NCBI GenBank assembly: GCA_003024175.1
Contig: MDYQ01000257.1
Span: 186,001-250,000 of the forward strand
Origin: Planoprotostelium fungivorum
Lineage: Eukaryota; Evosea; Variosea; Cavosteliida; Cavosteliaceae
Reading direction: 5' to 3'
DNA length: 64,000 nucleotides
The notes below the pieces were generated by a model. That model saw only the letters and a program-made list of their open reading frames with translations, was not told the origin of the DNA and ran no database searches. Both the position numbers and the translations under genes were made by a program. Each line of letters opens with the position of its first letter. The stretch's first letter is position 1. Below are positions 1 to 64,000 of the stretch, piece by piece.

Positions 1-51
1 CATGTCCACCAACTTTGTTCAGATGAAACGATCGAATCACGAGATGTAATT

Positions 52-1799
52 TTATTTATTTGGAGCAGACTCCAGAGCGGCGACGATCTCTTTCGCCTTC
101 TCGTGGGACACACCACAGTGAATCCTGACGTATCCAGTGTTATCTGGATTGTTGGGCCAGAAGATGGAACCGGGGGCTGTACAATCTTCAGCTCGACGCT
201 CCCTCCACTCTGACTCACCGACGCCGACACCTTTCGCTAAACCGTGAACGATGGCCTCCTTATCTGTCGACACGTGATGGTAGAACATTCCATACATGCT
301 ACCAGAGGGCTCTAACGGTGTCCAGCCAAGAGCTAAATGCATCAATTAGCCACAATATCCAGTTGAAATGGAGATGTTGTAGAGGGGCTCACCCTTTTGC
401 ATGGCGGGAGCGAGGATCTTCCAATTGTTTTGCATGAGGTCTCCGGTCTCTTTGATGTGTCGATCAAAGTCTTCGTATTCGTTCGTGATGTACCTGTTCG
501 GACGTCAGTCTCATCATCACGACGCTGATCGTAAACGATGGACGGACAGATGATGGTGGACGTGGACGTAGACGATCAGATGAGAGAGAATGAGTAGAGG
601 AGAGGATCACCTGCCGATGGCGTGTTGTAGCCATGGAACCGAGATGTAGATGGGATCGTGGATTTTCATCAATTTATCGATCATCTCTGGATCTCCCACG
701 GCATATCCGCACCTCCACGATTGCGCGGCCAGACTGTGAAGATATCAATCGACATCATCAACCGACATCATCGCATCTCGCTCACCTCTTTGCGAATCCT
801 CTGGCGACGATAACGTGTTTGGGAAGCTTGTCCATCTGAACGGGGGACCAGTAACCCTCTCGCCAGATGAGATCACAGTAGATCTCATCCATCAGCAAGA
901 GACAGCCGGCCTTGCCGGTCATCTCGATGAGCTTCTCTAAATCGTCTCTGGCCCACAAGTTACCTGGTTTGAATGTTAGACGGCGTCATGTGATTCTCCG
1001 ATACGATGTGATTATGAGTAGTTTGATGTGGATTATTCGACTTGATGTGGATCGCGATGCAGTGAGATGGAGGTGATGAAGTACCTCCTGGGTTTCCTGG
1101 ATTGGTGACGATGAGTAGATCGAGTCCGTTGCCTTCAAAGAGTGCACGATGGATGGCTTCCCAGTCCGGTGTGAAGTCCTCTTTGCTGCTGACATAGACG
1201 GGAGTTCTCCCAAAGACGTCGGTGATCTGGATGAAATGAGTGAATGAAAATGGAATGAGTGATGGCAGACCTGCTTGGCATGGTAGGTATAGAAGGGTAC
1301 GATGAGTCCGAGGTCTCTGACTTTATCAGATCCTCCCTTCTCGTTCTTCAGGTAGATGAGTACAGAACATAAGACTCCCGTGACTCCGGCAGTCGCTGAG
1401 ACGATTTCAGATGGAGAAGATAAGAGATGACGTGTCACCCAAGATGTGGTCTCTCGTGATGTGAGGTGCTTCGTATCTCTTCTGCATGAGAGTGACGAGT
1501 GCGTCACGATAATCTTCCTCTCCAAACCTGACGTGTTGTGAGATGGAGCTGAGAGGAAGGGAAGAGTGTTACCTGTTTCTGTACTGGTGGATCTCATTTT
1601 CATCTCCAGCGCAGATGGTGGCCGCGATGTCTCTCAGTTTTTTAGGAGGTGGGAGTTCGATCATTCCTTGAGCTAAGCTGTGGATGTTGTTCCTCTTGCA
1701 GAAATCAAAGATGTCACGCATGGTAGCATTTTGTGGTAACTCCTTGATGAGTTCTTCGGCGCTCTTGTTAGGGACTGTGTCTCTCAGTACTTCCTTCAT
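52..1799 (-). CDS. Class I/II PLP-dependent aminotransferase
   Basis: Fold-type I aminotransferase read over several exons. The first exon encodes an N-terminal segment with an HSLAQGMIELPPP stretch, as in aspartate/alanine-type aminotransferases. Further exons give a substrate/cofactor segment with LLIVTNPGNPGG, then LLLMDEIYCD (the Asp that contacts the pyridine nitrogen), and the PLP lysine in RGFAKSLAAQSWRCGY. That motif is assembled across a phase-2 intron near 0.73-0.79 kb. The last exon ends ALESAPNK and a stop at 52. The length, about 430 residues, fits the family. It should transfer an amino group between an amino acid and a 2-oxo acid in the cytosol; the substrate cannot be told from sequence alone. 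The start is the first Met of the first exon; the upstream gene is divergent 128 bases away. The family call is sure, the specificity is not. Confidence 0.85.
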
Positions 1800-1927
1800 C
1801 CCATCAGCTCACCTGACATGATAATGGGATCACAATTTCTGACGACAATTTCATGGCTTTCCTTCGTTGTTTCGAGTCAACTGAAAATTAGCGCCTAATT
1901 TTCGTTTGATCATCACATCATCGCATC

Positions 1928-4900
1928 ATGGCTCAGCAGACGGCAGAGCCTAATGTCGATGATGGTGTTACATCAACACCAAAACGTTCATTCGATCAAA
2001 CCACATCAGATCATGAAGAGGAGCTCCCGAAGAAACCCTGCACGAGCACAATTAAGTTGTCAACTGAAGAAGACCCTGAGGTAGTCATTCCTGATGAAGA
2101 AGGTGATGGTCTATAATTGAGAATCGATTTCTCTGATCGGTCGTACTGAGGCAAAGACAGACACAGAAGCCCATTCGATATCTATGGATGTCTTTGTGTG
2201 CCCCATCTGTGCCGTCGCACTCAATGGAGCGTACAATCGATTGATCAACGAACATGTCGATCTGTGTCTCAATGAGGCTTCCGGATTAACACAGACCGCA
2301 ACAGAGAACAACACACAGATGACTCACACTTCGTCTTCCTACGTTCCAGACACTCAGATCAGTGAAGATGTCCCCTCCTCCGATGAGCCAACAGAAGATG
2401 GAGCAGAATGTCCTCTCTGCAACGAGCGTTTTTCTCACGCAGCCATATCCAATCACCTTGACGAGTGTCTCAACTACACATCTGGCTATCTGCAAGATAG
2501 TGGCGATGAAAGATCCCAACATCTCTCACCCATGAATCCATTTGACGATCCCGCTCAGGACTTTGATCACTTTTACTCGAGCGATGATCATCACGAGGAG
2601 CTCTACGATGGAGAGGTAGATTCCATGCGGAGGATCGCCGATGCATTGGTGAGTCTATCGTTTCGACCTGCGATTGAACGTAAGCAGGGTATGGAAGTCG
2701 GTGACGAGGACTTTGACCACATTTTGGGAGACTTTTATAACGAGAGACGCATCATCCGCTTAGGAGGTGATCCATCACATCATACATCTCATCACTTGTC
2801 CCGTCGTACCAATTCAACCAAATTCAGAGAGACCTTTGGACCCAAATTGTCCCGCAGGACAGTTGAAAGCACATTTTGAGTCATTAGGACCTTTCCCCTT
2901 CTCTGATCTGCCGACCGACATCATCTCCCTCGTCTGCACCTTTTTAGATGTCAGGTCAGTGTGTCGGTTATCTCTTTGCGGTTCAAAGCGAGTCCACTAC
3001 GCCAGCAATCTGGATTCACTGGTGAGTCGGGAGAATGACATCACGATGATGTGACTGATGGAAAAAAGTGGAAGAAAAAGTTTGTCGACAAGAGTTATAA
3101 AATAGAAGATGTTCCTCCGTGGAAGATGACACTCTACGAGGAGAGGATGCCTTTGGTACGTCCACCGTGTGGGTCGATCTTTATTCTTTTGCGCGCGCAT
3201 CCTCGTTATTTTGCGTACGCATTATAGGAACTTATTTCTCCCAGTCTCCGTTTGGAAGCAATTCTACGAAGAAGCATCGAAAGAAGTGTTGGATTTGTCT
3301 CCAGAGCAGCAAGAAGTTTTAACGGCTGCGATGAGAGGAAAGAATATCTTCTTCACAGGTGACACACGATCAGAGATGCTTAACTTTGGCTGAATGGTTC
3401 GCAGGGAATGCGGGGACGGGTAAGAGTTATCTGATCAGCAAGATAAAGGAGAGATTGAACAGAAGGAGGAAAACTGTTCGAATCACAGCCAGTACGGGAC
3501 TGGCCGCATATAACATCGGTAAAAAGATTTATTCATCGAAGTGATCACGATCACCATCACTGCCATTGATGTCGATCATCATCATCATCTCATCACATCA
3601 TCGTCTCAATGATCACAGGTGGCATCACCATCCACTCGTGGGCAGGCATTCGACTGGCCAGAACAAAAGAAGATTTCGACACGGCGTGGTCCAGGAAAGA
3701 CAACTGGAGAGAGACAGACGTTCTCATCATCGACGAGATCTCCATGCTATCCGGTCAAATTCTCGACGAGCTGAATCGTCTGGCCAAAGACATTCGAGGC
3801 AGTGATTCTCCGTTCGGTGGCATACAGCTGATCCTCTGCGGTGACTTCCTTCAATTGCCTCCGGTGTCGAAGAGGGGAGAGAAGGCGAGTTTCATGTTTG
3901 AAAGCGAAGCCTGGACTGAATGCATAGATGAGGTGATGATGACGATGATGACGATGATGACGATGATGACGATGCTGATGATGATGAGTAGGAGGGGCTC
4001 ATGTTCGAATTGAAGATGATATTCCGTCAGACGGAACCTGAGTTCTTGAGAATCTTGAATCAATTGAGAGGTTCGTTGTGTATTGGTATGTCATCTCACG
4101 AAGATTGTGCAGACGGTGTCTGTTCACATCAGACGACGCAGAAATTGAGGGAACATAACAAAGAACTCGAAGCCATCGACGGAATCGAACCCACAAATCT
4201 CCTATGCAGGTGATCATGATGACGCATCGTGATCGCGATGGTGATCGTCATCAGAAACGAAGACGTAGAGAAAGTGAATCTATACCATCTGAGAATGCTA
4301 CCACCACCAGAGTATCGATACCAGAGGTTGTGCAATTACGAGCCCTCCGCAGTCTGCAAATCACACTCCAATCGCACTCGCTGTGACACTCTCATGGGCG
4401 AAACGGTTGCTTTCAACGAATACCTCGACATCGTCCTCTTACGTGTGGGTGCTCAGGTGCGACACATCGATTGACATGGGCGAGCTGACAACTGCAGGTC
4501 ATGCTGACCCGCAACATATCTTCTACGAGGTACAACGGCTGCAGAGGTATCATCACTCGAATGTCTCCAACAGATCAGTACGTCATACCAGAACGCATGA
4601 GAATGCAGGAAGATCAGTCTCCTTTGTACAACAGTTTGTTGGAAGAGTGGAAGAAGAATCACACGCAATTGCCCGTTGTAAAGTTTTTAGATGGAGAAGA
4701 GCAAGTCATCGGACCAGAGTACAATGGTAACTCATGGAGTTGTGGACAGACGGTCAAAGTTCACGTGAGATTATCACGTGTCCATCGTGTTCATGATCGA
4801 ACGTATCACCGTTCACCAGATCTCATGGATGGATGACTGACGCCGATCAGTTACCTCTACGATTGGCATGGGCTATAACGATTCACAAGAGCCAAGGAAT

Positions 4901-5183
4901 GTCACTGGATCGTGTGAAGATCAATCTGGGATCTGTCTTCTGCCCGGGACAAGCTTACGTTGCCATTTCGCGGGTCAAATCGACTGCGGGAATGCAGCTC
5001 GTCGATTTTCAACCCAATTGCATCAGAGCCGATTCAAAGGTTCTCAAATGGTACGAACAACTGAGACAAAAGAAATCGCGGCATCTGCATTCGGCTCGTC
5101 CTCTATATGAGAAGAAGAGAGAGGGGGAGAAGATGACTAGAGAGAGGGAGAAGAAGAGAGGAGGGAGGAGGAATAGAGAATGA
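1928..5183 (+). CDS. UBZ-UBZ-F-box-PIF1 family DNA helicase
   Basis: Multi-exon gene. Exon 1 (1928 to about 2103) gives an acidic N-terminus and joins in frame (phase 1) to an exon with two UBZ4/RAD18-like zinc fingers: CPIC..H..C near 2.2 kb and [10 protein letters not shown] near 2.41-2.48 kb. A phase-1 intron at about 2767-2825 leads in frame to an F-box ([16 protein letters not shown], about 2.90-3.05 kb). PIF1 motifs follow: Walker A GNAGTGKS, Walker [10 protein letters not shown], the PIF1 signature ending [17 protein letters not shown], the [17 protein letters not shown] segment, GAQVMLTRN and the C-terminal [16 protein letters not shown]1 enzymes are 5'-3' helicases for replication, G-quadruplex and recombination structures. 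UBZ fingers bind ubiquitin and F-boxes bind SKP1, so recruitment to ubiquitylated factors or SCF assembly is inferred. An intron near 3.93-3.99 kb is nearly all ATGACG repeat. The basic tail after 5.08 kb is low complexity. Confidence 0.8.
3937..3986. repeat. ATGACG microsatellite in helicase intron
   Basis: Tandem GATGATGAC units fill most of a short intron of the PIF1-type gene. Such GATGATG runs recur in many introns of this window and look like simple-sequence intron filler. Confidence 0.8.
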
Positions 5184-5221
5184 AGATCGTGTTCGTATCA
5201 GCGTGTTTCATTTGTACAAAT

Positions 5222-5946
5222 TTAAACTTCTCTCGATGTCTGGGCTTTCACTGCGCGGATCATGACTTTGTTTCGGGCGGCGATCTGTTGTCGGACGACA
5301 TCGCATGTGGTTCGCAGCTCTGTGATGCCTTTTGGAAGGTGCCACGTGATTCTCTCTTCACCCACTAGACTCGCACCCATCTTTCTGCGGAGCATCTGAT
5401 GACGAATGCGTCAGCATTTGAAGGGAATGTGATGATGATGTCACCTCGGAATTCTTTGGCCATCTATAGACAATGGTCACATTACTGTTTGCGCTGTCCC
5501 AGATCATTTCGGTCATGTTCTCGTAAGCAAAGACGTGAAATGGTACCTGTGTGATGTCATCAGACTGCGAATGAAAGTTCTGCTGTGGTCTCACCAGTTC
5601 TTTCTTCAAATAGAACATGCCATATTGGACTTCAAAGATGGTGATGGCAAGTGGACTGACTTCTAGGTAGCCCATCACCTCATTATACGACCAGTTTCGA
5701 AACTGATTGGAAATCAGTGAGGGAACGATCAGCCGAACATGTTACCTTGACCTGATAACGTGTGTGCAAATGCTTCATCTTTTCTTTAGCCAGGGCATCG
5801 ATCAGAGCCAAGTCCGCTTTCGGTACTCTCAGCCCCTTTTGAGGTGAGTTGACAGACTCACTATAGATGATCACCTTCAAAGTCTTCTTGTCTGCATAGT
5901 TCTGGCTATCCTCTTTGGCCTCCTGTCGGCTCACGTCTGTGCTCAT
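5222..5946 (-). CDS. Unrecognised protein of about 195 residues
   Basis: Three exons. The first (from [13 protein letters not shown]) ends YQVK and joins in phase 0 across a short intron (about 5.70-5.74 kb) to [15 protein letters not shown]. That exon carries alternating hydrophobic stretches ([31 protein letters not shown]) that suggest a beta-rich fold. The last exon reads [16 protein letters not shown] and ends TSREV before a stop at 5222. No signal peptide or membrane segment is seen. I do not recognise the family. It is convergent with the PIF1 gene, 38 bases between stop codons, and starts 138 bases from the next gene on the other strand. The gene is credible because splice sites, phases and coding look agree; function unknown. 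Confidence 0.6.
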
Positions 5947-6083
5947 GTGATGTCTGTGATGTGCACTGCGATGCTGTCATCCTCAGATATCTGGTCTCAA
6001 AATCTGGAGGAAAATTCCGACCGGTCCATCTCAATTTTCCGAAGAGAGCATCTATCATCCTTTACGTCCTCACTCGTATTGCC

Positions 6084-6995
6084 ATGATGACCGACAATTT
6101 AGAATTCCGATCAGGCAACCAGGCTGAGAGACAAGAGGAAGCATCCTTCTTGGAGAGAATCAACACTCTCCTGGCCTCGGGAGAAGATCAGATCATCAAT
6201 ATGGAGGAGGGGCTATATCGATGGATCACCCGTCAGGTACTTCTCACATCACATCATCAGCATCACATCGATGATTGACGTTGCATCTTTAGGTCAGAAG
6301 AAATCTTCACGTCGTCTCTACGATGAACACCGCCTCTTCCTCGTTCCACAACTGAGCCATTCACCCCCGATCTCTGCTGCCGTGTCACCCGGGTCAACTT
6401 CCGGGCTCGCAGCAGAGTCAGTGCACGCACCAACGGAGTCCCCCGACGTCCGCACCAAGCAGAAGAGCCTCATCAAGAGAGTGAATGGAAGGCCAAGCTG
6501 AAGAATTTGGAGAGGAGTCTCTCCGAGACCTGAACGAGACCTCCGTCCACATCTTGGACGACGAGATCATCGGCAGTCTAGAAAGACTTTCAAATCGGTG
6601 CGACAGAGCTGATGGCCAGAAGAAGAAGGCGTAGAATGTGGGAAACATGTGATCGCAGGCTGAGAGCTTTATCTCGACGAGATGAACACAGTGACCTCAA
6701 TAGTATCATCACCAACTTATATCAGAGGTGAGAAGAATGAATGTCATCATCCATCGACGATCGTGCATCACTCGATCGACGTCATCATGATCAACAAGAT
6801 CAACATGATGATGAACTCACGATGGAAGCCATCAACTCGAAGGCCGTTGGATCTCATCCAAGGAATAGGAGAAGACAACTATTCGGACTTATCCCTACAA
6901 ATTCAAAGCTACTGAGAATCTCGGACGAAGGAGCGAAGAGGGGAAAGGGACACAAGAGAAGAGAGGTGAGAAGAGAAGAGAGGTGAGAAGAGAAT
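6084..6995 (+). CDS. Possible small charged, coiled-coil gene, structure unresolved
   Basis: A credible first exon starts at tandem Met codons ([16 protein letters not shown]) and ends WITRQ at a GT splice site near 6.23 kb. Downstream sequence keeps coding character in short stretches: a segment with [20 protein letters not shown], one with [21 protein letters not shown], and an Arg-rich stretch [20 protein letters not shown] followed by NLYQR and a GTGAG donor near 6.73 kb. I could not find splice junctions that join all of these in one frame, so exon limits and the end are uncertain. The composition suggests a charged helical protein. The family is not recognised. Confidence 0.3.
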
Positions 6996-8116
6996 GATTT
7001 GAATGTAGACGGAATGAGAGGGTGGAACGTGGATCATAACGGACTTCTCTCCTCCTGTACAGATCCACAGATTTCTCCTTGACAGGTCTCAGTGCCATCA
7101 CAGTCGGACGCATTCAATGAACCGGGCACACATCACAAAAAAGATTGGAGACTCCCTCCTTTGTGCTCTCGGGGGTAAGGAAAGAAGAAGAGGAGAGGAA
7201 AGGAAAGGAGAGTTCACATGAAAAACGACATGAATCGATGGAGCACAGAGAAGATCACACGTTTGGCGAGAAGTAGCCAATAAAGAGGACAATCTGTCCG
7301 CAATACGTTAGTAATCACACCTTTCATCATCATCATTTCGATCGTCGTCGTCATCGTCTAGGTATTCATCTGTTCTGATGGCACCAATCTGAGAGAACAA
7401 AGCATTTCATCAACGCACCTATCCACACCGTTGCAAAATCACCACGCTGTTCCGATTGTTGGACACATTCGATTAAGGAAATAAACAAACGGACGAATGC
7501 GAAAAAAATAATATAAAACAAAGAAAACCTAAATTCAAGAGCGAAAAAAACAAGCTGCGGATAGAAAAGAAAAAAAGAACAGCAAACTCATTCACCCCCC
7601 CCCCCCCGATATTCGAAGTACGAAACAATTTTTCGATCGAGTGTGATCATGGCTTAAGAGATTTATCTATATGATCACCTAGGTGAATCACTTATGACAC
7701 GTACAAAATTATTTGTATATGGAAAGTTTGCACAGTTGATGTAATATCGTTGTCAGTGTACCTTCTCATCTGCTACTTATTTTTCCCATTCTGTATCATT
7801 CATCCATGTACGACACTAGGTATATGAGCCGAAATGGTGTCTTGTGACCGACCATAGACATCGAACGACATTCAAAGGGTGAGATGGAGGAAGATAGGAG
7901 CGCTGAAGGAGTGCAGCCGAGTTGGAGTATATCGTATACGAGGGTCCAGATGAGGTGCCTCATACAATACACGGGCTGATGGCTTGATAGGACTGATTTA
8001 ACAAATGATCGATTGGCTTGCTTTGACCAGACGAGGAACAAGAGAGAACTCTACTGGGTATAGATGATGAGTTTATTTCGAGGACGATCGAACTTCAATC
8101 CACGAAATGAGCCATC
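6996..8116. other. Gap with no supported gene
   Basis: About 1.1 kb between the uncertain gene above and the 3' end of the J-domain gene. It holds purine-rich GAGAAGAG runs near 6.95-7.0 kb, an A-rich stretch at about 7.49-7.58 kb and a run of 13 C at 7595-7607. Open frames here look like shadows. Part may be 3' untranslated sequence. Confidence 0.5.
7595..7607 (+). repeat. C13 homopolymer
   Basis: Thirteen consecutive C directly after an A-rich stretch; the longest homopolymer noticed in the window and prone to sequencing error. Confidence 0.9.
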
Positions 8117-9547
8117 CTACTTGTAAAACTCATACTTTCCATTGAGTAGAGTGGTGATCTTTCCACAGAGGTACCTCCACTTTGGGTCTTGATTCTCGTT
8201 TCGGTCCGGATGGTAACGGCGGATGACGTTCAAAAGGTACCTCTTCACCGTCAACGGTGCAGCGTCCGGGGCCAGTTGTTCCATGGGGTCACCGGTTTTG
8301 ACGGGATGTCTCTGCAAAAGCCACTCCATGATCTTCTGCACGCTGAGGTCCTTCTTTCCATACAGCTCTTCCAATTCTGCCTTCATTTCTTCACGCAAGA
8401 CGGAAGTGTCTCGCAGCCTGGCTTCTTCCTCGATTCTGTCTTCTTCGATCTGAAACAGTCTGTTGGCCTCGACGCACTCCTGATACCAAGAGTGGGAGTC
8501 CATCATCTTGGGAGACATGGACAAGCAGAGGTGAACGCACAGTTTGTAGTAATGCTTCGCTCTGTCGTGATCGTGCAAGATGACACGGAAGATCTGATGG
8601 TGTTAAAATAAAATAGAAGCGGATGTGCATACCCTTGCGGTGTGGCTGTACGCCTCGGCTTCCACCTCCACCAGTTTCTCGCGAGTGAGCACGATGACCC
8701 GTCTGTATGTGTCGACGATGTCCCAGACCGTGTCCGTGCTGATCGTCTCTTGTTCTAAAACAAGATGCAGCATCTCATTAGCGGAGTTCATCAATTGAAG
8801 AGACTCCAGGAGACCGTCTTGTAGGTGAACCCTCTCCCTCTGCTCGTTCAACTCGTCATTCACACCGAAGCGTTCGGCTCTGATGATCAGACGGTTGCAG
8901 TCCTGTCATCGACTTTAGACATGTGGATGCGATGCATCTCACATACCTTGATGACGGCGGCACCTTTAAAGTCTCCCTCTTCAAGGCAGCGGACGTGGAT
9001 TCGGATGATCAATTCGATGATGCGAGTGTAAAGCGAGACGACCGAGGAAGAGGACAACCCTCCGTCTGGCGCCACACTGTTCAGGAATGAGGTGAGCCAC
9101 TGTGCCCATTTCTGACCCTCCTGCCCGTTCTCCGTGATGGACAGCGCGGCATCATCGAGGATGCTTTCCAGGAGAGGAATGTTTTCCAGGTACCACTCTT
9201 CGGTGATCTCATTCAGACTGAGGGCGGTATACAAATTGGAGGCGGCTTCACTCAGGCTGTCCATCTTGCCAACGATCTGTCTCTACCACACAATGAGAAA
9301 GCGAACAATGTGATCGATGATGATTTGAGCACCTGACATTGGAATTCGTACACCCTCAGGTGGGTCCTCGCCGAATTTTTCAATGCCTTTGCCCTCTGTA
9401 CATCGTTGTCACTTGACAAGTAAGAATTGCGGTAAGCGTTGAGCGCCTCCACCACACGTCCACTGAAGATGGATGGACCCAATTGAAATCTAAAGACATG
9501 TAGTGTTGGTTGCCCAGTTGACGTAGGTGCTCGGCTCTCGTGTTCAT
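8117..9547 (-). CDS. Helical/TPR-like protein with C-terminal J domain
   Basis: About five exons. The N-terminal exon reads RAEHLRQLGNQHY and the next GRVVEALNAYRNSYLSS, resembling a TPR hairpin; the exact junction near 9.45-9.50 kb is not settled. The middle is alpha-helical (ENIPLLESILDDAALSI, VSLYTRIIELIIRIHVR). The last exon (8117-8578) has an acidic helical segment and ends in a J-like domain: LLNVIRRYHPDRNENQDPKW..., with the HPD tripeptide that stimulates Hsp70 ATPase. A C-terminal J domain resembles the placement in auxilin and related co-chaperones; a role as an Hsp70 partner is inferred. No signal or membrane segment. The start is chosen as the Met before NTRAEHL; an in-frame Met lies 51 bases upstream (9598). 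Confidence 0.6.
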
Positions 9548-9796
9548 CGTTTTAGTTGTTGTGGGAGAGTACAAGGAGTCGCTCCCAGTCCAAATCAAGT
9601 TCCACGGTTGTTATCGTGAATGAATGAGGTGATTGGGGAGTTGGTTGAAGGGGACCAAACTAATTTGGTCTTCGGTCCGATTTCAAAGACATGCATGAGC
9701 TTACGAAATTTCATCCAGACACCGAGACTTTGTTGACATCATCCGACATCACAGCACATCACACATACATCACGTACGCACTGTAACGACGATAAC

Positions 9797-10502
9797 ATGG
9801 CTTTCAATTTCAACGCTTCGTTTGACATGCCTAGATCCTCACCATATCAATCACCTATCATCAAGTGAGTTTATCTTTATCAACGACATCCACCATCAAT
9901 CGGTTACATACGTGCATTGACCATCAAAGATGGCCCACTGGAAGTAAGAACGACGTCAGACCGACTAATCCTCCCCGACCCAAGTTATCCCCCGCCATTC
10001 GATCAAAACCACCTAAAATCTATCGGAACTCTTCCAGCCCCCTCGATGGATTTGTGACTGAATTCCACATCACAGTATGTCCAATTCTCTAACATCATCA
10101 CTGATCCCAGACAGTTTCACGACTGGGACGAACAACCCGCACGAGGTATCCTTCAAATTACTCCTTTAGCTCTCACCGTTTTCATCTTTAAGCATCAAGG
10201 ATGGTTTTCACCTGACCGACTGGTGAGTCATCGCGGATTGTATTTATTCACCCATCCAGGTTTCCTTCCATGTCTTCCACCTAGATCAGATGGACGATGT
10301 TGATTATGAGCTGACCGATCGTCGAGTTTCTTTCAAATACGATTGGGAGGCGGCAGAGAGCGAGCTCCTCTTCAAAAAATGTGGAGCCGTCAAAAAAGGA
10401 AAAGAAGGCATCGTATGGTTCTTAGATGATGTCAGGGACGTCCATCAGCTCCAGCTCGTGATCGAACGAGTCAGGGGAAAGAATATAAAGAGAGAACTGT
10501 AA
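9797..10502 (+). CDS. Unrecognised protein of about 150 residues
   Basis: Starts MAFNFNASFDMPRSSPYQ. Successive exons join in frame through GT-AG introns of about 50-65 bases: a Pro-rich segment (LILPDPSYPPPFDQNH), a Trp-containing segment (QFHDWDEQPARGWFSPDRL), and a final exon of about 70 residues (MDDVDYELTDRRVSFKYDW to KNIKREL). The last exon is charged, probably mixed alpha/beta. Its stop lies 136 bases from the stop of the convergent PTEN-type gene. The start lies 250 bases from the divergent J-domain gene. No family recognised. Confidence 0.5.
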
Positions 10503-10638
10503 CAATCTTTTGTCATGGATCATGATCACCGTCACGATCATCCTTTCACATGAGAAAGAGACAGTCGATGATGTGACGATCGATGAACGTTGTTATTCGT
10601 CACATCTCTTTATCCTCCAAGGTATATTACAACTGTGT

Positions 10639-13600
10639 CTACAGCACGATCTCCCTCGTGTCTTTCTCCCTGGCCGTCGACATTCTCGAGTAAGGACCCA
10701 TGGATGAGATCCTCTTGTTGTTCTTATCAAAGACAAAAGCTGGTGCAGGTGAAGGCACGACGGGTGTCTCTCTCTTTGGCACTTGTCCCATCAATTTCTC
10801 CTCTTCTTCGTCACTGTCATCCATGTCCCACGTATATTGGGGTATCCTGAGAAATTTCAGGGAGATTTCGACGTCGACAAGCTCACTGGTACCAATAGCG
10901 AACGATGGAGGGAGCGTAAATGACTGATGCCGTGCGTATTGTACTCTCTCTGGTCTGTGAACCTTTTCTCGGTCGAGTGATGATGTCGTTCGAGTTGTAG
11001 TAGGAACTTCGATTCCCAGAATTTTCTGACATCCTGTCTTTCGTCAGACGAGATTTCGTCGAGATTTCAGTACGAACCGATTGAGGAGGATCGCGGAGGG
11101 ATCTCCCGCTACCATGGAAACGGATCTGCCCCTCTCGTGCGTATTCTCTGAAATCTCATCATCGGAGCTGATCACGGAATTTTGGCGGGATCTCCCCATG
11201 GATGCTGAGGGTAGAGGGGGTACACTTCGATTGGGGGGTGAAGTTCTATCGCTGTCATCTGTTCCTTGCTGAGTGCTCTCGATCAAATCCTGAAGAAAGT
11301 CAGAAATCCTCGTTGTAGATGGAACGTTCCGAGAAATATTCTTCGTATGTAAATTTCGGAGGAAACTCACCCTGACAGGTGAAGGTTGGTCGGGGTGCTC
11401 TTCTGCGTATTGAATTTCCGCTTGTACTACATGTACTTCGTTCTGAATGGTCAGATCTCGAGACGGTATCGGTGGCTGATGATGACGTCATCACACGTCA
11501 TCACACATCATACTCACCGCATCCGGCTTGTGCTGTGGAAGTGATGGAGAATTCGTTGATTTCTTGAATGGATTCGCCGCGATGGTGAACCGGCGAGCGA
11601 AGGAAGAAGATGTCTTTACAACCTTCTTCTTCTTTTCCTCGGAATTTTCAGATTTGAGTGTGGGGGAGGGTGGGGAGAGAGGGGGTGAAGAAGGCTCCTG
11701 TGATGACGTCATCATTCGTAAGAGTGACGTCATCGTTCGATGGATCACCCTCGTTCGCGGAGAATTCTGTGGTGTGTCGGATAATATCTTGTCGGGAGGA
11801 AAGAAAGAATTGTTTGCAGTGATTTCTCCGGCAGCGATGAAGATCTTCTGTTTGTGGAATTCATTCAACCACCTGTCCTCTCATCAGATATGTCATCACG
11901 TCCATCGTTGCGATGATCGTCATCCGTCATCGATCAGAGTCGATGATGATGAGACGAGAATGATGATGATGATGCTCACATCTGTAGATCAAACTCATCG
12001 ATGGCTCTCAACACGACAGTGATGACGTTGAGTGTGAGTCTGAATGCAAAGGGATACTTCTGCGGTCTGTAATCACACAGTTGGATGGCATCACTGAGAG
12101 GTACCACTCTACGTAATCCTCCACCCTTCTCGTAGAATTCCTGGAAATCTCAGCAAATTTGAAATCTCGGTGAAAACTCACGGCCAAATAGCCCGGAACG
12201 AGCTGGTAATACAGACTCTTCCACATCGTTTGTCCTTTGATTCCTTTCTCTCTGTGTAACTCTAACGTACCTGATCATCGCTTCATTACCCGTACGTAAA
12301 TCTACAACGTTGTAGTTACCCTCTCGGATGATGGCTGCGTGGTATTGAGGTGGTAAAGGCTTCTCCTCTTTCTTCACTTCTTTCTTACTGGTGAGAGGTG
12401 ACAATATTCGATTCATTCGAAACGTTCCAGAGGGCCTGTTGATGACGTCATCACACATCATCGACTGTGATATTTCGTGGAAAACTCACACTTTTGTCAT
12501 GGGTAATGTGGAGCCGTTGTAGTCTGACTTGGACGTTTCTTCCGATTTAGGTTCCGTTCCAAGGGTGAGCTTTCACATGGTCAATGAGATGAGGTGACGA
12601 TCATGACATTAGATCTGATCAAGTGATGATCATCACATCAAAGATGACGATCGACATGATGTGAAGATGTAGACGATGACGTGATGATGATCACCTCATC
12701 TTCATCAAAGTCGGCCTCATCTTCCATCTCCAATTCCACGTCATCCATCGATATTTCACTTCGCGTGTCGTCGTCGTCGACTACCACGGTCAATTTCGTG
12801 GAAAATTCGCGGAGATCTCACCTGCAGTGGACTCGTACTTCTGGTTGAGATTCGCAGATATACGATTCGACAAGTCATCTAATTCGGCCGCGGTGCCCAC
12901 TTCTATGCCCCTAGCTATGGCATCGATGACCTGTTTGAAATTCAAAATCGATTTTTGGCGGGAAATGAAAGGACCTTGGGTTGGATTTCCGTCTGATATC
13001 TCGTCTTCATGTTGTCCCAAATATTCGATCCGGGGTCTCTGTCTATTTTCGGCAGCACGAAGGTGAAATCCATGTAAAACGTATCGCTGAACCTATCCCA
13101 CGTCAATTTCCCGCCATTTTTAAATTTCAAACTCCACCTCCTGTCACGAAACGCTCCATCGACGGCTTTTCTTGGAAAGAGCACTCTGGACCGCTTGATG
13201 AACATGGTGTTGAAGATGAGGTGACACATCTCTCGATTGCTTCCTAATTCTAACAGCCGCACGAGTACGTCACCCTCTATCATGACGCCGGATCCACCGT
13301 CTACAACGAGACTGACCGTGAGGGTGCGGCCTTCGGTGGTATCGCGGCTGTGCGAGTCAGGAGTGGCGGGTTGTAGATGGGTCACCTGACGTTACTGCTG
13401 TAAAGGATGACGCTGCCTAAGTCGGGTAGACTGGCTCTGTACTTCAGCACTTGTAGTACATACTGTCCTCTCGGTAGATCATACTACAACGATTATTTCA
13501 TCATATATTGTTTTGTTTAATATTATTATTGCATTATCTCATATTTGTTTTAGTCGTCAATTGGATGATCATCTCATCGACATTCCATCTGATTCTATTT

Positions 13601-14735
13601 TATTCTATTTTATTCTATTTGTAATGTATGTTTATTCTATTTGTCATATATGGAGGAGAAACAAAGTCAAAACAGACGAAGATAACCCACCAACAGAATG
13701 GATGCGATCTCTAAACATTGCGGTTGATACACATTATGCTTATCCGTCAAGATCTTTGTGAAATAACTCACGTATCTTCTCATGTGAGCATCCAAAATGT
13801 AAATTTTCACTGTCACCTCGTCTGTGATGGTTGCTCTACACCCCTCTGCGTGTGCGATCTGCGATCTGCGAATCTGGCGATGGCTGCTTCTCCCGATTCA
13901 AAGAGGCCCAGGTAGAACATGCAGCAAGATGCTACCGTACCTCCTCACGTTAACAGACGTGAAGTCGATGTCGATTCACCCGTTCTACCCTTGCCTCCCT
14001 TGCAGTGGATGACAGCGACGTTGTTCTCATTGGCAACCAGCCACCTCTCTAATGAATGGATGATCTCGAAGAGGAACTCTAAAGGTGGTGCGTGATGATC
14101 CGGAAAGGGAAAGGAGAGGATCTGAAGACATTTGAGATGGAATGAAAAAGATGGAGGACGGGTGATACCTGATTGTTTAGCTTCTCGTATTGGTATTCCC
14201 TCTCGGTCAAGTTCCAAACCATCCAATCTTGACCGTGAAGGTGTTGAAGAAAAGAACCGACCTGTGCATGTCAGCGAGATCATTCGTCTATGAGAGGTGA
14301 CAGATGGTTGCAATCGTGAAAGAAAAACACCTCCTCCAGTGAATTCCTCCAAGCAGTTTCTAAACCACTTCCTGGCCAACTCATCGCTGCGATCGTCAGT
14401 TGAACAGATCGAACATCCGATTCACCGATGATGTGCTTCGTGATGTAGGTCAAGTCAAGATCAAAGCTCTTCGTACCATCGGGTGACTCGTAGAAATAAC
14501 GGCGTCGATCGCTGCTCACCATTCCCCTCACCTGTTCCATTTCGAATCAGACTCTGAACAGATCATGCAACGAGAAGTGCCTCACCTTTCTCTGAAGAGA
14601 AAATACGGAGCGGGACAGTTGAGGGCTGCCATCCATCAGAGCGGGTAGATATTGATCTTGTGTTGGGTCGCTGGGTGAAAATGTCTCTCTACAACACAGA
14701 CATGTCAGGGAACTGCACAGAGACATGTCATCCAT
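10639..14735 (-). CDS. PTEN-type phosphatase with C2 and PH domains
   Basis: The phosphatase domain begins after about 50 residues: FDLDLTYITKHIIGESD and IAAMSWPG..AWRNSLEEV match PTEN, followed by ERWLVANENNVAVIHC and the P-loop HCKGGKGRTG (PTEN has HCKAGKGRTG). A C2 segment follows: EVTVKIYILDAHMRRY, YVLQVLKYRASLPDLGSVIL, GDVLVRLLELGSNREMCHLI. Beyond the C2 come Ser/Pro-rich linkers and a PH-like domain at about 11.85-12.45 kb: YYQLVPGYLA, EFYEKGGGLRRVVPL, YPFAFRLTLNVITVVLRAID and the closing WLNEFHKQ. PTEN removes the 3-phosphate of PIP3 at the membrane; the PH domain is inferred to add lipid targeting. Between about 13.79 and 13.91 kb two overlapping frames both look PTEN-like and I could not resolve the junction. 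The long Ser-rich tail ends near 10.64 kb. Many introns carry GAAATTTC and TGACGTCA motifs. Confidence 0.8.
13592..13620. repeat. ATTCTATTTT tandem repeat in PTEN-type intron
   Basis: Three decamer units of ATTCTATTTT inside the longest intron of the PTEN-type gene, with a related unit just downstream. Simple repeat. Confidence 0.8.
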
Positions 14736-15036
14736 CTACTCCAGTCTGGCCTACGCTCATGATTGATCCTCTCTTCGAAACATCTGTGCATCTACATAGA
14801 TGATGGATGAGATATGCAATGGGCTTTATCTTTTGGACTCCATCATTGTCCTAGCGTCGTCATCTGCGCATGATGGAGATGAAGTTGAGGTAAAGATGAA
14901 CAGTATCGAATCCGACAGATTTTCGCTTTCGCTCCTCGCGGTGAAACAGTTTCGCCGAAAGGTCAATAAATTTCTTTTTGCTCCAATTTTCCTCTGACAA
15001 ACCATCCCACATCACAACCACGTTTCAGCACCTCAG
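14736..15036. other. Divergent promoter region, PTEN-type and E2 genes
   Basis: Three hundred bases between divergent starts. An open frame at 14800-14997 has no coding character that I trust. No TATA-like or other clear element seen. Confidence 0.4.
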
Positions 15037-15692
15037 ATGTCGAAGAGTACCAAAACTTCGCAAGCTGCGCTCCGTCTCATGTCTGACTTGAAAGAGCTTA
15101 GCATTGATCCACCAGAGGTAATACCATTATTTCTCAAATGAGCCTTCATCTTACATAACGAAGGGTGTGAGTGCCAGCCCAGTATCAGACAATGACCTCT
15201 TCATCTGGAATGCAACTATCATGGGTCCTGACGAGACACCCTGGGAAGGTGAAGTATAAAATAGAGTCACACGGATTGATCGAGTTACAGGAGGTAACAG
15301 AGTAGATTCTTCTGTTTTGCATGCTGATGTGAACAGGTATCTTCCACATCATTTTAGGATTTACGGAGGACTATCCTTCTAAACCACCACGAGACGTGCG
15401 TTTCACCACTCACATGTATCACCCCAACGTATACTCCGATGGTTCTCTCTGTCTCGATATCATCCAAGACAAATGGAATCCAACCTACACGGTGGCCACT
15501 CTCTTGACCTCAATCCAAGTGAGAGACAGATGGTCAAGGACTTTCGCCGATGTGCTGACGTGTCCACAGTCGCTGCTCACCGATCCGAACCCTAATAGCC
15601 CGGCTAACCCAGAAGCAGCTCGCCTGTACAACAGCGACAAGAAGGAATACAACAAGAGGGTACGTAAATATGCCGCACGATCGGCAGAGTAG
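15037..15692 (+). CDS. Ubiquitin-conjugating enzyme E2, RAD6/UBE2A type
   Basis: Four exons joined in frame. Sequence follows RAD6 closely: [67 protein letters not shown] (the Cys is the active-site thioester residue, with the HPN motif before it), and [20 protein letters not shown]. Length is about 155 residues, normal for RAD6, with no long acidic tail. RAD6 enzymes work with RAD18/BRE1-type E3 ligases in PCNA and histone H2B ubiquitylation in the nucleus. Introns lie after PPE, after WEG, and after TSIQ. A UBZ-bearing helicase sits in the same window, but linkage is not evidence of joint function. Confidence 0.95.
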
Positions 15693-15894
15693 AACTGGCT
15701 TGACTGTTTTGTAAATAGAACATTCACTTTGTAAGGATGATCTCTTTCTCTCATGTGAATCACACAGAGTGTTCGTGTGTCGTGCGGTGATCACATGTCG
15801 GCCTCTATGTGTACAGATGAGTGTTCGCGCTCGTTGTTTTTCTTCGAATTTGCAACGGGATTTCATTCTCACTCAACGCGCTCAAAAAACCATC

Positions 15895-17703
15895 ATGGTG
15901 ACTCGCCCACGAAAGAAAGAGAAGGCTAACAGTTTCCCCTGGAGGTTTATCTTCTCCTCCATCTTTGTCATCGCAGCCCTCATGCTTTCTAAGAAGATCT
16001 TTCCCAATCAAGGTTCGGAAGATCCATCATTGAGAGCCGTCCAGCTCTGTCGCACACAATTTGATGAATGGAGCCAATTGGATGTCAGCGATGATCAATT
16101 CACTGCGACGAAGCTTTTAGGAGGAACCACACACAGCATTTTCAGATGTGACATCTCGAAGGAGCTGGAAGACAGAGTGAAAACAAAGACAGTCGTCCTG
16201 AGAGTGTTCAGAGGTGATAGAATCACCATTCAATCGATCAACCATCATCTGATCATACAAAGGTGCCGATGTGAGCGATCGAGGCGAGGAGGCCAGGCTT
16301 CAGCAGTTCTTGGGAGATCGCGATCTGGGTGTTCAGATTCTAAAGGACTTTGGAGAGGGACGCATCGAAGAGGTATCGACATGGAGCACACGCTCTCGCA
16401 TTCTGACGATCGATCAGTTCCTACGTGGTAAAACACCTTCTACTCCCGTTTTTGCCGGAAGAGAACAACCTGAATTCGGTTGGGCCGTTGCACGCACATT
16501 CGGTCGCCTCCATCGATTTGACGAGACGACAGAAGAAGTAAGTTCTAACGCATGCGGCGTCGAACGAGATCATCATGTTGATGACATCAGATGCATGGAT
16601 TAGACATCAATAAGGAACCGTTCCTGAGTTACATGGACCTTTGGATGAAGAAAGCTCAGGCGTTCGACTTTCAAAATCAAACTTGGATTCGTTCTTCGGA
16701 ATATAATCGTCACAAGGCTAGAGTCGCTAAGGTATGCCATCTGATGTCATCACGATGATAATGATGATCATCATCGGCACTAGCCATGAAGAATGGATCA
16801 ATGAAGTAAAATCCACTGAATATCTACAAGGAAATCGATGTGAGTAACGAGAAGTGGAACAGAGAGGTCGATTGGCTGAATCAATTCATCACCTCTCTTC
16901 ACAAAGATGACCCCATGGTCTTATCACACAACGACCTCAACGGTGGAAATGTACTCATGGAAGTACAACCCAACGGCGATTTATCCGTGAGATTTCTCCA
17001 TCTACAACGAGACTGATCACCTCTCCAGGTCGAATTCATCGATTACGAGTACGGCGGTTTGAACTTTAGAGGTTTTGATTTAGGAAATTATTTCTGCGAG
17101 CATTTTTTGGACTATTCAGACCCAGAGTGGCCACACTTTTTCATCGTCAGAAAGTTATTTCCACAGCAAGATTACATGTTGAAATTCATTCGACACTATC
17201 TGAAAGCAAATTCACCGGTGATGATGACAACGATTAGACATCCATCCTGATGATGTCACGACAGGATGCCACACCCTCTGAGGGAAGAGTGACGAGACTG
17301 TACGTCAAATCGGTCAGCTCCATGTTAGCTTCTCACTTGTTGTGGTCGCTGTGGGATATCTATCAATCCACGAGCGACGCCAGCGGCCTCGGATTTCTTG
17401 AAAATGCGATGACGAGAATGGAAGAATATCACGTTCACAAGTCCAAGTTGTTGGACATCTTGAAGGGTCAGTTTTAAAGACGATGACAGAAGACACGACT
17501 GACGTTCTGCAGAGGAGACGAATGAAGAAGAGGGAGACAGAGTTCTGAGAGTCGTGGGAGCGTACGATGAGAAGCAGAACGAGATCTTCTTAAAGAAGAT
17601 GACGGAGCTGCACACTCTCATGACTTCACGTGAATCGAAATCGGCAGCGAGAATCAAGAGAGAATTGAAAACGACGAGAAAAGCTCTCGGGTTGACAAAA
17701 TGA
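15895..17703 (+). CDS. Membrane-anchored choline/ethanolamine kinase
   Basis: N-terminus is basic then has a membrane segment (FIFSSIFVIAALMLSKKIF), followed by a kinase of the choline/ethanolamine type: LGGTTHSIFRC near the nucleotide loop, VVLRVFRG, the Brenner-type motif LSHNDLNGGNVL and FIDYEYGGLNFRGFDLGNYF. The reaction is ATP-dependent phosphorylation of ethanolamine or choline, the first Kennedy-pathway step. Family members are usually soluble, so the anchor and a C-terminal coiled-coil extension of about 65 residues (17.51-17.70 kb, ending TTRKALGLTK) are unusual. The intron near 17.0 kb contains CCATCTACAACGA, one of the recurring intron cassettes. A soluble paralogue lies at 46-47.4 kb. 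The substrate preference is not resolved. Confidence 0.88.
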
Positions 17704-17711
17704 ACAGTTGT

Positions 17712-20244
17712 CTACACGTTTGTCGATCGATTGAAATATTGCATCTGCTCCGTCTGGTAATTTTCCAGTTCTCTCAAGTGGCGATTCAGGAAGGTCAACT
17801 CGGCCTGAGGCTCGTACACGTGTCGATCTCTGCCCAGGGGAGCGTTCAGATTCCTCTGATGAGTCAACTGAACTTCTAATTCTTCTCTTCTCCTCTCCGA
17901 CTGCAGTACGTCAGCCACCGTTGATGATAACGATGATAACTCGAAGAATCTGTTGAAATCACCTCGTTCAATTTGGATTGTAATATTCTGACCTCCATGA
18001 TTTTCGAGTCATGATCAGCTTGCGTGTCTTTGATTCGCGAATCGTAAGCGGCCAATTTCTGTGAGCTCGACTGTACTTTCTTATTCAGACCGTCTCTCTC
18101 TTTCTTCGTGGCTAGCAGAGTATGTTTCAATTGTTTCTTCAACTTTTGAACTTTCGCCTCCAATTCTTCTTCCGTCTCAGGTCTGCGTGTGGCCATTCGA
18201 AGCTGAATCGAATTGAGCTATCCTCATCCTTTTTGCACAGACACTCACTTTGTCCTGCAGTGTCTCGATATTCCTCTGGTATAAGTCTTTGTTGCTCTCG
18301 ATTTCTCTCTGAAGCATCTGAATCCTCGAATGATTCTGCTCGTATGCGATTCTGAAGACCTTGAGATGATAGTTATTGAAATGTGAGTTCCCCACCTGTT
18401 CGTCTGTTCTTCTGCCTCTAACTCGGCCACTAATCTCGCAGCTGCTTTCGCCTCCTTCTGCATCCTCCTTATCTTGGCATCAGCTTCTGCCAATTGTTCT
18501 TCGTATGGATTGATCTCTCTTTCGATTCTCTCCTTCCTGCTCTCCATGTCCCTCTCAGCAGCTCTGAGTGTGGCTTGCATGCTCAGCATCTCCTATCAGC
18601 ACGTTAAACACGTTCTGAAAAGTATAGTACCCTACGGCTTCACCTTTCTGTGTTCATCTTCTTCTCTGTGTACAACGTTCAAAAGTTCCTCCTGTTGCTG
18701 CTCCATCTTCTCGATCTGTTGTTCCTTCTGGGCGATTTGTTCTTCAAGATGCCGCCTCGTCTCATTCTCTTGTGATCTCTGTCGTTCCATTTGTAAGATC
18801 ATCTTGTCCATCTTCTCTTGCTCGGTCGCTTGCAGATCGTCAAATTGTCTGATATCTGTGAGCTAGATGTTGGTAGATGATTCGATTTCACCTCTGTACT
18901 TCTGCTAATTGTCTCTTGAGTTGTTCTCTCTCGATGTTCCAACGTGATCTTTGCTCTTGGTATTGCATCTTCAGTGTATTGTTCTCGTTACTGTTTGCAT
19001 CAGAACGCACTTCCTCTCGTTCGGGTCTCACTTTAAATTCTGGTACGTGTCCTCCAATTGATTACGCGTCGACGCGTATTCGTGTTCAGTGGCTGATAGT
19101 TGATCTTTCATTTCTTCATTCAATCTGTGCATCTCTCTCAAATCTTCCTCCAATTGTGCCGACTGCACCAAAGTCAATCTTTCTGCGGTCATCATCCCCT
19201 GCTCATGGACGATCACCTTGTTATAGAACAATTCTCTTTCGTTGGATAAAGCCCTGGCAGCGCTTTTCTCTTCGGACAATTGCTTCATGTACGATCTCTC
19301 GCTGCTTTCATACCGACTCTTCAATTTCTCGCGATCGGTTCTGATGACATGAACATCGTGGAAGACGATGACATCACTTCACCTGACTTGACTGAGTTCG
19401 TCCAGAGCTTGCTTGTATCTCTCTTGGAGGTCGGCGATTTGTTTCTCTAGAGCCCGAATGGTCTCGTCGTCGGTGGTGCTCTCTAGCAGAAACATTCAGT
19501 TGGACGAAAAGACACCGACGGGTGATCACCTAGTGCCTCCTGCAACGTTGTGATCTGAGAGTGAAACGTTCGCACGGTGCCATCGTGAGCCGATCTCAGC
19601 TGCTCCAACTCTTCTGTGAGATCTTCGTTCTGTTGCATTAATTCGGTCTTCATCAACTCGTGATCTCGTCTCAGAGAAAAGAACATCTCTCTATATTTCT
19701 CCACATCCTGACATCATCAGCTTCGCTCATGTCGGAATTCTCACCAACTGCAACATCTTCATCTGTTGTCGGTGGGGTACTTCCAATTCTTCGACCATCT
19801 TCAATTTCAACAATTCCAATTCGTGAGCTGGTTGTCTTCTGTTGATTGCCTCATCGAGCTCGAGCTCTTTGATGTCCAACTGGCTCTGTAAAATCTTTGT
19901 TCTCTCGTCCGCTTGCGCTTCCAGAGTTCTCTGAGATTCGTCAGCGGCGCAGCCCTGATGTTCCTACCTTGGCCTCATTCAATTCATTGATCTGTCTCTT
20001 GTATTCATCGGTTTTACCAGAGAGATTCTCGTATGCACCACGAACCTGATTTGCTCAGTTGGGAGATAACATCGTGCGTCGATCTCACAGCATCAAAGTT
20101 CTTCCGGAACGTCTCATTTTCATGTCGGAGAGCTTCTAGAGCTTGAAGAGCGTCTTCTGCAGCTCGTTTCAATTCGATGTTCTCGAAAGCTAACTCTTCC
20201 ATCGACATGATGATGTCTGTCTGCTTCCCGCCTCCCGCGCTCAC
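17712..20244 (-). CDS. CEP83-like centriolar distal appendage coiled-coil protein
   Basis: Nearly continuous coiled coil of roughly 700 residues in about ten exons. Near residues 130-190 it reads ELLKLKMVEELEVPHRQQMK, then VEKYREMFFSLRRDHELMKT, which parallels the human CEP83 (CCDC41) segment around LLRAQIQQELETPMRERF and [20 protein letters not shown]. The C-terminus AELTFLNRHLRELENYQTEQ parallels the CEP83 end. CEP83 is needed for distal appendages and docking of basal bodies to membrane. The match is from memory of the human protein, not from a search; coiled coils mislead, but two collinear matches make it plausible. It starts at a Met before EELAFENIELKRAA; an alternative Met lies 12 codons in. 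Convergent with the kinase gene, 8 bases between stops. Confidence 0.6.
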
Positions 20245-20520
20245 CCGAATTCAAACTCCACACGGTAGCGTTGTAGACAATGAACACCAAAATCAACGGA
20301 TTTCGTTCTTCACGGTACCTCTCGTTCCATTAGAAGGCCTTCACTAGCTCAGAGAGTGACGGTGAATCCATGCTGCGCATCGGAACGATGATGAGGTGGA
20401 ACAGAAGAATAAATCTGAACACCAACCGAACCCACGGCAGAGTTTTCGTGAAGCGATCGAACATAACACCAGACAATAAACAACATGAAAGCGTTGACTC
20501 TCACTCCTCTTACAATTCAT

Positions 20521-22161
20521 TCATACAGCCTCGGGTGCGCTGATGGCAACGGTCTCCGCGTAAGGCATCAAACTTTCGATCACCTTCTGATGACCTGATC
20601 GTCATCAACATCAACACGTGCCATCCTGCACTTTACCTCCGATGGCCGCCGACAATATTGCATCTCCCAACTTTCCCCCTCGCCTGACCCTCTCATCTTG
20701 CAACAACCGATTCACGATGGATTCATTTCCCGCCAAGGACGCCTGCAGTAGAGCTTCCTTCGATCTCATCAGACGATCCACATCATCATCATCATCATCA
20801 TCGCGATGATCGACTCACATTACCAACAGCAGACGGATCAACTCTGGGATCTTTCAAGAGGAGATCGACTAATTCGAGGGGAGCCGTGACAGAAGAGCAG
20901 ACGGCCCGAATGGCCCAATTCTGGTGGAAGGAAGGGTCCACCCTTCCGTCTTTCAGAAGCACCCTCACGTTCTCCGTCTGTGTCATCGTCATCATCAGAT
21001 CGTGTCATCGTCATCAGATGATGTGATCGAGGCAAAGGACGTCACCTGTTCTTTCACGATGGCTACGGTCAACACGGCGGACTCATCTTGCGTCGGATCG
21101 ACTCTCTCATCCCGGATGATCAGCTCCAGCAATTCGGGTGACCCGGAAGAGGCTACGTACTTGGGCACGAAATTTCCTGTAGATGTCAGATGACGTGTCG
21201 ACGTCGACAAAACTTCACCGTCGGATGGGTCCACTCGAGGATCGGACAAGAGCAATTTTGTTGCTTCTACGTGGCCGTTGGCGACGCAAAATTTGAGTGC
21301 TTGATTGTCGGAGGCGGCAGGATTCACTTTCGTGTTATCCAGTAGATAACGAATCATATCCGTGTGACCACTGGCCGCAGCACACCACATGATGCGATTT
21401 GCCTGTCATCTTTTTCAACGAGATCATCACGGAAGAGTGGATTGGATGGTGATGGATGAAGATGCACCTGTTGCTCTGACCAATCGGGTTGGATGTATTT
21501 GAGAAACAACATGACCAGTCGAGTGTCTTGGGAGACCATAGCCCTCTCTAGAGGTAGACCGTTCTCCGCTGATGGATCGACTCTGGGATCCTCTAAGAGG
21601 ATGCGAACGACATCGATGTGACCGTAGGCGGCGGCGTATTTGATGCAGAAGTTGTCATCTGCATCATAGTTTCAGAGAGGGAAGAGGGTGATGTGATGGA
21701 CCTGCAGACGGATCGGCTCCGTGTTGGATGATGACATTGACGGCATCTGCGTGGCCGTTCGTGGTTGCCAACTGTGGACGTTAGTTGGTGGATGATATTT
21801 GGTTCCATCGTCTCACTTCGAGGGCAGATTGGATGGTGATGGGAGTGTGTCGGTGGGCCAGACATAGTTTCAATGACTCAATCTTATTGGATGACGCTGA
21901 AACCACCATGACCTGTAAGTGACGTCAGCTGGGCAGTCGTTTACGAATCACCTTCGCCGTCTCATAATCGAATAATTGATCTGCCATGTCTCTCCATTCT
22001 TTACAGACGCTCCTCAGGACACACCAATATACACTCTCTTCTTCCATCTTTTCGACCGTCTCGTCCAACATCTCTTCATCTTTCTCGTCTACCAAACGTA
22101 GTAATTGTCTAAAGACCTCCCACCATATGTCGTTTGGTAGATGATATCCTCCTAAGCTCAT
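20521..22161 (-). CDS. F-box and ankyrin-repeat protein
   Basis: First exon begins with an F-box (YHLPNDIWWEVFRQLLRL, then VLRSVCKEWRDMADQLF). Following exons carry at least seven ankyrin-like repeats with the ASGHTDMIRYLLDN, ANGHVEATKLLLSDPRVDPS and PLELVDLLLKDPRVDPS patterns. The VDPS loop is repeated in nearly every unit. The protein ends PYAETVAISAPEAV. F-box/ankyrin proteins are candidate SCF substrate adaptors. Start is 137 bases from the divergent gene that follows, which has a related F-box-like segment. Domain call is firm; target unknown. Confidence 0.8.
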
Positions 22162-22298
22162 TGTTTCTATTGTGATGGTCCAAGTGTGTCCGAAACGTGA
22201 CTCGCATTCGCAAATATCAGCACATCGAAATTCGATTCGCTGAACGATTGGTTAATGTTTAGAGGAAACAAACACTGTCAACACCATCACACAACACC

Positions 22299-22775
22299 AT
22301 GGAAGGGCTAATAGGAGGATCGATTGACGTGACTCGAGTCACCATCAATCTCCTTCTCTTTGATACAATTCAGATGAAGCAAGTGGACTGTGACACACCC
22401 GAAGGATCCCTACTCAGCATGCCGTATCCCGATATGGACAGAGAGGCCGAGCGGGAAACCAACTTTCGTAACATTCGAAGGGTCTGTAGAGTTTGGAAGG
22501 ACATTGCGGATGGTCCGTTCCGTTTCAGGCGACACTACACATCGTATCAGTGGGGATTGAGAAGAGACAACATCGCCTTCATTGGGTTTTACCTCGATCG
22601 AACCATCGCCATACCTGAATACACGACTGTGTGGGCAGCAGAGAACGGCTGCGAAGCACTTTTGAGAGCTCTTCTGTCCAGAGGCGTGAAAGAATCTGTG
22701 CGATTGCAAGCACAGACTTCAGCTGACAAGATGGGACACAAGATTTGTAAGAAGATTCTGGACTCACACAAGTAA
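22299..22775 (+). CDS. Short intronless relative of the F-box/ankyrin gene
   Basis: Single exon, 158 residues. Residues 58-75 (NIRRVCRVWKDIADGPF) resemble the second half of the neighbouring F-box (VLRSVCKEWRDMADQLF). Residues near 108-130 (TVWAAENGCEALLRALLSRG) look like one ankyrin repeat. It lacks the array of repeats in its divergent neighbour and the F-box N-terminus is degenerate. It is probably a shortened duplicate of that family; whether it is functional is not clear, though the reading frame is intact from Met to stop. Confidence 0.6.
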   Translation: MEGLIGGSIDVTRVTINLLLFDTIQMKQVDCDTPEGSLLSMPYPDMDREAERETNFRNIRRVCRVWKDIADGPFRFRRHYTSYQWGLRRDNIAFIGFYLDRTIAIPEYTTVWAAENGCEALLRALLSRGVKESVRLQAQTSADKMGHKICKKILDSHK

Positions 22776-23006
22776 GATCATTGATAAAAATCTCAATGAT
22801 AAACGTGTGTAGAGTGTCTTCACGCCACAAGCTGAGCTTCATCGGTCGACAAGACCATGCAAGATCGTTGCGAGTACCTTGTTCTAGAACACCGGTTTCT
22901 GTCATTCCAAGTGGGACTTCATCTCTGTTATATTCATCATCTAAAGAACACCCAACGCATCATGTTCGTGTCACATCAACGACACATAAAAGTGATTCAT
23001 TCATCT

Positions 23007-26000
23007 TTACAAAAACTTTCTCAGATCCTCCAAAGAAGAGATGACTCCTGCAGCTCCCGATTCGATCAGTCTTCTCGTGGCCAGCTGACTGTTCTTCTCC
23101 TGTGGTGCGAGTATGCCAAGAGAAGAGACACCCGCCCTCGTTGCCGATAGACAATCGTCCGGTGTGTCGCCGATCATGACCGCACGCTTCACCCCTGACG
23201 TCTATATTAACACCGACTCTCTCACGTGAAATCTCACCGAGTTTTCTCAAGGCCAATTGTACGGGTTGGGGGTCTGGTTTGGCGGGAGCGTCTTCCATGC
23301 AGACGATGAGGTCGTCGGAGAAATAGCCGGATAATTGATTGTGTTCGAGGAATTTTCTCGCGTCGCTCCTGGGTCGTCCCGTGACGATTGCGAGTGGAAA
23401 TTTCGACGAAAGATCGGTCAGTAAATCGGCAGCGATGAGACATCTCTCCGTCTTCCACAGACCTTCTCTACCCTCCGTCCCCTGGTAAAATTCCTCGAAA
23501 ATTCTCGTCACCTACGGTCTCGTTGAGATGTCACGTGTGATATCATCGTTACGTACGTCAGATAGAGGTGGGGGGCTGGGCAGGGATTTTGAAAGGAGCC
23601 GTTGGGTCAATACCCAGTCGTTGTTTGCATTTCCCGCCATTTTAGCCTGGGTGATATCTTCGCCTGTCACTTGTACACCCCAGTGTGCAGCGGTATTGAT
23701 GATAGCCTGAGAAGTTGAGCGAAATTTACTCAAAATTTCCAAACCTGACGGTAAGAAGAGGAGACGTCGACCATGACTCCGTCCATGTCCAAGATGATGG
23801 CCTCGGGTTTCAAATGTTTGAACCCCGACGTACGGTACTCCTCCAGGGCGGTGAGTACCGCATCCATCTCCGACATTTTTCCCGCCGAAATTCGAATGAA
23901 ATTCGACAGAGCGGCCGTGGAGAAGTATCGAATCAGAATTCCCCTCTGTCTCAGATAACTGGCCAAGTCCGCAGCGCTAAATCCTAAAACCTACCGTATA
24001 TCATCATCATATCATCCATCTACAACGCACCTCGACCAATACGAAATTCGCCTCGGTGGGCAGGGCCTTCAGCCACGAAATTTTCCCGATTTTTCCGATG
24101 AGATAGTCTCTCGCATCGAGCAGCAAGTCCACCGTAACATTGATGTCCTTGATCTTCTGCAGGGAAATTCGTCCCGCCACATCAGCAGCGATATTCACAT
24201 TGTAAGGTTGTTTGAGTGCCATCATCCAATCTATAACGCTGGGGTGTCCCACGGCGAACCCCAGACGTAAACCGGCCAGACCTGGAGACTTTCAGACCGA
24301 GAGATTTCTGCGAAATTTCTCACCGGCCCACTTGGAGAAGGTTCGAGCTACGACGAGGTTGTCGTAAGTTCGGACGAGATCGAGACTACTCTTCTTGGAA
24401 AATTCGGCGTAGGCCTCGTCGATTACAACGAGACAGTCGAGTTCGGTGCACAATCTTGCCACGTCATCGTTCGGGATGACGTCACCCGTAGGGTTGTTGG
24501 GGGAGGGTAAGAAGACGACTTTTCTCGGAAAATTTCCGGACTTGACCACGGAGATAAACTCCTGGGTGTCGAAGGCAAAACTGAAATTATTTCAGAATTT
24601 CCGGGAAAATTCATGGAAACTCACTCGTTATCACGGCGACGGGGTACGTCGATGATGGTGGCCTTCGAGATTTTTCCGAGAAAATTGTACATGCCAAAGG
24701 TGGGAGAGCTGATGTAGATTGCCTGTGGGTCTACCATACGTATGACAATGTCTAAGATATCATCTGATCCACTACCAGACACGATCCAATCCTCCGGGTA
24801 CTGACAGAATTTCGACAGCTGGCACGGCGTGTCAAGAGAAATTCGGAAGAAAATTCATCACCTCGCTGCGGAGGTGGGTCTGACCGGGATCCGGGTAAAT
24901 GTGTAATTCCGATTTTCCGATAGCGTCCCTGACTTCCTGGTGCGGCCCGTACGAGTTTTCATTTCCGTCTAATTTCACCAAATTTTCCACGGAAATTCCG
25001 ATCTCAGCGGCCACCACATCTAACGGCTTGATGGGCTTGTACCTCTCCAACCGATTCAAATCGTCGCGTAGCAACCGAGTGATGGGACCTAGGGTGGGGG
25101 TGAGGGGGTGGGCTCAAATATTCGTGACGCCGATCGATTTATTCACCTCTCGACGGAGAGAGAGCAGAAGTATCGTTCGGGAGTATCCTCTTAATCGCCG
25201 CGGCGCTGTGTCCGTGTAGTCCTTCCAGCAAAGCCAAGTCCCTCGCATCTCGAGCCAGTAGCTGTACACGTCAGATTGTCGTAAGAGATATCATGACGAT
25301 CGTACCTGAGAGGAGGCGGCGTCGTCGACGTAAATGAAAGTTCGGATTCTCAAGAAAGTGAAAACGGATAAACCACCGGAATTTCTCGCCGTGGCTCCAG
25401 TGGGAAGCACGTGATTCGGACCGGCTCCGTAATCTCCCAACACCTGTGTACGTAAGTTGAAATTTCCGCATCTACAACGAACCTCTCCCGACAAGTGCCC
25501 GATGAACAACCCTCCGTAGTGACGAAGTTTCTTCGAATATTCCCAGGCGTCAGCGGTGTGGACCTACTGGCGTCAGTCCATCTACAACGAGCCCGTTTCA
25601 CCTCCAAGTGCTCTGGTGCAACGATGTCAGATACTCTCGCCGCTTCGTCCAGATCTTTACAGATCACAGTGAATCCATTCTTCACGGCCTGTCTGGCGAT
25701 ATCTGCCGTGGGCAACACCTGTCCCACATCACCACCAGTTCTCCACAAATTCTCCACGAGATCTCCCACCTCCAATTGTCTCGTGATCTCGTCGTCCACT
25801 TGATCGGCCATCAAGGAAGAGGTGGTGATAAGTATCGGTCTTGCATCGGGATCGTGTTCAGCTTGTGCCAATAGATCTGCAGCCACTGTAGATGGATCTG
25901 CCGTATCATCTGCGATGACGAGACATTCTGATGGTCCGGCCAACATGTCGATCTTCACTCTGCCAGATACCTTGATGGGTCAGAGATCTCACGGAGATTT

Positions 26001-28661
26001 CGGAGAAAACTCGTGGAAAACTCACCAGTTGCTTGGCGGCCGTGACGAATTTGTTGCCGGGGCCGACGAGAACGTCGACGGCGGGAATTTCTTCGGTGCC
26101 GAATGCGAGAGCTCCGATGGCTTGGGCTCCACCTTGTACGTGTGAGTACGGAGAAATGATGGAAATCTCGTGGAAATCTCACCGACGCACAAGAGAGCAT
26201 CGGCTCCCGCCAAGTGAGCCGCGGCGATGGTGACGGGTGCCGGTCTGGGAGATGCCACCCACACCTTTTACCGTCAGAATCCATCTATAACGAGCCACTC
26301 TCACCTGCTTGACTCCCGCTACCCTCGCCGTGATGGCTGTCATGAGAACAGAGGACGGTAATGGAAATCTACCCCCCGGTGCATAGCAACCAGCTCGCTC
26401 GCAGGCCTCCACGGTGTGACCCGCCTTACCTCCCTCAATATTTGTCGTCAAATCCTTCGAAATTCAGAAAGGTTCGTTGTAGATCGATAACATTACCGTG
26501 ATGCAGTTCCTCTGGCTCTGCGCGAATTTGCGAATGCGATCTGCGGTTCTCTTCAGTGTATCTTGTTGCTCCGAGGGTAGACTATCAAAGACTCTCTTCA
26601 TCTCTTCGGGGTACACGATGAATCTCTGACGTCATATTACATCATCTACATAGGTCACGTGACCCACCTGTCCCTCTTTGATGTCACCCAGCCGAACGGC
26701 GTGCTTCAGTAGGGCAGCTTGACCGTGTTTCGCGACATCGTCTACGATATCTCTGGAAATGGCCAAGACCTTTTCGTCTAGCGGATCGTCCGCGGCGGCC
26801 GAAACTTCCGCGGGGGTCAAGAGTCTCAATTGGCGAGTTGTAGTCGGCTGAATCTCCTCCAATTTTCTCGCTTCTTCCCTCGAAATTTCCGTGACGGGTG
26901 GTGCCTGTACAACTTTCGCATCCCCCGCCCTCCTCGTTACCTAGACGACCAGTGAGTCACCTTCACGTGACATGAACACGGTAGGTACTGTGAAACTCAC
27001 TCTCATAGATCTCAGATCTAAATGTCTCTCTATGTCTTTGAGGGTAGCTCCCTTCTTCACTGCCGTTACCATGGCAAAATAGATGACGTCAGCCGCTTCC
27101 CACGCCGCCTCCGCAGCATCCTTCGCCGTCATCAATTCTTCGGCCTCCTCGAACAATTTGGACCTATCTACAATCAGCCAGTCCCAATTCGTCTCTCCCG
27201 CCACCTCAAGAGTGCGTCGTCGCGGAATAAACGATTCGTGTAAGAGCCTTCGGTGGGATTGTTCAATCGATCTACTAGTGTCTCTTCTAATTGAGAGATG
27301 CCGCTGTTCACTCCACGGCCGAAACACGATCTCTTCTCTCTGTGGCAGAATCCTCTTCCGTTCTGGTGAACGACGAAGCACACGGAGTCACGATCGCAGT
27401 CGACCTGAACGATTCAGAGAGTGAAATTTCGTCGAGATTTCACCTCGATTCGAAGGAGATCTTGTGTGGCACCGGATGTCTCTCCTTTTCTCCACAGACC
27501 TCGATTTCTAGATTGGTAGACTCCCTTCATCGTCTTCACCGACTCCACAATGCTCTCTCTGCTCGAGTACACCTGAAATTTCGTCGACATTTCGTGTGAG
27601 AGGGTGACGTCACCTGTCCCAAAAGTTTGCGACTCTCGTCGACGACTACGGTGGTGAAGAGACCGTCTGGGCGGTCTGTCTTGATCGTGGCGGCAATAGC
27701 TTCTCCCAAGTCCATGCGGTGAGTGTACAATGCCATTCCAACCTGTCGTATGACGTTAAATGACGTCCTCGAGGAGAGCGTTGTAGATTTATGAAATTTT
27801 GGGAAATTCACCTGGGCTTCTATACCCATGGCGTCCAATTTGGCCACGTCATCGACTGTGGTTACGCCTCCAGCTATCGTGAGATCTACACCGCATGCAC
27901 TGGCCTTCAGTTTCTCTACAAACGACCAATCTAATCCTACTCCACGTCAGACGTGAAATTTCGCCGGAATCTCACCTTCCATCCTGCCCTCTCGCTCGAC
28001 GAGCGTTACGAGGAAACCCGATACGTACGGTGACAGCTCCTTCATTCTATCAAACACTGACACGCCGGTCTTTGTCGTCCATCCCTTCACTACAACCTGC
28101 CACGATCGTCAGATCATCGTCACATCGCAATCGTGTGATCGATCACCTCTCCGTGGACGGCATCGAGCGCTGCCACAACTCTCTCTCGCGGTAACTGCCG
28201 TAAGACTTCCACGGTAGCTGCCGTCCCCAAGACAACTTTGGCGGCGCCCAAGTTGAGCCACTCGATGGCGGACTCGACTGATCGTATTCCACCGCCAACT
28301 CTACAATCTGCCAGACGAAGTAGGTCTATGATGGTGTCTCGGTTGTTGCCGCGGCCGAGAGCCGCATCTAGATCGACGACTGGATGATGGTCAGTGATTT
28401 GTCTCGATGGAGAAGAGTTGGCAGACCTGCTATATCGCCGGCAACACCGAAACGCTTGGCAATGGGTCTGGGATCACCAGCATCGACTTTGAGTTCTTCT
28501 ACCTGATGTCAGGGGTTAGCAACGTTCGTTCATTGTTAGCACTGTGAGAGGAGTTCTATCTGCGCCAAAGATGAAGATCATGTCGGAGGAACACTCACTT
28601 TCCCACCAACGAGCTGAACGGCGTGGCCATTCAGGAGATCGATGGACGGTATGATAGGCAT
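23007..28661 (-). CDS. Six-domain histidine biosynthesis protein: HisA-HisI-HisE-HisD-HisC-HAD
   Basis: One reading frame runs through about twenty short introns; I checked the domain junctions. HisA (28.66-27.7 kb): [42 protein letters not shown]. His[50 protein letters not shown]. His[23 protein letters not shown]. HisD (26.93-25.14 kb): [48 protein letters not shown]. HisC (25.09-23.85 kb): [37 protein letters not shown] with the PLP Lys. HAD (23.8-23.0 kb): [30 protein letters not shown]. HisE-HisD joins in phase 0 and HisD-HisC in phase 1; HisC-HAD junction lies inside one exon. Together these give steps 2, 3 and 4, the aminotransferase and dehydrogenase, plus a candidate histidinol-phosphate phosphatase. 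HisG, HisB dehydratase and HisF/H are absent. Estimated length is 1,550 residues. Confidence 0.9.
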
Positions 28662-28983
28662 TGCTTTAGGTGTGTATGGATATAGAGGTTGTGCGTGTGT
28701 GTGCTGTCCTCTTCGTTTGATGTGTGGGGGCACGTGGATTTTGTAGAGTTCTGGAGACAAATTTTTCCGAAGGACCGAAGAATTCCGCGGAAATGGACTC
28801 GTCAACCGTGACATCCCAGGAATTTCAGCCTCTACAACGCTCATCTTTGTCATTTTATACATATGCACTCAGCCTGTTGCCGCAGTACGACGGTCGATCG
28901 GTGTGAGTGCTTTTCATAAAATCCTCCATCTGTGAGCCGTAAGACACACATCGTCACAAGTCAGTGGCATCAACTTGTATCTG
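28662..28983. other. Upstream region of the histidine gene
   Basis: Holds the 5' leader of the HisA-to-HAD gene. It includes CCTCTACAACGCTC near 28.83 kb and GAAATTCC/GAATTCC-type motifs like those in introns, so a leader intron is possible. No Gcn4-type TGACTCA site noticed. Confidence 0.35.
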
Positions 28984-29301
28984 TTATTCACAAGGACAAC
29001 AATCGTTTTCCAATGAAGAAGATTTCATCGTCTCTATTACCACCGAAAACTTTCCCACCAATTCCTGGGGGTATCGCGTAACCTGGTCAGCAACTGACAT
29101 GTGTGACGCACTTTCGAAATGATTCAAGTCTAAATCCATACGCAGTTCTATCCCTCCTCTCGATGATCTGACTCTGTGTATCATACAACTGGATAGAATA
29201 TCGTTGTTGTCTAATAGGTCCTCTTTACCGTCAAAAGTGTCCTTCAGTGTAACGATGTCAAACAAAATGACAGACAAGCTCTGTACGCCCGACCCGCACA
29301 T
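28984..29301 (-). CDS. Possible intronless small protein, 105 residues
   Basis: Uninterrupted frame from MCGSGVQSLSVILFDIV to ENDCCPCE. Sequence is acidic with a conventional composition (DGKEDLLDNNDILSSC, YPQELVGKFSVVIETM). It starts 43 bases from the start of the divergent LRR receptor gene. No family recognised and no splice support, so it may be a chance frame. Confidence 0.35.
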   Translation of the reverse strand: MCGSGVQSLSVILFDIVTLKDTFDGKEDLLDNNDILSSCMIHRVRSSRGGIELRMDLDLNHFESASHMSVADQVTRYPQELVGKFSVVIETMKSSSLENDCCPCE

Positions 29302-29343
29302 TCACAGAGACAACGAAAGACCCCGAATCCAACGGAACAGAAC

Positions 29344-32300
29344 ATGAGGTGGCTCACGTTGGTTGTATTCCACATACTTGTATACGTTGTCTTAAATGCG
29401 AGTGGTCAATCATTAAGTCAATCTGTTCCAGTCCTTCAACGCTTCTGGTCTACTCTTGGAGGTAAGACAATCCCATCCAACGATAGGAAGGATTGTTGAC
29501 TCATTTTGCATCAGGTCCTAGCAATCAATGGAATGGACAGAATGTGAGTCGCATGACTTTCGCTGAAATGACTGAATGAGATAGCCATGTGACTCGTCAA
29601 ATTATGTCGGCATTCAGTGTGCCGCCGACGGTCAACATTATACCATATTCCTCTCCAATTTGAATCTGAATGGGAAGATCATCGACGACATCGGAAGCCT
29701 TGGAACCCTAGTCACCTCCATCTCCTTAGATGGCAACGTCATATCAGGATCACTTCCAAACAGTCTCTGCGACTTGACTTCGCTCTTTCATTTCAGTGCT
29801 TCCAGGTGACCATCGTGGTGCATTCATCATCTTTAACTTTACATCAGCACTGGCCTCACTGGATCCATTCCCACTTGTATAGACAACATGAAAGCTTTGG
29901 GTGAATTATTCCTCGACTCGAATTCTCTTAGTGGCTCCGTGAGTTAAGGTCACACGTCCATCGTTCTCAATCATCATCAGATCCCCTCCGGCATCGGCAG
30001 TCTGTCTTCACTCCAGGCCTTCACAGCCATGTCCAATCAACTCACCGGAGGCATTCCCACCTCTATGCAAGGATTGACGAACCTCACGAAACTCATGCTG
30101 ACTGGCAATCGATTGAGTGGCAGTCTACCCTCTATCTTCTCTACCTTGACTTCTCTCAGCATCCTTCACTTGGTAAGATCTCATCTCTTCATCATCATCT
30201 ATTCCGGATCCTTTTATTTTCATTTATTTCTCTTCAGAACGGGAACCAATTCACAAACGATCCTCCCTCTAGCCTGTGGAGTATGGTACGTACACCGTCA
30301 CGATATTTCACTGAAAACTCTTCAGAAGAGCCTCACCGAACTGGATCTGTCAGTCAATCAATTGACGGGCAGCATCCCCTCTTCTATCGGCGTCATGACG
30401 AACCTGAATGTGAGACATCTGATTTCATATAGAAGACATCAAGTGAGACGACTTCAGTTGCTATCATTGAACAACAACGGATTCACCATGTCTATACCCA
30501 CCCAATTGGGTGACCTCACTGCACTCTTCTACCTCAACTTGGGGTGAAATTTCCTCGAAATTCCATCCACTCACGCAACGTCAGTTACAATTCTCTCAGC
30601 GGAACGATACCCTCGTCCCTTCTACAACTCGCCAATTTAAAAGTGCTCAACTTACGCCAGAACCATTTGAGCGGAACGATACCCAACTTTCCCCTCCTCC
30701 CCTCTCTCACCTCCATGGACGTGTCCGTCAATTCTTTCACTGCCTTCGACAACAGTGCCTCTATATCGAATCCACAGACGTCTCCTCTTCTATCGGTTTC
30801 CATGAGTCAGAACCTCATCGTCGGTGTCGCTCCACTCATCGCGGGAAATTTTCCGAATCTATTATCTCTCGACGTGGGAAGCAATCAACTCATCAGTGGA
30901 ACGTGTCATACGAACATGTCGGCTGCGACTGCACTTCTCATGGGAGGAAATAATTTGACCGAAATTCCTGCTTGCGTCTTGCAGATGAAGAATTTGGCCT
31001 ACCTGGACGTGGGGTGAGAAAATGAGAAAAACGAGGGAAAGTGACTTGTTTCGTTGTAGATTCAATCAATTGAAGACTCTACCTACTCTTCAACTGCCCG
31101 CTCTGAACACGCTCAGCGTACAATGTGAGTTTCGAAAAACAATCGAAATTTCGCGATCGCTGACGTCATCCAGCGAATCAGATCCACACCGAACTCCCAG
31201 ATTTCTCAGGAATTTCCGCCATTTCAACCTTAGTCCTCTCATCCTGCGGCTTCACCGGTCCCATCCACTCCTCCATCTACAACCTGTCATCCGTACGAAC
31301 TCTCGATCTGTCTTCAAATCGATTGAACGGTACCGTGGGGGACTTCAGCTCGCTCACTTCTCTCGTCTCGTTGTACCTCAACGATAATTCTTTCGTGGGA
31401 AATGTCTCCACGACTTTCTGGAGCCTGGGAAATCTGACAACCATCAATCTGGGAGATAATAATGTCACGTGGGGCAATCCTACAGTCAATCCGATCAAGA
31501 CGAATGTGCAGACGGTGACGCTGAGGAACACGAACGTAGGCTACGTACCGAGGACCCTCCTGACGTCAAAATCGATCACGTTCCTAGAGATGCCCAACGT
31601 GGGTATGACTGATTTACCCGATTTATCCGGCATGACCTCCCTATCTACCCTCTTTCTGGTGAGTGATGAGATTTCGACGAAATTTCGAAGCTGACGGACA
31701 CCGTAGGATTACAATCGATTGAGTGGAACCATTCCGAGTTTTTTCTCAAACATGTCTTCCCTACAGACCCTCAGCCTCAACGGTAACGCGTACACTTCGG
31801 GTCTCCAAGTCTTCCTGGGCCCTCGGCCTCCTCGGAATCTCCGCGAACTCCGATTGTACTACAATCAGATCTCCGAGGAAATTCCGAGCACGATCTACCC
31901 CAATTCACTTCAGAATCTCGTCCTGGCCAATAATCCCATGGGAAGTACTTTGAAGAAATCTCTCGGAAATCTCACCCAACTCGTCACGCTTGACATGTCC
32001 GTGTGTGGGCTGCAGGGGAAAATTCCAGGAGAATTATTTGCGCTGCCCAATGTCACACTGATCAATCTCCGTGGTAACCAACTTTCGGGTGATTTGTCGT
32101 GGCCCGCTCGATCGAATCTACAGAGCGTGGACTTGGTGAGTGAAATCTCCGTGAAATTTCACTCAATCGACGCGACAGTCATCGAATGAATTGGGAGGGA
32201 TTGTACCCGATTTCAGCTCGTGGAACGATCTACAATCGATCGATCTACACAACAATAATTTCTCCGGTTTAGCCTCTCCATCGTTACCCTCATCCCTCCC

Positions 32301-34567
32301 TCCATCCAGATGCCTCTTGTACCAAGTTCCATTTTTAGGCTGCGTGCCCATCTACAACGGCTGCAGTTTCTCCAGCTCCATCGCAGCTTGTCCCGTGCCC
32401 ACGACGACTTCCATCGGAAATTCCATCGATTTGTCGGACTTGTACAACAGCAGCTTCACCTTGACCGTCAACCAGGCACAAGTGAGTCCACCCCGTTCGA
32501 TGAAAATTCTGAGAACGATCGTAGAATTTTCTCCAGTCGTCCCTGGGTTCGTCAGACGTGTGTTCATCGAGATTTCTCTGAAATTGATGAGAACAGTTAC
32601 CCACCTTGGTCTCTGCAGTTACCGTGGCCCTGTTACGTCAATACGGAAATTTCAGCATATCTTCCCAGGGATTCTCTCTCGCAGCCAGTACCTTCGATCG
32701 GTCGACTGACAGCGACATCTTAGTGTCTAGCCTCCACGCTTCGGCAGCTGTACCTCCATCCATATTGCCTTCAGCGGTAGATGGTAACAATATCATCACG
32801 ACGTACGCTGATTTTCTCTCAGTTTTCATCGTCTCTTTGTTTACCATAGAACGTAATTCGTTTGAAGACCAAGACAAGAGCTATTCGACGTGAGTGAAAT
32901 TTGAAGGAATTTTTGAGGAAATTCGAGTGAAATGACAACAGTTACGGAGGTGTGGTGGGCGTGTCCGTCTACAATCAGTTGGGTGGAGAAATTTCCATCG
33001 AAAATGCCAGCGAGAGGATCAATATCACCCTGGGACCCTCATCCAAGATTCCCGCCGGAACGAGTGAGTTTGAAATTTGAATCTCCCGCCACTCAATCGT
33101 CTCAGACGCCTCGTGTCTGTACTGGGTAGAGAATAGTTCCAAGTGGAGCAATCGTGGTTGTGACCTGTCAATTTCCCAGGGGAATGCCATCTGCAGTTGC
33201 AATCATCTCACAAATTTCTCCGTCGGCTCACTACAACCTGCCAATCTGATCAACGATTCTCCCGCCAAAAATATCTCTCCCTATCTGATCATCGTCCCCG
33301 TGGTGTGTGGTGTTGTAGTTGTCCTGATCGTAGCCGTTGTAGTATTCCTAATCGTCCGACGCGCGAGGGTGAGTCCATTGCCGATGGATGTTCTGACCAC
33401 ATCAGAGAGGAAAGAATGGATTGTTGACCGATCTCACCCTGAAGAACACTTCTGGCGGGGAAATCGACTTCACATCGATGGTTCATCAGAATTCAAAATT
33501 TGAAATTTGGAGGGGATCGTACGGTGATACCACCGTGGTTGCCATCAAGAAGGCGAAGGAAGAGAGATTTCACAGAGAACTCGTGATGGAAGCCACACGT
33601 TTGAAGGTGAGTGTTTCTATTTTTAGAACCACTGACCGTGACGTAGGCTTTACATCATCCAAATATCATCATGTTCCTCAATCAACAATTCTCCGAAAAC
33701 AGTGAGGAGATACGTAATACGTACGTACTTACGCATAACAGCTGCCCTCTTGGTCGTCGAATGGATGGGCGGTGGAAACCTGAAGAAATTCCTGAACAAA
33801 TGCGACAGACTCGACACTTTGATCTTATATAACATGTGAGATCTTGCTTCCATTCTCATCGTCTCACTCGATTCAGATCTCTGCAAGTCTCCAAGGCCAT
33901 GATGTACACAGCGGCTCAAGGCTTAGTACACACCAGACTATGTGCCGAGAGGGTGATTAGTCAGACGAGAATGAAACTGAACGTGATAGGTGATGTTGTC
34001 ACACGACGACAATGATATCCATGTCAAAGTGGGTGGTTGGTCTAAAAGTGTCACGGAGGGCAGCCCCAGTGAGGACAGTGCCTGTGGTTATTACACCGTG
34101 AGCTCCCCTTCATCACCATCATGATCATCCTGCATCACGATCGTCATCTCATGAGAACAGGCACCCGAAGTCCTGACCGAGAAGAAGCAGAGGTCTTCTG
34201 CTGATGTCTACAGTTTCGGTGTCCTCTTATGGACCATCATGGCAGACGGAACAGATTTCATCAAACCAGGACAAGTTCCACAGGCTGATGCATCGTGGGA
34301 TTCTCACCTCGTCTCCGTCTTTCATCACTGGTGAGATCATCATCATCACGATCATAGACACGACCACATGCTCTAGTCGATGATGATGATGACTGATGTC
34401 GTTTCAACAGCACGAGGAAACATCACGAAGATCGACCCTCTTTCTCCGATGTCACGGCAAGGATCCATTCCTTCTACAGCCACACCACGACATCCAACTT
34501 TGCCGACGCGAAGGATCAAGATTCGTACGGCATAGTCCACTTTCACGAGAAGAAGTGCGATGATTAG
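29344..34567 (+). CDS. LRR receptor with GPS motif, single membrane segment and pseudokinase
   Basis: Signal peptide MRWLTLVVFHILVYVVLNASG, then LRRN-like and plant-style leucine-rich repeats (NQLTGGIPTSMQGLTNLTKL, LTGSIPSSIGVMTNL, LSGTIPSSLLQLANLKVL) through about 32.3 kb. A GAIN-like region ends in a GPS motif at about 33.1-33.24 kb: CLYWVENSSKW..GC, then CSCNHLTNFSVGS with the HLT cleavage triplet. One membrane helix (LIIVPVVCGVVVVLIVAVVV) and an intracellular tyrosine-kinase-like domain follow. VAIK lysine is kept (TTVVAIKKAK), but the catalytic loop reads HTRLCAERVM in place of HRDLxxxNV and the DFG site reads GGW. It should therefore be catalytically dead. The C-lobe is intact (TAPEVLTEKK, SADVYSFGVLLWTI, EDRPSFSDV). 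Many introns carry GAAATTTC motifs. Convergent with the RGS gene, 45 bases between stops. Confidence 0.85.
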
Positions 34568-34612
34568 CATAAATAGAATCTATTTGTTGTCTTTACAATC
34601 TCTTGTCCCTGC

Positions 34613-35901
34613 TCAACGATCACTCTGCGTGTGAGCCACCTGCCGCTCGTATCAGAGACACAGAACAGATGGAGGTGAAACTCACTTGTTGATATCTCTG
34701 CAGCGTCTCTTCCCTGGTGGATACTTGGCGAAATAATTCACCAAGGTCGGCCACTGTGGAAGACCTGTCCCTCCTTGCGTTCGTCATGTTGACACTCGAC
34801 CTCTTTGAGATGTGTTTGACGGACGCTGGCCGCTGCATCACCGTCAACGAATGAAGATCTTCATCATCACGATCTCACCGTCGTGTCTTTTCGTTTGAAC
34901 CAACTGTTTCTCTTCTTTTTCGTGGGGCTGGTGTCTTCTTCTGCTGAGGTGGTGGGTGGTTTGAATTCTTTACTGGGTATACTGGTGGCTCGTGATCGAC
35001 TGTCATCTGTCGAACCTGAGAGTCTGAGTCTCTATGTCACTCTATAGCGCTTACTCGGTCGTTGCTTTCTCGTGCTGACGAATATGTCGTCGACGGAGCC
35101 GTGTCTGTTGATCTGTGTCGCAGAAGATGATGTCTGCATCTCTCCCACGTGATTGGCCGACCGCGTCTGCATGATGCTGTTCCTCCAACTCCTCTTTGGA
35201 GAAGTGGAGGCTTGGATTCTGGCATCGATGAACTCCATGTAAGGAGGGTGACGGATGAACCTGATGTGAGCTTAGGCTGAGTCGTGAGATGATGATGAAG
35301 AGGGGTTCCGATTGAGATCTCACTTTGGATAACAGTCCATCTCTACGAGACGAAATACGGAAGCTTGTGCTCGATTGAAGATGGCAGCATATGGATGTCC
35401 TATCGTATTCTTGATCTCGTTGACGAGAGCACCCGAGATGTTCAATTCGTAGCCTGAGGAAGAGTCCACGATGTATTTCAAGTAGATCTCGGCCGCTCGA
35501 TTCTTCAGCTTGGCATCGTCGGGAGAACAGCCCAGGAATTTTGCTTTGAACGCTTCCACCTTTCGAGAGTCAACACAACTGTATGATTGCAACTCGATCG
35601 ATTTGTCTTTTCGTACCTCTATCAAGAAGGCCAGATTTTCGGAGGAAAAGTTACCCTTCATGAACTCTCGCAACAGCATGACTAAGTCTTCGTCAGACAG
35701 AATGGTCTCCAGACCGACATCGTATGGATTAGACGGGATGTCTGAGTCCTGCGACCTCTCAGTTCGATCTCGATCTACGGATGGAGCCCACATCGTCTGT
35801 TTGCATGGGTTCCCGCCGTTGCTTGTCCCAGCGGTTTGTAGGATGTGATGTGTGGACACCTGTCGGCAGTTATAAAAAACCTCGACGCCATGGTAACGCA
35901 A
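34613..35901 (-). CDS. RGS domain protein with basic Ser-rich tail
   Basis: The first exon carries an RGS fold: LETILSDEDLVMLLREFMKG, FSSENLAFLIEVRKDKS, LKNRAAEIYLKYIVDSS and SGALVNEIKNTIG, closing AIFNRAQASVFRLVEMDCYP. RGS domains speed GTP hydrolysis by G-alpha subunits at the membrane. Later exons encode a Ser/Thr/Arg-rich tail (SPKRSWRNSIMQTRS, SPTKKKR, RSSTVADLGELFRQV) ending VAHTQSDR. Start is uncertain: 35901 is the first Met of the frame and a Met at about 35.80 kb (MWAPSVDRD) is an alternative. Its 5' end faces the DNL zinc finger gene 175 bases away. Confidence 0.8.
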
Positions 35902-36075
35902 CTCCTTACAATTATTTCCACGGAATAATTCAAGACAGCATCACCGAGACGCCTCATCAGCATGATCTCCTCCGTTAAGACACTGACACAATGCGCCACT
36001 CGTATCAGCTCGAGTGGAGCTGTGAAGAGAATGTCTTTGCATCGAATGATGACACCATCTTTGTGTCCGATCAAG

Positions 36076-36590
36076 ATGATGCAAATGAGACCACCTTCAA
36101 ATTCATTCAATTCTTTTTCGAGAAGGTAAGTCAATTATAGATAATGAACAATGGAGTGCATCTGATGTAGCAGAAGATTCAACACCGAAAAGCTCACGTG
36201 TCCAACTGATCCAGAAGAATTGAAGAGGGGAAGACTTCAGTTGACCTTCACCTGTGGAAAATGCGACCACACAGCAACAAAGTCGTTCTCTAAATTGTCT
36301 TATTTCAAAGGTGATGGACATTACTCTGATGGTTTTCTCACGTCTAACAGGAGTCGTCATCGTCACATGTCCAGGGTGTGACAACAAACATCTCATTGCA
36401 GATAATTTGGGCTGGTTCGCTGATGAGCCAATCAACCTGGAAACTCTCATGAGAGAGAAGGGTTTAGAGGTACGTTGTTCTCCCAATCCACACATCTGAT
36501 AACACTCATTAGGTTGCATATGGAAAATTGCCACACAGTGAGAACATTGAAATCGAGCCACCTACGGACGACAAGACTGTACAGCAGTGA
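36076..36590 (+). CDS. DNL-type zinc finger protein, mitochondrial Hsp70 escort (Zim17/HEP1-like)
   Basis: Four short exons. First exon gives MMQMRPPSNSFNSFSR joined in phase 2 to RRFNTEKLTC, an Arg/Ser-rich start like a mitochondrial targeting peptide. The DNL domain follows: LQLTFTCGKCDHTATKSF, then GVVIVTCPGCDNKHLIADNL with GWF. The two CxxC pairs bind zinc. The family (Zim17/Tim15/HEP1, DNLZ) keeps mitochondrial Hsp70 soluble. Protein is about 130 residues, a normal length. A longer frame overlaps the first exon in another phase and is a shadow. Confidence 0.88.
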
Positions 36591-36716
36591 AGAAGGAGTT
36601 TCTTTGTATGGAACATCTCATTCATCACGAAACGATCGCCGTTGCGATCATGTCATTAAAATGAAGAAGAAGAATATCATCGCACCATCATCCGTTCGTC
36701 GCGATATTTTTATTTC

Positions 36717-37719
36717 TTAAGCTTGAGGCTTGACAATAGCGGCAGCCTTGCCGTATACCTTGTCTAATTGGTCGGGCTGGCTGACCTCCACACCAAGATC
36801 TCTCAAGATACCGTCCTCCAATCGGTAGCAGAATCCGTGAACAGAAACCTTTTTTTCCATCAGCCAATGGAATGACGTGATGTAGAAGAATGTCTCACGC
36901 TCTGTCCACGAGCCCAAGCGGCCTGCAGGGTGTTGGACTTTGCGACGTTCAACACGGACTGGACGACATCTGCATCTCATATCAGATCTCGACCTCTTCT
37001 GATGGTCCTGGGACTACTCACTCAGCTCGCAGAGAAGATCGGCCTTGTCCTTCTCAGCGGTGCAGGCATCGACTTGTTCTCTGTGCTCCTCATAGACGTC
37101 CTTGATGTTGTTCAACCACCAGTCGAGAAGTCCAAAGGTGCTGTTGGTCATAGAAGCCTTAACACCTCCACAGCCGTAGTGACCCACGACCAAAATGTGT
37201 CTGACCTGGATCGAATCATCAGAGAATTTCTCTCGTTTGGATTGTTCTCTTTACCTTCAGATTGTCGACGGCATAGGCGATTACAGAATGAGAGTTGATG
37301 TCGCTGTGGGTGATGACATTGGCAATGTTACGGTGAACGAAAACCTGTACGGTTTAGAAACAAGATGTCGATCTTCGAGGAATGATGCACCTCTCCGGGG
37401 GCTAGACCCAAGATCTGATTTGCGGGCACTCTGCTGTCGCTGCAGCCGACCCACAAGAGCTGAGGAGCTTGAGTATCCTTCAAACGCTCAAAGAACTCAG
37501 GATCCGTCTTCGTCTACTCATGATAAGCGCTCGCATTCCGGGACATACAAATACCTTGGACTGAGCCCACAACTTGTTGTTGTTCTTGATAGTCTCAATC
37601 GACTCGAACTGTCTGTGCTTCTCTGCGGTAGAGGAATCTTTAGAACCGGTGTCGGCTTTGTTCTTCAAGGCGAAGATCTCTCTTCTGGTCTCGTTCCTGT
37701 AGACATTCTTCAGAATCAT
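36717..37719 (-). CDS. Beta-class carbonic anhydrase
   Basis: Zinc ligands are visible as [15 protein letters not shown] (Cys, with the Asp-Arg dyad) and [12 protein letters not shown] (His and Cys). [20 protein letters not shown] and [17 protein letters not shown] fit between and after. The C-terminus [20 protein letters not shown] is typical of the class. It interconverts CO2 and bicarbonate. About 245 residues. The first exon starts [14 protein letters not shown]; a short exon upstream (ATGAGCGACAAG) is an alternative start that I could not join in frame. Convergent with the DNL gene, 126 bases between stops. Confidence 0.88.
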
Positions 37720-38011
37720 CCGTTACCGACTCTTCACTCACTTGTCGCTCATGTTGCTCTCTGCGGTTGGTTGTTGGTAAATATAATCACACGGCAACGG
37801 TCTTGTCCTTGTAGACGTCATCGCGTGACCCAATTATTACGAGATTTCTCTCTCTGAATCTAATCTTCCTCCCTCACACAGTTCCAGGATCAACGGCTAC
37901 CTGCCTGTATAGACAAGCTTATTGATGCAACTGTGAAGGTTACAGATAATGAATGTCTAAGAGCAGGCAGAACCAGCACCTTTTGGTTGCACTTGAATAA
38001 GAGACGAGATG

Positions 38012-41000
38012 TCAATCGGATGAGATTTTCAAAGTCCTCGTTACTGTCCATTTAGGGTTGTTTATTCTCATCATGCACCGTGTTTTCTTCTTCCTGGACT
38101 TGCAGCGTCTCGGCAGAATCACTGTCCATCTGCAACCCCTCGACATCTGTTTCTCTTCAGTTTCTTCATCATCCGATCTGTCCCCACCATCCGAAGAAGT
38201 AATCGGTGAGCTCAGAGAGGGCGATTCCACGTGGTTGAGCTCTACCGTCACCGTTCTGTCTCTACCGGTAGATGTCCATTGCACCCCAGACACTCCCATC
38301 CTCGCCGGATGATGTGTCCCCGTTCGAACTCGATTATCATGTCTCGTCATGCAGAAGTCGATGAGCTTGTAGAGGCCAACCAACAGACCAGCGAAGGATG
38401 CCATGCACAGACAGGCGATGAACATGAAGAGAAAGAGGGTCTTGTACATAGCCGGCGTCGTAGAGGATAGAAGGGTGTTACCACAGACCGAGGCGGGAGA
38501 AGCTACGCCGTGACGATCTACAACGGAGACGCTGTAGAGGTAGGGACGGCCGGCGACGAGGTTGTGGGTGTCTGTGAAGTTGGGGGTGGTGGTGTTACCT
38601 GTTCTATATTTAGGAGAGAAGAGAGGAGGATAACTCACCGATCCACACACCATCACGACTGACCATCCACCTATCCCTTTCAGTCACTTTGAAATAAAAC
38701 AGAATAAAACAGAATAAAATGAATCTCACGTGCAGGGACAGCAACACATGTAGTTCCTCTCACAACTCGTCCATGTGATCATGTTGGGATACGCTTGCAT
38801 CTGGAACCCCCACACCGGGACGATCGGCTGAGCCTTCAGCCCCCTCGGTGGAGAAGGCGTGGGACACTTTGTCGTCACTACGCCCTGTCCATTCCCTCCC
38901 CTCCCACTCTGCTGGGAATCGTAGACGCCGAGGCCCACGGTGAAGTTTGTCCCAACGGCCAGATTTGTACGGGGTAAAACTTGAACGATTTTCCATGAAG
39001 TTTCATTCTGGTAGGTAGGAACGGTGATGCTGTCGGCGGAGGCGGTCCAGCCCTTGGTGGGTGGGTTGAACTGATTTACGTCAGACTACAACGGTGTAGA
39101 TGGAGTCACCGTGAGGGTGAAGGTGGTGAGATTGTCGCAGAGTGGGCCGAGGTCGTTGTTCGTGACGGTCAAGTTGTAGATGAGAGGTTGTAAGGCTCCA
39201 CCGTTGACGATGAGGCTGTCGGGTGTCAGACCGACCGTGGGCTGTCGTACGACACATCCTGCGAGATCTCAGCGAAATTTCGTAGATTCGAGGATTCACC
39301 CGACAATACCGTCAGGACGTACGGGAAGGTCTGGGACGTTTGTCCCAGGGAACTGTTTCCGTCGACACGAAATTTCAGTACGTAAGTGGTCGTGTTCGAT
39401 TGAACCCTGGCGACGGCTCCCATGGCAACCGTCACCTGAGCCGTCGCTCCCGCCAAAAGTGACGCGGTCGGCGTTGTAGATACGATCGAGCTACCGTTGT
39501 TGTCTTTCAGGCTGACGGTGAAAGTGGTGGCCCCCGTTGTAGATCCCTCGTAGATCTGAAGGTAATTACAGGCCAGCGTGTCGTTGTTCGTGATGCTGAG
39601 GGAGAAGCTGCGGCTCTGGCCGGGGAAGAGTGACGTGTTGTAGTTTGTGGGAGGCTGGGGGAGGGTCGGGAGCGGGCGGGGGTCGTGGGTTCTCACCTGT
39701 ATGATGGGAGACGATCGCACGCAGGGCTGCAAGGCGATGGAGTAATTGAAGACCTTCACGTGAGGTTGAACGTTGGCCACGTCAGATAATGTCAACTGTG
39801 AATGTGAGCGAAATCGAGTAAAATTTCGATGAGATCTCACGATGACAGGTATGGTGGGTTGGGAGTAGGAGGATGGCACTTGGATGTCGAACTCGATCCA
39901 ACCGGAGAAATTTCCGGGAGCGAGAGGGATGACAGCGTTCTGCGGTGGGATGAGATCACGTGACAGAAAAGTCTCTCACCTGATCACCCAATGTCCAATT
40001 CCAAGAGAGTCCACTGGGAAGCTGTACGTTCAATCGAAATTTCGATTCCGGGCAGGACCAACTGTCTCCGTTGTAGATGTAGATCATGTTACGTAATACG
40101 GGAACTCGTTGTAGATCGATGTAATCGGGCCATCTGGCCTCGGCGCTGACCCCCGCGTAACTGCAGCCGACACGGTTCAATTGATACGGAATGGAGCCCT
40201 CCACCGCCGGCCTATCAGGCGTCAGAAATATCATCATCTACAACGAGACATCACCTGGTCTTATGGTCGACGTCGGAAATGGTGAGTTGTAGAGAGCCAC
40301 TCTGTGTGGCTTGGTTCATCAGGGCGCTTCGAGTGACGGTGACGATTGCACTCTGCCCCGGGATCAGCGTCACGGTGGGGGGGTTGATGACGATGCCGGT
40401 GGGATCTGCTGGAGTCACAATAAATTGAGACGACGGGCAGTTGAGAGTGTCGGCGTTGGTGACGTTGACTCGTATGGTTGCCGCTTGATATGCACTGATC
40501 GAGAGGGAGTTGTAGTTGAATGAAACGAGAGGCAAGGCAGAACCACAGTTCGAACCCACGGTGACGATCCACGTGTACTGATGACGTCAGATGACGTCAT
40601 CGTTGTAGACGGTGGATCACCTGGGTGAATACGGAGCTCTCTGCGTTTTTGACGGAGAGAGTGATGTTCTGTGGACGATCGCTGGGGCCAGAGGGTGTGA
40701 TCGTCAAGGAAGAGGAAACAGAGCCTCCCGCCTCGATCTTCAATCTACAACGAGTCAGTCGAGGGTCTCACGTACGGTACGTACGTCTTAGATACGGACG
40801 CCATGATTCCCGCCGGACCGTTGACTGTCAGATAGACCGTGGCGGCAGTACATCCCGATACACTCTGATCTTGCAGTGTGAAATTGAGTAAAGAAGGCCC
40901 ATTGGGAGGTATCGTTACGTAACGAGACGTATTGTAGAGGATGGGCTGCAGACGTTGACACGAATCGGACACACTGACGGAGAAGGAGAGGTTGGACGAT

Positions 41001-43354
41001 CTAGACAGAGAGTTGTCGTTGTTGACTGCATGGAAAGAGAGGGCGATGGGATATCTTGCGGGCGAAGAATTCGAGGAAGGTTGGACCCGAACGTTCACCG
41101 AACAGTTTTGCCCGGGGGTGAGAAATACGTAAGAAGGGTCGTACGTAACCTTCCACTCGGGTGGCACATTCAATTGGGACAGGGAGTAGTTGGTACCGTA
41201 GCAGAGAGGTGAATCGGCGTTGTAGATGGAGAGAACTCCGTTGACTCCCTGTGCGTCGGACAAGAGGACCGCGTCGACTGTCTTACGTCAGAACGAAATT
41301 TCGTCGATATTTCTGACCGTTTTCCAGGCTGACGGTGGGGGTGACGTCAGATGACGTCATCAATTGAGTGAAGAGGAATTGGGTGTCTTGGTGTTCACAT
41401 CCGTATGAGATTCTTACGTCCATGTGGTCGTCGTCTAAATATAGATTCGTAACGGAGAACCGAGTGTTCCTACTCGTGTAAAACTGTCCGACCTGACGGA
41501 CAGTGAGATAGAGGAATGGCGAGTTGTAGATGCTCACGGGTAATGATGCGACGAGGTAAGAGAGAGAACTTCCTTTGTAAGTGTGCACCAGCATGAGATT
41601 TGCATTAGGATTCGTAAAGGTGACGTACGATACGTAATAATTCATGTCGTTATCCTGTACACATCAGATCCATCTACAACGTTGTAGATTCACGTCGATG
41701 TAGATCTGTATTCCCAAGGGATGAGCGGGGTTGACACGATTCAAAGGATTGACCCTGTACACTCCGTTCATGCTGCTGTCTGATACTTTGAAGCGTAATA
41801 AATTGTACAAATCATTGTACCAGGAGACCTGAAGACGAATTTCAATCCATGACGCGGCACGTTGTAGATGGAAATTTCCGTGAATCGGATCTCACCTGGT
41901 CCCTGTGGGCCACATTGAATTCCAACTGACGGTTGTTATCTGCCCACACGGAATTTCCCTGAAATTTCTCAGATCTTTTTCTACCCCCCACTCACCATGT
42001 ACGACGTCGGATCACCGTACTCGATCACGTAACCCTGAATTTTCTCAGAGATTTCCCTCCCCCTCTACCCCTCACCGCCTCGTCTGAATTGGTACCCGCA
42101 TGAGTCATTCCCATGTTATGTCCCAATTCATGTAAATAAACTTCCGGTCGGCTGCACGTGTTGATCCACGTCAGGCAGGCACCACCACAATTGGGACCGA
42201 TGATACCTAATCCCTGCCAACCGCACAACTGCTCGACCGAAGGAGGTAAGATCAACATGTGGTAACCGTAATTCGATATCTTCACGCCTGGTGACGTCAA
42301 TCTACAACGGTGTAGATGGATCTTCACCGTTGTCCTTGGCGATGGATTGTACGGACTTGGACCAAGCGAATGGATCACACTTGTCTGATATGGAGAAGGG
42401 GATAGTGTAGGGGCCGTATTTGTCGTAGCCTCCATCACCTTCGATGTCGTTGATGAAAGCGACGCTGCTGAAGGATTGGACCTCAAAGATCTGTCTGGCT
42501 GTGATGGATTAATTGGGATGGATGTATAGACACGATGCATGATTGGATGATGGCAGATCGGAGTGGATGGAGGTGATGTGGATGATGCAAGAGAGTATGA
42601 TGGAAGGAATAATCCACCTGCTCGAGTATTCTCCCAGACTCCATTGATGATGGTGCCCGTATCACAAGGAACAGACGCATCTTGAAAGTTGACCGTGAAG
42701 ACCGCAATCGAGCTTGGATTGAAGGAAGGTGCAGTACCTCCGTCTCTCTTGGTTCTCTCGTGAGGAAGGTTCTGTAGGATGTCAACATGATTCGGTTTAC
42801 CATTGTGATGTCACCTCCTCTATGATGTCGATGGATGGAGGAGATAAATCGACGTAAACGTCTGTCTCTACGTCCTCTATGTACAATTTGGGGTAATCAC
42901 CAGCCTCCAATGAGAAGGGAAGATCTATAGGGAGCGGTGAAGCGTGGATGTGAAGGTGAATTCCATTTTGCCACTCTCTTTGTTTCGTCAGTTGAAGACG
43001 CCTCACGTGACAATCTTCGTAATCGACCCTCCTCACTTGATTACCTCCATCGAAACCCCCGATGTGTTCAATACGAGCTGAAAGATACCATTAACACTCT
43101 TGTCTCTACTTCGCAACAGATGGACGCAGTGAAAGAGTTTATCTGCCCAAAGTTAATGGGGAATATATGTTTAAGCGATTACCATCCATGTGATCGACGT
43201 GAAGCATCTGCAAGGTTCCATGATGTGTCGGCTCTGTGAGCCCTCGATTGACCACAGGCAAGATCTCACGTTCGGGCTTCCCCCATAACTGCTCTAATTC
43301 CTGTAGACCCAATACACAGACGAAAGACAGCAGAAGAACGACAAGAGGTCGCAT
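38012..43354 (-). CDS. Membrane-anchored M11 (gametolysin-like) metallopeptidase with repeated beta domains
   Basis: Signal peptide MRPLVVLLLSFVCVLGL, a propeptide-like region, then the catalytic domain near 42.0-42.4 kb: VYLHELGHNMGMTHAGTNSD (HExxHxxGxxH zinc site) followed by EYGDPTSYM, the gametolysin family pattern. From about 41.6 to 39 kb comes a series of beta domains resembling NEW3/choice-of-anchor repeats, each with an IYN, a Cys and a PG(Q/N) turn: VLSIYNADSPLC, FLTPGQNCSVNVRV, LIPGQSAIVTV. A fibronectin-like segment (AGRPYLYSVSVVDRHG) precedes a membrane helix (LFLFMFIACLCMASFAGLL) and a tail of about 120 residues. It is likely a cell-surface protease for matrix or prey glycoproteins (inference). 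Several of its introns contain the ATCTACAACG cassette. Some 5' junctions near 42.4-42.9 kb were not individually resolved. Confidence 0.8.
39086..39099. repeat. Intron cassette, CTACA-ACGG-TGTAG inverted repeat
   Basis: Core of a 39-base intron of the peptidase gene. On the coding strand the core CCATCTACACCGTTGTAG nearly matches that of the intron at 42.3 kb. Confidence 0.75.
41672..41689. repeat. Perfect 18-base palindrome ATCTACAACGTTGTAGAT in an intron
   Basis: Two copies of the recurring half-site CGTTGTAGAT head to head inside an intron of the peptidase gene. It appears to be the symmetric form of the cassette found singly in many other introns. Confidence 0.85.
42300..42317. repeat. 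Intron cassette, near-palindrome ATCTACA-ACGG-TGTAGAT
   Basis: Inverted repeat with 7-base arms at the centre of a 40-base intron in the peptidase gene; closely related to the 39.09 and 41.68 kb copies. Confidence 0.8.
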
Positions 43355-43487
43355 GCTGCTGGCTTCGGCTTCTCAAATGTATTGCTCGAAATATCTTCCG
43401 TCTCGTTTGTAGACACTTCACTTCATCAACTACAGTTGAAATGCAATGTTATGTTTATCACATGTGGGATCTGAACTTACGTCATCT

Positions 43488-43559
43488 GGCTCCTTGGCCA
43501 AGCGGCAAGGCACCAGTCTTGTAAACTGGGGATCGCGAGTTCGATCCTCGCAGGGGCCA
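43488..43559 (+). tRNA. tRNA-Thr (UGU)
   Basis: Seventy-two bases that fold fully: acceptor GGCTCCT with AGGGGCC (one G-U pair), anticodon stem CCAGT/ACTGG enclosing CTTGTAA, so the anticodon is TGT. A-box TTGGCCAAGCGGC and B-box GAGTTCGATCCTC are present. No intron. A T5 run at 43562-43566 is the polymerase III terminator. Discriminator base A; CCA is not encoded. Confidence 0.95.
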
Positions 43560-43948
43560 TCTTTTTGCTTCTTCTACCTACCACAGGTTGTCCATGTGCC
43601 CTCAGCGTTGAGCATGGAGACACTCTAATTACTATTGCAAAGAGGGTGGACAAGGGACGACAAGCTACCTACACAGGTGTCTACCTATCAGACTATCGAT
43701 CAGCATAGAGACGCCTTCTGCAGGGAGACAAGTCTTCTTCATTCGAATCACAATCCATTCGATTCATTTTCTTTATCTTCTGTACAGTCGCATCACACTT
43801 CTCCATTCTGCTCCGTCGACGTGCCTCTGTTCGTGTCTCTGTTCGTGCCTCTGTTTGACGAGTCTCCCGTTGATCCTTTCACAGCGGCTCTCAACAGAGA
43901 AGGACTGAACCACCTCGTTCGTTCAGCGCGCGATTTGAATTTCAAATC

Positions 43949-45303
43949 TCACCGATTCCAAGTCCAAATGGGCATGAAGATGTTAACGGCGGTGAAACCG
44001 CAGACCCACATGAGAGCGTAAGACACCAAGATGACTTTGACAAGCATGAGGCCTTCCCATGTGCCGATGAGGATGACGATCTCGAGGCAAGCGTAAGTCA
44101 CTGCAAAGACGGAGAATATCGCCATGCAACTCATGATCTTTAGAGGTCAGATGATGATGATGATGATGATGATGATGTACGCTCACCGTGATGATCTTTC
44201 CCTTCATCAACTGTGGAATGATTCGAAGTAATTTGAGACCGTACAGTAGATATCCAGCGGCACACAAGACCCACGAGATGATGTAAAATGAGACGTAAAA
44301 ATCCCAATAGGCTCTCCACTGACTCCACACCTTCGAATGGAAGGAGATGACCATCTACAACGCTCAACGACAAGTCATTCGAAGTAAAACTCACCATTCC
44401 AACGAAGACGAGGAGGGAGAGGATGCAGATGAAGAGGTAGCCGAATCTGAATTTAGAGGCTCGATTGAGATTGTGGATGATGTCCTCGACTGAGATGTTT
44501 CCTACGTAGCCAGGTTTGATCTTTCTCAACATCTCTTCCTTCTTCAATTTTTGAATCGATACGTGGTACAATTCTGCCCTAGATGAAGGTCACGTGACGA
44601 TTGTCGATGAAGAACTCACCAGTGGAATAAAAGTGTGGAGTATAAGAATAAAAGTAGATTGTCTTTAAAGAAGTAGAGGACGTAATAAGGTTGAACCGTG
44701 ATGATGCCCAGAACACCAAAGAGGTCGGCCGATTGGACTGTCATCCCTGCATGATGTCACGTGATGATGGACAGAAGATGGATGTCTCACAGACGCAGAA
44801 GAAAAATAAAAGTATCATTGTCCATCTGGCGATATACCGAGATGACACGTCTCCAGTGTTTTGTGAAAAGATGAACTCTAATGTGAGGCGATACAGAGTC
44901 AGAAGGGTGAGGATTCCAAAGCTTACTCCGACGAATATACGAAGGGTGTTGATGATCCCCATTCCGATGCCTGGTATGCGCTGTGCAGCTGATCGTCACT
45001 TCAGTCTGATCGTCACTCCCTGTCTGATCTCACCGTATAGACAGTTGTCGGCGTTACCTTTGAAAGCAGAAGACATGCCGTGCAAAGTTAGCCCGAGGTA
45101 TCTGGATGACTTGAGATGAAAGATGGAATCAGGTGTTGTAATCACCCAAAGAAGCAACGACATGAACCGTCTGTCTGACAAACACCGTTTCCATTGCACG
45201 TTGGATTCTTGGATGCACAGTCTGGCGCTTGAGGCAACGTTCCATTCGTAGCTTGTCCCAGCACACAACCGATAAAGACGATGAGAAGGAGTCGAACCCT
45301 CAT
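43949..45303 (-). CDS. EGF-like multi-pass membrane protein, paralogue A
   Basis: Signal peptide MRVRLLLIVFIGCVLGQ, then an EGF-like Cys module CNGNGVCQTDGSCRCFFG. At least six hydrophobic segments follow (for example FGYLFICILSLLVFVGMVSF, FYVSFYIISWVLCAAGYLLY, IFSVFAVTYACLEIVILIG, VILVSYALMWVCGFTAV), most likely seven. A cytoplasmic loop reads MLRKIKPGYVGNISVEDIIH. A paralogue at 61.6-63.1 kb shares the EGF-like signature, the loop motif and the topology. It resembles a receptor in layout, but no known GPCR motif was recognised. The intron just before MVISFHSKVW ends in GCGTTGTAG, one of the cassette-derived acceptors. Confidence 0.7.
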
Positions 45304-46053
45304 GCTGCTTGCCTTTGTTGAACGAAGTCGTAGTACATTGAGAGGTGGAGAAGCGGATTGACAGATGTTCCGTCTAGTTTCAATCTGCGGCACGTTTTGA
45401 GTACTGTATGTACTATATCGAGGCCTTTCGCACAAAAACAGACCCTCGTGAGGGTTTAGATCTGGGGCGTACACAAAGTCTCTGCATGAGCGTGGGGCAG
45501 GCTCTTTACCCGATCCTGTGAGAAAGGTCCCAAATGATCCGATCAGTCTGACGAGAGGAGGTGACATCTTCTTCAGACTTAGACGTGAGGCCCTGGTGCA
45601 CGATGCGTGACGTTGATGTGAGAAGTGATCGTCGTCGTTCCCTTAGTCCTTGTGGACAATCTTGAAGAGGCGTTTGAGATGGTCGCCAACGTGTGTGTCA
45701 GTGCGTTCACTGCGAAGAACATCAACAGAGGCCGTGCCTTCCATCGTAAACGATTGCGCTGCGTGCACCGAGGAGCAACCGAGCTGTGCAGCACCTCGAA
45801 TCATGCATACGAATGCGAGACACGTGTAGACATACACAACCGTCGAAGACTGTCACCTTCTTTCTTTCTTCCTTCCTTGCCAAGCCCAGGGCTTGTTTTT
45901 CATCCACAAAGGGGAATTTTCATGTAAGGTATAAGTCGCACGTTTGTTAACGTGTTTGATTTCTCGAAGGTCACGGGTTTTCATCGTAATTTTCCCGTTT
46001 TCCCGTTTTTCCCGTCTCTCACACAAAAAAAACAACACAACACACACACAGAC
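45304..46053. other. Gap with no supported gene
   Basis: Divergent upstream regions of the EGF-like gene and the second ethanolamine kinase. A CCCGTTTTCCCG pyrimidine-rich stretch and an A-rich, CA-rich leader precede the kinase start. Open frames on both strands overlap each other and look like shadows. Confidence 0.45.
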
Positions 46054-47393
46054 ATGGTCAAGGAGATAGATTACAAGGTAGAGCTCGACGGATCTTCCAG
46101 GATCAGAGACATATGGTGAGGTGTTGATCGGATGGATGGATTGACTCACCGTGACTCCAGCCACGTCGTGAAGACGATGGTCACAGCTTGGGCTGATATC
46201 CCTGACGAAGAATTCTCCGTTAAAGAAGTTCAGGGAGGCGTTACGAATAAATGTAGGCATCGGATGATCCCCTCCATCCAGACTAAATGTTCACAGTGTA
46301 CAACTGTGGACCACCGGACAACCATGGAGTTCTCATAAGAATCTACGGCAATCAATCCGAAATCCTCATCGATCGCGACGGAGAGCTTAAGGTGAGCCGA
46401 CTCTTTTTTCATGTCAAGGTTCATCGTCTAAACGACTGACAGAATCTCGTCCACATCTACAAAAATGGATTCGCCCCCAAGTTTTATGGTTTCTTCAAGA
46501 ATGGTTTCGTATATGGATTCTTTCCTGGAAGAGACCTCACACCACAAGGTTGGTATCCATTGGCACACGTGACATGTGACTTAATGGTCGCAGATCTTCA
46601 AGAAGGTAAATTCACGGAAGAGATCGCCAGACAGATGGCCCTGTGGCATCAACAAGAAGTGCCCTCCGCCCCTCGCGATGAACCATCTCTCTTTGTAAAG
46701 TTGAACTCGTGGCTCAGTTTAGGTGAGATCTCATGTTGCCTCTGGAGATTGACACGATGCAGTTCCCACACATTACGAGACGCCAGAGAAGCAGAAGAAG
46801 TTTGAGATCATCTTGAACCAATGGGACATCCAAGAGGAGGCCAAGTTCCTCCGAGAGGCCCTCGAGGCAGTCGACTCCCCCATCGTCTTCGCCCACAACG
46901 ATCTCATCGGAAAGAACATCATCTACGACGAGGCGACAGGTGCATCTTCTTCCATTATCACATGACGATAATGACCGAGACCTCAGATGAGATCCACTTT
47001 ATCGACTACGAATACGGCGCCTACAACTTTAGAGCCTTCGATCTCGCCAACCACTTTTGTGAATTTGCCGGATTCGAGCTGGACTACTCGAAATATCCAC
47101 CAAAGGAGATGCAATACAAGTACTTCAGAACGTACTTCTCAACGTTCTACAACCGTGAGTCACATCACCATCGCGTCCAATGAGCTGACACGTCTCCAGG
47201 AGAGGCTACGGAAGAAGATCTACACAACATGTACGTGGAGATATCGAGATTTGCCTTGGCTTCTCACTTCATGTGGGCAACGTGGGGGTTGGTGCAGGGA
47301 GAGATCTCAGACATCGACTTTGACTTTATGCAATACGCTGTGGACCGATTCTCACAGTACTACCTCATCCGCGATTCAGTTTTGGCACTTTAA
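46054..47393 (+). CDS. Choline/ethanolamine kinase, soluble form
   Basis: Starts MVKEIDYKVELDGSSRIRDI and reads through about eight exons. Family motifs: VKEVQGGVTNK, GVLIRIYGNQSEILIDRDGE, VYGFFPGRDLTPQ, the catalytic FAHNDLIGKNIIYDE, and FIDYEYGAYNFRAFDLANHF. The end SDIDFDFMQYAVDRFSQYYL matches the family C-terminus. About 345 residues, usual for ethanolamine kinase. It lacks the membrane segment and coiled-coil tail of the paralogue at 15.9-17.7 kb. An AATAAA overlaps the stop codon region (47393-47398). Confidence 0.93.
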
Positions 47394-47676
47394 ATAAAAT
47401 CACGCTACGAATGCCACCTCTCGTCTCCGTTGAAACATGATGGATCGTCATCGTCAACTCCATCGACCTTCTTCGCTTTTTCTGCCATCCATCTCTTGTC
47501 GTCGTTGTATCAATAGACGTAGAGGAGGTGGTCAGTGAGGAATAGAGGCCAATGACGGACAATACTGGGTTCCCATAGTGAAGAACAACGATGGAACAAC
47601 GCAGTCACCAGAGAAGAGACAGATCATCCGTCGTTATCATTAAAGCTTTATCATCATTCGATTGCCGCTCTCTTCC

Positions 47677-48189
47677 ATGTCTGGTTGCAAGTGTGTGGCC
47701 ATTTGTGACCTCTCTGCGACGTAAACGTTAATCTTGAAGCTCAACACCATTGCTGACGTCTCCTGATCGGAACGTCCACATAATCATAGAGTGTTGTGTC
47801 TTACAACATCCATCGCTGACATCATAGATCCTCGTGAGTGTTGTGAAGGAATCCTCAGAACCTCTCTAACCCATCACTCTCCAAACCATATGATGATGGT
47901 GTTGTTGTTCAGAACTCGTCGACCCGCTTCCTCTGTCGTCATCTATAGTCTCGTGACCTCCCCACCACTTTAGATATACCATCGAAGAGGGATGTGCTTC
48001 TGACGAAGGCAAGCCTATTACGAAGGAAGATCTGCCTCGTAAGGTGACATCGCGCTTCGATGTTTTTTCGTAGACGAGAAGATTCTCGGTAAGGAAGGTA
48101 AGATGAACGCGGGAACGAGCAACATTCGAGCGACGCAACGCAAGAACGTAGACCATTGGGTTGGCTATCTTTGCGCTGTCGACATATGA
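47677..48189 (+). CDS. Possible small spliced gene, about 95 residues
   Basis: Starts MSGCKCVAICDLSA and joins in frame through four short GT-AG introns to TSIADIIDP, LVDPLPL, YTIEEGCASDEGKPITKEDL and a last exon ending WVGYLCAVDI. The phases agree at each junction I chose, including a strong GTAAGG donor near 48.04 kb. I do not recognise the family and the first two exons are weak. Confidence 0.3.
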
Positions 48190-48412
48190 ATCAAGAAGAA
48201 GACTGAAATGGAGTTGCGATTTTTACCCTGCCGAATTTGAATCGCCAAACGAGGAAGACATTCCGAACGCGAGCGGCTTGTATCATCAACACTTGTATCT
48301 CTTCAGTCGCTTCAGCACCTTCTCTTACAGATCGATTCTGAGCAGAGGAGCAACAACAGAAGCATAACCCCTTTTTGACAACACCAACACGTCAGCACAA
48401 GAGAGTGATAAC

Positions 48413-49329
48413 ATGGAAGGCGTGGAGTTTGAGAACTCCCTGCTCGTACTCACTCATGCGAGTTTAATGAAGAGGAAGATACCAGAGACGGAGCCCGTCA
48501 CCCCTCCATCTTCTCAACGTGACGGTGACACAACACCACCCCTCGTAGAGGATGACAGCACCCCCCGCAGCAAACGGAGGAAACAGAGGAAGGCGAAGGC
48601 CTCCGTCTCTGGTGAGTTCTCATTTCATATTCTTAAACCGCCCGGGATGATTTCTCGACTCATTCTCTCAATGCATTTCGACTTCGTCTGACGTCGCGAT
48701 AGTCGAGCAGACCGACATCAACGTGACTCTCTCCTATTCACCCCGCGAAAGATCGACGAGGGGCAGAAGCATCGTCAACCATGATGCCTCTTCTTCTGGT
48801 TCAGAAGAGACGAGTGATGCCTCCCCCGTCGATTCGATCGGACCCGCCGCTCTTGTGGCCAAGTTGGATCCGAACCTACCTTTGGTCGCCACTTTGGACA
48901 GAAACATGCTGCTGTCCATGTCCAGCAAGGACTTCGAGACATTTTTCAACCATTTATCTACCGAGAGAACCCTCACACGCTCCGAAGAGAAGATGTTGAA
49001 GGCCCAGCGAAGGTGTCAAGACATTCAATGGATGTTTGTCTGACATCACTCGCAGGCTCATCTCCAACCGAGAGTCCGCTCAAGCCTCCCGAAGGAGAAA
49101 GAAGGCTTACATCGAGGAATTAGAGGGCCGAGTTTTGGAAATGAGTTTCAAGATGTCTCAAGTCACAGCCAACAACGCTGCCCTGAGCGCACAGACTGCA
49201 GGTGAACCCACAACACCTCTCATTGTGCTGATGATGGAATCAGATCTTCTCAACGAGAACGCGACGTTGAAGAATCGATTGGATGAGATGACTAAGCAGG
49301 CGACGTCCTCCCCAGGAGGCCCGCCGTAA
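48413..49329 (+). CDS. bZIP transcription factor
   Basis: Four exons. A basic segment near residue 60 (RSKRRKQRKAKA) may be a nuclear localisation signal. The bZIP region reads LISNRESAQASRRRKKAYIE with the invariant Asn and Arg of the basic region, followed by a leucine-zipper stretch (LEGRVLEMSFKMSQVTANNA, then LLNENATLKNRLDEM). It should bind DNA as a dimer at ACGT-core or AP-1-like sites; TGACGTCA occurs often in introns of this window, but no link is shown. The Ser/Pro-rich middle is probably disordered. Confidence 0.85.
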
Positions 49330-49580
49330 AGAACGTCTCTCATTGCCGTGCAGAGTCGGCTCTATTTATATGTTCTCTATACGCTGTAACGCGTTAAGAG
49401 TCGAGAGCTCGGAGGTAGTTTATATATTTGATAATAAAAAGAAGGTTATATAATCTTTTCGTTGCTGTCGTCCCTCTTGCCCCTCTTTGCACTAGTAATT
49501 CGAAATAAAGAAGACTTGTCTGAATGTACAAAGACAGAGTGCACATAGATAACCTCTGGTAGGTAGAAGAAGCAAAAAGA

Positions 49581-49652
49581 TGGCCCCTGCGAGGATCGAA
49601 CTCGCGATCCCCAGTTTACAAGACTGGTGCCTTGCCGCTTGGCCAAGGAGCC
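49581..49652 (-). tRNA. tRNA-Thr (UGU), inverted second copy
   Basis: Identical in structure to the copy at 43488-43559 on the other strand, including anticodon TGT and both internal promoter boxes. A T-run follows on the minus strand (AAAAAG at 49573-49578 as read on plus). About 45 bases of 3' flank (TTTTTGCTTCTTCTACCTAC onward) are also shared between the two copies. Confidence 0.95.
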
Positions 49653-49731
49653 GGATGTCAGCCTCATTGAACACCTCTATGTGGTTGTGTGAGCAGCACA
49701 TAGTAGACAGTAAAAGTCGACTTATTGGATA

Positions 49732-50074
49732 ATGTCGACGGATCAATTTCCGGATTTTACATTCACTCGTCGATCAGACAACACGGACACCAACTCCAAG
49801 AGAGACATCGAGACAGCATCACTTCGATCCTTTTGGAAACCGATCTCAATCCGTGAGTTCTTTTTAGTTTTGTCGAAGATCCACCGTAGAGGTTGATGTT
49901 TACTCAGAAGTCCCACACGAGCTATTATGTCTCGAATTCCCTCATTTTGTATCCCTCCCAATCGAGATCGTGCCTCGATGTTCCATCAGCGATCTCTCCA
50001 CGAATATCACAGCCACCTTCTATGCGATTGAGAGGATACCTATCTCGATTCATCGTTCTCGCTCACGCCAATAA
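49732..50074 (+). CDS. Unrecognised small protein, about 97 residues
   Basis: Exon 1 reads MSTDQFPDFTFTRRSDNTD to FWKPISI, then a GTGAG intron of about 55 bases ending TTTACTCAG. In phase 1 the next exon reads VPHELLCLEFPHFVSLPIEI and ends HRSRSRQ. A second frame over the same exon stays open further, to 50213, so the choice is uncertain. No family recognised. Confidence 0.35.
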
Positions 50075-50609
50075 CGACGGTTTCGCCTCTTCTCGAGACG
50101 ATAGAGAAGCCAGACCAACCACGCCATCTCCTTCCTTCCACCTTCTCAATCCCAAAGATGAAGAAGATGTCGTAGATATGTCTCGCTTGGCCCACTTGAG
50201 TATGCGATCGTAGAATGTCTTCCTCATTCTGATGATTCAAAGGAGAGAGTCTGGGCGCCTCTGTGGTTAACCTTCCAACTTGGAGAGTGAACCCTCTTTC
50301 CACTCGCCTTCACTGAACTCACGACGACTGTTGTATAAATATCGCACGATTCAAAATGCACGATCTCCATCGATTCCAATATGTGCTATCTCTGACCTCG
50401 TCTTCACCGCTGTAGATCCAAACAGCAGGTCGACAACGACTTATCGCGTCTAAACCGTCTGAAGGTCATCCTCGGTCCGAGGGCTACACGGAGACGAATT
50501 AGCTAGCTATCTTCGAGGGTGGAACCACTAGGCTCTACCATCTCTATCCAACCTGAGTCCTTGCAATCAAGAGACGACGGCCAACGCTCTCGAGACCACA
50601 CTACCCACC
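50075..50609. other. Gap with no supported gene
   Basis: Contains a TATAAATA at about 50333-50340 and a stretch of mixed sequence to the next short gene. The rest of the alternative frame of the preceding gene ends at 50213. No structured RNA could be folded by eye. Confidence 0.4.
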
Positions 50610-50790
50610 ATGAGACCGAAGAAGCAGATCACTCAGTCTCTCCAAAAGATGATCTACGATTTGGATGAAGGTATCATCACTTCTCTGTTGGGTCTGGGGG
50701 TATTTTTTACTCGCAGGCGTAGCTCTCATCGTTCTGGTCGCGGTTTATGCTGATGTGATGAGGTGGATGATGAGAGGTACGAGAAACTAG
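50610..50790 (+). CDS. Forty-four-residue single-pass membrane protein
   Basis: Two exons. MRPKKQITQSLQKMIYDL then DEG joins in phase 1, across an intron of about 45 bases, to VALIVLVAVYADVMRWMMRG and TRN stop. A basic N-terminus is followed by one hydrophobic helix, as in small mitochondrial or ER subunits. Splice sites (GTATCA...TCGCAG) and frame agree. Family unknown. It is convergent with the TRIAP1-like gene. Confidence 0.5.
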
Positions 50791-50922
50791 AGATGGAATA
50801 AAGGGCATGACTACAAATGGAACGGGTCAACCTCTTCATTATTCTGGCGTCGAGCATGCGGTTTGACGCCTCCGCGGTGATACATTGTTCAAAAGAATGG
50901 AAGAGTCTCTTCGATGAGAGTC

Positions 50923-51196
50923 TCATTTCTTGTCTATCTTCTTCCTCTCCGATGGAGGATTGATTGCATCAGACACCGTAGGATCATCAATGGCCTTCAG
51001 TCTTTTCTGTTTAACTTGAGATATCATACTATCTAACACTGTTCACCTTGATACACTGTTGATATGCGACCCACTCTTCGTTGCATTCAATGGTTGTCGC
51101 TTTACCTGCCAGAAAGTCTTTGGCATACCATCGAAAAAAGCACTGATCGTGTTTCTCTTTCAAATCTTGACAGACGCTAGGTGCTGAGAAGTCCAT
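50923..51196 (-). CDS. TRIAP1/MDM35-like twin CX9C protein
   Basis: Two exons, about 76 residues: SVCQDLKEKHDQCFFRWYAK, DFLAGKATTIECNEEWVAYQ, then QCIK joined in phase 0 to KRLKAIDDPTVSDAINPPS. The two CX9C pairs (C..9..C twice) and CFxRWYxxxFLxG match the UPF0203 family. Mdm35/TRIAP1 partners Ups/PRELI lipid carriers in the mitochondrial intermembrane space and is imported by the Mia40 oxidation route. The charged tail ends ERKKIDKK. Confidence 0.85.
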
Positions 51197-51295
51197 GATG
51201 CGATCTGTTCACATCACATCACATCATCCAGAGGCAGTTACCGAGAAATTTCCAATTTTCAACTTGAATTTGATCTATTGATACACCCTCCTTCA

Positions 51296-54200
51296 TCACT
51301 TCAGGTCCACGAAAGAATAAGGATCAGAGCGATCCATGACCTGCAGTCCTACCTCTTCTCTGAATCTTCCCAATTCTCTGACGATGTCGCGGCTGCTGAT
51401 CCTCCGCATGGGATCTACCTTCCAGCTATGCATCTCGTTAACGTCGATTCAAAATGAAGGCGATTCACCATCGTTCCATGATGTGATTGTGTGGCTCTTT
51501 TCCTTCGTTCTCAGGAGTGTTTCCTTCCATCACGAGAGCCCTGACCTTTTTGGGTGTCAGCTCAAGTTCATCATCTTTTCGATTTCACCTCTTTATGGTT
51601 CTTGTCGCTGTAAGGAACTCTACCATCATTCATCACTTCCCTACTCTCATCAATCCCTCTCTTCACATGCATTTCTCACCAGAAGAGCATGCCGAAAGAC
51701 CATACATCAGACGCGAAGCTGTAGACCTGCTGGGACAACACTTCAGGTGCCTGTCTACGAGTCAGCACTTTTGCATGAGAGGTCGACTCACACTCCATCT
51801 CAACAAAGAATCTCCAGCGGTTTCTCTCACGATCCTCTTTCCATCTTTCATTGCCATACCTCTCGATCTCAGTGGATTGAAAATACAATAAAATCGATCC
51901 CTCACTGAAATCGCACAGTTTAGCTTCTTCCCCTCGAATCAACACATTCTTTGCAGTTACGGCAGTGTGAACGATGTCCATCGATTCTAAATAAGACAGA
52001 GCCGATGCAACCTGAAGCATCCTGATGCGGGTGAGACTCTCCCTTCAGAATGACTCACGCTCGATAGCGTTGGAGGCGTGAGAAGCTCGTGTTTCCAATG
52101 CTCTCGGCGAGCTTCACGGACAGATTGCATTCCATCCGCTCGAACACGATCCACACTCCACCGACGTTGTTTTTAAAGTGGGACAAGTATAGGATGACGT
52201 TCGGATGATGCAGAGACTGTTCGACGTGAAAAGGAGAAGGTGAAGAGACACACTTTGATGATGGAGAGCTCGTTCAAGGTGGGTCGCTTGTCGATCTTTG
52301 ACGCTTGCTTCACGGCTACAGGGGTTGAATCAGACTGTACACCCTCGTACACCGTGGAGAATTCTCCTTCTCTCAATGTCTCTCCCAAAATAACGTGCTA
52401 TCTCTGTCATTCAAATCTCACAGGTTCAACTCACGTTGTCCCTTGCAGCATCCATGGGGATATCATTCATGTCCACCTGTCCTTGTCTTCACTCTTACGT
52501 CTAAAGACGGCACCTTGTCACCTGAGACGATGCCCTCCTTCGTTTCAATAGGATGACTGCGATGACGATGGACACGATGATGAAGGCGATGGATCCAAAT
52601 ATAGATCCTGTCTGTGTCAGATATCACAGAGAAATGTCCACTCACCGATGATGATGGGAATCGTGGAGTGGGAGGCGGATGATGGAAACTTGTCGACCTG
52701 ATCGGCAGATTGGATGGGAGATAGGCTGCCGACCGTGAAATTGGTGAGATGATTGCAGGCACAAGTGATAAAGTAGTCGACGTAGTCACGGTGCGTCGTA
52801 CAATTATCTCCGCGCCACACGTCGTTCATCTCGTTGTAGTACAGACAGACGAGACGATCGAGATCTTCAGACTTGGTGACACCCTTCGTGGGCATGGTGA
52901 TGACGAAATTCTCCGATGCTCCGTTGACCTGTCAATCGATGTCAATCTGACGTTTGACAGCCGATAGGATACCTCTATGACGTTACCATCCTCATCAGTG
53001 ATGGTCAAGCCGTAGATGCTGGCAGATAAATTCTCCGGTGGAGGCGATTTGAAATTTCCGGTGGTGTAATTGTACTCCATGAATACAATGATAGACGGTA
53101 AGCTCTGGTCGAGTTCCCTCCTTTCGTTCGCGATGTCGTTGAGTAAGGATGAGGCTACAGAAGCTGCCGCTCGATGGGTTCCGTTGGTCGTGGTGTAGAC
53201 TTGTACTATGGTCGAGTTTGTGTTGGGCCTTCTTGCGTCATAAGCCGTCAGATTCACCGATGGAGCGGAGATGGTGATCGGGTTGGATGAAGTGATGTTG
53301 GAGAATAATTGGGACATGACTTGATAGATTGCAGTGGGAGATAAGGTCCTGTTGTTCCCTCCTATGGTCTGGACCTGTTGTGATGCTTGTGAATCAGAGA
53401 TGGGTGACACAGCCGTGTAACCGTTGGTACCGTTTGTAGAGCTCATCGGAGTCGTTGTAGTAGTGGATACGTCGGGAATGGTACTACTACTTGGCTTGGG
53501 ACTGGTCTTGGAGCTGGACGTAGTACTGGGTGTACTTGGCATAGTGAAGCTCCATGAATTCGTTCGCATAGAGGGCTGATGTCTGTCACGTCACGTTCGA
53601 ACGAGTTGTCTCACCGCAGTGGTGCACACCCTCCCATTGCAATCGTACTGCGATCGACGGTTCATCCTACGTCCACAGAAATTGGCCAAGTAGAGACCAT
53701 CCAATTGATCATAGTGACTCGCAACGTTGCAGAACAATTGTGGATCGTCCGTCGTGACGTTGGTGAACATGTCACCGGGGGAAGTGACCCATTCGATGGA
53801 GTTGTCCGTGGTGAAGGTGGAGTGTAAGACACTACACGTCACACCGACACCGTATTGGGGATAGATGGTGATGGGAGTGAACGAATAAGTGAAGTTGCAA
53901 CGGTCGATCAGGATGAAGTCCATGGATGTGATGGCGTAATGATAGGTCGTGTTGCTCTCGAAGAGAGTGTTGGTGATGCTGCCTTGAATGGTGGAGATGT
54001 CTGTGGAATGTCAGGGAGATGTCAGTGGATGGGCTGACCTGTGGTATTTTGAGATGGTGATGAATTCTGAGAGAAAACTGAGGAATCGACCGAAAGAGTT
54101 GTGGCAGATATCACGACTGTTCACGGTGAGATAAATTAGATAAATGCAGATAAATGTAGATAAATGTAGATAAATGTCAATAAATGTCACTCACCCGGTG

Positions 54201-56020
54201 CATCGTTCCCGATGAAAGTAGAATTGTAGATCGACGTGTCAGATCCCGCCACGAGAGGTTGGTCAGACACATTGTCGTTGACAGTACAATTATTCATGTT
54301 CAATCTACGCCTCCCATTGACGAGAGACACGTTATTGTACGTAAACTGACAGTCATTCATCGTCACAGTGCCCACACTCATCAACGTCGCGCTCGACGTC
54401 GGCGTCACACCGTTCGTGTGATTCGCAAAGTGACAATCGTTCAGAAGGATGTTGGAACCACTGATAACTGGATTTCCATTGGAGATGAAAGAGATACCAC
54501 TGAGGAGGCTGTAATTCTTGGAGAAGAGGGTAGCACCGTAGGTCTCGGCTGAGTTGGAGACGTAGACACTCGCGGTATCTCGTGGAACGTCAGTGGTTGA
54601 TGCGTCGACATCACGATGTCGATGGATCTGTACCGTTCAAAGTGCCCGTGGAGTAGACCACACCGGATGAATATCCGGAATTGAGTGTGAAGTTACAGTG
54701 ATCAATGGTGATGTCACCTCCATCTGAGAGGAGTTACGTTCAACCCGTTACACAACTCACACAACAAGGCCAAGTTCCCTTGATTATTGTAAAATGTAGT
54801 CTCTTGGACCAACATGCGGCTAGCTCTCACGGCACCGTTAGAATTACACACGTTGTTGGTGAAGTTCGAGCGGTAGATGAAGATTGAATCTGCATTCACG
54901 ACTGATTCATCATCAGATGTTGTCGTCGAATGAGTGATGCACCGTAGCCCATGGAACTTGAGTCGAAAGAGGAAGAGCGGATGGTGGCCGTAGTGCTAGA
55001 GATGAGGGAGCTGTTACAATTGTAGACCGTCACCCCGTCCACTGGAGAGGTGAGATGATGCATGTCAGGTGATGGATCTCACGTGTGACCGTGGAGCTCT
55101 GAATAAGAGATGGACCATATTGACCCACGAGGTTGGCGAAATTGCAGTCCATCAGCATCGCGTCGACCGACTTGATGCTGAACTTCTGAAGAGTATTCGT
55201 CAGAATATCCGCATCTGAGGTGTAGAAGGCAGACTGCACGACGGAGATGGTGACACTGCGGAAGGAAAATGAAGTCTGAGCTCCTCCGAAGATCTGGATG
55301 GAGTCGGTGCTGTTCAAGGTGGCCGCATTGAAGGACACGCTCTGAGATGTGACGTTGCATGTTGCATAGATCGTGCTCAGGTTCATGTTGCTGTATGAGA
55401 GAGAGATACCTGTCGAGATCAGATGTGGATGGAGAGGAAAGCCTCGAATGCACCCGAGCATGGCTGGCCGTTGGGGTTTCGTAATTCCAAGCCTCTGATG
55501 TTCGATCCGTTGATAGAGAGAGTCGATATGTTCGACAGGGAGAATGTATAACTTTGACCGCTCAGAATGTTGGTTGACCAGATCGAAACATTGGTAATGG
55601 ATTGCAGTAGAACGTTACCCAATCCCCATGAGGAACCATTGAGTATGACCTTTCGATATCAGAGGGGAATTCTTCGCGTGGATCGTTCACCACTGGGAAG
55701 TTGCTGATCAGAATGCTTCCCTGTATCGGAAACGTAGAGGTGATGGTCAATGATTGTATCACACTGGTGGAATTGGAGGTTAGGTTGACGGCTGGTCCCC
55801 ATGGGGCTGTGGAAGCATCGACATTAATGGTCACTGTCTCACAATTCGTCCCAACTAGATAATTGTACGCTTTCAAAGTCAACCTACCAGCTACACACCC
55901 ATGCTCACCTGATTGGATGGTGCCGTTTCCAACATTTCTGGATGCTATGCAAGCAGAGGATGATCTCGCGAGATAGAGAACGAGCAGAGAGACCAGTATA
56001 TGGGACAGATTAGCTCTCAT
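51296..56020 (-). CDS. GPS-motif receptor with repeat ectodomain, one membrane segment and pseudokinase
   Basis: Signal peptide MRANLSHILVSLLVLYLA. Ectodomain (about 56-53.6 kb) is a run of short beta-strand repeats rich in Asn and Ser (SIYNSTFIGND, VQETTFYNNQGNLALLCE, IFIYRSNFTNNVCNSNGA) typical of right-handed beta-helix proteins. A Ser/Thr/Pro stretch leads into a GAIN-like region and a GPS motif (NEMNDVWRGDNC, then CACNHLTNFTVGS with HLT). The membrane helix GSIAFIIVSIVIAVILL is followed by a tyrosine-kinase-like domain: EGEFSTVYEGV, PVAVKQASK (Lys kept), MDIVHTAVTAKNVLI, LCDFSEGS, APEVLSQQVYSFASDVWSFG. The HRD Asp is replaced by Ala while Asn and the DF of DFG remain, so activity is doubtful. 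The end reads MDRSDPYSFVDLK. A 10-base tandem repeat fills one intron. Confidence 0.8.
54131..54190. repeat. Six-unit 10-base tandem repeat in an intron
   Basis: Units close to ATAAATGTAG in tandem within an intron of the GPS receptor gene, ending at its GTGAGTGACATTTATT donor on the minus strand. Confidence 0.85.
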
Positions 56021-56334
56021 GCTGTTGAATGAGTGCTGCGTTCTTCCGTGCTGTATGCTGATGTCACAATCGCGTCTACTTACGGCCTTTCTGCCTGGAG
56101 TCGGTCTCCAGGTCAATTCTCGGCTTCAACTGCACGAACGCTATCGAGCCTCTTTATACGAGTGCAGTCGTCATAAACGAGGAGCATGCATAAACCTCTA
56201 AACATCCTCTCATGGGCCCGGTTTAAGGACCAAGTTCTTATGATGAGCACCTTACCGATGGATCCGGCTTATTTACTTCCTTCCGTGGATTCTTTACAGA
56301 GAACACCCATTTCTTCACAACCTTTTATCTACAT
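56021..56334. other. Gap between GPS receptor start and RGS-containing gene end
   Basis: Upstream of the receptor gene and downstream of the RhoGAP-RasGEF-RGS gene, both on minus. No small gene or clear site seen. Confidence 0.4.
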
Positions 56335-59300
56335 CTAACTCCGTGACTGCATGAGACTCAGCATGTCATCACTGGCCGAGAACCTCTCAAAGTAGTTCTC
56401 CTCTAACTCCTTCCACACATACTCTTGTGCCGATTGATAGGTCCGATGATCGAAGACTCTGAACTTGACTGCCTCTTCCACCTGTTGAACGATCCTATCT
56501 GGGAGTGATATTCCATTTTCCTGGAAATAGTCGTTGTAGATGCGCTGGGCCCCCGTCTGGATGTCGTTCTGATCTTCCAAGTGGCTGAAGGAGAGGGCGT
56601 CTTCGTAGAAGTCGAGGAGATCTCCTGCTTCGCGTCAGATGACGTCATCAAGTACGTACGGGAGACGTAGAGAGTGATACATATCATGATGAACACCGAG
56701 ATACGATCGTGTGATGATGAAATGAAGAAGTGATGATGAAATGAAGAAGTGATGATGTGATGTTTTGTGATGTGATGTGTTATGATGATGGTGTGATGAT
56801 GTGATGTCACCTGCGCTCTCTTTCGATAACCAACTGTGGAAGATGTCCTTATGACGCACAGACTGCATCAGCTTATCCAATGAGAAGAGAAGATCTTCCG
56901 GTCCCAGGGAGGACGTACTCTCCGTCATCTTGTCCGTCGACGCCTGTACGTATCAGTACGTACACTTACGGTTGTAGATGGTGGACTCACGTGCATATTG
57001 TCACCACTGCTGCGGTTCGATAGAGATATGGGATTGGGAGACTGTGGGATGGGTCCCTATTAAAGTGAATATTCCGTCTACATCGTTGTAGATGGATCAC
57101 CTTCGAACCCGATAGGGAATCTCGTTTGGGCTCGTATTTGGAGGATAGTTCAGAGAGTGTCTCTCTGTCAAACGCCTGCTCTTATCATCAGCCATGACTC
57201 ACTTTGATGATCATGATGATCGCGATCACGATGAGAGGACGATGATCACCTTGATGTGAATGAGATAATTATAAATAGGTTGGATTTCCCCGAAATCGTA
57301 TTGCTGAGACTGATACCTCTGTATCTCTCTCATGTGATGATACAGCAATCGATACTTTGTGAAATTGATCATCCCCTCGATCAAATCGGGGTTGTTCTCT
57401 TCCGTGCTGAATAAATACTTTGTGTACAGTACTGTCGACATAGTCAGTGTCGACGATCGAAATTTCGATGAAAATCACCGATGTAAGGTACGGCGGGTAG
57501 TGAACACTTTTCGATCTCGTCACGATAATTCTTGTAATTCCTCCCCATGTCAAATAATTCCGCCAACTTGTTGTACTGCTTCATGTGGCCCTTGCTGACT
57601 CCCTGTCAAATGTCAGATGTCACGTGTCAATCTGACACTCACGCTCCAAGTCTGACGCAGACGATCCACGGAAGAAGTGCAGAGGCCGGCGAATATGGCA
57701 CAACATCCGAGGAAATCACTCAGTTCCCGGCAACCCTCGGACGCTTTGATGAAGAAGGTGATGACTTCCGCCCTCTCTGTCGCCGTCTCTCTCTTCATGA
57801 TCTCCGTGGCAACCCAGAGGGCCCACTGTGTGAAATCAGGGAAGGTGATCAGATGAGGTGATCGATGATGGTGATCACGATGGACGATCAGCGTCATGAT
57901 GGTGCAGTTGATGAGATGATGACTCACCATGTTGACTCTGGATGTGATCGCAGCAAAAGTGGGACTACAATCCGTGTTCATGAAAGACTTGTGCAGACAT
58001 TCTCTCGTATCGATGCCACAGAACATCCTCTGATTGATCAAGGCGATCTGTCTACACAATTCCATCACGTTCCACTGGGTGATATCGATCTACAATGGAT
58101 CAAAATCGGAATTTCCACGACATTTCACCTCGATGAGGAGATTGGGTGCTGGTGATTTGATCAGCTCGGGTGACGTGGGGCGGGGTCTGTCAAATAACGG
58201 TAGAATTTCCGGGAAATTTCCCGTCAAGAAGGATCGGAAGTCAGAGCCGAAGGGGGTGTTCATGCAGGGATCGGACCGAAGAGAATTGGCCCACGTTCTC
58301 AGAACGTTCTGCATCCTGGAGACGGTTACGTACGCACATTACGTATCACGTGATCACCTGTCCGTCAGCATGACTCGGTAGTTGGGTCCATTCTCTTCTT
58401 TTATCTTTTCGTGGCTGGAAAGTCAAAGAAAAATGGAGGAAGTGAAATTTCAGTGGAAAAGATACAGTTCTTTGAGTTTGTTCAACAGTTCATCTCTCGT
58501 GATGAAATAATCCTGACACGCGATGAAAGTCGGTATGATCTCTCTATCTACAACGCGTCATCTTCCCGTTCGAATGAAACGATCGAGAAATAAAATACAA
58601 TAAAAGATGGTTACCGATGGAGAAGGGGTCCATGATGGCCAGTAGGATATTGTCCACGGTACCCAATCTGACCACTGGGAAATCATTCTTCACCATGAAT
58701 TTGAAGTCTGCATCCTCCACCACCTGTCACCAGGCGTCAGATTTCCCACAGATTCTCCACGAATCTTCCCACCATGAAGATCTTCTCGTAGTGAGTCAAC
58801 ATCAATCGGATGATGGAGGGACAGCTGATGGTCATCTCCTTCGGTGTGTCTAAATTTGGCTTCTCCGGTCTCATCATGATGGGTGCGAACGCTTTCGCCA
58901 GCATGTGGGAGTTCATGTGGTTGGTGGATGAATGTTCCTGGAATTTTCTGAAGAGGGAGAGGAGGTATTGTAAGACCAGACGATGAGAAGGTGGAAGCTG
59001 ATAGACGAGAGATCGAATCAATCGTATCTGCGTCTCCACGTCTTTCACTTCGTCTACAACGTGTCAGCGGTGATGCGAGAAATAAAATGAAATAAAAGTC
59101 ACCCGCGACGATGAGCCAGTCACGGTATAGATGATAAGCTAGAATGGGCACGGGCAGCTCTGCTAAGAAGGTCTTGAGTAGACCAGCGAGACTGTGTACG
59201 TTGGCGATGGCGTGGATCTCGAGTTTGCCTTTGGCGATGAGCATGTCTTATCGTTTCTGTCTTCACCTTTCTCGATGCATGTCTTCAATTCTTGCACGGC

Positions 59301-60186
59301 GAACTTTGGATCGTTCTCTGTGTCAAAGAAGAAGATACCGGGTGTGTCCAGCGCTGATGGAGTCAACGTGATGATGTCGAATGGGAAGGGATCACCTCTC
59401 GCCTCTAGTTGGGAGATCATCATGAGAAACATGACGGGAAGTCTGCCTCCATCACCGATCAACTCATCCAGATGGACACCAAACCGAACTGCACACATGT
59501 GAGATCGATCGACTCCTGCATGATCGTTTAAAATTGTCTGTACTCACGTTTCGCGCTGGGGGCGCTGCCAGATAGTTTATTCTTTTCTATGATTGAAGTC
59601 AAATCATTGCAGAAATGTGACACCACAATCGTATCACCTTCTGTAACAACGCCCTCTCTTCTCAGAGTGGACATAGTAGGTGATTTTCTGGGTTTTATGC
59701 CTGCGTTGACACTGGTCAAGATATGTGACCCATGTCGAGTGAGTTTTGGCTTTACGTTCTCCTCTTTCTTCTCCTCTTTCTTCTCCTCTTTCTTCTCTTT
59801 CATCTCACTGATCAAACTGGCAATCCTCAATAGACTCCTCGGGCTGGGAGGTGATGCAGAGCCATCTTCTGTCTTCGCCTGTTCTATGGAAGGAAGTGTC
59901 GGTGAATTCCTCCCCGATATCGCTATGATTCGTGAGAAATGAGATGGAAAGACTATGCAAATCACATTCGGTTGACGTCTTCGCTCTCGATCTCGGCGTA
60001 ATCTGTGGAACATCAACGCACATTCAAACGTGATAGAATCACCTCTGGAGATGGAGGAGACTTTATTGTCTCCGTATCAGACGACCTCTTCGATCGATTC
60101 TTCGACTTGTCAGATCGAAAGATGGAGAACAAAGATGCCCTCCTTCGATTGCTCGGTGACAGAGGCAGAGTCGACTCTACGCTCAT
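56335..60186 (-). CDS. RhoGAP-RasGEF-RGS fusion protein
   Basis: The N-terminus (MSVESTLPLSPSNRRRASLF) is Ser/Arg rich, with an EEKKEEKK repeat near 59.77 kb. RhoGAP domain at about 59.5-58.78 kb: RFGVHLDELIG, LAGLLKTFLAELPVPILAYH and NSHMLAKAFAPIMMRPE. It joins in phase 0 to a RasGEF N-terminal module (LGTVDNILLAIMDPFSI, then DYFITRDELLNKLKEL) and a CDC25 catalytic domain at 58.1-57.3 kb (ALWVATEIMKRETATERAEV, FLGCCAIFAGLC). An RGS segment closes the protein (LMQSVRHKDIFHSWLSKE, AQRIYNDYFQENGISLPD, TYQSAQEYVWKELEENYF). It should switch off a Rho GTPase, switch on a Ras GTPase and meet a G-alpha subunit. Two introns (58.55 and 59.06 kb) use CGTTGTAG as acceptor. A long intron at about 56.64-56.81 kb is made of GATGAAATGAAGAAGT-like repeats. 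Confidence 0.83.
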
Positions 60187-60498
60187 GTTGCTGCCTGCCC
60201 TCTACCCGTCCTGCGTTTTGTGCGCCCCTTGTGGAACTTTCCCTGTCATTTAGGTGTTGAAGTTCACCTTTTGACATAAACTTCAACCGAACAGTTCTTC
60301 AGTAAGTCGACTGGACTGCAGCACAGGGTTGTGTGTTACCTCTAATCCATCTTCACGTATAGTGTCACACTATATGTATGGTATGGATGGGAGAATCACC
60401 TTATCCCCTCCTCCAACGTTAATACGAACGATCGTTGATCAACACGAACATCCAGTGAGCGGACGTTGGTACAGAGACGACCAATTCACGGAACGTCT
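60187..60498. other. Upstream region of the RhoGAP-RasGEF-RGS gene
   Basis: Lies between the start of that gene and the stop of the membrane protein gene. The only structure seen is the short inverted repeat listed separately. Confidence 0.4.
60358..60374. promoter_or_regulatory. Inverted repeat TATAGTGT-C-ACACTATA
   Basis: Perfect 8-base arms around one base, about 170 bases upstream of the RhoGAP-RasGEF-RGS start codon. It could be a protein-binding site; function is not known. Confidence 0.4.
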
Positions 60499-61448
60499 TT
60501 ATAGCGTCGAGTAGACCAAGAGTGGCTCGGACACTCTATACTCTGGGTTCCACTTCCTGTGTCTCCTCACAAAGAAGCCCAAGATGCACCAGATGAGGCC
60601 AGTCACACCGAGGAAGCCACCAACGGCGACCACCGTCCAGAACTTCCAGTCCTCGCGATTACCAGGTGGTGTGAAGCGAACTGTGATGGGCTCGGTGCGG
60701 GATGATGTGATGGTGTAATTGCATACGAATGTGATTTCCAGATCCCACCACATGGTCAGATCCAGACCCTAAGGGAAGGTGAGATGAAGGTTGATGGGAT
60801 ATCGCTTCGCTCGATCCCACCTTTAAGTCTAAAGATGGAACCGTGGTGATGATGGGCTCTGCTTTCTCTTGACCGTGGCTTCGAGTGACGATATAGTACG
60901 AATTGTTGAGCGAGCTCGAGCAGTTGCAAGAACCCGCTTGCCAATTCATGATGTGTTCCGTCTCATCAAATTTCGCGTCGGTTGATAAAGGATTTGCTGG
61001 TGCGCGAATGATGTCCAAAGTTTGGTTCTGTGGCATGTCAAAGAGCTGCATTGGTGAAGGTCTCACCATAAACTTTGGACCTCCTTTCATAACGTACGCA
61101 GCGGAGATCGGCAGCTCTACCGCCTTACAAAATTCAAAATTCGAGAGGGGTATGACCAGGCTGTTCACATTGCTCTTGACAAAGAATTGTTGGCCGCTGG
61201 GATCTTGTGTTCCGATGTATGCGAGATCGATCTTGCATTGAGTTGAGCAGTTCCAATTGAGGATTAGACTATCGTTTTGCGTCACTGAAGAGAGATCAAT
61301 TATCGATCGGTGTGATGAAAGGTTGAAAATCACCATACGAAGACAAATTGTCGATCTGGGCTGATGTGGCCTCATCAGACAGGACACATTGAATAGATGC
61401 AAGACCGAGGAAAGATATCCAAGCGAGAAGGACCGAACCGCATCTCAT
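60499..61448 (-). CDS. Single-pass type I membrane protein, unknown
   Basis: Signal peptide MRCGSVLLAWISFLGLASIQ, an ectodomain of about 220 residues with several N-glycosylation sequons and paired Cys (LILNWNCSTQCKIDL, AGSCNCSSSLNNSYYIV), then a membrane helix (FWTVVAVGGFLGVTGLIWCI) and a short tail (RRHRKWNPEYRVSEPLLVYS). The ectodomain could be two beta sandwiches (KIDLAYIGTQDPSG; WWDLEITFVCNYTI), fibronectin-like. No family recognised. It lies between two other surface or signalling genes. Confidence 0.65.
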
Positions 61449-61603
61449 CTCGATCTCTTAAAAATAACTTTTAAAGGAATATAAATGCGCTGCCAATCTC
61501 ACGAAACCGAGAAGCCGTAACACCATCTTCATCTTCTCATACACTCTTTTTATTACAATTCAACCACGGCTGTAGACATCTCCTTTCCATTCAACGGATC
61601 GTC

Positions 61604-63093
61604 TTAAACTTCCGTCTCATGCTGGATTTCTGATTTCGTCCCCGGGCGTGTCTCGATCTCTTCAGAAGCTCCGCTCTTATTCGACTTCTGTTGGCTGGCA
61701 CCAGTTCGGCTCGTTCTCAATGCATTACCACTGAACCACTTCTTCAGTTCGGTCAGAGGCATGTGAATGTCTGAAACTCATCAGCCTACATCGTCACCAT
61801 CATCGTCGACCCACCCAAGACGACTGTCGCGGCGGCCATTCTCGTATTATAAGAGACCCAATACTTTGAGATATGGAGGACATTGAGATCGACACCCTTC
61901 AAGACAGGTTGGTAGCCGTCTAATAAGATCATGATGAGAGCGTTGACAGAAGAGATGCCCAATACGATGCACAACTTCCACGTGACCTGGTCTGGGTCAG
62001 TCGGGCGACAATAAAACGAAATAAAATGGAGAATATCACCTGTTTGATCTTCTTTGACGTAGTCTCCGGCATGATGGACAGGAGGCGATAGCCATAGAAT
62101 CCAAACGCCACTGCGAAGCAGCCCCAGACGATCATGAGATACACGTTGACAAACTTGTACCAGACGGCATACTCGGGTGTCTTCATGAAGGGTGTGACGA
62201 AACACTGCGAGTCGATCAGACATTGCACGTGATGATGATCTCGCTTCACCCTGGCGATCCACACTGCGAGAGTGACGCCAGTGACGGCGATGTAAGGCAC
62301 TCGAAAGATACTGAGGAAGGTGATGGACTTGATGATGTCCTCTAATGAGACCTCGGCTACATAACTAGAGTTGATCTTCTTCAACATCTCCCTCTTACGG
62401 ATGGTCTTCATCGTCTCATTGTAGAGGTTGATCCAGTGGAGGACCATGCCACAAAAGGCAGCGACCAATAGAACCTCTACAAAGGCGTTGAGGTCAAACC
62501 AAGCCAACGGTGTGATCAATCCATAAGTTCCCCAATAATCGAATGCATGCATGATCCAGGCGACTGATGGATTGATCAGATGATAAGATGAAAGGAGCAG
62601 AGACTCACGGAATGTGGAAGCGTAGATACATAGGAGAGACAATTTGGCGACGACATTAGCAGTCAGGCCGCTGAATCGAGCGTCTAAGAAGAGACGCCAC
62701 GAGATGAGAAGCCAGAGGACAAAGTTGATGAGGGTTGTCTCCACTCGGAGTGAAACGACCAGAGGCCGCATGGGAAGGTTCTTCAGAGAAAGAATTGCTG
62801 CACAGTTCTATCAGTCAAAGGTGGTCAAAGTCCGATATCTCACTAGATGCGCAGTCAATCTTGGCCTTCGTCGAAGATATGAACCTGCCTCTAAATCAAT
62901 CACAGAGTGGCAGATGTGAAGAATCAATCACTGACCCTGGATAACAGCGGCACGTTCCAGTGGTTTGGCATACACCATTCTCATTGCAATCACCACACAC
63001 CGAAATGGTTCCGTTGGTGGTGGTGTTTTGAGCCTGAGCCAAACACAGCGATATCAGCAGTAAAATCAGCACCTGCAGGGCTCTCTTCCTCAT
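61604..63093 (-). CDS. EGF-like multi-pass membrane protein, paralogue B
   Basis: Signal peptide MRKRALQVLILLLISLCLAQ, EGF-like module CNENGVCQTTGTCRCYPG, then about seven hydrophobic segments (LINFVLWLLISWRLFLDA, LSLLCIYASTF, FVEVLLVAAFCGMVLHWI, VPYIAVTGVTLAVWIA, VYLMIVWGCFAVAFGFYGY, LCIVLGISSVNALIMIL). The loop MLKKINSSYVAEVSLEDIIK corresponds to MLRKIKPGYVGNISVEDIIH in the paralogue at 43.9-45.3 kb. The Ser/Lys-rich tail ends KSEIQHETEV. A surface receptor or transporter role is inferred only from topology. Confidence 0.72.
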
Positions 63094-63469
63094 CTCTTCT
63101 GGATGACTAGACTGTGTGATGCACGTTTGAAATGTCGCAGTTAGACAGGACCCTTCCGTGTTCCTCCCTCGTTACTCGGAAATATTCTGTCGAGGGTGTT
63201 ACCGTTCACGCAACCTCTTTTTGAATGAATATAGCGGAGAGAAGCTCGAGGTCCTCCCTCTTTAGGTGTGGAAGTAAATGCAACGGCTTTTGATCGACCT
63301 CCAAGGGCTTTCACGTGAAAGAAGACGTTGACTTCCGAGACAGACAAGTTGACTGCATACACTTCATTCGTTCCCGACAGGTGGTCTCATTTTGGATCCC
63401 TCCAGGAGGATGAGTCCCCCTTCATCTCGCGATGACCTCCTCGAGCGAGTGACTTCTGATGGGAAGGAC
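63094..63469. other. Gap, no supported gene
   Basis: Between the EGF-like gene start and the stop of the CDK20-like gene. Open frames here are shadows; no clear element seen. Confidence 0.4.
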
Positions 63470-64000
63470 TCAGCTCGCCTCAGAGAACAGAGAAGAGGCG
63501 ACGAGATCCTCATCCATCTTTCCGTCGGCTCCCACATCGAGCGACATTTCCACGATCTAAAAACGTATCAATCTCTCTTTCATCCGATATCTCTTGTCAC
63601 CTTTGCCATGAGATGGAGGGGCAGTGGGGGTGGGTCGGCGAAGAAGTAAGGATGTCTCATGGCTTCATCTGCAGAGATTCTCTTGGCGGGATCGAGGGCA
63701 AGCAGTTGAGAGAGGAGTGAGACAGCTCTTTCCGGGACATCGGGCAGCAGTTTGGCCCACGGGACCCTTTCGGTGTGTTGAAAGTTGATCTTGTGGTAGT
63801 CAGGGAGATCAGAGACACCCTGGTTCGTGTGAGATGATGGATCGATGAGATAATGAGAGAGGTGCGAGAGCTCACCGGCCAATTGTCTTCCGTAGGAGTG
63901 CCCAAAACCTGCAGCGATGGGTTGTCATCGCGATGGCCATTCATCTCACCTGAATGATGCGGTGGAGTTGATCGATGTCGCTCTCTCCTCTGAACAGTGG
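63470..64000 (-). CDS. CDK20/CCRK-like protein kinase, C-terminal part
   Basis: The 3' exons of a CMGC kinase; the 5' part lies beyond the window edge. Visible: LFRGESDIDQLHRIIQVLGT with PTEDNWP, then LPDYHKINFQHTERVPWAKL, LPDVPERAVSLLSQLLALDP and AKRISADEAMRHPYFFADPP. The LPDYxKI and LPDV spacing and the PYFFADPPPLP end match CDK20 (cell-cycle-related kinase) better than CDK1/2. CDK20 acts in ciliary length control, which agrees with the CEP83-like gene. A last exon adds about 20 acidic residues (VASSLFSEAS). Confidence 0.75.

What the first reader, a model, noticed from the sequence alone, without database searches (positions are those of the whole stretch)
23007..28661. Six histidine-pathway modules fused in one intron-rich gene, including a candidate phosphatase
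Seen: motifs of HisA, HisI, HisE, HisD, HisC and a HAD phosphatase run collinearly in one frame; I checked HisE-HisD (phase 0), HisD-HisC (phase 1) and HisC-HAD (same exon). Known: yeast HIS4 fuses HisI-HisE-HisD only, and HisC and the histidinol-phosphate phosphatase are separate proteins in yeast. Inferred: the HAD domain supplies the phosphatase step next to HisC and HisD, so three consecutive late reactions (HisC, phosphatase, HisD) sit on one chain, possibly with channelling.
Basis: partly seen in the sequence, partly recalled or inferred. Interest (0 to 1): 0.85.

Follow-up and report, generated by a model that had tools for sequence, protein, structure and literature searches.

The report
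Six-part histidine enzyme with predicted phosphatase
A probable amoeba carries one intron-rich gene that joins six histidine-making enzyme parts in a single protein, and the part of unknown function looks, from bacterial gene clusters, like a so far unassigned kind of histidinol-phosphate phosphatase.

Summary
On the minus strand, window 28661-23007, 27 exons (26 GT-AG introns of 38-96 nt) spell one 1,472-residue frame: HisA-HisI-HisE-HisD-HisC-HAD. A EukProt transcript ORF has the same six parts at 65% identity over the whole length (P0001). The HAD part passes the cut-off of TIGR01548, a family without assigned function. Bacterial context suggests the function: 11 of 11 clear TIGR01548 loci hold hisC and at least one more his gene, against 2 of 69 loci of other HADs. 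In 20 of 20 fetched loci of a Myxococcota sample it is fused to HisC with hisB nearby, and 16 of the 20 hold all ten his domains. It is therefore most likely the histidinol-phosphate phosphatase; no activity is shown. Three of 24 related proteins have a damaged or unrecognisable HAD. Channelling is untested. The fusion is a new variant of a known kind: Acanthamoeba's seven-activity his gene is published. Side result: the N-terminal region of fungal HIS4 that a 2007 paper left unexplained looks like a dead HisA barrel, so HIS4 may descend from a HisA-I-E-D fusion.

The parts
23007..28661 (-). Whole gene: 27 exons, 26 introns, 1,472-aa HisA-HisI-HisE-HisD-HisC-HAD protein
   Evidence: Spliced frame without internal stop; 65% identical full-length transcript ORF P0001
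27686..28661 (-). HisA part (residues 1-225), bacterial-type; IPSIDL with the catalytic Asp (role recalled) kept; the only HisA found in the genome
   Evidence: PF00977 over cut-off, TIGR00007 below it; genome search; coordinates
27297..27685 (-). HisI part, phosphoribosyl-AMP cyclohydrolase (residues 226-328)
   Evidence: PF01502; coordinates
27007..27296 (-). HisE part, phosphoribosyl-ATP pyrophosphatase (residues 329-411)
   Evidence: PF01503; coordinates
25187..26790 (-). HisD part, histidinol dehydrogenase (residues 464-864)
   Evidence: TIGR00069 424.9 bits, cut-off 243.8; coordinates
25719..25769 (-). 51-nt in-frame intron inside the HisD part that a frame-only reading misses
   Evidence: GT...AG; 17 residues absent from P0001, P0002 and P0003
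23838..25068 (-). HisC part, histidinol-phosphate aminotransferase (residues 885-1238)
   Evidence: TIGR01141 286.3 bits, cut-off 276.55; coordinates
23010..23801 (-). HAD part, TIGR01548 family, predicted histidinol-phosphate phosphatase (residues 1251-1472); DMDGV, VTGRP, AKPDP, GDTPDD and the family word GNANNDW present
   Evidence: TIGR01548 153.7 bits, cut-off 140.2; motif positions; bacterial context

Best explanation
The gene encodes one polypeptide with the enzymes for steps 2, 3 and 4 (HisE, HisI, HisA), 7 (HisC), 8 (HAD phosphatase) and 9-10 (HisD) of histidine synthesis (step numbers recalled). The HAD part belongs to TIGR01548 and removes phosphate from histidinol phosphate by the usual HAD chemistry (Asp nucleophile of DxD, phospho-Asp intermediate, Mg2+; recalled), giving histidinol to the HisD part of the same chain. 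HisH-HisF and HisB are on other contigs. Shown here: the fusion in the DNA, the domain assignments, intact motifs, and the link of this HAD family with his operons. Inferred: expression as one protein in this organism, phosphatase activity, and any benefit beyond fixed stoichiometry. Origin, inferred: HisA-I-E-D and the HAD come from a his operon like that of Myxococcota; the HisC part is of another subtype.
For: Domain scans. Same six-domain order in P0001, P0002, P0003, P0009, P0011; P0001 and P0003 are EukProt transcript ORFs, P0011 is labelled Sexangularia. TIGR01548 with hisC and at least one more his gene in 11 of 11 strong loci versus 2 of 69 other-HAD loci; with two or more, 9 of 11 versus 2 of 69. 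HisC~HAD in one ORF in 20 of 20 Myxococcota-sample loci fetched out of 59 positive genomes of 282; all ten his domains in 16 of these 20 and in 5 of the 11 strong loci. A free-standing HAD between hisC and hisB in L045. In 11 genomes with this HAD beside his genes: no PHP phosphatase (0 of 11) and no TIGR02067 HisN (0 of 11) over cut-off. Own genome: no TIGR01856 and no TIGR01656 match, one HisA, no second TIGR01548. HisC of the D-C-HAD proteins lies apart from that of the bacterial operons (100/99), while the HADs stay close (43-52% in the 20 loci), so this HAD was joined to two HisC types. H. volcanii has TIGR01548 over cut-off, and a HAD mutant there (HVO_0431) is a histidine auxotroph (passages of PMC4300041, and PMC8305020).
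Against: No enzyme assay. Three of 24 related D-C proteins have a damaged or unrecognisable HAD (P0006, P0007 of Arcella, P0048), so the part is not always needed; another phosphatase must then serve. Ten of 11 such bacterial genomes hold inositol-phosphatase-like genes below the HisN cut-off, and the own genome holds such genes on C93, C7 and C90/C194, which could dephosphorylate histidinol phosphate. One locus with a partial 41% HAD match (L049) has no his genes found. Only 17 of the 282 sampled genomes pass the curated TIGR01548 cut-off; the other 42 of the 59 are below it. Exon-by-exon search is weak: the HAD itself scored 104.9 bits there versus 153.7 spliced, and its spliced TIGR01656 match of 48.5 bits was not seen at all, so absences are soft. 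I could not check that HVO_0431 is the TIGR01548 protein; the insertion site printed for it lies 5 bp from that of HVO_1312, which looks like an error. HisA misses its equivalog cut-off.
Confidence: 0.86

Rival explanations
1. The fusion is real, but the HAD is a house-cleaning or broad phosphatase (phosphoglycolate-phosphatase-like), and histidinol phosphate is dephosphorylated by an inositol-phosphatase-like enzyme elsewhere.
For: Next-best family for the HAD is phosphoglycolate phosphatase (51.7 bits, cut-off 225). Inositol-phosphatase-family genes exist in the genome and, below the HisN cut-off, in 10 of 11 bacteria with the operon. Three of 24 relatives have damaged or lost HAD motifs.
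Against: A broad phosphatase need not sit with his genes in 11 of 11 loci and be joined to two HisC types. C93 and C7 show the DPxDGTxNFVH form of ordinary inositol monophosphatase, and C90 a bisphosphate-nucleotidase-like form (judged by eye, subtype motifs recalled).
Confidence: 0.1
2. Two or more genes lie head to tail and are joined only in my model, with transcripts ending between HisD and HisC.
For: No transcript of this organism was seen; exon ends were set by hand, and one intron was missed at first.
Against: Transcript ORFs labelled complete, P0001 (65%) and P0003 (52%), span all six parts. No stop lies in the spliced frame, and HisC-HAD share an exon.
Confidence: 0.03
3. The HAD part is now a structural or dimer-forming appendage of HisC rather than an enzyme.
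For: Tails without recognisable HAD motifs follow HisC in P0007 and P0048.
Against: All four motifs are intact in the window and in 21 of 24 relatives; 40 invariant columns over 12 aligned HADs include the motif residues (these 12 left out the damaged ones).
Confidence: 0.05

Closest known systems
Acanthamoeba heptafunctional his gene (P0010; PMC6029752, abstract and sections 19 and 26 read)
   Same: HisA-HisI-HisE-HisD core in the same order; 55% identical over 60% of the query
   Different: Acanthamoeba adds HisH-HisF in front and HisG behind, and has no HisC or HAD on that chain; here HisH-HisF lie on contig C394 and HisC-HAD follow HisD
Fungal HIS4 (P0241 S. cerevisiae; PMC1963479, passages and section 12 read)
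   Same: HisI-HisE-HisD in the same order; the N-terminal region aligns with the start of the HisA part through P0005 and its model folds like HisA/HisF
   Different: The HisA-like part is shorter and reads LPILPL where the window HisA has IPSIDL, so the catalytic Asp is gone; no HisC, no HAD
HisD-HisC-HAD-HisB proteins (11 of the 24, e.g. P0044 Chromera velia, P0017)
   Same: HisD-HisC-HAD core; HisC 39-46% and HAD 37-46% identical
   Different: No HisA-I-E; imidazoleglycerol-phosphate dehydratase (PF00475) is present instead
Bacterial HisC~HAD and HisA~I~E(~D) fusions in his operons (L022-L030, L139-L158)
   Same: Same HAD family (43-52% in L139-L158, 40-49% in L022-L030) and HisA (54-65% in the 18 of L139-L158 that show it); HisA~I~E~D is one ORF in L025, L144, L152
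   Different: Separate polypeptides; HisC is a different subtype (23-35% identical)
Known phosphatases: E. coli HisB-N (HAD), Thermococcus onnurineus HAD, PHP type, HisN type (PMC5516325, start of abstract and passages seen)
   Same: Same reaction, by inference; the E. coli and Thermococcus enzymes are also HADs
   Different: Histidinol-ppas model TIGR01656 is below cut-off (48.5/84.15); the Thermococcus protein was not compared

Membership tests
TIGR01548 HAD family | Score over the curated cut-off of 140.2 bits | tested here: met
   153.7 bits in the full protein, 158.2 for the cut domain
TIGR01548 HAD family | HAD catalytic motifs (DxD, T, K, GDxxxD; definition recalled) | tested here: met
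   DMDGV 1255, VTGRP 1362, AKPDP 1396, GDTPDD 1419; invariant over 12 aligned HADs
Histidinol-phosphate phosphatase (EC 3.1.3.15) | Hydrolysis of L-histidinol phosphate | not testable with these tools
   No assay; context only
E. coli-type HisB-N phosphatase (TIGR01656) | Score over 84.15 bits | tested here: not met
   48.5 bits for the HAD part
HisC (TIGR01141) | Score over 276.55 bits | tested here: met
   286.3 bits
HisD (TIGR00069) | Score over 243.8 bits | tested here: met
   424.9 bits after removing the missed intron, 404.8 before
HisA equivalog (TIGR00007) | Score over 228.95 bits | tested here: not met
   156.2 bits; PF00977 is over its own cut-off
Fungal HIS4 | HisI-HisE-HisD on one chain | tested here: met
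Fungal HIS4 | HisD is the last part | tested here: not met
   HisC and HAD follow
Acanthamoeba heptafunctional his protein | HisH-HisF-HisA-I-E-D-HisG on one chain | tested here: not met
   Starts at HisA; HisH-HisF on contig C394; HisG was not searched in the genome

The most novel reading that the evidence does not exclude
TIGR01548 is a separate, unassigned family of histidinol-phosphate phosphatases, used in his operons of Myxococcota, Planctomycetota, Gemmatimonadota and others, and joined to two different HisC types. Eukaryotic his megaproteins, including fungal HIS4, descend from one bacterial HisA-I-E-D fusion: in amoebae the HisA part stayed alive and HisC-HAD were added, while in fungi the HisA part died and persists as the unexplained N-terminal region of HIS4.
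Probability: 0.6. Interest if true: 0.75.

Novelty: new variant of a known kind. Interest (0 to 1): 0.6.

Why it matters
The phosphatase is the step of histidine synthesis with several unrelated enzymes (PMC5516325, passages) and open gaps, for example in haloarchaea (PMC8305020, passages). Giving TIGR01548 this role would fill that step for many bacteria and some eukaryotes, and it can be tested with one expressed domain. The fusion also offers a living version of the HisA-I-E-D protein from which fungal HIS4, a classic yeast gene, may have come, and would explain the N-terminal region that a 2007 study could not relate to anything (PMC1963479, section 12).

Tried and rejected
Rejected: a second HisA or TIGR01548 copy in the genome (none seen). 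TIGR01141 gave weaker hits on C321 (54.0 bits) and C1 (37.6 bits), which I take for other aminotransferases without testing.
Full report
OBSERVATION. The region 23007-28661 of the minus strand was read in three frames and spliced by hand at GT-AG borders. Alignment with P0001, P0002 and P0003 showed one 17-residue stretch that none of them has, and a 4-residue one in the HisE-HisD linker that I left. The long one is a 51-nt in-frame intron (25719-25769). The corrected protein has 1,472 residues from 27 exons; all 26 introns are GT-AG, 38-96 nt. Its removal raised the HisD score from 404.8 to 424.9 bits. The order HisA-HisI-HisE-HisD-HisC-HAD is clear. HisA is over the Pfam cut-off but under that of the equivalog TIGR00007 (156.2 of 228.95 bits), so its activity is likely but not certain. 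It is the only HisA found in the 36.9-Mb genome; the other PF00977 gene, on C394, is HisH-HisF. HisB is on C225.

RELATIVES. A search of 5.8 billion proteins (the 7,994 candidates sharing most words were scored) gave 371 hits, of which 120 were listed. I examined the 24 listed proteins that hold HisD and HisC. Nine are of the HisI-E-D-C type; five of these have a HisA part that BLAST recognises (P0001, P0002, P0003, P0009, P0011). Eleven have HisD-HisC-HAD plus HisB (PF00475), three HisD-HisC-HAD, one HisD-HisC. Eight of the 24 carry a eukaryotic source label (EukProt, Arcella, Sexangularia, Chromera); the rest are unnamed. P0001 and P0003 are transcript ORFs labelled complete, so the six-part mRNA exists in relatives. 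Sexangularia and Arcella are Amoebozoa and Chromera an alveolate. In the HisC tree the window groups with P0001 (100/100) and lies in a ten-row set with Arcella (89/98), so the host is probably an amoebozoan. The published Acanthamoeba gene with seven activities shares the HisA-I-E-D core.

WHAT THE HAD IS. It is a TIGR01548 member (153.7 bits, cut-off 140.2), a model of type 'hypoth_equivalog' named only 'TIGR01548 family HAD-type hydrolase'. It is not of the HisB-N type (TIGR01656 48.5 of 84.15 bits). Eleven hold a clear family member (BLAST E under 1e-20). All 11 have hisC and at least one more his gene on the stretch held; 9 have two or more, and the other two lie on contigs of 3.0 and 6.0 kb. 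Of the 69 loci with weaker HAD matches, 2 have any his gene besides hisC: L032, whose HAD match is cut by the contig end, and L098. The common order is hisG, hisC~HAD, hisB, hisH, hisF, hisA~I~E, hisD; 5 of the 11 hold all ten domains. In L045 the HAD is a gene of its own between hisC and hisB. L049, with a partial 41% match, has no his genes found.

A WIDER SAMPLE. In the phylum of the L025 genome (Myxococcota), 59 of 282 genomes have TIGR01548 at E 1e-30 or better, 17 of them over the curated cut-off; three of the 59 (G001, G003, G004) were already known from the first scan. I fetched 20 of the 59, taken from the 23 best rows; left out were G004 and G001, already held, and G254, near a contig end. 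These 20 are thus the best-scoring, not a random draw; 15 of them are over the cut-off. In 20 of 20 HisC and HAD share one ORF and hisB is on the stretch; in one (L140) hisB, hisH and hisF are on the other strand. Sixteen of 20 hold all ten domains. L142 fuses HisC~HAD~HisB, and L144 and L152 fuse HisA~I~E~D. In the 11 genomes of the first scan, neither a PHP phosphatase nor a TIGR02067 HisN is over cut-off (0 of 11 each), though 10 of 11 have weaker inositol-phosphatase relatives. These are metagenome-assembled genomes, so absences are soft.

INDEPENDENT HINT. Of 14 control genomes only Synechococcus elongatus and Haloferax volcanii have TIGR01548 over cut-off. In H. volcanii two identical insertions in HVO_0431, a 'HAD-superfamily hydrolase', made a histidine auxotroph (passages of PMC4300041). 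A later survey notes that it fits the only gap left in the pathway, the phosphatase (passages of PMC8305020). I could not confirm that HVO_0431 is the TIGR01548 protein. The printed insertion site is 5 bp from that of HVO_1312, which seems inconsistent.

TWO HISC TYPES, ONE HAD. HisC domains of the D-C(-HAD) proteins (18 rows) and of the bacterial operons (28 rows, two of them free-standing HisC) lie on opposite sides of a 100/99 branch. The HAD tree (47 rows) is mostly unresolved and does not part them. In the 20 fetched loci HisC is 26-35% identical to the window, HAD 43-52%, and HisA 54-65% in the 18 that show it; in the first 11 loci HisC is 23-31% and HAD 34-49%. Either this HAD was joined to HisC twice, or HisC was swapped inside a fusion. 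Both readings tie the HAD to HisC.

AGAINST. Three of the 24 D-C proteins have a damaged (P0006) or unrecognisable (P0007, P0048) HAD. The genome also has inositol-phosphatase-family genes; by eye two are of the ordinary kind and one is bisphosphate-nucleotidase-like (subtype motifs recalled). Exon-by-exon search would miss some genes: the HAD itself drops from 153.7 to 104.9 bits there.

VERDICT. A real six-part enzyme, a new variant of known his fusions, with strong contextual but no biochemical evidence that TIGR01548 is a histidinol-phosphate phosphatase. Channelling is untested.

Noticed in passing
P0241-P0360 N-termini versus window 27686-28661: The unexplained N-terminal region of fungal HIS4 looks like a degenerate HisA barrel.
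   Followed up: partly
window, 26 sites, e.g. 24018, 25470, 25580, 26475, 27779: CGTTGTAGAT occurs 26 times in the window against 0.14 expected, in both orientations; all 5 copies inside this gene lie in its introns, which make up 1,236 of 5,655 bases. Possibly an introner-like or other intron-borne repeat.
   Followed up: partly
window, 28 sites, e.g. 24312, 25459, 27423, 27575, 27955: The palindrome GAAATTTC occurs 28 times against 1.98 expected; the five sites named lie in introns of this gene.
   Followed up: no
P0006, P0007 (Arcella), P0048: Tail kept after HisC but with HAD motifs damaged or not recognisable.
   Followed up: partly
L142, L144, L152, L025: Bacteria with HisC~HAD~HisB in one ORF (L142) or HisA~I~E~D in one ORF (the others).
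   Followed up: no
L098: Woesearchaeota his gene cluster on the stretch around a HAD of another subfamily (23% identical).
   Followed up: no
G000:C90:345739-346511 and G000:C194:10892-11664: Two contigs carry matches with identical scores to the same family, so the assembly may hold uncollapsed haplotypes.
   Followed up: no
window 29585-30950 and 20611-22251: Neighbouring reading frames look like a leucine-rich-repeat protein (plus strand) and ankyrin-like repeats (minus strand), judged by eye.
   Followed up: no
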